64,000 nt of DNA, taken from NCBI GenBank assembly GCA_032358255.1, contig JAULBX010018303.1, positions 21,186 through 85,185 of the forward strand, read 5' to 3'. This DNA is from Heterotrichella gracilis (taxonomy: Eukaryota > Sar > Xanthophyceae > Tribonematales > Xanthonemataceae). Numbering within the stretch: the first letter of the stretch is position 1; each line of letters begins with the position of its first letter. The notes beneath the pieces are model-generated. The model made no database searches and had not been told where the DNA came from. It saw only the letters and a program-made list of their open reading frames with translations. The translations under genes and the position numbers were made by a program. This document shows, in pieces, positions 1-64,000 of the stretch.

Positions 1-349
1 AAAAAAAAAAAAAAACAATTCTGACGTGGCAAGGGGCTGATATTATGACAAACCTTATCTGGTGGACCTTGTGGGCGATTGCAATGGGAACTTGCACACC
101 ACCTTTATCTTTCAAGTGTAAGACCCAACACATTGTCATGCTGCCATCTCAACTAGGGTGGAGTAGTGTACACAATTCTGGCTTGACGTTAGGCTCTACT
201 GTCACGGTTTAATGACCACTGTGAGTGACTCAGTGGGTGACCAGCTGGGTCTCTAACAGTGTGGCGTTCAACGAGTCATTACCACCCATTCTAAACCACA
301 CCCGCATAGTCTACATTGTGGTGAAGAGCCTTTGTAAACGTTCAAGCAG
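1..349. other. 5' flank of first MYND gene
   Basis: The stretch opens with a run of fifteen A and holds no exon I can support. It should contain the promoter and 5' UTR of the MYND gene that starts at 350. No TATA box or repeat stands out. Confidence 0.4.
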
Positions 350-3300
350 ATGGAGGGCACCGTGCTGGCAGAGACTGGTGAGGGCAGCAGGTCCGAGGAG
401 GAGTTCAGTGCCCATCTATCCTCGTGCAACGTGAACACTGTCAGTTCTTCAGAGGAGAAGAGCGAGCAGCTCTGGGAAGAGACGGAAGACAGGATGCAGG
501 ATTCTTCGAAGGTATACACATGGACTTGACACTCTTGTCAATTGGTCCACAAGGAAGCAGTGGCTTGAGTCAGGCTGTGCGACGTGACTCACTTTCAAAT
601 TGGGAGACCACCCCAACATGGTGTGGCTCAGTGATGGTGCACTGTTTGACAGTTTGACCGTTTTCAATGTGACAACCCATCAATATAAGCAGGACCCTGA
701 CCTGGCCAAGTTGGAGGGACTGGCTCATTTGCGGGCAGCGCTTCCCATGCCTGTGCACATAGCTGCAGTAGTGGGACCCCATGAGCGGTGCATAGCTGGG
801 GCATACTGCACTCAGTATGTTTTCAAATGTGACATTGTGCGCATGCGTGGTTGACCAGGCCTAATTCCTTGCCGCAACTAACGCATGGCCCCTCCTGCGC
901 CCCCACCAGGCCGCGCCACCCCCGAGCATGAGTCATGAGCACTGCTAGTGTTACTACTGGTGCTACTAACGGAGGTAGTAGGACTAGGGTGACCTATGCA
1001 CACAGTCATTTGCATAAACCTGGTACTTGGTCCAAAACCTGCTCACAAGTGTCCCTGAGCCAAACACCTGCTACCACTACACCTGATGTACTGCGTGTGA
1101 TTCCACCAGGTCCGCCCTACAAACCCTAGGTATTCGGGAGTGGCTAGCATCCTCGCCGCCATGCGCACCACCCTCTTGAAAGCATACAATCCTGATCAGG
1201 CTGACAACATGACCACTGGCTCCAGCTGCGGGGAGGCAGAGGCCTTGATAGTGTCGAACTACATGCGAGCACACCTGCTGGAGGAGGTAGGTCATCCTCA
1301 TCCATGGCACTACTAGAGTATAGGCCTGGGCAATACCATTGATGATGTGCTGTATGGGTTGTGCAGAGCCCCGGGGCATTGCATTTGCCATTGCTTACAT
1401 GCCATGTAAGGAGTGGTAAATTGGATGTACGTAAGCAGTACATTTCCGGAATAGTGATGAAACTGAACCGCTGGTTGCACTCCCCGGTTGATTTGCACCG
1501 TTTATTTTCAAGATGCCCACATATTGCAGAGTAAAACAGCTGAGAGACTGTGACTTTATTTGTCTCACAATGTAAATCATTTAATTTTCTATCATTTTAA
1601 AACAGCGTAAGGCCTACACCCGCTGTGGCCGCCACTACACGGTACTTATGTTGGGCCAACGTTCAATAACACACCGCAACGAGAGCTGTCAGCCATTTAC
1701 CGTGCCCTGCTAGTGCTGGCACCTCATGCTGCTCTCAAAGGAAAGAAAAGGAAAGAAAACAAACGCCCTCACAGTGATCCCTTCTGCTGCAGAGCGACTT
1801 GGGCACAGAGCTGCGCAATGGCCTGTCTCGAGGGATCCTGGCAGATTGGCGCCCATGGTGCGCTCTGCTGTTGGGGTGGATGGAAAGAGGCGAGCTGTCA
1901 CCTGCTGAGACTCTGAAGGTTGCCCAGCTTGACGCCATCACAGCCATGATGGTTGCGCTGCGTGACGGCTACACCTCGCCACTGCAGCTGGACTCGGGTG
2001 AGTGGCTGCATCATGCCATGCCCTCGGAGGGCAAGCATGTGGCATTGGGTGGCACTGCCACCAGCTTGGCGTGTGCTGCATATGCCTGCACGTGGCAATG
2101 ATTGATGCACTGCACCAGTGCAGGACATGCATCAGTGTACGCACACGTGTGATATACTTGTATACATACAATGTGTACAATTCTGACTCCCATGGGCTCA
2201 AAGCCTCTCAGCCAGGCAAATGATTTGACAAGGGCTGTATTTTGCAGTGCGCTGTCACAGGATTGCACAGCTGCTGACGTTGATGGCAAAGGCAGTGCCA
2301 GGCAGCACCAAGACCCTGGTTGCCAATGGCGGCATCCGGGTGGTGACCAGCATGTTCATGGGCATCAGCAGCCACATGCGCACAAACCAGCTGCCTCTCT
2401 CAGACCATGGCCGTGTCTTGGCCAAGCTGCTGGCCCACCTTGGTGCAGTGCTCAGCATGGCAACCATGGTGCCGCACCCCTCTGGCGTGGCATGGGGTGA
2501 CGTCAGCGCTGCTTTGAGGAGAAGCTGGATGAGGGCGGAAACCCGTGCGTGGCGACTGTGATGCAGACAGTAGAGTATGAGGAACAGGAGATGGAGGAGA
2601 TCAAGAAAGCGGATGGCACCAAGGGGCTCTGCAGGTGCGTCGGGGGACCTGAGCTCACTTGACAGGGCAACCTGCAAGGAGGAGCCTGGCCCAGTCTGGC
2701 TCAGCCTGGTGTCTGTCCCTGTGAAGTTCAACGTTGTTGGACATCTGTGCATTCCAAAAGCAAAGATTGTCCGTGAGTGGCCCATAGACAGTGTCCCTGA
2801 GTGGTTCGGGTATTCCATGCAACCGTTGCAAATTTGGGGCGTGGTTCTGGCAAGCCTGTACTGTTTTTACCAACTGGTGCGGATCTTGCCAGCCTGCCTA
2901 TTAAGTTTTCAAGTTTAAGAACTGCCTGCAGGTTATGTGTTCATTCAATTGAAGTGAAGCTGATTGTGTGCAGGTGGCTGGTGCGAGAGGGGATAGTGGA
3001 GGAGTGTGCAGCATTCATCATTGCCAGGGAGGACATCCCCAGCCTGTCAGCGCACAGCCAGCCAGAGAAAGAGGCTTCATCCTGCCCTATGAATGCGCCC
3101 ATGCTCAACACGCTGCGTCACATGATAGAGCTTATCCCCGGTGATATGGCCCCATTTTTCAAGGACAACACCGAGCTCCTTCACATGCTGCTGCAGTACA
3201 ACCAGGTGCCACCCAGCATCCCAGTCTCTGACAACTGCAGTTCATATAGGGGGGCTATGCAGCTGGTATTTGCCCTTGCACGTGCAGACATCATCCCCGG

Positions 3301-6300
3301 CAGCCGCCTTCTGACAATGGATCACTTTGTGGAGTTTCCAACCGACAAGGAGGGCCTCATCCCTCCAGACCATGCCCTTGCCATGCGGCTGATTGACGGC
3401 ATTCAGCACGTGATGATGAGTGAGCGCATTTACTGCCAGCCTGGCGTCAACCCCGCTGTGGTCTATCAGGTAAAAGCAACAGTGGACAGGAGAGAATTGC
3501 CATTCATTCTCCCTAGCTGCTCTGTTTTCATCCAATGCAATAGTCTCAGGACTGAGACCTAACCATATGATTTACTTTGTTGCCTACCAGGCGCAGCTTG
3601 GTGTGCTGGTGCCGTGGCTGGCGCGCCGCTGCGATGCGGTCACTGGTCCCTGCCACAAGCTCAAGCTGTTTGCTCCCCTCTGCACCTTACTGCGGATGTA
3701 CTAGGACGAGCAAGTGACAGATGAGCAGATGAAGATGGGTGACTACCACAGGCATATGTTGACCTAATATAGGCCTTAGCATGGCATCCTCGTTAATTTA
3801 TATCCTAGCAATTGCGTGGACTCTGCTTCATATCAGTAATCCCTGTGAAATGAGTGCTACAATACGATTTGAAGCATTGGTCATAGTGGTGCACCAAAAA
3901 ATTGTAATCAATTGTAATCAATCAGCCAATGTGCCAACCAATTTTGATGGCCATACGGAACGCATCCTTTTTGGGTCAGATCCCGGGCCCCAACGGAATA
4001 TCCCCTTCCCGCAGGACTTGGTGCTGCTGCCTTTAATGCGCCACCTTTCATCGCTGCCTCTAGGCTCTGGTAAGGGACTCCATGCAGCCAAGGAGGCATT
4101 CGGGCGCCCCTCTCACCTTCTGGAATCGTTTGCCAACGCAATGTTCAGTCCCCAAGACCCAGTCACCTCCATGTCTAACTTTGTCAAATTTTTCTTTCTG
4201 CGGTAGCCTGGTCCACTGGTGTTTTTGCACATATGCTAAAGAGGGCCTAGTAACAAACCCGTACCTGGAGCCATGCTAGTTTGCTGTAAGCTTCAACTGT
4301 CCTTTATTGCGCATGTGTCCAAATCATGTGGCACATGGTAGGTATTGCAATAAGTGTTGTCCCAGAACCCATGGGCACATATGCAATGGGTGCTGTCTCA
4401 GAACTTAACCCAGGGTCCTGTGATGCATGCCACGTGGTTGCCTGAAATTGCGAACTGCACGCTTTTTGCTTTGATAAGCTAACTGCGTTTTTGGCTGCAG
4501 CATGCACGCGGCACTCTGCCAGCAACTCACATGATGCTAAATTAGCCTAAGCCCAAAAGCAGAGGCTCTGATGACATTGTGCGCACTTTGTTCGCTGCCA
4601 TTTAGATGATGCTATTGACTGGCTCAAAAGAGACAACTTAAAACTCACAAGTTGGGATTCTTTATTCAATTACATAAATAATATATTAAGACTAAGTATC
4701 CAAAATTGCTTGTATGTTTCTGATCTTCAGCAGGCCCATTTTGAGAATACAAAACCATAAACCCTGAGCTCTGAAGTTCTTCAAGTGTCTGTGCTTCACT
4801 TCTAGTCCCCTTGCCCACATACATCTTGTACGAACAATGATTCTACTCGTGTAGCCTACCCATGTGCAGGTGCGCCTGGCCCCCTTGGCCAATCTCATAA
4901 ACCGCTCAAGGTTCCTGCATGTGCTGCTGGGCCTGCTACACCATGACTTGGACGACAATGCAGCAACCACGCTCAGCAACAATGCTCTGGAGATCGTCTC
5001 TTGCATCACATGCGCGGCTGCCCCCCAGGACCAGCTGCTGTGCGAAGCGATGTACCATGATGTGGAGGTCATGGGGGGTTTGTTCAGGTTGGTGGTGCAG
5101 GATGGGCGCAAGTGGTGAGTAAGGAAATACCATGATGACGGGACAGCTCACAGTGTTTGCAACATCAAAATTTGGCTGTACGGACTCACTGGCAGGGTAT
5201 GTTCCTTTGGCTATAAACCCATCTGTAATTTGTGCCGCCACATGAAAATACCCTACTTCGCCAGTCTACTAGCTGGGTCAAGCAAAACACTAATGGCTAA
5301 GCAATTCATTCTGCTACAGTAGCTGTATGAACATGCCATATAACCTTTGACAAATATATTTTCACCATCTTTCAATGTCATTTCACACTGTATCTGTTGC
5401 CTGAGTACACTTTGCAAACTTCAATCCTCGCAATGAACACATCACCTGCATACGAACGTGCCGTAATACTGTCCAAGCATACGCATGCCTTGCCTTTGAT
5501 TGCTAGCACCAAAAGGTGGAGCGTTGCTCTCCGTGCTGATGATACATGATGCATGGCAAATTGACAGTTTTCTTGTGTGATGTGCAGGGCCATGGTCACA
5601 CCTTTCCCGGGCTGCCTGGTCATTCCCCTGCTGATGATGTACTTGCACGTAGCAGTGATTGGCAAGTTTTGCAGGACCTCACCTCCGTCCGTCGGCATGC
5701 AATTTGAAGGCAAGTGCATCTTAAGATGAATTCAACACCACCGCCTGTACCTTGGCATGCGTGACCTAGCGTGAAGGCACTGGTACGAGCCAGGCTGCCA
5801 GCCTGTCATGGCATAACATGTTATGTCATCTACAAATAAGTGGTGCATTTGCCTTGCCCCTGCCAGGACCCACCAAATTCAAGGCTAATGCATAGCATGC
5901 ATATGTTTCCTGATAGAACATGCTATGGTTTCTCTGTCAAAACTGTGACAACAGTCAAAATCATCCATTCTCCCCACAGGTGCAACGGAAGTGATCGTGC
6001 TTGCCAACCCGGATGGTACGTGGCAGCCTCAGGTGCAGGCATCGCACAGCTTCCCGCCTGGGAGAATTGAGTGGCGCCCCGACCTGGGAGTGTTCAGGGT
6101 GGCAAAGGACCTCAAGTCAAAGGTGAGGTGCTAGGTGTGTGTAGCAATGCAATGTCACACTAGTAGCGCACCGACTGTTCCCATAGTGTTTAGACTGACA
6201 TTCTGGGTCCCGGGGTCCTGGGCAATGCCGCACGGGGCTCAATGCCTCGGTTCCCATATTTGGTAAACGAATGCACCAAAAATAGACAGAGGTGTACAGT

Positions 6301-6790
6301 GCACATGCCATGCACATGCACAGTGTGCTTACCATGGCCATGCACTCTGCAGCGCCCAATGGTAGATAACTAGCTACCCTAATGGCAGTGACTGTACTCC
6401 CGCTGACGTTGTACTAGTATCAGCTAGTATGTAATTGTTAAGCTTGTCACTTTGTACTCTCCTACACTAGGGTCCAATTTTTTCAAGATCCTCACGTGGT
6501 ACCCCTTGCAGGTTGAGCATCTTCAGGAACGAGTGGGCAAGCACCTGCAGCTGGAGAGCGGCTCAAGGTTCCCAGATGGTAGGACAAGCCTGCCAAAGGA
6601 GCAGATCACCACAGTGGATGACCGCCGCTGCAGCATGTGCGGGGCTGGCCCACGTGCGGGTGTGGTGCTGCGCAAGTGCGAGTGCGGCACCGCACGCTAC
6701 TGCGGGATAGACTGCCAGAAGAAGCACTGGCCCAGCCACAAGCAGGCGTGCAAGGCAGCACGTGCAAAGCAGAGTAAGATGGGTGCGTAG
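350..6790 (+). CDS. MYND-finger protein A (lesioned copy)
   Basis: The last exon encodes a C-terminal MYND zinc finger (CSMCGAGP, then CECGTARYCGIDCQKKHW, then a final H and C), a protein-interaction domain. The rest is helical with no family I recognise, but it aligns along its length with the second MYND gene at 19176-26571. Exons I can support: 350-511, 693-767, 1110-1286, 1793-1997, 2248-2634, 2974-3469, 3591-3713, 4870-5114, 5588-5709, 5980-6122, 6512-6790. A small exon at 4015-4069 is possible. The intron after 5709 uses a GC donor (GCAAGT). Two defects: exon 2248-2634 needs one extra base near 2496-2507 to keep frame, and TAG at 3702 interrupts exon 3591-3713 where the paralogue reads through. 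It is either decaying or mis-sequenced. Start ATG at 350 fits the first in-phase exon, but the true N-terminus is uncertain. Confidence 0.7.
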
Positions 6791-6828
6791 GTTCACAGCT
6801 CAGCTATGCAGTCTTGCCGAGAGTCTCG

Positions 6829-7136
6829 AGCTTATTTTTTAAAATTACTTATTGAATGACCTTCAAAGTCATTCAGAGTTTATTGAGTTTATTTTTTTAA
6901 AAATTACTTATTGAATGNNNNNNNNNNNNNNNNNNNNNNNNNNNNNNNNNNNNNNNNNNNNNNNNNNNNNNNNNNNNNNNNNNNNNNNNNNNNNNNNNNN
7001 NNNNNNNNNNNNNNNNNAATTACTTATTGAATGACCTTCAAAGTCATTCAGAGTTTATTGAGTTTATTTTTTTAAAAATTACTTATTGAATGACTTTCAA
7101 AGTCATTCAATAAGTAATGTAAAAAAATAAACTCAA
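6829..7136. repeat. AT-rich palindromic repeat array, MITE-like
   Basis: A unit of about 60 bp is repeated on both sides of the N gap. It contains ATTACTTATTGAATGACCTT followed by the near-complementary AAAGTCATTC, then a T-rich tract. The right end (7058-7136) folds into a long inverted repeat with arms starting TTGAGTTTATT and ending AATAAACTCAA. This looks like the hairpin terminus of a small inverted-repeat element that was amplified in tandem. It lies between two convergent genes. Confidence 0.75.
6918..7017. other. Assembly gap (100 N)
   Basis: Exactly one hundred N, the usual placeholder for a gap of unknown size. It sits inside the palindromic array, so the array is probably longer in the genome than shown. 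Confidence 0.97.
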
Positions 7137-7715
7137 CCTAGGTACTCGTACATTTGACCAGTCAGCTTGATGAGCCAATTGGGCCCTGCACTGCCAGTGC
7201 ACAGTGTAGAACTATCACAGTGCCGCAACTCCAAAAACATATTCAGGAGCAATCCAATCAATGATGACATGGTCAAGATTCCAGCGCAGTATTGTCGTAG
7301 GAGTATTACAGTATTTTTGAAAATCATTCAGTATTGGTCATGAAAATTATCGCACATATAAAGCATGTCAACCACGTTTTTCAAACATGGCAAGGTTTTT
7401 TTAAATGAGCTGCAACATGTGCATGGCAGCACATAGATCATAGCAGCTAGCCCAGCTAGGTTGCACCTAGTGCACAGGGTAATTTCTGCGTATTTTGGAC
7501 ATTCCCCAAGTCTCAGGGCGCGATTTGAATACAGGCTTAAAAAACAGGCTTGGCCCCTATGGTAAGCCAGCTCATGTAGATAACAATTCAAACACAATAT
7601 GTTTGGGAACACCACCCATAGGATGTCACAGATGTATTCATCATCATCATGTGCATCATATTTCAGAAGTTATGTCAAAGGCCCTGCGTGGTAGTTGCCA
7701 TTACCCGCCGCCAGT
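7137..7715. other. 3' spacer between convergent genes
   Basis: No exon could be supported on either strand. This should be the 3' UTR and downstream region of the DNRLRE-like gene on the minus strand. Confidence 0.4.
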
Positions 7716-9590
7716 CTATTTTGGCACGCTGTATATGACTGTCAGTCTTGGCCGCTTGCCAGTCTTCTTAGTGGCTGTGCTCCAAACCGCTGCGTTCCCG
7801 GAGGTGGCGGCCTGTGGAGAGCGGAGCTTGTGTATGCTGGGATGTGTGTTGTATGGGCGGGATTCCTTGGATGCAGGCATGGACTGCAACTTGAGCAAAT
7901 CTGTGACGATCCGGCATGGTGTCACTACGATCTGATGAAGTGGAAGGACCCAGCGTGTAATTTGCAGCGCGCATGCAATATTGGCATACATTGTGGCAAT
8001 CACTGCAGATGTTGGTAGTGTTGTCTTGCAGTCGTCCTTGGATTTGATATAGAACACAGTGAGCCATTTATAGTGAATGCGTGGTATGGCACTGTGTACA
8101 CACTGGCATGCACATCACATACCAGAAATGCGCAGATGACTAACAGGGGCTCAGCAATGCACGCCCTTGCAATAGTTTCCACATGCACGACCAAACCCTT
8201 CAACCCCAATCTAATTTCCCCAGCTACCACAGCCCACCCACCTTGAGCAGAATCCCAAATTGCGTGCCAGGGTTCTTCACCCACCCCTGCACCACTGAGG
8301 CCGACAGTGGCACTTGGTAGGACTGGTCACCCGAACCCGGAAGGCCCTTGATGGAGATCTTGGGTGCATTGGATCGGCAGGCAGACAGACCCCCTCGCTT
8401 GTCCTTGGCAGGTGTGGAGGGCCACTCCACTGGCTTGCCTGTCTTGGGGTCTGACCACTGGTAGCGCCAGCCTGAAGGTGGGGCGCAGGGGTCAGGGTGT
8501 TAACTGACCGCCACTGAGTACACTGTACAGGCTGTACATTACATGCGTGCCCCCGGGGTGGGATGCATCCACGTGGTACCGACAGTACTTAAACGGCAGG
8601 CGTTCCTGCTTAACATAATACGCTGCCAGGTGCCAGTCCCAATAACACCTCTGGCAGTAAGGTGCCCCTCATTGGGTACACCACCATGGTTGTTCCTGTA
8701 AAGGGTCACAATAGGATAGCTGTGATGCAGGCCATTAAAGTGGGCAATCTGGCTGTTTCATTTGGGCGCAACTGGTTGCCGCCCCTCACCTGTCGACTCA
8801 TACTCCTTCACCTGACGGGCATTCCAGTCCTTGCCCAGGTAGCATCCACTGATGCCCATGCCAGCCACCCAATTGGTCAACCCTAGGGTGAGGTTGGCCC
8901 CTACAATGGTGGCCTTGGAGGGGATGAAGCTTTCCATCCCCTTGAACCGCAGCAGGGTGCGGAAGGTTGTGTCGGTACCCTTGGTTAGGGTTTGCTCCTG
9001 GAGCGAGAAGGTGCCGGGGTTGCTGCTGGCCCAGTAGGTGGCACCGTTGAAGTTGTTCCAGTCGGCGATGTACTGGTTGGTGATGCCTGTCGCAAAGACA
9101 TGGGGGCGGTGCGGGATAGGGTCAACGCCACAGCCTTGCATTGCAGTGGTCTTTTCAGTGCTGTGCAACACAGTGAGGCGGAAGTGCTTGTTAGGTACAG
9201 TGAAATCGAGTAGTGGTAATGGGGACACACTGCTAGCTGGATGTGCATTTGTGGCTCTCCAGTTAGTCCCACCAGGTGCACCCTAAACCCTAACCCTTTC
9301 TCAGAAACCCTAACCGTGAAGTGCAGTGCACCTTTGTCTGCGCTGCCCGTGGAGGTGGTGGTCGAAACCCAAAACCCCAAACCCCAAACCCTAAACCCTA
9401 AACCCTACACAGTACCTATGTCTGCGCTGCCCTTGTAGGTGGTGGTCTTGCCCTTGAGGTCACGCAGCTGAGCACCGGCAACAAAGGTGATGGTGTGGAG
9501 CACAGGCTGCGCGCCCAGGGCTGCGGGGGAGCAGGCAGCAGCCACCAGCAGCGCCAGCACCAGGCGAGGGAAGGTGCGTGCGACTGACAT
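7716..9590 (-). CDS. Secreted DNRLRE-like protein
   Basis: Four exons (9590-9416, 9086-8790, 8471-8242, 7811-7716) join in phase to 265 residues. Residues 1-27 are a clear signal peptide (MSVARTFPRLVLALLVAAA). The rest resembles the DNRLRE/disaggregatase-related beta-sandwich domain: an early strand reading TFRTLLRFKGMESFIPSKAT (the 'alLrFd..lp..a.I..A.L' signature), a middle segment YQVPLSASVVQGWVKNPG followed by QFGILLK ('v..Wv.gp..nyGlllk'), and a C-terminal RPRLTVIYSVPK. Such domains are best known from bacterial and archaeal surface proteins and bind carbohydrate or matrix. An extracellular or cell-wall role is an inference. Intron 1 carries telomere-like repeats and a duplicated copy of the exon 1 end. 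The family call is from motif pattern only. Confidence 0.75.
9281..9410. repeat. Telomere-like CCCTAAA tracts in intron
   Basis: Two degenerate CCCTAAA/CCCCAAA tracts (about 9281-9317 and 9364-9410) lie inside intron 1 of the DNRLRE-like gene, one on either side of a copy of the exon 1 end at 9331-9363. Confidence 0.85.
9331..9363 (-). repeat. Duplicate of exon 1 end and splice donor
   Basis: 33 bp match the exon 1 end/donor at 9415-9447 at 30 positions by eye, 84 bp away. The copy still has a GT donor-like dinucleotide (GTGCAC). Confidence 0.8.
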
Positions 9591-10551
9591 GGCAGTATGG
9601 TTGGTGCGATATGTTGAAAGGACACAGGCGTCCCCGGTAGATGTATCGGTTTTTCCCTCCGAGACCTGGCAGGGTAACCCCCCCAGGGTGAGATGAGCCT
9701 GGTGGGGCAACTCACTGTCAGCTGCACTGTAATCCAAGTAAGGTCACAGACCCAAGTACTATGAGGTAGTTAGCTGGCGCTACCTGCGAGACACATTGGG
9801 GGAGGTGACGCATTGGTGAACTGGCAGAGCCGTGCCCACGCATGCATGCACGTAGTGCAAGTGCGACAACGTGTACCAGTGGCCTACAAGCACACACATA
9901 TCGGAGGCGACTGGTCCCCACTGCTGAAGCAGTAATGTGCGTGCGCGTTGTTAGCAGGTCAGTGTACAGTGCAAGCTGCATGCAGTACTGGTCCACCAAG
10001 TACGCACCTCGAGCTCGTTGGGACACACCGGTTTAAACGGCGTGCGTCTTGTAGACCAAACCTACGCAAGCGAAGATCTGGTGCTATTCTGCAGTTTGGC
10101 TGCAGATAACTGACGACAGATAACTGAGGAAGCTGCCGCGCGGTCCGAAGGTGGCCTGCGCCGCAGGCTGCGGGGTCCTCGGCGGGATGAGTCATTCGAA
10201 TTCGCAACACAGTGTTCCTTGATATCACTTTAGGGTGTATGCCAAACAGGCTGGTGCAGATCGCATGCGTATATCTTGTACTCGTACTATCCAGATACTG
10301 GCGCAGCAAGGCGACATCACGTTGCATGCATGTCCCCCAAAACAGTGGCCACACAATATGTACAAGTAGCCCGAAACCCTGAACCCAACTTTGGTGACTG
10401 TGGGTTCAGTCTTGTGCCCTTAGTATTGTTGGTGCGGCCCCTTCTTTTTCAGCATCACACGCTTTACATCTGCGTCAAGGCACCACCTCCCGATTGGCAA
10501 ATTAACTCTGCGGCCGGGCCTGGGTTGTAGGGTTGTGGTTGACGGCACGGC
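9591..10551. other. Divergent promoter region
   Basis: About 960 bp between the starts of the minus-strand DNRLRE-like gene and the plus-strand small membrane protein. No exon is supported. It should hold both promoters; GCATGC-rich words are frequent. Confidence 0.4.
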
Positions 10552-11710
10552 ATGGCACGGGGAGGCCCCGCCAGTGGCTCTTGGTGGCGTGGGACGCTGT
10601 CTGACCTCGTGGGGGTGCGCAGCATAAAGGTGCGCCACATGCATGCATGCGTGCCAATGCATGCATATGCCAACCCTTGCCCAAATCTAATCTCTCCAAA
10701 TAGCCTCGCAACAGTGGACCACTTTTGTGGTTTGCGCTCCCAAAATGGTGTGGCATTGGAAAAATGGGCCACAATGGCTGGTACTCTCCAGGCACCACGC
10801 CCATGCCATGTGCAAGCCGTTGGCTGACCCCACAACCGATACCATATTTGACCCCTGGTGCAACCGCAGAACGTGGCCGCATGGGGTGTAGCAGGCACCC
10901 TTGCCTACACGCTGTGGGTGCGGCCTGAGGTGGCGGCAGAAGCTGAGCGCAAGGTGGGTGGTGGGAACACAAAGGGGTGGAGGGACGGGATGTGAGGCGT
11001 TGCACTATGCTCTACTGCACCCGTCAAATATTCTTTTGAGCCGCTACCCTGTTTGCACCCTCCGCTCGATTTTACCGAAACGCTGAGCAAGGCCAGAGCA
11101 CCACGCATGCTATGGTACCTACCCAACGCACCCTGCCTAAAGCACTTCCCCCTGGTGGGTGCCCATGCACAGTCGAGCCTTGGCAAGGCATGTATTCTGA
11201 CACTCCAAATATATGCATATTCCCTGCACCAACACTACCCCACCCTGCCTCACGGCACCACACCACCCACCCACATGCTTGGCACCCTCTCCGCACCCAA
11301 ACCCCACCCACACCCTCCCCCATTGCAGGCTGCTCGAGCTGCAGCACGCGCCCGCTACCGTGAGCTTGGCATGGAGGAGGTGGACAAGGTGGTGCCCAGG
11401 CCAGGTGGGTGGATGGAGGCGGGAGGGTGGATCTATGTAGGGGGAAGCGGTGTGTGTGGCAAAATGGTGTGTGTGTGTGTGTCGGGAGGGGGTATCTTGT
11501 GGGGGCGGGTCACCGGGTGCGGGGGTATAGCAGTGCGGATGGTGGGGAAAGCCACTGATAATGCAAGGGGGAGGTTGCGGTGATTGCAACCATGGTAAGC
11601 CTGTGGATTGCTGTTCCCAGATGGGATGCGCCTGGCCAGCATGTGACGGCGTGCTTGTGTGCGATGCAGACCCTCAAGACACCGGGCTGGTCAAGGGAAA
11701 GAAGGAGTGA
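10552..11710 (+). CDS. Small single-pass membrane protein, 92 aa
   Basis: Four exons (10552-10629, 10870-10953, 11329-11404, 11670-11710) with GT-AG introns join in phase to 92 codons plus stop. After a basic, Ser/Gly/Trp-containing N-terminus there is one short membrane segment (NVAAWGVAGTLAYTLWV, residues 27-43), then an Ala/Arg/Glu-rich helix and a tail ending DPQDTGLVKGKKE. The layout (basic start, one membrane span, charged helix) resembles accessory subunits of mitochondrial respiratory complexes, but I do not recognise a named family. The reading frame is too fragmented to show as one long open frame; the call rests on perfect phase across three introns. Confidence 0.6.
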
Positions 11711-12503
11711 TTGGATGCAGAGGGGAGAGGGCCGGGGGGTGGGGGGTGGGCAGGGGATGCGGGTCAGTGGGGGCAGGTGGAGGGGCGTAGACGGGAAGAG
11801 CACCGCCATGGCATGGCTTCAGATGGCATGCTGCTGTGGATACGAGGAGTAGAGCGCAAGGCAGTGCAGGAGTGGAATTGTGAGCAAATTGCCATTTGCA
11901 GAACTTCTTCAAGCAAGGTAGTGGAGTCTGTGACAGCCAGCAGCATGGCGACAACCAACCAGGGTAGCATGCCGTGCAGGCTGGCAGTGCGAAAAGTGGA
12001 CCTTTGTGCACGGACAGCAAGCAGCTGAGTCGTCTGCAAGGATGACTTCCTAGGCCTAGGCTATGGAAGGAAATTTACAGTGTATTTTGTGCATCCTCCA
12101 GGTGGATGTTACTCCTGGAACATAAGGCTACCGCATGTACATCACTGGTTACTGGTATCATTAATTCATGGCAGTGTAGTTGCAATATTAGGTGTAACAT
12201 TCAATAAGTGACCTATTTGTTGTAGGCGCATGCCACAGGCTGCAGTTCACCGGATTATAGCTCCTTTGATATCTGCCATCCAGCTGCAGTGGCACCGGCC
12301 CGTCAATTCCAAGCATTTTGCAAGTGTCAATATCCACACACCACCGCGCCACCTCTGCACCACCAGGCAACTATTTGACCAGTGGAGGGAGGAATAATGA
12401 TTGCCGTGTTGCCTGAATGATTTGTTTGCACACTTCATCCTGTACATTCCATGGTTATTGTCCACACCTCATCCAAACATCTAGCTTACGCATGCCCCCG
12501 CCC
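11711..12503. other. Convergent 3' spacer
   Basis: Between the ends of the small membrane-protein gene (+) and tubulin cofactor B (-). No exon is supported; it should hold the two 3' UTRs. Confidence 0.4.
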
Positions 12504-14706
12504 CTATATCTCATCATCGCTGCCAAACAAATCCTCGTCGAGTGGCGGGAAATCACCCACCTGCACCGCCCCCGCCCGCACAAACCCTCCAAACCCCTCC
12601 ACGCACTCAAAGTACCGCTTCCCCTTGATGTTGCCATCGTTCTTTCCCACAGGCTCGTCGTATTGCACCCCCACCCACACACCTGCCGGCAAGCCCTCAC
12701 ATGGTCCAACAAATCTGCAGGTACAAGGGCGCGCATATAAGTCGGGGAGTGCGCACATGCAAATGATACTGCTCTGCAGGTAAGGGAGGCGCATATTGTT
12801 CAGGGCGCGCACACATGCGCAGCGCGCTGCACAGCAGGTACAAGACAGGCGCACATGCAACTCCTCATAACTTATGAGTCATAAGGCAACGCCACATAGG
12901 GTCCACATTAGTTTGGAACGCATGCCGTTGCATACCAGTGTTGCAGGGGTACACCAAGCTAACAGCAGACTTACTTGACTTCGCCCCTCTTTGCGCCGGG
13001 GTCCACCTCACACCTGCAGCCAACCACGATGCCCGCTGCCGCCACGTCATCAACATCAGGCGGGGCATTGTGGGTTGAAGCGGATGGGGATGGAGGCTGC
13101 TGCTGCTGAATCTCTTGCAGGAACCTAGGCATGGAGCGGGGCAAGCAAACGTGAATCACGGCATGTGAAGTGCCAGCAAACTTGAGTCACAGCATTTGAT
13201 CACCAAATTTGATCACCCAATGTTGATGTCCCAGCAATATGGTGGACCATGAATTGATTGTATGTGACGGCCATATGGTGGACCTCACATTCGTTTGTTA
13301 TGACAGCATGGTCTTCATGCTGTGGTTTGTGGCTTTCAACACCACATGCACATGGGCCAGTGCAACATGCAGCCACCTGCCAAGCAAATGTACCACACGA
13401 CCACTGTAGAAACCCTTCTCCAACCCCTTTGCACCCCACTCCACCCTGCTGTTGCACCCTTGGTCCAGATTCCAGGGTTTAGGGTTTACTTACTACCTCA
13501 TGGTGTTGTCCGCTTGTCATACTCCTGTTGCACACTTGGTTCAGGGTTCAGGCTTTAGGGTTTAGGGTTAAGATATTCGGGTTCACTCACTTCCTCATCG
13601 TGTTGTCCCGCTTGTCATACTGCTCCTCTGGCATCACGTACTTGTCAACCTTTGACACGTCGTCCAGCCAGCCGCCAGCTGTCACCGAGGCGGGGTCGGT
13701 GTCAATCACGTGGAGCACACACCTGCGGCAATCGATCATTAATATCTAAAATAAGAAGAAGAAATAAATGATACATAGTTAATATCTTACTAAATCCGAA
13801 TAGAAAATTTCAGATACGACCCTTTGTAACCCAACTGGTATGGCGCCACATATGAACATCTCCCAGAACCCTAGGCAAGCCCCTTAGCTACTACCCTTGC
13901 CATGAAGTCAACCCCACCCTGCCCTATGTCCACACCCACAGGATACAGCCTGCAAGGATGGTGCGCCACATACCCATCGTAAGGTGAGTAGTACCCCAGC
14001 GGCCGGGTGTCGTTGTCCAGCTCAGCCAGCAGCGCCCCCCCCTGGTCAAGGAGCTGCAGCCGCTGGGAGGAAGCTGCGCTGCCTGTGTGGGACTGGAGCT
14101 TGCGCTTGACGCCATCCACACTCATCTGCGGGCGGTGCAAGGGGCGTAAGGGTGCGGGGGTGCAGGGAGCACCAGGTGTGGCAGTGCAAGGGGCGTAAGG
14201 TGTGGGGGTGCAAGGGGCGTAAGGCATGGCGGTGCAAGGGGGGCCAGGTGTCGCACAGTGTGAGATGGCGGCAGAGCGTGACTTGCGGCGTGCGGACATT
14301 GGGAGGGAGTACTGGTGACTGCCTATTGTGTCATCAGCTTTGGGGAAAAGGGATGGCATCGGGGACAGATGGCAGGCAAGGACAATAGTGTGAGTGAGCA
14401 TGATGATGAACGACTAGTGTTGGACTGGTTACCATAGGTACCCATACAAAGGGTGTCCATGCTTTCTGTGGAGCCCACCAGTGTGGCTGCAGTAGGACAT
14501 ATGGAGGTAGCACCTTGGATATGAAGACTACAAGTGCAATTGCAATGTATCCTTGCGGGAATACTACAAGGCCGAGTTCAGGGTTGCGTGTGGGTGCGCA
14601 CATGCAGGTCGAGTCGAATCTCTGCAAACCCATGGCGCAGGTTGCTGTGGGTGATCTGCAGCCGCACTGCGCCGCCAGAGGGCAGCTGCTGGTCCACAGA
14701 ACGCAT
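12504..14706 (-). CDS. TBCB: Tubulin-folding cofactor B
   Basis: Five exons (14706-14602, 14125-13974, 13722-13591, 13124-12975, 12714-12504) join in phase to 249 residues, close to the usual size of about 245. The N-terminal ubiquitin-like domain includes VRLQITHSNLRHGFAE and MSVDGVKRKL, followed by GYYSPYDG; the C-terminal CAP-Gly domain includes GLPAGVWVGVQYDEPVGKND and GKRYFEC. The protein ends LFGSDDEI, a C-terminal acidic tail typical of the family. TBCB binds alpha-tubulin and works with cofactor E in tubulin dimer assembly and disassembly in the cytosol. Intron 1 contains a 24-bp minisatellite; intron 3 contains telomere-like repeats with a duplicate of the exon 3 end. Confidence 0.94.
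13471..13572. repeat. Telomere-like TTTAGGG tracts in TBCB intron 3
   Basis: Short TTTAGGG tracts at about 13475-13487 and 13541-13570 lie on both sides of a copy of the exon 3 end. A further partial repeat unit starts near 13449 (CTGTTGCACCCTTGG, repeated at 13525). Confidence 0.8.
13488..13523 (-). repeat. Duplicate of TBCB exon 3 end and donor
   Basis: About 36 bp matching 13584-13620 at 33 of 37 positions by eye, including one single-base deletion, about 97 bp away. Confidence 0.8.
14132..14252. repeat. 24-bp minisatellite in TBCB intron 1
   Basis: Five units of 24-25 bp starting at 14132, 14157, 14181, 14205 and 14229, core GGTGCAAGGGGCGTAAGG. On the gene's strand the repeat is open and in frame with exon 2, giving an 8-residue Ala/Pro/Cys/Thr repeat if the intron were retained. 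Confidence 0.85.
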
Positions 14707-16005
14707 TGCTGTCAGAGTGCTATCAACCCAGTAGTGAGTGCCACCACAGAGGAGCTGCGTCGGGCCCTGGCACGTGCAGTCCCTGGGCCTTTTGTCAGGA
14801 TTTGGTACAAGTTGACGATCCTGCAGATGGAGGAAGTACAGACTGTAAATTAAATGAGTTCCTGTGGTGCCGTTGAGACGGGGATAAGTTTTGCAGAAAG
14901 CGAGGTGGCACAATTAAAATTGTATGTAGCAAGATTTGATATGAGTTTTGCGCACTTGCAGTATCCACTCCAGTCAGTATGCAAAAACCACAAGGAATAT
15001 AGTGTTGCATCTGAGAACGACGAAGTCAAACTGTCGCGCCACCATATGCACCCCTTGCACGCCGGCCCTGGTTGCACCTTTTCACATGCCGGGTGGCAAC
15101 TTTGCACCCAAGGCTGGCATATGGGGTTGTAAAGATGTGGCGTAGTAAAAATACAAACAATAGTGCGGTTGAGCGGTCCAAAGGTGGCCGAGGGCCAACG
15201 GTTGATATGCATGCATATAGGCATTGGCACCCCATGCACAACCCCACCTGCTGGAAGCGCTGCCCTGCGTCGGATACCACCACCCGACAATGCACGGTCG
15301 GATAAGGTGAAGTAGTTGTTTGCCGTTCTTAGTTGAAGACGGTGAACAGACTACAACCCTTTACACTCGCGAACGTTTGTGCAGAGCCTTGTTCTGGGCA
15401 GGTCACGATAGTTGAATCGGTGCGGGCGGTGAGCAGTACGCCGCAGTTTTCAAAAACAGCACCGGGGCGTCGGAACTCGTCGATAGGACAACAACAAAAC
15501 TTGAGGCATCGGCAACCCTCATCAACCATCAACTCGTTTACTTTTGGAAAGTGCCCCTACCGCTTCAGCTGCATCCCCGGCAGGCGTCCCCACAACATCA
15601 CAACGAGGCATTGGTTATTTCTATTTGCTTAACTATACAAGAGTGCATGCCTCTGACTTGCTTGTTGAATGTATTTCTCTGATCAAAAACGTATGTTTTT
15701 GGTACTCAGTGCCGGGCATGCGCACGCCAGGCCATGCCACAGTGTGCCGGGCATGTTATGGCAGTGTCACACAAAATTGGATATCCAAATCCTGAAGATT
15801 AAAAATGGCGTCGAGTGCACACACGCCTTGCACAATCAAGCCCAAAGTACATGGTTTGATCAAAGCACCATCTGTCCATTCACTATTGCGACTGCGTGCT
15901 CGTTGCCCAGGTGGGCCCTTCCTCCCATCCGATCCAGTAGAACAAACGTACTATGGCTCAAGACCATGATGCATCCGATGTCTGAGGCATATTTGTGGGA
16001 CATCA
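14707..16005. other. Spacer upstream of TBCB
   Basis: 1.3 kb between the TBCB start and the SOUL gene stop, both on the minus strand. No exon supported; short open frames here have no protein-like features. It should contain the TBCB promoter and the SOUL 3' UTR. Confidence 0.4.
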
Positions 16006-18213
16006 CTAAGCCCCTCCCTCATTACCAAGCGTCAAGGGCTTCCCCGTGCTCCTCTCCTGGCAGGATATACACCCTGCCCCCTCCAGCGCACCCTCCGCCA
16101 AAATCACAACCTGTGTCGGGCGGGACAAGGGCAATGTGGATGTCAATGTGGATGACAGCAAGGTACTTGTACATGATTGCATTATGCCACACTAGCGCTG
16201 CAGTATAACACACAGACTCTGTAGTTGATGACGATAGCAGCTGCTGTTGACATCCAAGGCTTTTAAAAGTGGCAATAAGTAGATGGGAATGCTGGGCTGA
16301 AACATATAAATAGGTGGCCAAATGGATTAGCTTTGCCAAAGATTACAACAATTGCTTGTGCATTGACCAAGGTTTCATTAGGCTAGCTTCAACTGCACAT
16401 CCACCCACATATACGCCTGGCACAGGACAGCAAATGTGGATTTTGACTTTCTTACATAAGGGCCTCTTGGGCCACATGCCAATTAGCAACCCTCTACCCT
16501 CCACTACTGTGCAGTACTTCCGCAACCCATGTTCCCGCTTGCATTCGCACCCATCCTTGCCTCACCTCATTGTGCCTGTGCCTGAGCTCCCTGTGCGGGT
16601 TGCTGTCATAGATGGCGGCCAGGAAGCGGCGGTGGTCGGTAAGGACATCGGCGGCTTCCAGCGCGGCTGCAAGTGCGGCTGCCTGGTGCTGCAGGGTGCG
16701 GCGGTCGGCGCGCCCAGGGAAGGACAATGCGTAGGCTGTGAGGGGAGGGATGCGCCACAGCTCCACCTGAGAGTTGGGAGGATTCACGATTTTCTTTGTT
16801 TTTTTTAGTGATGTCAGAGATTGAACCCAATTTAGAGGTACCAACGGTATGGTTTTTTTTCTTTCAAAGAGTCTTTAAGTCATGACACAACACTGTGACA
16901 ACATATCATGCCCGATCGAATTTGCAACATGGCATGACTGCGCAAGCATGTGCACACAAGGCGCATAATGCATTTGGAACGAGCTCGACCGCAGCATCAT
17001 CCCCTAGTGACATTCACAGTTATGTACAGAAGGATAGCAGGGGAGCGCCTCACCTTGTCGCTGAGGGGCAGGGGTGGGTGCAGGTGGGCGGTGCGCGGCA
17101 GCCACATGCCAACCAGCGCTGGGGAGGCTAGCGCGTCCCTCCCCGCCGGTGACCACTGCATTGCCGTCACCAGCGGCGTGGTTGTGTGCAGCACCACATG
17201 GCGGCGGTTGACGCCGTAAAAGTAGGGAAGCAGGTGCTGCGCGCATGTAATTGTTTTTTCTCTTGGGGGAAACATGGTGTGTGGAAGGAATGCATCGTTG
17301 TACAATGGCATTTAGTGTGGGGGGGGCATCTCAATGAGCTACATACTGTTTATTTTCCACCATCATGGGCGGCCCATCAATGCCGGCAGGTGTATGGCAT
17401 AATGCTAATATTATGCTCATATATAGTATCCAGCATGACCTGGAGCACGGATCATGGATATATCTTATTGAGTACATTGCTAATGTACGTGGTGCACCTG
17501 ATTAATCAATTGCCATGGTCCATGCCAATCAGGTGCACGCAGCTTTGATCCATGTTGTGCCGTAGCCCCTACGGGTACACTCCAAAGGCCAACCAGGGGT
17601 TTTGATGCGCAGCGCGCTGCAGCTTATCTGGGGTCACCTTGAATCCCTCTCCCATCTCCGGGCAGTGCTCCCCCACACAGCGGGACCCACTCACGCGCAC
17701 AATGGCCCACACGCCTGGGAAACGGGAGAATGAGGAATGAAGAGATGGGAAGAATGAAGAATTGGGAATTCACTTTGCCATTATGGCAAGAATGGGCAAT
17801 GGGAAGCCCATGGGCAGGCTGTGCTTGCGCCGCATGCGGTGCTGAGCATGTCCCATGCCAATACCCCCGTCACCCATCACCAGCTGGGAAGGATGCCTTC
17901 AGGAGAGGACTAGCCATAGCCACACAGAGGCTCTGAGCAAGACCAAGGCATTGGCAACACCATAGGTGGCAATGCATAACAGAAGGAGTACCCATGTTGG
18001 CCACTCACCTGCTTCGTAGCGCCTCTCCTCGTATTGGTCAGTGGTGTTGCAGTTGGTGAAGATGGGGCACGGCTGGTTTTGGCAGAAGTCTGGGGGTGTC
18101 CATCTACCAGGGTGGGTCTGCTGGTGTGTGAACGAGGTGCTGTTCTGCATGCAGCCCCCCATCACACCTGCCACCACCTGCAGCGTAGCCACCAAGTATA
18201 CCAGCCATGGCAT
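16006..18213 (-). CDS. SOUL heme-binding family protein
   Basis: Five exons (18213-18009, 17714-17638, 17236-17054, 16766-16566, 16110-16006) join in phase to 256 residues. Residues 1-23 form a signal peptide (MPWLVYLVATLQVVAGVMGG), so the protein enters the ER or another membrane-bound compartment. SOUL/HEBP signatures follow in order: FTNCNTTDQYEERRYEAGVW, then GFKHLLPYFYGVNRRHVVLH with TTTPLVTAM, then VELWRIPPLTAYALSFPG. SOUL proteins bind tetrapyrroles; in algae some are plastid or eyespot proteins. The Cys-rich N-terminus (five Cys before the SOUL fold) and a short tail with CISC are extra. I cannot tell from sequence whether heme is really bound. Confidence 0.88.
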
Positions 18214-19175
18214 TGCCAGCTTGAGATAGGCTCTGAGCTGACTGCAGCTTACTGTCGGATACGCACTGACCAGGCTGGAGTAAGAGCGAGGGGTTCCAGA
18301 CAAGGGAAAGGAGGCCACCATCATGACGGTGGGATGCCCGTTCTGAGTCAGCAGGCTGCGACGCCCTCCTCCGCTGGCTCAGTGAGTGACACGGTTACAT
18401 CACTGTGGCACTCAGCTGAAAACAATGTATGCATATGGTATCGTTATGTACACACTCGAGCTACCAGCGTAACAGTGTATGTACAGTGTAACAGTTTCGG
18501 GCCGGCTAATGCCATTACACGGTGTAGCATACAACTTGTACTTGAAGTACAGCTACTTGAAACAGCTTGAAGCCGCTTCCCGAGTCGGGAAACAGCCAAC
18601 GGCAATCGACTGTGACGGAATGCATGCGAGAAAAGACTCTGCTCAGGGACTTCAAATTGGGCCAACATTTGGCGGGATCCCGAACAAAATTATAAATGTA
18701 TTATATGCACAATGGTAGGCCAAGCCACCTTTCGGTGCACCATGAGTCAGTTGAAAGTCAACTGACAATCACTGACTGTCACAGTGTCACAATGTTTGTA
18801 ATATTAATAGCTGTCGGACTCAGGTGTTGGACTAGGAGGAGTCAACGTTGGGGTACATTCATTTACACGAAGAATCTTATGTGTACCACCCACTGGGGGC
18901 CACTCACTCACTGCCAGCGCATGCAGCATGCAGCATGCAGCGTTCACTTTGAGATGGACCAGGCATACATGTTCCAGGTGCGTCCAGGCTCAAAATTCCA
19001 GGCAACTCAGATCTGTAAGGACTAGGTTGTTGATGCTACACAGCAATCAGTGAGTCACCAGTGCAGCTGCATCGCGGTTCACATGAAATTGCTGCACAGG
19101 CCAGCTGCCCGTGTGACCTGCGCTGCTTTGACATGGCTGGCAATCAGGCATCACAGCTCCTAGCTTGATACTATC
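18214..19175. other. Spacer between SOUL and MYND B genes
   Basis: About 960 bp upstream of the SOUL start and downstream of the MYND B stop (both minus strand). No exon supported. GCATGC-type words are present. Confidence 0.4.
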
Positions 19176-22100
19176 CTATGCCTTGCTGCTCTTCTTTGCG
19201 CTACATGTCCCCCTGTGCTTGGGCCAGTGCGCCTCCTGGCACAGCTTGCCGCAGTACCTGGTCTGGCCACACCTGTGGAGGCAGGGGCCATGGTGTCATG
19301 GGCATGACATCAACTCCGCAGAAGAGTAAAACAACAGATAGCATGCGTGCATCCCGCTCCGTAGCCTGTAGATGCTTGCTGGCGTTGTGCACATGCATGC
19401 AAGCATCGATCAAGAACTCTGGTGTCATTGTAACCACTCCTTTGACAAGTAAGGTTGCATGCCTGACTGGACCACACCTGCATGCGCGCAGCTTCTCCCC
19501 TTCAGCTGGCACCAGCCCACACATGCGGCACCCCTTGAGCCTGCTCCTGAACGCCTCCCCCTCTTCATCATCATCACACGCATCCCGCACCTCTGGCGCA
19601 GGCTTGCCCACGCGCTCAATGAACACATACACGCGGGCGCAGCCAGGGCGCTTGGCATGCGCGTCATCATCCGCAGCGTACGCCAGCACCGGTTCAAACC
19701 TGTCATTGACCACCTGCTGCACCAGCACTGCGGCGTCCATGGCGACTCGCATGGGGTGCTGCGAGCTGCCGCTCTGCTTGGATGCCAGGATGGGTGGGTG
19801 CATGACCACGTTTGCAGGGCAGTCCTTGGGCTGCAGGGAGCGGAACACTACGCAGCAGTGGTTGGCTGGTACAGAGGGCATGACCTTGCGCTCCACCTGC
19901 ATGGGCAAAAGCAGCTGTCATACAATCCAAGCGCCTGTTAACCCTAGGCAAGGGTGTACTGTCAGGCTGGGACGACGTGCTGCTGCAATTGCAGGCATGG
20001 GTTGCAACTCTCTAACCTGTTTATTGCTCTGTATAATTGAACAGTATTGGCACCATCCACGACTACCACACCAGCGGAGAGACGTCAAAGAAAGGGTGCC
20101 TGTTATATATGGCCTGCGTGTACTTGCATGTAGTCCATTGTATACACCACTAATGACGAGTCGTGGGCTTCAGGGTTTTCAGCGTATGCAGCTGCACATG
20201 CAATGGCAAAGATGCCCAACAGTACCGTTGCTGCACACTATCGCTTCTATGCACAACAGAAGCGGGCCGCCTGCCATGAGATGAATGTAGGGTTTTTGAA
20301 TGCGCCATGAAAGGGTCTGGTAAAAGGAGGGCTGGCGCTGCATACCGCTGCCTTGCTGTTCTGCGCTCACGCAGCCGCAGCTCCTCCACAAGGCAAAGGC
20401 TAACCCCCAAACCCTTAACCCTAAACTCTGAACCCTAAACCCTTGATCCTAACCCTAAACACCCCGTACCGCTGCCTTGCTGTTCCTGCGCTCTTGCAGC
20501 CTTAGCTCCTCAAGCTTCACCACCAGCCCAAGCACAGCCTGCGGCGTGTTGCTGCTATCCACCCGCACCAGCACGCCCACCCGCTCCCCCCGCTCCCCCT
20601 CAAGGAAGGACACAATGCCGCCAGGGACATCAGACAGGCCATCGCGGCGCAGCTCCTCTGGTGTGGCCGGCCGCACGCTGTTTGGTCCTGCTACAATGCC
20701 TTGGTCCACGGAGGAGGCACCTGTGTCAACATAAAAGACTGTGCCTTCGGTCGTCACCCCAGGTAGGAGCTCAGCCCCTACTCCAAGGTTTGGGAGCACT
20801 GTGTGCATCAGACGCGCCTGCAAGCACCAAGAACGGCCTGGCTCAGCATTACCAGCACCCGCTACTGCTAGGAAGCACGAACGTGGCCATGTGTAGATTT
20901 CAAACCCTGGGGTGCTCAATACCAGCAATCAAACATGTTCCTTGTCTTCATTGGCAGCATCATGCACACTGCTGTGTTGCACACTTGGAGCAGCGAGTAT
21001 GCTGCACGAATCCAATTCCCTTCAATCAAGGTGATGTAAATGCTAAGGCCGGGTACAACGTCCCCATGTAGGTGCAGCAAACAATGCCAACCCTGTTAGC
21101 TAGTGCGCATGGCATTGGTATGCAAAAATGTCGTGCGGGAATGGTGCCCATTATCTGCCCATTACTCAATGGTGGATGGAAACGCTCCCCACCCTGCGCT
21201 TCCATGACCAACCCCTTGGAATACAGAGAACTGACGCTATCCCCATCCTTACCTTGTCGGCGTACTCGCTTGAGACCCGCACTGCCCCAGCTGGTCGGTC
21301 CATGCAAACACTACCCCTGGGAAGACCAGCATCCACAACCAGCTGAAGCCGCCAGTTGCGCTTGCCTGGAAGGACACGCAGGGCTGGGTGAGGGGCTATG
21401 TTCACAAAATGCACTCATTTTCTTTGCTTTGGTTTAGTTTCATTCCCACCTACCAAACTTCCGCCCCCGCATTATTGCAGCAACAGATGGGCTATCCATC
21501 ACTCAGATCCGCTGGCTCAACAGTCTGGGTACTTCTGATACCACACCTTGGTGCATCACCAAGCACGTGCAATCTGCACCAATGTCCATCCCTTACCTGT
21601 CGCTGCGCAGCCCAGCAGCGTCATCTGCTCCCAGAAGTTCCCAACATGCGTGCTGGAGGTCCACTCGGTGGTGGATTGTTGCAGCAGGTACCTGCGGGGC
21701 AGCAGGCTGGCAAGTCACATGGTGCGCGCTGCTTGCCAATCAGGCTGCACTCGGTTTAGGGTTTAGGGTTTAGGGTTGACCAGCGGGACAATAGGCTGGA
21801 CACTCACAAGGCGTGCGGCTTGTGAAGGAGGCTGCGTTGGGTTCTATGTCAAAATTGCTTGCATAATTCCAATTTAACTGAGGCTGGTCCCACCAATGAT
21901 ACTGCAGACCATGCTCCTTACGTATGTAAAGAGGTAGGATGGGGGTACATCCAAGGTACGCATGCAAAAAAGCAACAGAGATCCTTATCTAACAAGTACT
22001 AACAGTAAATTGATCGCAGTGCAGACCAAAATATGGACTTGCGGGATGAGGCTGGGATTGCAAACACTTGCCATACAACCTGCCATACAACGGACAAATA

Positions 22101-25100
22101 TAGACGAGCAGGACAGGTATACGGTAGTGTATAACCATCATCAGGTAAAGAAGCGTTGGTCTACTCTACAGGATGACCCTACGGTGGGCATACCTGTGCA
22201 CCTCTGACACTATGTCGGTATCCTCGTACAGCCGTGCACTGCAAAACAGAAAACCAACGGGTTAGCAACACCGCAACTGCTACAGCAAAGCAATATTGCA
22301 TTGCAGCTATACAAAGCAGGAGTCCACATATACTGACGCAACAGGATACAGGATACAGGATACAGACGACGATTGCAATTGCAAAAGTCTCCTGGGAATG
22401 ACCCAGGCTGACATCCATCCTTTGAGGAAGGGTGATCCTGCACCTGAGCCATGTGCTTACCGCAGCTGCCTGTCCGCCACCGCCAGCATATAGCGCAAGC
22501 ACATGGCCACGGTACTGGCATGCGTGGGGCAGGCCAGCAGGCGAACCATTGCATCAAAGTAGCCGCAGCGGTACAGCAGGCGCAGAAAGGCCTTGCCACG
22601 CTCCTGCAAGTGAAGGGTGAAAACAAATGAACTCGTTTTTTTACGAAACATGCCTTTTTATGATGCTTTCTTTTGAAGTTACTATTTGATGCCAATAAAT
22701 CAATATACAGAAAAACCCCAGAAACATGTTTTCTTATTTGTGTTATTTTGTGTTATTTTGTGTTGATTTCCAGGAAACTTGTGCTGCGGCACAGTCCATT
22801 GCTGATACAGGCAGAGCACCATGCACACAGGGGTAGGCATGTACAATCATGGCAATCTGCACAAGGCAAGGAATCCATCTTGTGCCAAGCGCACTCGGTA
22901 TATACAAGGATTTGTCAACTGATTGCACTGAACGCACCGCATCGAGGCAGCACTTTGGATGGCGGAAGAATATGCACCTGGTGCTGCAGTTGTGCACATG
23001 TGGGCCCTGCAGCTTGTTGAAGGATGACGTAATGTCATCCAGCACCTTCCTTGACAGGTGGTAGTCGGTGGCAGTGCCTTGCAGGGGCAGCCTCAGCAGG
23101 TAGGCGCACAGCGGGCGGAAGGCCTGGCGCTGCAGGTGAGGGGCTGTGGGTCAGAGCATGGCGAGCTCGTTTAAGACATTGGCAGGCAGCATGTGGACAC
23201 CCTTGTGAGAACCCTGACAAGCCTTCCTAACGCTCGTGGTCAAGGCCTTTACGCAGGCATGAGAATAGGCTAGTGCCACCTCTGGATTTGCATTATACAT
23301 GTTCATTTGTCACTAGCGGCGAAACCCATGCCTACAACAATGCGCTCCCATTGTCAGGACCAACAGTCAAAGCTCTGTATCTGTATACAGAAATACAAGT
23401 GCACAGTGCTTTGAGCAGGACATCTGCACGCACCTCCACCACTTCCTCGTCAATCTGCTTCCCCTGCCACAGCTGCACCACCCCCCGCAGCAGCCACCCT
23501 GCCTGCATCATGAGTGTGGCTGTGCTGGCAGAAGACTTCCTGCCCGCTGCATGGTCCACCCCATCCGCCAAACGCTGCACCACTGTCTTACCCAGGATCT
23601 CCACCTGGCTCCCAGCCAGCGCAAGGGCAGTGTCAATGGGAGGCAGACCATCCACCACCAGCTTGTTACACACTGCCTGGTGGCAGATGGCTGCAGCCAG
23701 CTCGGTTTGGTGTGTGAGAACGCCTCTGTGACCGTCCTTGCGGCCCCTGACAGGCGTAGTCATGGCTTTCATTGCATCTGGCTGCTGCAGCAGCTGCCAC
23801 CCTGGCAGCGCCCCACCCTCCACCAGGCGTTGAACAAACAGCAGCGCTGTGGCTGCTATCTCAGGCCCATCATCGCTGTAGGCGTGCATGCGCAGCACCC
23901 GGGGAACCAGCCCTGGGTGCCTGTCCACCAGTGCACGTGCCTCCTTCGGGAGCACAAGGGCAAAACCAGCCAACAGGTTGATGAGTGAGACCACCGGGTG
24001 CTCCAGGTTTGTAGGGTACAGTTCCTTGAAGTTCCTCTTGTCCCCCAGGATTGCCACCAGGAGGCTGGCGGTGTTGTCCATCATCCCCTCCTGCACTAGC
24101 CACCTGTGCAAGGGCAGGGCTAAATCAGTGTCTCTAATTTAATTTCTTGACGGTTTAATTAAATCAGTGTCTCTAATTTAATTTCTTGACCTGATTTTAA
24201 TTTCTTGATGGTGTGTAAATGACGCTGATTTGCTGCATAAAAGTGAGCATGGCGCCATTGCCTGAGGCACCTGGTCGCTAGTGTAAGGGCGGCCTACTCT
24301 TGCGACAGCTTGGCATTCAGGTAGACAGCCCTCCAGCAGTATACATGAATGGGTGCATTCCCTTGCCCAGAAATTGGAAGGTGAGTGGAGGGATGGGACT
24401 GCTTGACGCCACATGTGTAGGGCTGACTGCTAGTCTGGCGGTCCTGCTTGCATGCATGTCAGTACATGCTATTGTCACTATAACAGCCAACTGACCTGTT
24501 CACAGTTGTGCAGTGGCTGTCTTCCCGCAACACTGTGGCCATCAGCTCAGCTTTTGCATCATCCTTGGCCCATGGCTCCCCAGTGGGAAGCGCTGCAGAA
24601 AACATCGCATCTCAGACACTGAATCCCACGAGTGCGTGCACCACCATACAAAAGCCACACCATCTCATTAGGCTCACAGCAAGAGTGATCTCTCTAACGG
24701 GCTGCTTCAAGTCCTTACCCAATTCTGCGCACAGCGCCAGCGTCCTTGCGAGCTGCCTGATCATGATGGTATCGTTGTCCACAAGCCTGACAGCGCCTGT
24801 CTTTGGGTCTATCCGACTGAGCAAGTGTCTGCTGCGCTCCATGAAGTGTGCAGTGAACACCCTCACACCGCCATTGAACCACAGCGAACGCAAGGCTCCT
24901 GGCAGAGGTGGGAAATTGCCCTTCAAATGCCATACAGAGATGCAAAGCGCTGCATTATAAGTGAATGCATACACTGCATTGCCAATGCGTGCATTTCACA
25001 TGACATATGAAGCATTAGTCAGCATGTCAGACGTCCAAGGTGCACACACAAGTGCGAGCATGCAATGTATGCTTCTTGAAGATCCTGCGACTAATGGCAC

Positions 25101-26571
25101 GCACCTGGGCACATGCCAGCCATTGCAAAAAATCCCGCCACTGCAGTGCAATTGTCTGCAAACCAAGGAGAGGTAAGTGCGGGGTCTTTAAATTGTTGAC
25201 TTTACAACAGGAGTATGGCAAATGCACACCTGTACAGACTTGGGATATATAAAAACCGAATCTACCAAAAGAACAAATATATATTTCCAAAGTAGAGTAT
25301 TTCCCCTCTTGAGTTGAAGCAACACAATATGCATGCATCATGATTTAACATCTGCAAAACATCTCACACCACCTACCCATCATGGCTTTTATCTCCGCTG
25401 ATTTGCTCACATGCCTGGCCTGGTGTTCTGCAAGGTTGACGTGCCACCCCTTACTCTGTGACACAAGGTACACCATGGCCAATGCCAGCTCGCAGCATGC
25501 CACCACACGTAGTTTCTCAGGCTTCAGCTCGTTCACCGCAAACATGAGTGGGAGCATCCAAACCAGCTCGCCGCATGCCAGCTCAGCAGCTACTGCCTTG
25601 CGTACTTCGCAGCTGGCAGCGTCCTGGGGCAAGCAATCACCATGTCAAACCCATGCTGCTACCTGAAACCACACATATTTTAGAACATGGCATGCAAACC
25701 ACATTTCGGTAACGGGATGCATGCCATGTCAAGATGATGAACATCTTGAATCAAGGTGTCCTACTACTCCTACACAGCACCAACTGGGCTCAACACCAGT
25801 CACAGGGAATAGGGCAAAGTGCAGGCAGAGCTGATAGCTGGCACGGAGATCCATCCCTGCCCAGGCCACGCAGCAAAAGAGCAGCACGGCAACACAGCTT
25901 CTTTGTTATTTGCAAAAACTGGGTTTCTCCTGTAGGTTTCCATTTCCCCACTATTTGCCACCCCAAACCTCCCAGGAAATAACACCTGCCCACCTTGCCA
26001 AGGACCTCTGAATACAAGACACGCCCAACATTGGTCAGCTCGTCATCACCGCTGTTTTCTTTCATATGAAGCACGCGCTTCAACATGACAAACTTGGACT
26101 GGGCAGCACTCGACATCTGCAGCACGGAAACAGCCGTCATAAAAGTCGCAAGGCACAGATGTACACCACAGCGAGGATGTTACTGGGACTTCTTGGTGGG
26201 CACAGCACTTTGCGAAGTACATGCTTGCAGCTGGGGGTCGTCCTGCGCTGCTTGCACTGGCCGCAGCCACCCACCTGCAGAGGAGTTGGGGACCAAGACA
26301 GGGAGGGCGCTGAGACTGCTGCCTGGTCGCTGCACGCGTACTGCAGGCCTCTGAACCCTGGGCAGCTGCCCGTGCCTTGCTCCTGCGCCGCCACTTGCGC
26401 CTCAAGCTGGCTCACCAGGCCTGACACCTCCAGGGCACTGGCTGAAGCCCCTAGGTGGTGCCGCACCGCCTTCTCCAGCTGCACCTGCCACTGCCCACTG
26501 GGGCCCAGGCTTGGAGCATCACTGCTGCTGCAGGCGGCAGCAGTGGTAGGGGCAGGCGGTGGTGCGCTCAT
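19176..26571 (-). CDS. MYND-finger protein B, 1010 aa
   Basis: Sixteen exons join in phase: 26571-26275, 26116-25994, 25623-25377, 25155-25105, 24898-24719, 24592-24496, 24103-23434, 23129-23046, 22603-22461, 22238-22194, 21831-21808, 21691-21597, 21365-21253, 20817-20470, 19896-19478, 19272-19176. The C-terminus is a complete MYND zinc finger, CRMCGLVPAEGEK then CRCGQTRYCGKLCQEAHW and a closing H and C. Most of the protein is alpha-helical and unassigned; it aligns with the MYND A gene (for example RWLVQEGMM against RWLVREGIV, and NGGVRVFTAHFM against NGGIRVVTSMFM). Unlike A, it has about 255 extra residues just before the finger (exons 20817-20470 and 19896-19478). MYND fingers recruit proline-rich partners; nuclear or cytosolic regulation is an inference. 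Two introns carry telomere-like repeats with exon-end duplicates. Confidence 0.86.
20344..20386 (-). repeat. Duplicate of MYND B exon end and donor
   Basis: Matches 20468-20511 at about 39 of 44 positions by eye (one single-base deletion), 124 bp away. The deletion would shift the frame if this copy were spliced as exon. Confidence 0.82.
20396..20461. repeat. Telomere-like CCCTAAA array
   Basis: About eight degenerate CCCTAAA/CCCTTAA/CCCCAAA units between the exon end at 20470 and its duplicate at 20344-20386, inside a MYND B intron. Confidence 0.85.
21690..21735 (-). repeat. Duplicate of exon end that abuts an acceptor
   Basis: On the gene strand, 46 bp resemble 21779-21822 (the 24-bp exon's 3' end, donor and first intron bases) with scattered differences. 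The copy ends exactly where the next exon's acceptor lies (CCGCAG, exon from 21691). Confidence 0.6.
21755..21779. repeat. TTTAGGG array in MYND B intron
   Basis: Three perfect TTTAGGG-type units (GGTTTAGGGTTTAGGG and on) between the two similar segments at 21690-21735 and 21779-21822. Confidence 0.9.
24121..24190. repeat. 39-bp tandem duplication in intron
   Basis: A 31-bp segment at 24121-24151 is repeated exactly at 24160-24190 (period 39), AT-rich, inside the MYND B intron between exons 24592-24496 and 24103-23434. Confidence 0.9.
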
Positions 26572-27858
26572 TGCCGCTGCTGGCCACAAGTGCTGGTCCC
26601 CCTATGGGAGCTTGGACCACCAGCAAGGCTGTTCTCCGAGACCTCGTCACACCAGCTCCCAAAGCTATTTAAATAGCTGAGATATGAAAAGGTCTGCAAA
26701 AATATGTGTTACTCAGAAGCAGGCCTAGACAGTGCTTGCAACGGCAACTGCGTGCATGAGACCTTGCGAGCATATGCATGCATGCATTTTAATAGTGGGC
26801 ATGGCGCGCCAAGTGGAAAGTAACTGGCGAGTGGCCCGACACAACAGCAGTGGAAGATCGTAACGTGGGTTAGTTCACTGGCAATACTCACTGGGCATCC
26901 TCTCCACCATCAGCGACCAGCATGCCAGTGCAGCCAACAGGGTGTAATATCGGTATAGCCTTGCAAGACACTGACTGTAATAAGTTTGTACACAGGCATC
27001 TGCTTACAAAGCGTTGCGGGGTTGGCTTGGTTGCACACAGTGCTTGCACGTTGTCGTAAACAACTTTGAACCGTGCGTCATGCTGCTGCGATCAACTCGC
27101 CACCCACAGTGCCATGGATGGTCTCCCAATTCCGGTGTAACACTGAAGTTACGCGTCTTCTGACTCGAAGATAAACCACCCTGCCGCTCAGCACTAAGAT
27201 ATGCCATTTTTCTCCAGCCCTGGGGCCACAGTGAACCAGTTACCTAGTAGGGTTGGCAAGGAACCCTAAACCCTGCACAAACTAGTACCCTCGTTGGCTC
27301 AAGGGTTGCATATACCGCACAACATGACCACCAGCCCGATCAGTCAATCGTCAGTGAAACCACGGTCCATCCCAAATAAAAATGGAGCTATTTTTCGAAC
27401 ACGACTGCACTGGGTTGCACCACAAATTGAACACCCAAAAGGTTTTAACCCCAACACGCGGCAAGCTTATCAGTGTTGCGTTTCCAAATTATCGTTCAGC
27501 ACATCCATATGGATCTAGTGTTATTCGTGCTTAATCCCAATGCTGCAATTAGTGCAGAAAAACCCAATAGCTCGCCAAAACGTGACTTTCCAATCCAAGA
27601 CTTGGCCAACAAACCACACACAAACAGGTTCTGGCCAACATTTCGTGGCAATGTTGAAATATGAGCCAAATGCATGTACATATCATGCTATTATAATAGT
27701 CAGACTGAGTGCCATCGTGGGATTTTGATGTTATGACAGTGCGCATATAAAAACAAAGCCACGCGGATATTTGTATATAGAAATGCAGCCCTTTGGCCTC
27801 GCCTTTATTGCTTCACTTCACAGCCCTACACCGCTACATCGCCCTCCAAGGCGTGTCC
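26572..27858. other. Spacer upstream of MYND B
   Basis: 1.3 kb between the MYND B start and the prolyl 4-hydroxylase stop, both minus strand. No exon supported. A short CCCTAAACCCT tract lies near 27263. Confidence 0.4.
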
Positions 27859-29900
27859 TCACTTGCCAAAGCCCCTTTGCGATCCCTTACTGCCACCCTT
27901 ACCCTGCTTCTTCCCCTTTTTCCCATCCCCAACCGGGACCTTACCCCCAGCACCCGCACCCACACCCCCTGCCTTAGGCAGCCCACAGGAGACCCACATC
28001 TGGCTCACCCACTTCTCCTCAACTGCATCCTCAGCTGTGTGTAGCGTGCGGGGATCAAACACACCCGACGAGAATGCAGGAAAGAACAGGATTGCGCTGC
28101 CCATGGCGGGCTGCACCCTCAGGTCCAGGGTGTTGAAATAGGTCCCTCCGCCAGAGGGCACGTCGTTGAGGTACATGAGCAGGGTTGCGCGGCGCTGGTA
28201 GCGCTTGTGGGTGCCGGAGACTGACGGGGGCGGGAAAGCGTCAAAGTGCGCAAGGAAGTGCTCGCCTGAAGGGGGGAAAGAGGTAGAAATGAGCGCCGCG
28301 TACTGCTGTGGTGATACTGGCCCGGATAGCGGGTTGGTGTGTGCTATTGCCAGGCAATTGACGGATGCATGCACATACTGTATGCCCTGTCCCACATGCC
28401 ATGTATACCTCCAGGCTATCTACAGCCTACCTACAGGTTTGAACAGCAGTAGTACCAAGCAGCATGCAACAGTGCATTGGACCATACTACTATATAGCGC
28501 CTTGTCCCCACCCCCCTGGCGCACCTCCCCTGTACCGCGTGACCTGCGGCTGCTCGAACGCCCATTGCCCTGGGAACGCCGGCCTCGCAAATGCCCCCAC
28601 CCGCTCTGGATCTGTCTCCAGCCCCAGCGGCATCAGCTCCATGGACCGCTGCAGCACCACACGCAGTGCATCCGCCAGGGGCCCTCCCCCTGTCAGGACC
28701 TCGTGGGTGAATGCAAGGGTGTAGCTGGTGCGCACATCGGGGCTGGAGTTGAGGCCGACCTGGAGGGCAGGGGTAGGGGTGCGTGGTGAGTGCGGGGGGG
28801 TGGGCAGCGCTGCAGGGAGGTACCTAAAATATGTATGAAAACGGGGCTGTTGGATGTTGGGAGTTGGGTCCAGCTGTTTTGCGCAAGGCGTGATTGAAAC
28901 TGGAGTGTCCAGAGCATTTACCAGTCTTCTTCCCCAGTCAATGCTACTGCATCCTTGCAGAGGAGTGAAATTTAGAACCTATTGCTGGATTGCACACCAG
29001 CTGCTTCCTGGGAGCTGCCAACCTCACAGGCAACCGTCACCAAGCCCGCCAGCTAGACGGGGTTCGGAACTATGTGTACGGCATCAGCAGCTGCAGCGGT
29101 CCAGACCCTAGTCCACCAGTCGCCATGGGAAGGGTTGGGTAGGGGGTGCATAGAGGCGGGGGGTGCAAAGGGGTGCAGGCCACGCAAGGGCCGGGGTGGG
29201 GCTTGCCGTTGGACGAATGGTAGGACAGACATACAGGGCTAGCTTAATTGGCACAGCATATGGGCTAGGCCACTCACAGCAGTCAGCGCTCGTGGCAGGC
29301 CATGCAATGGCAGTGGTGCAGCACATCAATCCCAACACCCGTCGCTGATTGCATATGGCCACGGCTGTGGTTGCCCGGCACCTCGCCTTGACATACCTCT
29401 GATGGCTTGAGGTGTGGCGAGGCTGCCGCTGCTCCCACCAGTGCATCGCACACCTCACAGGGGAGGAAACCAGGCAGGGAGAAGATTGGGGGGTCCACGT
29501 TCAACAACCGCAGACCAGGGAAGCTGGTTGTGACGGGGGCAAACCCCTCGCCCAAAAAGGCACCCAAGGATGCCAGCTCCTGAGGGGACTGTGTTGATAG
29601 GTCCAAGCCCCCAGCTGCTACTAGGTCAGGAGGCAGCTTGACGATGCTGTCCCGGGCAGAATTGTCTTGGGGAGGGGCGCTTGTGGGGGTGGGGGTGGGC
29701 GTTTCCGCTGGGGCCAACACAGGCTGTGTGCTGCTGGTGGCAGTAGCTGTGATGATGGCAGTGCGGTGGGTGTTGCGGGGAGGGTGCCGGGCAGTGGTGG
29801 CTGGGCGCAGTGGGGGCGGGTGCCATGTAGTAGGTTTGGCCTGTGTGGGGGTGGGTGGGGTGGAAACAGGCATGCGCGCTGTGTCAACGCACAGCAACAT
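27859..29900 (-). CDS. Prolyl 4-hydroxylase (2OG-Fe(II) oxygenase)
   Basis: Three exons (29900-29397, 28759-28525, 28265-27859) join in phase to 381 residues. The C-terminal half is a P4H alpha-like double-stranded beta-helix: the iron ligands are the H and D of GEHFLAHFDAFPPP and the distal H of RTLHTAEDAVEEKW, and KW is placed as expected for 2-oxoglutarate binding. An upstream motif VTRYRGGEHF matches the usual 'qvtRYgpGq.Y' stretch. The first 90 residues are Thr/Pro-rich and low in complexity, and the last 35 are Gly/Lys-rich and basic. Plant and algal P4Hs hydroxylate proline in cell-wall hydroxyproline-rich glycoproteins in the ER/Golgi. No signal anchor is visible from ATG 29900, so a further 5' exon is possible. 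Divergent from the PC-esterase gene. Confidence 0.88.
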
Positions 29901-30587
29901 GGCTGCTGTTTTGCGTTGCAGTCACTATCACTGTTGGTCTATCAAGCTGGCCCCTCCTGGCTGCTGCTGGACACACAGGGGTGACGCTGCACGAGATGCG
30001 TTGGTCTGCACAGCTATCGAAGTGAGCATCTCTGGCACAGCTCAAGTGACCGGTCGGTTGTTTCTATTTTGATACCATGTAGTACATCAGCACAAAAAAG
30101 AAGGTGGTTTCTGACGCATATACACAAGTTCTCTGTGCATGCATGCATGTGTGCTATGCATGCAACAGGCCCAAGGCAAATCGCCCGGGTGTCAAGGAGA
30201 TGTACGCTGCACCCCTCACACTGATAAGCACTTATGAGCTGGGTTCAGGACTGGCCTGCAGGTAACCATCTTGCAACCGAGGAATCCCAGGGCAGTTATT
30301 CAAGTCCCGGGATATTTGGTACGGCGCCGGGACTCAGCTGGATCAACTTCAATGGCCCCAATGGTAAGGGCCTTTGTGCTGTACAAGTACACGCACGGCA
30401 GTGTAATATGTGGTGGGCAGGCAAAATAGCCTTCGTTTACTGGCCTGGCATGGGAAAGCACAAGGGAAGTATGGCATGCACATGGCCATCGGCCACGCCC
30501 ATGTAGGTCAGGTTGAGAGCCCTCACCGCCATGCTCTCAACTATTCCTTCTACATCCTAATTGGGTGTAGTATTTCTCCCCTTTTTT
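29901..30587. other. Divergent promoter region, P4H and PC-esterase
   Basis: About 690 bp between two divergent genes with likely cell-wall roles. No exon is supported. TGCATGCATG occurs near 30138, and GC/AT composition is mixed. Confidence 0.4.
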
Positions 30588-33420
30588 ATGGCACAACCCA
30601 TCACCCATTGCCGGGTTTGCCTGACTGTGCATCTAGTTGCCCACCTGCTTGCAGCACTCCTTGCCTTGGTGGGCGTGCGCTGCCAGCACAACTTTACCGC
30701 AAAACCCTTCTCTTGGCCTGTGCCACCTGCACACAGCGCTGCAGATGGCTCAAGCTGCCTGCATTTACACGTCACAACCGCTTTGCTAGGTGAACGGTGT
30801 ACAGACCTACCCAGCCAGACAAGTGCTGTGGACTCTGCTGGGCGGCCAGCGCGCGTGGCCAAGTGCCTACTGGATGACAACTCCACCGCTGGGCTGTATG
30901 TGCTCCACCAGAGTCAAGCGGCAAGCTTTCATGGTCACGATGTATACAGGTCGGTGGGCATGCTGCAGTTAGGGGCCAGGTCAAGTACAGTAGTGTGCAG
31001 ATGCGTCCACCTCGTCTTGGCTGGAAGATGTGTGAGAACAACATAACAACAACTTCTGCGCAGGATTCGCATGGTTGGCCCAGAGATAGTGTTGCTGGAC
31101 CTGGTGTATTGCAGCGATGGCGTCTCGTATGCAGCGTTCAACAGCCTTTCGCCTGGGACCTACCACGTTGAAGTGCTACAACTCTACCGGTCATTTCGGT
31201 GCGGAATGTGCAGCCACTGTAGCCATGTTGACTGCATGCATGTGTCAGTTATGGCCCCTGCTCCTGGCCCCTGCCCCTAGCCCTGGCTTGTGCAACGCTG
31301 TGTGCACCCTTGGCAAGGCACAGTGGGGAGAAAGTGGTCAAGAGCAGCATGCAATGTATGTTAGCAAATCCCTCCGGCATACCTGCAACTGTGTGAACAC
31401 CCAGGTATACCCACCAACCAGCCATGCTTCCTGACATACGACTGGCTGTTGATGTGGTGGAAGCTACTGGGCCTTTGCAAGATTCACCAAATGTGGATGG
31501 ACAACGGTGCTCCTTGGGTGACGCAAACACCGGGCGATGGCTAGTGAATACTAGCAATGCTGAAGCTGCTGCATTGGTGCCAAGTACGACTTCGTTGAGT
31601 TTTGTGCTAAATTTGGTATTCCCGTCCTTGCAAGTACTTCAAATTCTGCTCGCAACTTGCCTGCAGGCCTCCACCAGAGTTGCTTTCACCATTCAGTGCA
31701 CAAATTAAGCGCAGGTCTTTTTGCGCCTAGGCCGATGTGCAGTAATTACACATATCGCTTGGCGCATCTGCCGACAAGCTTTACTTGGAAACCACACTTT
31801 TGTCAGTTGGACTCGCCCCCCTTTCAGGTAGTATTTGATCGCTGCTATGTCACCTCAAACTATAGAAGCAGATGCAACCTGAAGTTGGTACAAAGAGCTG
31901 GCCTGCATCTGCAAATCAATTGCTTCATTCGCGCACACAGCACTGTATTCTACAAACTGTACATTCCAACAACCAGGACAGCACTGCAGATGCTCACGCC
32001 GGCCATGCAAGGTTTGTGGTATACCGTTACTGAATAGCTGCATGGTCTTGTGGCAGGGGTGCATCAAGGACAGATACTTTTGTTTTGTTGGCGACAGCCA
32101 AATGCGCCATATCTACAATGCATTTGTGGACCAAGGGATTCCAACGGATAATGGTGAACATCAAGCAAGTAAGGTACGCCCATTTGTTCTACCTAAGTGG
32201 GAATTTAGCCGAATGTTGCTGAGAAGGCATGCTAAGCAACTGACCTGCTTAAAATTCTCATTGTGCGCCACCTGCCTCATATAACGCTTCCATAAGCAAA
32301 TAAAACAGTGTCATGGCATTTGAAACTGCAGCACAGCAGTGAGGGGTATTAAAGGGTCAAATGCACAACTGTGCATGGGAAAGCTGGAGCCAGTAATGCC
32401 ATCAGGATTTAGCAGGGAAAATGTGGATGTATTATCACGTATTGCATCTGAGATTATGTAGACAGCATGTGTGTGACATCATCAATAGGGGGCAAATGTA
32501 GACAAGGGTGGGCAGCTTGTCAAATTCATCCACAGAGCAGTTCAAGCGGTCAATGCAGTATGAGGTAATGTAGATAGCGGTGAGGTCATGCGACGGATAA
32601 ATATATTACTGCGGGGCGCACTTTTCTGGCTGCCATGAGGTACAGCTGCAGCCAGAAAACATGATGTGCCCAAAAATTATTGGAGCGGCCAGGTGGAACA
32701 TATTTCTACACCCATGTGCTTCCCATGTTTTTTCCTTTTCAACTTTCACATGGTGTGGCTGCAGGGACCTACAAAGCTTCAAGAGACTGATTACTCAACA
32801 AGGAAAGTGGACTTTGCTGTGTACATCAAGAATAACTGGGGCCGCTCCGTCAAGGCCAAGCTGAGCAACTGCACGCATGTGCTGTACAATTTTGGGCAAT
32901 GGCACTCATCAGCCCGCTCCAATAGCATGGGACCCATGGATGGCATGAAGTATGCCGCTCAACTGCAAAGGGTTGTTGACGAAGACTTGGCACCGGCAAA
33001 GGACTCGGCAATCAAGGTGTGCGCGTGTACCTCCTGTGCTGGCGCTTCCAAATATGAAATCACCATGGTAGTGTGGGTTTTTAAACTGTGCCCATGTCCA
33101 TGCCGTTGTAGTGGCAATGCAAAGTCAGCGTGATGATACGTTTTATTGTTGTGCTTGCGTAGGTGTACTGGATGACAATTTGTGACTATCCCTTCAAATA
33201 TAGAGAGCATAATACGTTCAACGCGGGTGACTGGAGGACGGATCCAATGCTCATATTGTATAATACTATTGCTTCTATTATCATGCAAGCAGCCGACATC
33301 CCAATCATTGATGCGTGGAGCATGACAGCACCCTTGCACGAGTTGTCTTATGATGGATCCCACTTCAAAGGTCCTGTGCAACGTGGTGTTAAACAGTTAC
33401 TTACACACGTATTGTGTTGA
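30588..33420 (+). CDS. Secreted PC-esterase / SGNH-type protein
   Basis: Seven exons (30588-30949, 31064-31198, 31405-31583, 31715-31827, 32057-32173, 32765-33016, 33163-33420) join in phase to 471 residues. Residues 1-32 are a signal peptide (VAHLLAALLALVGVRC core). SGNH signatures: block I YFCFVGDSQMRHIYNAF with the nucleophile Ser of GDS, a middle VLYNFGQWH, and a C-terminal DGSHF carrying the Asp and His of the catalytic pair. A Cys- and Gly-rich lead (RCSLGDANTGRW) is typical of PC-esterase/TBL-like proteins. The relatives acetylate or deacetylate wall polysaccharides; the substrate here is unknown. Exon 4 uses the acceptor at 31712-31714 because only that keeps phase. Confidence 0.83.
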
Positions 33421-34521
33421 AAGCTGTATCGGCACGTCCTGAAGGGATTTGCATGGGGGTATTGGAGGGTTGTGGCATGAGTATTGCATGTTTTGGGAAT
33501 ACCGAGGTTTTCCAGAAATTAACATGGAATTAACGCGGACTACAATAAGTGTGTGCTCTCCTTTGCATGGTCCTAGTATGCTAACATGTTTTTCTTCCCA
33601 AGTGGTCCCTGGCAGTTGATGATGTTTCTGCATCACACAGCTGTGGCATTGTGGTTGCTGTGGGGTTGCGTGCCCCTGCAGGGATGTTACTCGCAGTTGA
33701 ACTTGCAAGAACTGTGACTCATCTTGGAGGTGCATGCATGCATGCGCGAGGTGCATGCATGCCAGAACTGTGACTCACTTCAAGCAGTTTGAATTTACAT
33801 TTAAATTTACCTAATAAATATGTGTGGCACTGGTGTTGGATCATCAAAGTGTTGGCCAAGGTGTTCGGACCACCACCTTGCCGTTGTTGTATTGATGTAT
33901 ATTTCAAGCATTGGGTGTAGATCCAGCCTTCAAACTTCAGTGCCATATGCCAGCAGCTCGTCACCAGTGGGGATTGTGTGCTTGTAAACCCTTTAGGGTT
34001 TAGAAACCCTAAAACCCCCTGGGTATTTCGGGGCAAAACTTCAGGTTTTGGTTAAACAACTGGTTCCGCAACATACGTAAAGGAGTGTCGGTGCTAAAGC
34101 CGTTCCGTGTCCATGTAACCAACAAGGCTCTCTGAATGACACCATAGGTAGCTGCATTGGTAGCTGCCTGTACTTCAGTACTGGTACCACAGCATAGGCG
34201 TTGCGCACTACCTTGGACCCTAGTACTTGGACATTGTCAAGGTAGTGCTGACTGCCGTATAGGGACAACAACCGGTTTGGGTGTACAGCTGAAACCTTCC
34301 TCGATGTATAGCTGATAGTTGGTTTATCCAGCGCCTGGGAATTATCAGCACTCAAAGCTTGCGGCATGCACCCTCACATCTCCTTGCCGCGTATGCCGCG
34401 CAGTCACACAGTGAGGGCTAGCCACTATATAGCCACACGGCACTTGCCTATGGTGCGGTGAATTCACTTACTTCACTCATACTGGCAAATTAGCTGCACA
34501 GGCCAAACCAAGCTTTTCAAA
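33421..34521. other. Spacer between PC-esterase and ligase genes
   Basis: 1.1 kb with no supported exon. It includes a GCATGC-rich stretch (33728-33763) and a small telomere-like palindrome near 33990-34016 (CCCTTTAGGGTTTAG). Confidence 0.4.
34426..34431 (+). promoter_or_regulatory. Candidate TATA box for the ligase gene
   Basis: TATATA lies about 90 bp upstream of the ATG at 34522, in a GC-rich setting. Position is plausible for a core promoter; there is no other support. Confidence 0.35.
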
Positions 34522-37500
34522 ATGGCCCCCCCGCCGGGGCATCGAATCCCAGGTGATGACGGCAGCTGGACACAGTGCTTCCTCAGACAAGCCGCTGCAC
34601 ACCCCGAGAAAGCAGCGATACTATGGCTTGATGACGCGGGTGAGGAGGTGTGCAGGTGGGTGCTCGCTGGCATACGTTCCACGTCCAAGGTTTTGCTTTT
34701 GGTTGACGTGTGTACTCTGCCGGGCATCCACCCTGTACACTGTGTGGTACATTGCCGGTTCACCTGTGTGCGTACTACCTGGCGAGGCAAATGGTTTTCA
34801 AGGGTCAGTCAAAGCCAATTGTTGGGATGTGCACCAACCTGGGTATCAAGCTATGCACAACCTCGGGTGGGCTAACGGGCAAGGAGCTCAAATCTTGTAC
34901 CCGTGTGTAGCCCTGTAGACCATGCACCAATGTAAGACACGTGTGCACCCCCACCCACCTCACCCCAGATCACCCTGATCTGCATAAACGAAGTGCACTT
35001 CAGCATCGATCCTACACCTTGCGCACCATGCAGGCTGACGTACCGCCAGCTGGTTATCGCTGCCCGGCGGGTGGCCAGCCAGATGACTGCCACCTGGCAC
35101 CTGGCGCCTGGGGACCGCCTGCTGCTGGTCTTCCCGCCAGGCCCTGCCTTCATGGTGGCCTTCATTGGCTGCATGCTAGCACGCATGATCGCCGTCCCGC
35201 TATATCCTCCCAACCCATCAAAACTTGCAGCGGACATGCGCGCCATGGCAGGGGTGGCATGTGCATGCGGGGCAGTGGCAGTGCTGACAACCCCGGCCTT
35301 GAAACAACAGCTGGCGGTGGTGAGGGCGACAGGGACTGTTGTGCGCTCCTTCACTGGCGCCAAGGGTACTGCTTGGCCACGGGCCTTCAAATGGCATGCC
35401 ATGGAGGGCGACCTTGACAGCACAGGGACCCGTGGCGGCGTGGATGTGGCGCAGATGGCAGCTGAGTGGGTGGAGCCTGGGCGGGATGAGGTGGCCTTCC
35501 TTCAGTTCACCAGCGGCTCCACCGGTGACCCCAAGGGCGTGATGGTGACGCATGGGAACATGGCGCACAACACCCAGATGAGCCTGGTGGCGCTGGGGTG
35601 GGAGGGCGTGGAGCAGGGCAACATGGTGTCGGTGTCATGGCTGCCACAGGTGAGGCACCGTTGGAGGGGCGGCACGGCATGGCATGGCTAGGGAGGGTTG
35701 ACCCAATCCTGCATGCCATCATGCGCATAGACTGCGAATGAGCTCAATTATATTGACTTATCACCTGTTTTCTTTGGAGCGCACTTCATTCATATATGAC
35801 AGAATCGCAACGTTGCTTTTGAAATGCATGCCATAAGTATACTAAAAAATTCTTCTCGTTTCTTTTATGACAGGATTATTACACTTTCAATTTTATTTGC
35901 GCATATCATATTTCTCCACGATTTCCCTGGAATCTTACTAATTAAATCCCCCCCCCCCCCTGCCAGTACCATGACATGGGTCTGAGCGCCATGACCCTCA
36001 CCACCCTGGCAGCAGCTGGCACCGCTGTGGGGATGTCTCCTCTCACATTCCTGCGCCGCCCCCTGTCCTGGCTGGAGGCACTCACACGCTACAGGGGCCA
36101 GCTCACAGGGGCGCCCACATTTGCGCTGGCACGCTGCACGCGCGTGGTACAGGAGATGAGGGACAAGGGTAAGGATTGGTGTGTGGGTGTATACTATAGT
36201 GGGTGCGGGAAGTGAGGAGGGTGCATTTTGTGTCTGGCTGGGCACCCAGGTTATTGCATCATCTACATCATCATGGTGCAAATTATGAACCCGCATCTGC
36301 ACGGTATCCTTTGAGCAAACAATGTTTTCATGTACCCCTGATGTTATGCTGGGTGATTCCATGTCATCATCTGAGGCCACTTCTCATAATGCATTTGGTG
36401 AATGTGATGCTGTTGCTGGGCGCTGCTCAGTCGTTACCTGCCTGCCTGCTTTGTATCCAAACCAGCAAGCTCACCCCCTCCCCACATATGTGCACAGGCC
36501 TCCCCCTGCCCCACCTGGACCTCTCCGCACTCAACCTCATGGCAATCTCAGCGGAGCCTGTCCGCCACTCCATCCTCCAAGCCTTCCTGCACACCTTTGC
36601 TCACTTTGGCCTGGACCCGCTCGCCCTGTGCCCCGCGTACGGCCTGGCGGAGAGCACCGTGGTGGTCACAGCAGCGCAGAACTACCTGGACGGGGCACCA
36701 CACCAGGGGGGAGTGATACTCGAGGGGGACAGGGAGCCGTCAGTGGCATGTGGGCCCGTCACACTCCTGCCCAGGGCCGCAATGGCTGGCGAGTATGGGG
36801 TGGGACTGGGCGTGGATGTGCGCATTGTGGACTATGCAGGGGAGGCGGCGCGGGAGTGCAGCAAAGGGGAGGTGGGCGAGATCTGGGTGGACAGTCCCAG
36901 CAAGGGGCTGGGGTACTGGGGTCGCCCGGAGCTCAGCCAAATGGTGTTTTATGCCCCCCTGGGCACCCGCCAGTACCTGCGCACTGGGGACCTTGGGTGT
37001 GTGGTTGCAGGGCAGCTGCATGTGCGTGGGCGCATCAAGGACGTGATCATCCTGGGTGGGCGCAACTACTACCCACAGGTAGGACCTGGTGGTCATCTAT
37101 ATCAGCTGTGATAGGACCTGCTGGTGTGTGTGATTCAAGGGATCCGTGGCATGGCAATAAGCATATGCATACACGTATGGTCACTGGCTTGAGGCATATT
37201 GGTGATAGGGGGGCACTGTATGGATCCTGCAACTTTCATCATATTCAGAGCCATGGACTGCAACCAGGCATTGCGCGCATTCACGAGCTGTATGGGTACG
37301 AAGTGGAGCACCATTTGCCATGCGAAGATTCCCCCTCAGGCTGGAGTATATACTTGCGTACATGTAGCATTGCAACCAGGTATATCCACTGCAGTAACTG
37401 CTACCCTCTGTGCAGGACATAGAGGCGGCTGTTTCCCATGTGGAGGGCCTGCGCCCTGGCTGCTGCGCCGCTTTCTGCATGGACCCCGCAACAGGTGTGG

Positions 37501-40500
37501 TGCAGGACAGCGGCGACACACTGACGGTGGTGGCAGAGGTCAGGGGGAGCAAAAAACTGGGGCAGGACCAGGTAAGGACACAATGGCGCCACGATGATCG
37601 CGCATGCACCTTGCATGCGTGCAATGCACCACTGGCAGGGCATCATGAGTCCAAGTTTGCGTTGGCACATCTTGATCATCAACTTTGAATTGCTCATTTT
37701 GATCACCACTGCCTTGGCATGCCTGATGGAGAGCAGCCAATCGTTTCCCCTAAAGCTGTGTGCATACATGAGTATGAGTGCACCTATTGCTCTGGCGCAT
37801 GGCCATGCATTGTGTCCACGATCTTTGGCCACTGGCCTGAGGTAGCTGTTGGGGTGTTGGTGTGGATATGATTGTGATTTGGCATGTACCTGGCAGTGAA
37901 TGGGCAAACAGTGGATTCCCCCTGGTACAGGTTGCATCGCTGTGTGGCGCGGTGGCCAGTGTAGTGGCGGAAGAGTCGGGGCTGGTGCTGCGCCGCCTGG
38001 TGCTGGTGCAGGAAAGGACAATCCCAAAGACAACCAGCGGTGAGTGCTCGGGTGGAGCTGGCGGGTGGTTCTGGCAATCCCCCTGTATATTGAATAGCTC
38101 ACAGACTAGTGGGCCAGGCTGAGCGTGACTGCCAAGAAGCTGCGAAGTTTATGTTGTCACTCTGTTACATGGCAACTCAGTTCAAGAACCTGGGCAATTG
38201 CAAATCCGGGAATGATGTAGCTATGGCTTGCAAACTCTAGTGTCATGTACAATATGGCAACCCAGCACTGTCCCTGTCCCCAGGCAAGATCCAGCGGCGG
38301 CGCACACGCGAGCTGCTGCGCGCAGGCAAGGGGCTCCACGTGCTGCATGACTGTGACCTGGCCAGCCTGCCAGGGTGCAGACCATCCACAGGTGGTGATG
38401 GCAGCAACGGAACAGCTTCAAGTGATGCCAACACCGCTGATGGTGGAGACGGTGTCGTGCCCTTCAGCGGCACCATGACTGAGCTGGTGATGGCTGCATG
38501 GCGGGAGGTGCTTGGGGAGGATGGTGGGGAGGTGACTGATGAGTCAGATTTCTTTGAGTGCGGTGGGACCAGCCTCACTGCCGGGCTGCTGGCGTCAAAG
38601 GTGAGCGGCAATGGCTTTGATGAATCAGGCTTGTCAAGGCATGCACGCCAGGTGGCACACCAGGAGATACAAGGTTTGAGCATACGTGAATCTGGCTTGC
38701 AGATATTATTTATGACCAGGACATGTCTAGGAACCAGGCAGTTATATGTACGGCCTATAGGTGCACTTTGTATATATGTGCGTGTGTTTGCAGGTGAGTG
38801 GCATGTCTGGGCTTGAGGTTGGCGCCATGGCTGTGTTCACCCACCCCACACTGGGTGCGCTGGTGGAGGAGCTGGAGCGGGTGCGAGCAGCCGGCAAAGG
38901 GGGGCAGGAGGAAGAAAAGAGATCAGATGGCGGGGAAGCCAAATATCTGACGACTGACAGCGCCAACTCCCTGCAGCAGATGGTAGGTGCTGGACATGCA
39001 TGTGGCAATGACTGTGCACATTGGCAGCCTACTTTTGTGCTCGCCAAGCATTGAAATCCTGTGATCACATCTCTGTTACCGCACTGTGGCACTGTTACCG
39101 ACCATGCAATCCCCTCCTCCTCCAGGATGGTACTGCAGCAGGTGAGGGCACCACAGAGCAATATGCTCCTGATGCTTCACAGAGGGGTGTACAGGGGGCG
39201 GTCATCGTACCAGTGGATGCAACAGCAGCATCTGGGCCTGCAGGCGCTGCAGCTGTGGAGGACAAGGGTCTGCATGGGAAGCATGTGGCTGTGGTGGCGT
39301 GCGCTGGAGTGTGGGTGACGCTGCTGCAGGTGCTGGGCATCATTGTGCTGCAGGTGAGGCAATGCACACGTCATGTGCTGTGCAGAATAGTCATATGTCA
39401 GCGATTGGCAGAGTCATGTGCAGCATGCCACCAAAAACGTTCCGTAATGTGACCTGGACCTTGGATCATCAGGTTGCATCCTGACTCCCACACCCTCCAC
39501 GGAATTGTTTTTGAATGCTGGCAAAATCAGCAGCACAATGTTTACCCACAGCGTTGTAAAAGGTTACAGCATTTTTGCTTGTTGTAGCTGCCTGCCTTTG
39601 TCACCCCTTCACTTGTTGCATTGCCCCTGCAGCTGCAGCGCTTTGCGTCACTGTGTGCGGGAGTCATGCTGGTGTGGGGTGTGCTGGGGCATGTATCTCC
39701 ATCTGCCGCTCCTGGCACTGCCTTTGCCCTGCTCCCCCTGGCTCTGCTTGCCGTGCTGCTGACAGACTACTGCCTGGCGCTGGCCATCATGCGGGCAGCA
39801 GCAGTGGGGTAAGAGGAAGCGCACCATAACTTTGCATGCATACATTTGCACACCTGTTTGCGCTTCACGCACATGGGTACTTGGCGCTCATGTGGTCAGC
39901 TGCAATGGGATAATAGAATATACAGTTGATTTTCCTAGACTGAATTTTAATTTGCTTCACAACTACCGTACTAGTGAGAACCCATTGCTCATCAATAATT
40001 TGCGGTTTAAGGTGCGCAGTGGCAATATCAATTAGGTTTGTGGTGCGCAGTAGCGTGCGCAGTGGCAACATTGATTAGATTTTTTAAAGGTGCGCAATGG
40101 GTTCTCACTAGCACGGTATCACACTATCAATAAAACAAATAAAATCAATAAATTTGAACTAAATTGAGCTTCATGAAATAATCTAAGTCAACATTACCAA
40201 TTAGTAAGGATTAAATATTCATTACTTCTTTGTTTATTATTTTTCACAAGATTGTTTTTACGATCGTCCAATTGAATTCTTGGAGTTTTCATGACCACAC
40301 TCATGCGCACATGCAGGGAGGGCTCCTACCCTGTGTGGAGCGGCCCCTACCTGCGGTGGTGGCTGGCGCGCAGCGTGGCCGACTCCAGCCTGAGCCACAC
40401 CGCACTGCTGCCGCTGGTGAAGGGCACAGCACTCATGGGATGGCACTGCCGGCTCATGGGGGCAAGGCTGGGTAGCGGGGCGGTGGTTGACAGCTGCGAT

Positions 40501-43500
40501 GTGCAGGATCCGCACCTGGTGGAGGTGGGGGAGGCGGCGCTGGTGGCGGGTGCGCTGGTGCCGGCGCATGTGCAGGTGCGGGTGATCAGGGGTGGTGGCG
40601 TGGTGGCTCATGTGCATTTACAGGGAAATAGTGCACAAGGGAATATGGTGTCCAAAAGGTTCAGCATGCTGCGCAGGCATGGCAGGCATGTGAGCAGCGT
40701 TTTGTCACTTGAATTTGTTTGAGGTGGCAACGGTTTGTGACATGTGCTTGAATTTTTTGATGTGTGCCGCTGCTCTTGCCTGTGTACTAGTAATACTTTT
40801 TATGTGCCTGGCGCAGGCTGCTGATGTGGCGAGGGGTGTGCCTGCCATGCTGCACATGCGGAGGGTGAGGGTGGGGGCTGGTGCAGTGGTGAGTGCCCGC
40901 GCGCTGGTGCCTGGAGGTGTGGGCGTGGGTGCGGGGGTGAGGGTTGGGCCTATGGAGGTGGCTGGGGAGCAAGGGGAACAAGGAGATTCTCTTTCTGAAG
41001 CTGGAACAGGTAGGGATAAAATAACAGTGAGAGCTAACTCGATTTTACTTGATTGCATGCATGGTGACTGACCGCACATTGTCCATATGCGCAACCGTTG
41101 CCCACCCTGCAAAAGCACACCTGCACATGCATAGTTCCACCAATGGTGGCCTGTCCCACCATGTCACCACTGGCTCGCCAACCACTGATGACCACCTCCC
41201 ACCGTGCAGACTCTGCAAAAGCTGCTCCGCTGCAACTGGGATCGTTGTCTGCTGCCACAGCCCTGGTGGCGGTGCTGGTGGTGCAGGCTCTGGCACTGGC
41301 TCCTGCTGTGGCTGCCTTCTGGGCGCTGCAGTACCGGGTGGCTGTGGGACATGGAGCGGGTCGTGAGGGGTGGGATGTATACCTCACAAGGCTGTGGAGC
41401 CAGGGGTTCATGGCGTGCCTGTGGTGAGTGCTGTATGACCTTACCCAGACATTTGGAAGGTATCCATGAATCCGTATATCTATCATTCAGATGGCAAAGG
41501 CGCAACCTCATTCGGCAGCAAGGTGCATCTGTAGGTGAAGAATGGATGGTGTGTTTAATTTGCATTGAAAACATTGTGTTACAGCTTCAACCCCATACCA
41601 GTAATTACTCCCCCTCCTTTCCTTCAGGCACGCTGATGTGCGCGTGGGGGACTCCTCCGCCTGTAGCACCCGCCGCCTGTCCTCCACCTTTGCCGTCCTT
41701 GCAATCGCCCCCTGGATCCTGCTGGCCTGCCTGTCCCTCACCTACCCGCTGGTGCTGCTGGCTGTCAAGTGGGGGCTCATGGGCAGGTTCATGGAAGGCC
41801 CAGTCAGCACTGGATGGTGGTACAGGTGGGCTGCAATGCACCTGCAGTACGCGGATCACATGATAGTACACCTGCTCATGCATCATGTGAATGCTCTGGA
41901 ACCATGTGGCATGTGATCCGCCACCTTGAACAGCTGCTGCAACACCGCCACGCCTCCTGCCCCGCTCACACTCCCCCTCGCCTGCCCCCCTTGCCTCCTT
42001 GCCAGGTGGCGCCAGCACGTGTACTCCTCGCTGTGCACCGGTCCGCTGCGTGCCATGGGGCTGGCACTGTGGGGCCACACGGGGGTGATGGCGGGGATCA
42101 TGCGGGCCCTGGGGGCGCATGTGGGAGCACGCAGCTGGATCACTGCGGACGGGCTGCAGGCACTGGAGGCTGATCTCATCACCATCGGGGATGATGTCAC
42201 AATCGCATCAGCGTACGTGGAGTAGGGGTTGGGAGTGGCAGTACGTGTGATTTATTTTGATCACCTTATCAAACATGGTCAGATAGTTTGCATACTCACA
42301 CACTCCATAAATACCAGGAGGAGTTTAATATATCACGTGTGATATAGTAAAGTCCTCTAGTAAATACACAGGATTTGAATCATTAACTGCTTGTCACAGA
42401 TGTGAACCAATGTGCAATGCATTATATTACCCTGCACACCTTCTGCCCTGCACGCATCAACACATTGAAACAGGCATGTGCTTCAATGTTGCCTCCATTC
42501 TTTCTCCTTGACACTGCAGTGTGACCATCACATGCTCGGAGGGCACCAGCGCCTGTCCAGTCACAGTGGGATCCTCCTCCCACCTTGCCTACATGACACG
42601 ACTGGCGCCAGGCACACGAGTGGGCAGCCGCTGCGTGGTGGGCAACTTCACAGCCACCGCACCGCATCAAGTGCTGGGGGATGGAGCAGTCACACTGGTG
42701 AGGGAGGGGGGTGGTCGGGCAGCGCATGCATGGAAGCACAAGTGCCATTCACTGCACAATCTGACTTGCCTGGGTCTATGGTGCACCTCCAAAGATACAC
42801 AATGACCACATCACATGATATATTCCCATGCTTGCAGACTAAGCAACACGACTACTTAGCTGCACACAGTCCAGTTTTCCATCTTGATAAGTTCAATTCA
42901 CAGACACTTACAGTTTCCACCTCCTCATACTCTGCCCCCCCCCACCTCCTTCCTGCAGGGCCATGCCCAGCTGTTCACCCGCCCCACCACCCCATGCGCC
43001 AGCACACCAGCCACCCCCGCATCCCGCCTGGCCTACGACACCGGCCGCGTCGCCCTGGGCCTGCTGCTGTACCCATCCATAGTTGGCGCAATGGTGCTGC
43101 CGCTGGGCATGGCCATCACAGCGGCAATCACCTACCTGGGCCTGCCCTTGGCAGTGGTTGTCATCCTCCCCCTGGCAGTGCCCGCAACCTACGTCACCTG
43201 TGTGGCCTGGCTGGTGGCGGTGCGCTGGTACGTGTGGGGCCATGCACGTGAGGAGAGCACCGCCTTCTTCTCGCGCCGCCACCTGGCGTGGACCTGCGCC
43301 ATGGGTGTGTGCCACGTGGCCAAGATGATGCTGCTGGGCCTGCCGGGCACTCCTCTTATGGCAGGGCTGTACAGGCTGCTGGGGGCACAGGTGGGTGAGG
43401 GGGGAGTGACACCATGTGCATGCCTGTTGTGCCTGCATAGGGGGGCCATGGCCGAGGTTCTGCACTTGTAGTCTAATGCACTCGCTGACATTCAGCTGTG

Positions 43501-44397
43501 TCTCCATGCTCATTGTGTGATGCTTTCAAACTAAGGGTGCACATGTACCAGCCATGAAGAACACCGCTCCAGCGTACCAAGGGCAGCATGTTCCTGCGCA
43601 CAGGCCTTTCTATCTCCCTTGCCTGACTCAGCATGATGCCTCTCCTTTCCCCGCAGGTTGGCCCAGGTGCCTTGCTGCTCAACTACAACCTGCACAGTGA
43701 GACGGAGCTGTTTTGTGTTGGCCAGGGGGCGGTGGTTGGCCCACGCACAGTGGTAGACATGCACGGCATCAGCGGAAGGACCATGGCGCATACACCTGTC
43801 AGGTGGGATGGAGCAAGGGGGGGTATAGCAGGAAAACAGCCTGTTAATTTTCTGAGTTGTATACAGTGAAGTCACTGCAAAAAAGGGTGTGCATATTCCT
43901 GACACGATCTACATGTATTGTTTCCGAAGCATGGCATATCTGCCCTTGCTGCTTGTGATCTGCCATGCTTGGGGTGGGTTGCGCATGGCTGTGGATAACT
44001 GCACTTGATGTGTGCATCTGATTTGTACTGGACATGTGCATTCATTTGATTTGTCCTCGCAAAGGGGCATCATGGAGCTCAGGGGCCGCATGGAAATTGG
44101 GATGCGTGATGGATGTGGGGGTTCATGCGTGCAGCTTGGGTGCAGATCGATTTAAACGGATATGCACAGGGTGGTGGGATGCACGTGGGGATGTACCACA
44201 AGTGTCCTGATCTGTTTGCGGCATGCAGGCTGGGCCCCTACGTGACAGTGGGTTGGGGCGCAAACATCATCATGGGGGCCTGCATGCGTGAGGGGGCAAG
44301 CCTGGGGCCGCTGGCTGTGCTGATGAAGGGGGAGTGTGTGCGGGAGGGGGCAAGCTGGGGAGGGGCACCAGCGGCGCCGGTGGCCAGCCAGGTGTAG
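34522..44397 (+). CDS. FAAL-carrier-Pls-type membrane synthetase
   Basis: About 20 exons, about 1585 residues: 34522-34655, 35034-35649, 35967-36168, 36498-37078, 37416-37571, 37931-38039, 38284-38600, 38794-38982, 39126-39353, 39633-39808, 40317-40575, 40817-41009, 41210-41423, 41628-41825, 42006-42212, 42520-42697, 42959-43390, 43657-43802, about 44065-44114, 44229-44397. Residues 1-620 are a fatty-acyl-AMP ligase: FLQFTSGSTGDPKGVMVTHG, YHDMGLS, PAYGLAESTVVVT, GRIKDVIILGGRNYYPQ, and Lys in GKIQR. A carrier domain follows (FFECGGTSLTAG, phosphopantetheine Ser near 696). The rest matches the NRPS terminal domain of the Pls type: YPVWSGPYLRWW, several membrane segments (LLQVLGIIVLQ and others) and hexapeptide-like VGxGAVV repeats. 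It probably activates a fatty acid as acyl-AMP and passes it to the carrier and membrane module; the product is unknown. The junction before the last exon does not keep phase as I read it. Confidence 0.9.
39964..40118. repeat. Short inverted-repeat element in intron
   Basis: 25-bp terminal arms at 39964-39988 (TACCGTACTAGTGAGAACCC start) and 40094-40118 are inverted copies with one mismatch, enclosing about 105 bp that contains the repeated word GTGCGCAGTGGCAA. It looks like a MITE in the intron between exons 39633-39808 and 40317-40575. No target-site duplication is obvious. Confidence 0.65.
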
Positions 44398-46370
44398 AGG
44401 CATCTGGCGCCTGTGTGGTAGTGTGTATATGAGGCACGTGCCCAGAGCTTTGCAGGTTTTGGGGTATTAAGTAAAGCAGTTCCCTATGCGATTTTAAAGC
44501 CATCATGGCTGTCATGTGCGACCATTGGTGACCATGATGGGTAGCTTATAGGATTTACTAAATACTATGTTATTAGTGTTGTGATTCGCAATGATGGTAG
44601 CCTATAGAATTGTGATTATAGTATATTTCATAACCAATAGTGGTAGATTAAGGATTTACTAAATACTTGGATAATATTGAAGTACTCAATAAAATCCTTA
44701 CCTTTCAATTGTGTTTTTTGAAGTATGTTCTTGGAAACGCTATTGCTGCCTGATCACTGATACGGTATTGATGTGCCACTTGGCATGTTATATATATTAT
44801 GTAGATATTTCCAGTTGGGACTTTCAAGCTTCTGACGAGCCACCAATGTTGAGTTAGTTGAACTCAGCTACCAAGTTGCCAGTGTCAATATCCATCATCT
44901 GAATGGACCACCGTAGTATAGTAGCTGTATGTTACCGATGATCGTGCGTGTGTGTTACTTTGCACACATCGAGAAGTGCGTTGTGTTTCTTGTATACATT
45001 ATAAACATTGATATGGGTCATCGTAGTCAACTGCATATAGATTTTCACGAAGTTCCATTTTTACGCATTTTGGGGAGGCATTGCCTATGCATTAAGTTTT
45101 GTTTTTTGAAACTAGATAATAATGTATTAGAATAGACTAAGTAGGAGGTCTAAATCCGAGAGCGCTTTAGTAGCTATAGTCATTTAGCAGATTTATAGAT
45201 GAACATGCAGCATCAGTGCTGGGCAGCAGCTGCTGGTCTTTATCGAGCAGCATGCAGGCAATTTTTTGAGGCCTTGCAAAAAGTCATCATGGCTCTTAGT
45301 GAGCCCATATGTATACAATTTATATGCCAAATATGAGCCCATTTTGCATCGTTAGGCAATCATTGCATTTACATGTAAGTTATTTGGCAATTTGCTAACA
45401 AGGCTAGAGCTCTTATTGTCAAAACCAATAAGAGCTCTAGCCTTGTTAGCAAATTCCAAAGTCAGTGGCAGTTGGCCATTGAAAATTGCAATTAGACATT
45501 TTGCTATAGAATTTTTAATTTTCATCGGGCATAATGCCTTTTCTAATTAGTCTACCGGCACTCGTCTTGCATGGCATGCAAGTCTTTGTCCAGTCTTACT
45601 TTAACCTCTAGTATAGTCTGAGACTTGCTGCATGCAACATGACGCGGTCACTATGGATAATCCTGAATCCAATCCAACTTGGCAAGGGCTTGCCTGAATG
45701 ATCACTGATTAGAGCCTATATTGTCAACAACAAGCCGCAATTGTTGGTACGCATTAGGCTAACGCTAAGCGCCAGCTGGGCGTCATGTTAAATTGAGCGT
45801 TCTTGCAAATGCCGTGCGGGCCACTGCGGATTGCGCAAATGATATGCCATGTGGCCCAATGTCGGCCACTGGGTTGGCGTCCACGCAGGCCTAAAAAGCT
45901 TTTTGCGTCTCTGAGCTCACTAGTGACGCAATGCGATATTACAAACAAACAAACAAAAGTCATTTCCAGCCGTCATCGTGCGGCAGCCGCGGCGTGCGGA
46001 TGCATGTTACTGCAAGCATTGTATTGTATTACAGCTGTTCTAGTACCCTTATGCTTGTCTTCACACCGTGGAATGGATTGCCAAGACAAAATCTGATGAT
46101 CAGGGAGAAAGACTCTTTGTACGGCAACAGCTTGCCAAGACATGCTGGGCCAACTTAACGTAGAGGTTGAAAATCAGGATCCTGTAAACAATCAGAGCGC
46201 CCCTGGGAACAATAAGTAAATACTACCGCGAGCGCAAGTGTATAATATGTCCCCAGCTCTGCTTTCATGTGCCTTCAGCCCATTGCCTTCTGCTTCCCCC
46301 ACCCCACCCCCCACCCTAAAACAATTTCCACTTATATGAATTCCCGCTCATAGTCCCCCCCTGCCCCTCC
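44398..46370. other. AT-rich convergent spacer
   Basis: Nearly 2 kb between the ends of the ligase gene (+) and CCDC25 (-). No exon supported. The word GATTTACTAAATACT occurs twice (near 44551 and 44652) and a perfect 29-bp hairpin lies at 45389-45455. Confidence 0.45.
45389..45455. repeat. Perfect 29-bp hairpin
   Basis: Arm 45389-45417 (core GCTAACAAGGCTAGAGCTC) is exactly complementary to 45427-45455, with a 9-base loop GTCAAAACC. It may be a foldback element or a folded RNA in the 3' region between convergent genes. Confidence 0.95.
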
Positions 46371-47997
46371 TCACATGAAGTCCTCCTCGTAGTCCTCAGC
46401 AGACTGGTACCGCTCACCCAGCTCCTTGGCAGACACCATGTTCTCAGACTGCGGGAAAGGGGTGCGAGTAGTGCAGATGCACAGGCAGGTGTGGCTGTGC
46501 TTGCGGGGAGCACAGGCAAAGCCAGGCAGTGGAGATGTATGCACATGTGCATCGAGTGGGGCACACAGGCAGGGGATGTATATGCTGCTGGTCAGGCGTG
46601 GTATGTAGCATCGGATTTTAAGAAGGTGCACACTTGCCCTATCTTCCCCCTTTTCATGTCCTCCCCTTACCGCCATGATCCCCTTGTAGCTCCTCACGTC
46701 AGCCGCCCGCCGCTCCTCATCACGTGCAGCCTTCTCAACACGCTTCTGGGCCTGGGATGGAGGGGTGGGGGATACAGTGATCAACCAAAGGGAGCTGTCG
46801 GCAATGTGTCATATGGCAATTAGTCTTGCCTAGTGTACGTACATCAGGTGCAGGGCTGTATTTAAGGATAGCTGGGACCTAGAAGTGATTGCGACATTTG
46901 TTAACAAAACCAGCAATCCAACATGCACCAGCTGCTAGGATGCCGTTCACACCCAATCCTGGTCTTGCACTCATCAATGGCTCATGTACAGAGACAGGTG
47001 TGGCCAACGAGATCCCTTCACCCCGCCCCAGCACCCCTCCCATTTTCTCCAATCCCCACCCACCTGAATCTCCGCCTTGCGCCTGCCCGCCTCCTGCCTG
47101 TCAAATGCCGCCCGCTCCCCAGCCAGGTCAGGCGCCTCTTCCCGCCGCGTGCGCTCCAGGCGGTTGACAATGTCGTTCAGCCTCCGGGCAACTCCCACTT
47201 TTCGCACAGCCTTGGAGTCGTGGAAGCCAACCTGGGTGATGGAGATGGTTTGGGAGGTGAAGTGCATGGCAGTGCCGGCAGTTGGGCAGGGTTATGTACT
47301 TGTATTTCTTGACTGGTGCAACGTGTATATATGATTGCGCAGGGTGCACCACATAGTCTCCAGCTCCTGATCCCTGTGGACTGCATGTGCGCACAGGCAG
47401 GCGGACTAAGTGTGGCGCGCAAGATGCTAGTGCCCCCTGGCCATCATGCACTCACCACCCCTACTTCCCACCTGTCCCACATCCATCGATGCTGTCTTCT
47501 TGAGGTTAGCCCATGGCGTGTAAACCACCTCCAGGTTGTTCATCTTGTTTCCCTGGATGCTGTTGGCCTTCACCAGCTGCACACAGTCCTCAAGGGTGTC
47601 GGGGGGGATGGCGTCCATGGAGCAGCCATCCGCCAGGCGCAGGTACACATGGGCGGAGGACAGCGCATCAACGTGAAACCTGCCAGGAGGGGTACCCCAC
47701 TCCACAGGGTCATTACTACCTTCTGGGTGCGTGTGCTTGTGGCGTGGTGCATATGTCAGCGTATACCCAAAATATGGCTCAAGTGGTGCTGGTGGTTACT
47801 ACAGGTATCTTCTCGCACACAAATTCTGTGCAGTAGTACTGCTTGCTCCTCCCATCCCCACCCCACTCCACTCACCAGACGTCGTGCGGCAGGCCATACT
47901 TGATGAGGTCCTCGTTCTCATTCTTGTCACGACCCATGTAGATAAGCCAGTCGTCCTTGCCGGGCCCGTAGCCACGCGGCTGGAAGAAAAAGACCAT
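46371..47997 (-). CDS. CCDC25: Coiled-coil domain-containing protein 25
   Basis: Five exons (47997-47876, 47679-47472, 47231-47064, 46751-46671, 46448-46371) join in phase to 218 residues; the human protein is about 208. The NFACT-R (DUF814) domain is unmistakable: [20 protein letters not shown], then [16 protein letters not shown], then [14 protein letters not shown] and [20 protein letters not shown] charged coiled coil follows ([20 protein letters not shown]) and the protein ends EDYEEDFM, like the animal family member. The NFACT-R fold binds tRNA in ribosome quality control proteins; the animal CCDC25 is also reported as a membrane DNA sensor. A role near translation is the conservative inference here. 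The start ATG at 47997 matches the family's MVF start. Confidence 0.94.
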
Positions 47998-49398
47998 TGC
48001 GGGAACTTATTGCTGCTGCGCTTGCTGGCTTGGTAGCACAATGCTTGTGTGGTGGCTGCTGAGACGAATCTAACAACCAGCAGCTACTGGTGCTGGCAGC
48101 TATTGGTGTACTTGCTCTGCGCGCTTGGAAAAGGGGTGATCCTGTGACCTGCGGGCAACACATACATGCTGTGCGAACTGTGAGGATATGCACGCGCGTG
48201 CACTATACAAGCCAGGCCACTCAGTAACTACCAATGCCGCCGTGAGGCATATTGCAATGCATATGTGCAGCTAAGGGTGGGTTGGAACACATGTAACATA
48301 TGGACCTGGACTGGCAAGAAGAGGATGTCAAAAATAACCTGTATCCTTTCTCCAACTGGAGGTACACCCAGTACAGAGAAAACAGCTGTGGTTGCAGAGG
48401 CACAAGCTGCGGCGCATGCATGCATGCGTGCCCATTTGAGTTTACCTGCCAAGCCTCACACTGCAAGACTCACAGCCCCTGTCATTCCCCCAAAGTCCAC
48501 CTTACAAAGAATAGCGTTTGAACTTTCACTCACAAACCGCGCCTGGGCAACACCGGCATACGCTATGAGGCAGGCGACGCGAAGAGAAACCGACTGAAGT
48601 GCGTGTAGACTACCGCTGAAAATGCGTGTGTAAAATACCGCTGGCATGTGTTCATCAAGCGAGTGTTGGTGTAAGGCGTACAGAGGTGTTACTGCCCCTA
48701 TTGTACTGCTTCTGAAACGGATGCATGCATGCACATGGGCGGGGAGGGCAAACCACCCCCTGCGTCACTTTGATGTGTCGGAAGCTTTGGCACACGGGGT
48801 TCTTGTATCGGTTCCGCTTGAAAATATTCACAACTTGATTGAACGCCTTATCGAGCTGCACCCGCGCTGTAAACTTGCATGCATATTGAGTGTGGCACAT
48901 GCATGCATACGAGGAACAAACACCGTGGGCTTGTTTGTTACCAGAGCACCTGCATATAACCAGACGACACGTGTGTATAATAATCTGTGCTGACGTGATG
49001 GAGGCTGCTTGCGTCTGCAGCCAGCGGGAGTGCGTATCCCTCGCATAGGGTTGGCAGCGTAGGCGCAGCGTTACTCGGGGTGCATAGAGAAGGTACCTGT
49101 TCAGCCTGTGGATGTTGTTGCTACGTGTGGCCTTCAGGGCTTGTCTGGAGCCTGGTCATGGCAAAAGCTATGAAAAATGCCTATGGTGCATGCACACAGG
49201 CACACGACTACCACACAGGTACCTGTCTCATTGGTGTACCATTGTTGTCGTACTATCTTCAGTCACTACATGCACTTGCACGGTTTGATGTCAGCCATTA
49301 TGCAAGAGTGTGCCAAGGGGCTTGAGTCGGTCCGCCCTCCCCCCCCCACGCCCACCCCTGTCAACCCCCTCTCCCCTACGCCCCCCTTGCAGGCTGCA
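47998..49398. other. Divergent promoter region, CCDC25 and WD40-TPR
   Basis: 1.4 kb between two divergent genes. GCATGC repeats are dense (near 48416, 48720, 48876, 48899). No exon is firmly supported, although a 5' exon of the WD40-TPR gene could lie here because the reading frame is open upstream of its first ATG. Confidence 0.4.
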
Positions 49399-54738
<5,340 letters not shown>

Positions 54739-56036
54739 AGGCCTGGGATAGGACAGCAGCGCCATTGTTTGATTGGCAACTCCACCTCCTTTCGCGCTGG
54801 TTGTTGTAAAAAATAGGCATGCTGTATACTTATCCTGAGGCCCTAGCAACATGTGTGGCTGTGCGTGTAGCACCTGTGCTTGTTGCGATAACAGAAGGCT
54901 GGGTGCAGGCGTGTGTCTGCTGCTATGCAATACCAGCGCTGCAATAAGGGGGACCTTAGTGCTAGAGGTTTTTTTGGGCTGGCACCTGGCAGCGTATTGT
55001 GTTGGACAGGAGTGCCTGGCGTTTGGCGACTATTGGTGGATGCATCCCCTCTGGGGCCACGCATGTAACTGTGACTCTCTGCTGCTGCTGTGCCCTGGCC
55101 ACGGGCTGTCAAACATGGCTGTCACAAAATGGCCCCTGTCCTTACTATGCGTCGTGGCACTGGTATTTGCCTTGTGAGTAGTGTAAAAGTACACATTTCT
55201 GCGACCTGGAAGTCACGCTGGCAAGAAATGCGGGTGATCATCGGGCGTGCACAATGCATGCATGCATCTGTGTGCAATATTACGTTAGGGGGTTGCGGTA
55301 TGTCACCCACAGGTTTAAAGAGTAAATGCTTTGTTTGGTTTAGGATATGGGAAGAGCTGATGTCCACATCAGACGCGCTCAAGTAGACGTAGACTATGTA
55401 CCGCCCCGGCTGCTATACCCAGCTGCACGTCCCCTTGCCGCAGACCCGGTGGCAACAGGTGGCGACCGCCTCCACATGCACCAGCACCTGAACAGCACCA
55501 GCAAACAGGAAGCCTACTAGATAGTGTAATCGAAGCTTGCTGTGGGAGCCACTGGTGGCGCTGTGCTGGCGATGGTGTGGCCAGGTGAGTGCTGCTGCGG
55601 TATGCATGCGCTTGGCTGGACGTGCCGAGGGAGGTTTGCTTGAAGAAATGAGTACGCATGTATACAAATTGAACGCTCTCAAGCACCTTTGCTGGCGTGT
55701 AAGGCCGTTTGTGGCGACAGAGTTGTTGCCCATGTGTTATGCATGCATATGGTGGGCTATTCAAAGTTTGTCGCGGCGCTTTGTCCTTGAGAAGTGCCCT
55801 AGGAGGATAAAGGGACAAATATCAGTACATAATAACGAAGAATGCACCTAGCCTTCCGTTTGTGGGAAGCACGTTCTTGCAACAAGTAGTGTAGTGGGCA
55901 CCCACATGCACCCGAGAAGTGCGTAGTCCCGGCGAAGGTACTTGTGTCTCACCTGCTGCTACCTGTTGCCAGGCCATACAGTGCCTGCGTGAGTGGCCAG
56001 GGCAGAAACCGCTGGGCCGCACTGCGGTTAACCACC
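54739..56036. other. Spacer between WD40-TPR and mannosidase genes
   Basis: 1.3 kb. A TGTAA word at 54805-54809, 67 bp past the WD40-TPR stop, fits the chlorophyte poly(A) signal. A Cys-rich open frame at 54851-55177 has no convincing splice partners, so I do not call it. Confidence 0.4.
54805..54809 (+). terminator. Candidate TGTAA poly(A) signal
   Basis: TGTAA is the usual green-algal polyadenylation signal and this copy is 67 bp downstream of the WD40-TPR stop codon. Confidence 0.5.
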
Positions 56037-59000
56037 ATGGCCACCCAAGGTGCCGCACGCAGGCTGGAGCTGCTGGTGAGGGTGATGAGGGAGGGTAGTA
56101 TTGCACGCGTACATCTGCCATCCCCTGTGGCCTGCGTATCTGGTCATTCTCCGACTCTACCCTGGCGGCCACATGCGTTTCTGGCACATGCATAGCACCA
56201 CAACACTGTGTCACCCTGGTGGCCAAATGCGTTGCACCAAAACAACCAGGAGTGCACCTAACGCCCGTCTGTTCTTCCACACCATTCCCCCCATTGCAGC
56301 TCTTCCTTTTGCTGGGTCTGTCGCTCATCCTCATGGTGCAGCATGCGTCCCATTTGGCCACGAAACAGGTGAGTGGGCACATACGCAGGGAGGCACTGGC
56401 ACTGCCACTGTAGCGGTGCACCAACCATGTGGAAATGGGCCTGCTGCTACACGCAATTTCACTATAAAATTTGAAGGCAACAGCAACCTGCCTTTGCTCC
56501 TAGTAGGTTGCTTGGCAAAATTTCTCCCGGTCCACTTAAACTACATGGACCTAGTCGCGTCCTCCCCGTACCTGACATGTATCGCTGTTGACCGCCACCA
56601 CCATCCTCGTGTTACCCAGACCTGGGGCACTGCCTCCGACCCGTGGCATGCCTCCATGCACCCGCCTGACGAGGTGCCGGATCTGGTTGGTGGTGAGGGC
56701 ACCTATGACAGCGTCAGCATCACGCGCCTGGCCAGCGACTGGGTGGCCTCCTACTTTGATGCGCTCAAGGGTGAGAACAGCAGCATTGGAGGTGTCCAGG
56801 GGGAACACTCCGCGCTGGAGGAAGGGGAGGACACCAGCGGCAACGACTGGTTTGACCAGGAAACGCAGAGGTGAGGCACAAGGCAGGGTGCACGGCTGTG
56901 CTAGTAGATCCATTTCATTAGATACTGGTTTTACAAAGGCCTATCTCCAGCAGACCCAGTTATGAAGATGTTAATGAAATTGTATCTTATTGAATTCACG
57001 TAAAATTGATATTTTATAACATACAGATTTATATTGATATAATTGATTATTTGTGCCTCCCTGTGGAGACCCCTTGATAGTGCACTCTGGGCACACCCCA
57101 TACGCGAGCAAAGTGCCCAGGGCGGAGAAATGTGCCCCATCCTGAGCATGGGCCCAGTATGCAGCCATGGCAGCTGCAGGCATTGGTGCCGCCCCCACAT
57201 GTTTGCATGAGGCTATTTCTTATGTCCATGCAATCAGCCCCCTCAGCACAATGCCCCATTGCTCTTTTGCCCACCTCCTCCACACCCTGCCGCTGCCCCC
57301 AGCCGCCGGTCCGCCGTGGTTGCCGGCGTGCGCCATGCATGGTCCGGGTATGCGCGCTGCGCCTTGGGTGCTGACGAGGTTGCGCCCATCACCTGCGGCA
57401 ACCGCACCACCTTTGGCGACGTGGGTATTACCGTCATTGACTCGCTGTCCACGCTGCTGTTGCTGGGGCTGAAGAAGGAGGCGCAGCAGGCAAAGCACTG
57501 GGTCAAGAAGTATCTGGACTTTGACAGGTCAGTTGGGAGGGGTTCCTCCGAGTTGATGGCCTCTGTTGTTACCGCACCGCAGCTGTTGGACTGCGTGCAA
57601 ATGCGTCATGCGTAGTGCATGTTTCTTGCACCGCTATACTCAGCTGGTGTACATGGCGATGCATGCTAGGTGGTACTGCTGGGTGCCAGGCATATACATA
57701 GTACAGGCATGGTGTTTGCAATGCCCCTGTGACTCACTCACATGCTTGACACCCTCCCCAGGGAATGGGAGCTGAATCATGGCAACGTGAGCCTGACCAG
57801 CACCTTTGAGACCAACATCCGCGTGGTTGGGGGGCTGCTATCAGCATACGAGCTGTGCGGCGAGCAGGCATTCCTTGACAAGGCGGTGGAGGTGGCGGAC
57901 ATCATGGTGGCATCATTCCACCCAGTCACAGGCATACCATATGCAAAGTTCAGCTATGCGCTTTGCAAGGTGTGTGAGGGTTTGAGGGCTGCCGTGGGGG
58001 GCATGGTGTGGTTACAGGACAGGTTACATGGCTGCAAATGCTGGTTAATGCTCTTTGGACTTTTAGAGAAGGCAAGTTTTGCTTCATGGGACTGTGTTTG
58101 CAGCGTGATACCCTACCCATTGCTAACCTGTAGGGTCGGCATGGGTGGCTTGAAGGCGTGGCGCTGCTGTCCGAGGTTGGCACCCTGCAGCTGGAGTTTG
58201 CCAAGCTGAGTGCGCTGACAGGCAACCCCATCTACCACATGAAGGCACAGCAGCCGCTGCAGGCGCTGCACGCACTCTACCCGCACACGGTGCGCACTTG
58301 CCATCCTACGCTATGTCTTCTCAGTGCACTTCAGATGTGCCATCTGCCCTGACTATCTATGAGCCCTTGCCAGCATGTCCCGCTCCTCCACCCCCACCCA
58401 TCCGCATCAGCCCCAGCCACCTCCTCCCCCACGGCAGGGCCTGCTCCCCACCTACATCGCCACCCACACGGGTGAGCCAGCTGGCAAGGGCAACCTTGTG
58501 AGCCTTGGCGCCATGGCTGACAGCTACTACGAGTACCTGCTCAAGCTGTGGATAGCCACAGGCAAGCACGACACACAGCTGCTCACCACCTGGCTGCTGG
58601 CAATGGACCAGATGATTACACATCTGGTGCAGGAAGTCAATGCAGATGGACTGCTCGTCCTGGGGCAGCTTGAGGGGTAGGTGGACTTAGCAAATAACTA
58701 TGCACAACTGGAAGATTGCCTGGAGTAATCTTGTCTACAGCTTGCATGCATGCGCCCATGGGGCTTGGAGTTACTCCCATGATATGTTGTCTTCCCTTTC
58801 CCATGTCATGCTCGTGTGTCCTCTCTATGCAGACCCCCTGGCAAGATGAAGTTCAGTGCCAAGATGCAGCACCTGGCCTGCTTTGTCCCTGGGATGCTGA
58901 CCCTGGGGGTGATGTCCGGGGCTGTGGCGGGTGAGCGGCAGCGCACGTACCTCACTGTGGCCAGGCGGCTGGCGCACACCTGCTACCTCATGTACGACCT

Positions 59001-60498
59001 CATGCCAACAGGTGAGCCGGGAGAGCAGCCTTATGGCAGGCAGGGGAGGCACATTCATGCTGTGCCATGTCTTACTACACAACATGGTCATTGCGCCCAA
59101 CTTTTCATGTTGTTGCCGCGCGTGTTGATTGCACAGCGCTGGCCGCATGCCATCTTCCGCCCTGACCGCTGCATGCCCTCTCGTCTGCAGGCCTATCCCC
59201 CGACGAGGTACTGTTTGAAAACTTGACCCTGTGGATTGTCAGCCCATCCTACCAGCAGCGCCCTGAAGCAATCGAATCTTTCTTCTATTTGTGGCGTGCA
59301 ACAAGGGACCCGATTTATCGTGAATGGGGATGGAAGATTTTCCAGACTATCGAGAATAAAACCAAGGTACGCAGGCTGCATGTGCTTGTCCAACTGTCCA
59401 CTTCTTTTGTGCGTACACGGTTAGCATATGAAACATAATGTACACTCTTGAAATTGGATATGATGTTAGAATCATTGTCTAATGTAGTATTTTCTAGGGA
59501 GGCAGAAATAAGAAAAATATTTAAAATATGCCAATTTTCTTTTTCGATTGACTCCAGTAAGATAATCCACCCGCATCATAACATAACACTAAATGAGGCC
59601 AAGCTACTGATGCTATCATATCAAAGCCTCACTAACCAGCTTGCCAGGGACTCGTCAGGTAGCTATTTATCCGCTGCGCTGGTTGTGGATTGCATTTAGC
59701 TGACAAGGATTGCGGCTTCCTGTGATGGCTACCAGTGGTGAATGACAACAATGTTGCATGATTGCAACTACCAAGTTTGCCATGCTCCCCTCTCTTAGTT
59801 GCCCTCCCTCTCCCTCAATCCCCAGGTTGCTAACGGCTACAGCGGGCTGGTTGATGCTGGGAAGGTGCCTTGGGAGCTGGATGATCAGATGCAATCGTTC
59901 TTCATCGCTGAAACGCTCAAGTACATGTTCCTCCTGTTCTCCCCCGACTCGGCCCTCCCCCTTGACCAGTGGGTTCTCAACACCGAGGCCCACCCGCTCA
60001 AGACAATGGACATGTCACTCAGGGTGGCAATGAAGAAGATGAGCCTGCGGCCAAAGATTCCAAAGCGGTGCAAGAAGTACCAACACATGCGGTGGAACGA
60101 CGTAAGTGCACTTAGACACAAACCCTTGTACAAATACGACATTGCTGGGCAGGTGGTGCATGTTAATCCTGCTGTGGCATATTTCCTTGCTAGCGCGCAC
60201 CCGCGTGTAAGCGGCGGTAACGCGTTCTTTTGCCTCTGGCCATGTGCACCATGTGCCCGTCCTTGCAGCACATGGCCTCACTCATTCGCCCTCTTTGTTG
60301 CAGGAGGAGCCTGCTTGGACCCTGGAAGCCATGCTGCCAGCAGGTGAGGTGCCGCCGCTGCAGCAGCAATCTGGGCCTGTTGGGGTAGCAGCTGAAGCAA
60401 ACAGCAGTCTATCTGAGATATCACCAGCAGATGCAGATTCTACTTCGGCAGTCGCAGATCGGCCGCGGTTGCGGCGGCGGTTCAGACGGCATAGATAG
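56037..60498 (+). CDS. GH47 class I alpha-1,2-mannosidase
   Basis: Eleven exons join in phase to 670 residues: 56037-56075, 56300-56368, 56620-56870, 57303-57527, 57762-57969, 58134-58289, 58438-58676, 58833-59011, 59191-59366, 59826-60101, 60304-60498. A signal anchor near residues 10-27 (LLLFLLLGLSLILMV) makes it a type II membrane protein of the ER or Golgi. GH47 landmarks in order: VRHAWSGYARCALGADE, FETNIRVVGGLLSAY, SLGAMADSYYEYLLKLW, HLACFVPGMLTLG, YQQRPEAIESFFYLWRAT, ESF-like MQSFFIAETLKYMFLLFSP and VLNTEAHPL. The catalytic acids (E in FETN, D in ADSYY, E in RPEAIES) and the calcium-binding NTEAHP are all present. It trims mannose from N-glycans. An acidic linker (residues 72-107) and a basic C-terminal tail (RRRFRRHR) are additions. 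TGTAA at 60798 could be its poly(A) signal. Confidence 0.94.
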
Positions 60499-63254
60499 GG
60501 CAGCATCGGGGGCCCTCCTGCTGCACACATTTTATGCAGCAAGCATCTCGAGTGCTGCTGGGCTGGACTTTGGGAGCATGTGGTTTCTGTCTTCTTTGCG
60601 CAATTGCAATGAACCAGGTCAAGGAATTAATTCTGCCGAAGAATACTTTACTGGAAACCAGGGTGACTGTCATAAATGGCCATTCAATGCAATTTGCACG
60701 TCGTGATCATGAATGTTGGGCAGACCCGCAGGCACACTAACATGGTACCAGTTGTTGCCAGTATAACTCTTGGTTGTTTACTATCAGAGTAAGTTGTTGT
60801 AATTTCAAACACATTTTCCAAGTTGGCGGTTGGGTCAACCTGCGCATGTGCAAAAATACCTAGGCTACTTTAAAGGAAGTTGCGCTTATGTTATTTTAAA
60901 CTTAGTGCCAGTAATACTAAATTACTTTCTTTGTGCCCCGCGTGTGCCCGTGAAGGAGCACGCACACATGCATTCTTGTATACAATAATGGCATGGCATT
61001 AATCTTCATGATTAGCAAACATTAACAATTCACTTGTCCAACCTGCATAGTTTCTATGAAAAGACTTATCATACTCAGTATGATAACCAGTGGTTTGAAA
61101 TAATAATTGAAGGCGATGATCACCTTATGATAAGGCACCACGTACGTGAAAAACAACAAGCAAGTCTGAAGGGCCCCGGGGCTGATCACTTTGAATCAGC
61201 TCGTTAACGCATATTGCTTGTGAAAGTCATTCAGAAAAGAAGTATCGAGCGAAGGGGAAATGCGGTGGCGGAGGGTGATGTCAGCCACCGGAAAATATGT
61301 GTGCACATGTGTGGGCCGGGCTGGGGCGTAGTGCATCTGGAGGGCCCTGGTGACATATGTGGGGATCCCGAGACAATGACTAGAGGCGAGGAGGACTGAA
61401 AATTGATGGGAGAGGATTGTATTTGGTAGCCATCTGTATGTAGCTGAATAATGATTCTGGGGGCTATGCATAATTACTCTGCCGCCTTATGCACGCAATA
61501 GCAATTATGCCTTTTTGGCGTTTGGTCTCCTTTTCTTTCCTATTCTTAGCGGGGTGCGTGGCATGTCATGCATGAGGTTGATATTCCTGGGTCAAGAGCG
61601 AAAGGAGTCGGGGGAGGTTCACCTGTCACAGGGGTCCTGTGTGAAAAAAAAGTGCGGCGTGTGATACTGAGGTAGGGGTGGTCTATATATGATGTGGTGT
61701 GTGTATATATGTTGTAACAGGGGGAAAAATGGCTTCCTAGTGGCCATTACCGTCCGGGCTTGTGCCAACCTGCAAGCCACAGCACTGGTATGGGCTTCAC
61801 TATATACCAAGCCATTCTTACTCCATGTGATCTCATCCTGCTGGTGACTTAAGTGATGTCACAAATTGCGCTGGCCTTGGGCTCATAACATGCGCCAGCA
61901 AACTGACTATCGCTTTGCCACAGCACACCTTTTAAGGTACAGCTTTTACAACATGTAGTACAAGCTTCAGCACTCAGTATCCAGCCAAGTATTGCTACGC
62001 AGAAAAGTCCATGGGGCTGGGCCAACCTTGAGTTGTCGGGACCTACCCCACCATTTGTAGAAGAGTTCCCAGTCCCCTGGTATAGTGGAATACAAAACCT
62101 GGGCCTTTCTGAGAAGTAGGTTTGTATTGAGCGTATAATAAGGGCATGCAGGGGTGGTGGGATTCAAATGGTCACATAAGGGGAGTTTATGACCAGTAGT
62201 ACTCTGCAGTTGCGCAGTGTGAGGCTCTTGAGCCACTCTGGCATGCATGCATGTGCCAGTCCGCAGTCCCCGTCCTTTGTTTTTTCCGTGTGCTCCAAAG
62301 CTGGCACTGCCGAGCTGCTGTCCCTGCTTCTCAATGCGAGTACTTAGCGGACAAAAATTTAAACCGGCCTTGTATCCAGAGGTGATCAACAGGGCACCAG
62401 TACCGGCTTAGTGTTGAAAGGATTATCGATAAGGCCTTGTGTCACAGCACCAAACCAGGCATCAACACCAGTGCCGTGTCGGAAGAAAACCGTCCCTCAC
62501 AACACCGGTAAGCACACGCAAGCAACACTGCGTGGGCCACAGGCAAACCGTAGTGAAAAACTGTTGCCTCGCTTGCTGTAGCGTAGTTTTTGTGAAACCG
62601 TAGGCGCCTGGAGATCTGGGTGTCACGGTGCATGCATATAACCAGGGTTTGCCCGACAAGGGACTCCAGGCACTCGTCTATCTAACCGGTACCCGCTAGC
62701 TATTCAACCTCCAGCAAACAGGCACTGTGGCTTTTCTCCACCTTGACGGGCCTTCGTTCTTCGGCACTGTTGCTATCCGCCCTAGTGTGGTTTCGTGGGT
62801 GACTGGGTTTTGTGGGGGGTTGTGCTTCGTTGCGCAACAAACGGTTCCGCACACGCTGGGACCGGGGCATGAAAGGTTTTCGTGTATCTTGCTACATACA
62901 TTGCGTTGGGCTTCCATGCACGTCTGGAACCAGCATCCGTGGTGGGCCTGCTGCTGTCCCTGGCAAGGGTTGGGTGGGGAAAAGCCGGGTTTTTAACTCT
63001 GGTTTTGTGTTTTTATTGGGACCAATTTAAACTGTGGCATGGTTTCCTTTTCTCGTCCAGCGGCGTGCAGTTGCTCCACGGGGCCCCCCGTACTTGGTAG
63101 GGGCTTGTAGAGCACTGCAACTGAGACTTTAAAGTGATATGTCACCTGCTGTTATGAACTGTGAGACGAGTTACGAATTGTGCTGCAGGCGTTACATAAT
63201 CAGAAGCTCCCAGGCTGCCCTGTGCAACCGAAGGGTGGGTGCGCTTTGGCTGTC
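60499..63254. other. Long spacer before the F-box-like gene
   Basis: 2.75 kb with no exon I can support. It includes a palindrome TTATCATACTCAGTATGATAA-like region near 61067 and GCATGC words near 62243. The 3' UTR of the mannosidase and the promoter of the next gene should lie here. Confidence 0.4.
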
Positions 63255-64000
63255 ATGGCTTTGGACTGCTTCTACAGTTTTGCAGACCTGCCACCCAACG
63301 TGCTGCAGGTACGCCCTTGTGCAGTGACGCACAACTGTTCGCGCCCGTTGTATTCCCCAGTGACTAGGTTTTATCAGCCCCTGTCCCAATAGTCGCACTT
63401 ATCCCTGCCCTGCTCTGGCGCAGGACCTGTGCGACCTGCTGGACCAGGCTGTCCTGGCCAATGTGCGCGGGGTGTGTCGCACCTGGGCAGGGGCCGCCAA
63501 CTATTCCCTGCGCGCGGTGCGTGTTCCCTTCAGGGGCGACATAGACCATTCAACCTGGGCCAGCAATGTGAAGCAGCTGCAGGAGCAGTTCCCAAACTGC
63601 CAGGATATAACGCTGCGTGGTAAGGGTTCCACCTGTCACTTTTCATGCTGCTGCTATGCAAAGCAGCACACGGCATTGCAGTCCTCTAGCTGTGATTCCT
63701 GCTAAGTGCCGCCATTTGTGCAGGGGACCGTGCCCTGGAGGCAGCCTCACCCGAGGGCACCCAGCAGCTGTCCCTGCACCTGCAGTGCCTGCCGTTGCTC
63801 TGGCCCCAACTGGTGCGGCTGTGTGTGGTGGGCAGCAGCTGGGTCACGCGCACAGGCCTCCGCCACCTGGCGGCCATGGTGGGGGTGAGGGAGCTGGAGA
63901 TTGTTGGCGCACAGGGGTGCCCGGAGCCAGGGCCGCTGCTGGACACACTCAAGGTGGGACGGAGGGAGATGTGACGTGTGTGTGGATATGGATGGTGCTG
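63255..64000 (+). CDS. F-box/LRR-type protein, 5' part
   Basis: Three exons (63255-63308, 63424-63619, 63724-63953) stay in phase; the gene continues past the window. The N-terminus resembles an F-box: FADLPPNVLQDLCDLLDQAV and LANVRGVCRTWAGAANYSLR, with the LP start and the late W of the family. Then comes leucine-rich text (PNCQDITLRG, LVRLCVVGSSWVTRTGLRHL, VRELEIVGAQGC) like the LRRs of F-box/LRR substrate receptors. If so it links Skp1-cullin ligases to substrates. Many algal F-box/LRR proteins look like this. The F-box match is weak and the start ATG is chosen because it opens directly before the motif. Confidence 0.68.

Follow-up and report, generated by a model that had tools for sequence, protein, structure and literature searches.

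Telomere-like arrays between direct repeats near exon edges in the Heterotrichella gracilis genome

Duplicated exon edges in the window

The window, the whole stretch of 64,000 nucleotides that was analysed, contains four loci at which a telomere-like array lies between two local copies of a sequence near a predicted exon edge, and a further array lies close to an exon start. Exon calls are those of a home-made coding model trained here, which uses no splice signals. The features are listed below.

9280–9313, minus strand: second array, beyond the intron copy as seen from the exon
9330–9363, minus strand: intron copy of the exon end, 91% identity (alignment)
9365–9407, minus strand: telomere-like array between the copies; CCCTAAA on the plus strand, TTTAGGG in gene sense
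9414–9447, minus strand: exon-side copy, 3' end of predicted exon 9418–9593 with donor (alignment, coding model)
13474–13488, plus strand: second array copy, outside the intron copy
13492–13526, minus strand: intron copy of the exon end, 89% identity (alignment)
13554–13569, plus strand: telomere-like array between the copies; CCCTAAA in gene sense
13589–13624, minus strand: 3' end of TBCB-like exon with donor AA/GTGAGT (alignment, coding model)
20343–20386, minus strand: intron copy of the exon end, 89% identity; no outer array above threshold
20400–20460, minus strand: degenerate array between the copies; TTTAGGG in gene sense
20467–20511, minus strand: 3' end of predicted exon 20468–20778 with donor (alignment, coding model)
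21690–21756, minus strand: exon-side copy at the acceptor side of predicted exon 21601–21711 (alignment, coding model)
21753–21777, plus strand: array between the copies; CCCTAAA in gene sense
21779–21843, minus strand: second copy, about 72–74% identity, no predicted coding DNA (alignment, coding model)
49854–49880, minus strand: array (CCCTAAA in sense) lying 36 bp from the start of a predicted exon; no detectable duplication

At the first locus, 34 nt of 9330–9363 and 9414–9447 are aligned with 91% identity, and the model places a minus-strand exon end at 9418, adjoining the exon-side copy. At the TBCB-like locus, 13479–13526 and 13576–13624 align in two pieces (85% and 94%, shift 97–98) and the TBCB-like copy adjoins a minus-strand exon end predicted at 13600. 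Here the intron copy and the array form a tandem unit of about 97 bp. A further duplicated piece (13446–13488 and 13522–13564, 84%, shift 76) contains the array, which indicates that the array has been repeated along with the exon end. The third pair (20343–20386 and 20467–20511) matches at 19 of 19 positions plus 85% of 26, with a shift of 124–125, and its exon-side copy adjoins a minus-strand exon end predicted at 20468. The fourth pair is weaker, with ungapped identities of 74% and 73% between 21690–21756 and 21779–21843, and 72% (score 34) in a second scoring. The model calls no coding DNA at 21779–21843 and the exon is located on the other side (21601–21711), therefore this stretch represents acceptor-side or intron sequence and not the 3' end of an exon.

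The preliminary description had reported four duplicated exon ends. Three of them are found as described, whereas the fourth, at 72–74% identity, is situated at an acceptor. An array was found between the copies at all four loci, and the reported difference in orientation also holds, with two arrays in each direction in gene sense. Among the gene names proposed earlier, TBCB is supported by a CAP-Gly domain (Pfam E 1.5e-19), which fits TBCB, in the exon neighbouring the duplicated one. This was the only domain above cut-off in the nine window stretches, picked by eye, that were searched; the exons called DNRLRE and MYND have no Pfam match at E 0.1 and their names are not confirmed. The window also contains an N gap with an identical 75-bp repeat at both ends, showing that local assembly errors exist.

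Telomere arrays between direct repeats in the wider assembly

Perfect six-unit TTTAGGG arrays are present, in telomere orientation, in the first 300 bases of seven contigs. TTTAGGG is thus the telomere repeat of Heterotrichella gracilis, and the inserts consist of the organism's own telomere repeat. Sampling beyond the window reveals that 26 of 69 telomere-like arrays sit between local direct-repeat copies (flank score of at least 32) when arrays within 500 bp are counted apart; with a single array taken from each locus the figure is 12.3 of 41 loci. The corresponding rates are 3.4% for 2000 random positions, 0.6% for 1358 swapped (permuted) flanks and 0/69 for inverted flanks. Of the solitary arrays, whose nearest neighbour is more than 500 bp away, 6 of 27 have such a duplicated flank. 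A finding on arrays had already been made in the window, and C2 is the first contig in the assembly listing. An independent array set gives 3/20 at a score of at least 32 (15%, below the rate of the first set) and 6/20 at a score of at least 24.

Duplicates are also commoner around telomere-like arrays than at positions matched for exon distance, which reach 4.0% as compared to 9/33 arrays and 5.2% as compared to 24/66 arrays; this control leaves aside three of the 69 arrays that fall largely within predicted coding DNA, which are also missing from the 36 arrays of the coding-distance test. Other simple repeats are flanked by direct repeats in 3 of 101 cases. In the flank-similarity, coding-distance, outer-array, edge-matched and array-ending tests, arrays with fewer than seven exact 7-mer matches or too near the locus end for the requested flanks were omitted. 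The observation is real and general, and the earlier view that it reflects a process rather than chance is borne out by this wider sample.

For 22 of 90 arrays, at 16 loci, the repeats stop no more than 8 nt from the array at both of its ends (permuted, 0.7%). Their length varies from 15 to 70 bp, the latter being the longest length tried. This variability argues against one transposase. A transposable element with a common body is not supported as the source either, the telomere repeat being the only common sequence seen by eye among these loci. The clearest examples are L061 and L065, where repeats of 56/56 and 15/15 identical positions enclose one array, with none seen outside. The 41-bp filler of L061 is imperfect despite its identical flanks. 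A 29-nt exact pattern from it matched its own locus only in the whole assembly, and copying from another persisting array was therefore rejected.

Position relative to exons and splice sites

Predicted coding DNA lies within 50 bp of 18 of 33 arrays (control 15%) and of 11 of 20 arrays in the independent set (control 19%, drawn from the window and C2 and not from C3–C6). Among arrays in intron-like gaps, where several arrays of one intron were counted separately, 14 of 20 are at an exon edge, compared with 26% in the control. Exactly one of the two copies is coding at 22 of 27 loci, and both are coding at none. Ten exons were chosen by eye as recognisable (9 of 32 from the listing of the independent set, and that of L061), and seven of these pass Pfam cut-offs.

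The motif GTGAGT, with overlapping matches and clusters included (for example one on C172), was counted 78 and 73 times within 30 nt upstream of arrays and 36 and 40 times at 300–330 nt. However, the counts at 60–90 and 130–160 nt are 46 and 53, so that the donor peak over these intermediate distances is only 1.5–1.7-fold. By eye, the listed spacings show no sharp array position downstream of the donor. On the acceptor side, counted in the same manner, TTTAGGG arrays are not enriched before TGCAGG (185 near, 185 at 300–330 nt).

The exon-edge preference is not special to telomeric repeats. Non-telomeric local repeats, which have a lower identity (86%), also straddle exon edges with exactly one copy coding in 21 of 41 cases. 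Detection bias plays a part in the exon-edge preference of the repeats.

Origin of the arrays and related systems

Variable-length direct repeats end at or near the arrays, in excess over the controls and concentrated at exon edges. We consider it probable, at roughly 0.6, that telomeric DNA was joined into staggered breaks and that the filled-in ends form the duplication, which was sometimes expanded later. The starting lesion would be a staggered break, closed presumably by end joining. Short telomere pieces would join into such chromosome breaks and both overhanging ends would be filled in, leaving the overhang (about 15–70 bp) on each side of the array as X-array-X; tandem duplication would later lengthen some loci to (X-array)n-X. 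When X spans a splice site, the splice site would still adjoin its exon, whereas an event entirely within an exon would disrupt the gene and not persist. Retention of the former and loss of the latter would account for the pairing of a coding with a decaying copy and for the absence of loci with both coding. In this insertion reading, the duplicated flank would stand in for the orthologous empty site. Fill-in leaves the under-representation in intron interiors unexplained; one possibility is that the breaks are concentrated at splice-site edges. Points against the insertion reading are the outer arrays and the in-register counts given below, the imperfect L061 filler that occurs once in the assembly, the lower rate in the independent set, the modest donor peak, the lack of TTTAGGG enrichment before TGCAGG and the exon-edge bias shared by non-telomeric repeats.

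Repair of a break had been proposed earlier, with telomerase as a candidate. Flank duplication by break repair fits best, but telomerase priming at the break is not supported. In-register bases are equally frequent on the predicted telomerase side and on the opposite one (4 of 14 each), and two of the four cases on the telomerase side are repeated arrays; the sample is small and diverged and covers 14 of the 16 array-ending loci (the least similar, L051 and L053, omitted).

It is also conceivable, though unlikely, that the arrays came first, and that slippage or unequal exchange at pre-existing fragile arrays near exon edges duplicated a 50–130 bp unit of edge and array. Interstitial telomere tracts are reported to be unstable in the available text of PMC6410037. 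Another array lies outside the copies for 17 of 29 scored arrays, so tandem duplication of a unit carrying the array is required at many loci. At TBCB, the array, filler and exon end are duplicated as one, and C2:262462 and C2:286878 are (X-array)n runs. However, such duplication would leave an outer array, so the 12 of 29 scored arrays that sit alone between the copies, with no outer array above threshold, count against it; L061 (100% identity) and L052 (95%) are among them. The repeats that stop at or near the array (22/90) also count against it. One locus counted as single, C2a:20789, has a decayed array-like stretch below threshold after the second copy.

Arrays might be kept at exon edges as splicing aids, with G runs near donors and pyrimidine-rich, branch-like CCCTAAA near acceptors, and the duplications might be a side effect; we regard this as improbable. 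Acceptor-side arrays are mostly CCCTAAA in sense (14 vs 3, several arrays of one intron counted separately), and within 30 nt before TGCAGG there are 353 CCCTAAA and 185 TTTAGGG matches genome-wide with overlapping matches and clusters included, a comparison between orientations and not distances. However, orientation is even on the donor side (14 vs 14), repeats ending at the array are left unexplained, and the bias can equally be read as removal of false acceptors. In the staggered-break reading, TTTAG would perhaps act as such a false acceptor.

Intron birth, in which telomeric insertion and tandem duplication within an exon make a new intron as in tandem-duplication and introner models, was put forward earlier and is very improbable. 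The likeness of CCCTAAA to a pyrimidine tract plus branch site, and of TTTAG to an acceptor, would suit it. Boundary-crossing duplications can create new introns, as described for potato RdRp in the accessible part of PMC4974935. However, the absence of loci with both copies coding (0/27) argues against it. In addition, the intron-like gaps that hold arrays measure 294–901 bp, more than array plus copy, for 19 of the 20 arrays (103 bp for the other), and the sequence just past the intron-side copy of L061, L065 and C2a:189660 is not called coding. Chance or an assembly artefact, for which the N gap of the window could be cited, has next to no probability: chance as a general explanation is excluded by the random, permuted, edge-matched and simple-repeat controls, and copy identities of 72% to 100% among scored loci are expected for real events of different age.

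If insertion into staggered breaks is right, telomere repeats would be tags of break repair inside genes. One genome would then record break positions relative to splice sites, stagger (15–70 bp), splice-site duplication and intron enlargement. The origin of breaks in genes and any role of splicing-related structures would become countable, and duplicated edges would be raw material for alternative splice sites. A further-reaching and doubtful proposal is that exon-intron boundaries are hotspots of breakage in this organism, possibly linked to transcription or splicing, and that many of these breaks are sealed by telomeric DNA with fill-in duplication of the splice-site edge; thousands of telomere-tagged scars would then map splicing-associated breaks and build introns from their edges.

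Introners are mobile introns, and many of them are inserts in introns with flanking direct repeats. The inserts described here are likewise numerous, intronic and flanked by direct repeats; unlike introners, they have no shared body except the telomere repeat, their repeats are 15–70 bp and the introns are more than the insert. Introners are mentioned in the available text of PMC11782384. The duplicated stretch in potato RdRp (PMC4974935, accessible part) also includes a splice site, but no telomeric array is reported in that part, and a new intron arose there, of which there is no sign here.

Among the literature matches listed, with subscription papers mostly outside their scope, no title or abstract describes telomeric insertions duplicating splice-site edges. 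However, the statement that no described system does this does not hold, given the mammalian precedents in the available text of PMC7215372 and PMC8355091. Short interstitial telomeric sequences of mammals were inserted at double-strand breaks (PMC2246262, PMC7215372; available parts). They resemble our arrays as short telomeric inserts at non-telomeric sites with direct flank duplication, which in horse is ascribed to staggered breaks (PMC7215372). According to the same parts of these papers, duplication alone is found at 3 of 66 horse loci (4.5%; two more combine it with deletion and addition), as against 22 of 90 arrays here. Human interstitial telomeric sequences are absent from exons and their intron share equals the random-insertion expectation, in contrast to the exon-edge crowding of our arrays, and in-register bases are in excess in mammals but not here. 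The type of scar is thus already known from mammals, while the splice-edge concentration and the frequency appear to be new.

In mouse and human cells, small tandem duplications arise by fill-in of 3' overhangs by CST-guided Pol alpha-primase (PMC8355091), without a telomeric insert being reported in the available text. By analogy, the duplications described here may be similar to these, in which size is set by the overhang (49-nt overhangs were used there), homology is not needed and the filling is done by a telomere end-processing complex.

Exon ends repeated around arrays in the window

The preliminary description had claimed that four exon 3' ends with their splice donors, in three genes of the window (DNRLRE, TBCB and MYND B), are copied into the intron around telomere-like TTTAGGG/CCCTAAA arrays. 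Direct repeats are confirmed around the arrays at 9365–9407, 13554–13569 and 20400–20460, with copies spaced 84–125 bp apart and 84–100% identical in pieces. Our coding model, for which 264 kb of this genome served as training data and which supplies the exon calls, places ends of minus-strand exons at 9418, 13600 and 20468, indicating that these three cases are exon ends with donors. At 13446–13624, in the TBCB-like gene, exon end and array are repeated together as a tandem unit some 97 bp long. The fourth case (around 21690–21843) is a weaker repeat with copies 72–74% identical, and it does not stand as an exon end: the model calls no coding DNA at the stretch described as one and puts the exon at the acceptor side.

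Telomere-like motifs are also present in the window within a predicted coding stretch (8985–8993 in 8794–9123) and, in two adjoining orientations, at 33985–34013. An identical 75-bp stretch flanks a 100-N gap (6918–7017) on both sides within 6842–7092, and is probably an unmerged contig overlap.

Abundance of arrays and excess of flank repeats

The assembly is eukaryotic and 68.5 Mb in size, and the window (GC 54%) is its segment G000:C184:21186-85185. Its telomere repeat is TTTAGGG, as seen from perfect six-unit arrays in telomere orientation in the opening 300 bases of contigs C70, C140, C526, C609, C712, C717 and C770. Telomeres of this type are present in green algae, so such an alga would be a compatible source. 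The 14-mer TTTAGGGTTTAGGG has 2845 and 2784 matches on the two strands of the whole assembly, where the reversed pattern has 2 and 3, so interstitial arrays number in the thousands. Density in the window plus C2:1-200000 (36 arrays in 264 kb) would, if it holds, correspond to arrays on the order of ten thousand, of which about a quarter would carry a detectable duplication, both figures being extrapolated from one contig and one window; these 264 kb hold 11 of the 14-mers where about 22 are predicted from the whole-assembly count.

The 150-bp flanks of 69 arrays (from the window, from C2:1-200000 and from other loci on C2) were aligned to each other with telomere motifs masked. An alignment score of at least 32 was reached by 26/69 arrays in direct and 0/69 in inverted orientation. 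Among 1358 pairs of swapped flanks 0.6% scored this high, as did 3.4% of 2000 positions drawn at random. Among isolated arrays (no neighbour within 500 bp) 6/27 reach this score. A fresh set of 20 arrays on contigs C3–C6 gave 3/20 at 32 and 6/20 at 24 (inverted, 0/20 and 1/20). Control positions matched for distance to predicted exons give 4.0% against 9/33 arrays and 5.2% against 24/66. Non-coding tandem repeats of other simple kinds reach 32 in 3/101 cases. Conversely, 12 of the 53 local direct repeats in the 264 kb hold a telomere motif between their copies, compared with 3.3% of random windows of equal size.

Position and orientation at exon edges

Non-coding arrays in the 264 kb lie at a median of 42 bp from predicted coding DNA (260 bp for random non-coding positions), and 18/33 are within 50 bp of it against 15% of such positions. 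Within same-strand gaps of up to 1000 bp, some of which are shared by several arrays, 14/20 arrays are no more than 50 bp from an edge, where 26% would be expected. The independent C3–C6 set agrees, with 11/20 within 50 bp (19%) and 15/20 within 100 bp (31%). A count independent of gene models finds GTGAGT in the 30 nt preceding TTTAGGGTTTAGGG 78 times and in those preceding CCCTAAACCCTAAA 73 times, compared with 36 and 40 times at 300–330 nt; counts before TTTAGGGTTTAGGG are intermediate at 60–90 nt (46) and 130–160 nt (53). The Pfam cut-off was passed by seven of ten exons chosen by eye (ABC1, adenylate kinase, RRM, KH, short-chain dehydrogenase type, bromodomain and fatty acid desaturase).

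With each locus represented by a single array, exactly one copy is coding in 22/27 loci, neither in 5/27 and both in none (0/27). Non-telomeric local repeats in the window and C2:1-200000 have exactly one coding copy in 21 of 41 cases, so this edge bias may be a property of duplications generally, and duplicating exon edges may be a general trait of the genome. Old non-coding pairs that have decayed probably do not account for all of the bias, since 8/11 loci with at least 92% identity also have exactly one coding copy. Selection against exon damage does not explain the scarcity of arrays in intron interiors.

Read in gene sense within 50 bp of the exon, donor-side arrays are evenly divided (14 TTTAGGG, 14 CCCTAAA) whereas those on the acceptor side are 3 TTTAGGG and 14 CCCTAAA (Fisher p 0.056). 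In the whole assembly, TGCAGG lies no more than 30 nt after CCCTAAACCCTAAA in 353 instances and after TTTAGGGTTTAGGG in 185; the count at 300–330 nt, taken for TTTAGGGTTTAGGG only, is 185 and equals its near count. The acceptor-side bias likely arises because TTTAG ahead of the true acceptor would act as a false one.

Shape of the loci and possible origin

Repeats stop at the array or at most 8 nt from it on both sides in 22/90 arrays (16 loci), a score reached by 0.7% of swapped flanks; they are 15–70 bp long, the upper value being the greatest length tried. The clearest cases are:

L061, G000:C4:9780-10200: kinase-like exon end with donor in two identical 56-bp copies (56/56), with 41 bp of telomere-like filler between them
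L065: copies 15/15 identical

L061 is probably a young event. Its filler is imperfect despite the identical flanks; 29 nt of this filler have no second occurrence elsewhere in the assembly. The exon side of L061 shows weak similarity to the SnRK2 and AMPK kinases of plants (best E 0.013) and falls short of Pfam's cut-off for kinases.

If telomeric DNA is joined into a staggered break and the ends are then filled in, this would leave repeats of variable length that end at the array, with an array only between them. Among the 29 arrays scoring at least 32, 12 have a single array between the copies and none outside above threshold, one of them (C2a:20789) with a decayed, sub-threshold array-like stretch after the second copy. 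Outer arrays, for which subsequent tandem duplication would be needed, accompany the other 17; these are not 17 independent loci, as several belong to runs of flank sequence and array at one locus. A study of horse interstitial telomeric sequences describes duplication at 3/66 loci and in combination at 2 more, and attributes it to staggered breaks (PMC7215372). CST and Pol alpha fill in 3' overhangs in cells of mouse and human, giving small tandem duplications (PMC8355091). CST, which also fills in telomere ends, would be an attractive link between duplication and telomeric insert. Bases in register at the break, the hallmark of telomerase in mammals (PMC2246262), show no excess here (4/14 on the expected side, 4/14 on the other), which makes telomerase action no more likely than capture or copying of telomeric DNA.

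Insertions of telomeric DNA that duplicate their flanks are an already described kind of event, each of whose elements is known. The frequency, splice-site concentration and acceptor-side orientation bias appear to be new, judged by the matches listed from one open-access library.

An exon edge alternates with a telomere array in several copies at L015 (C2:262462-265475, positions 2066–2413) and at L017–L019 (C2:286878-292278), and these runs resemble a minisatellite made from an exon edge.
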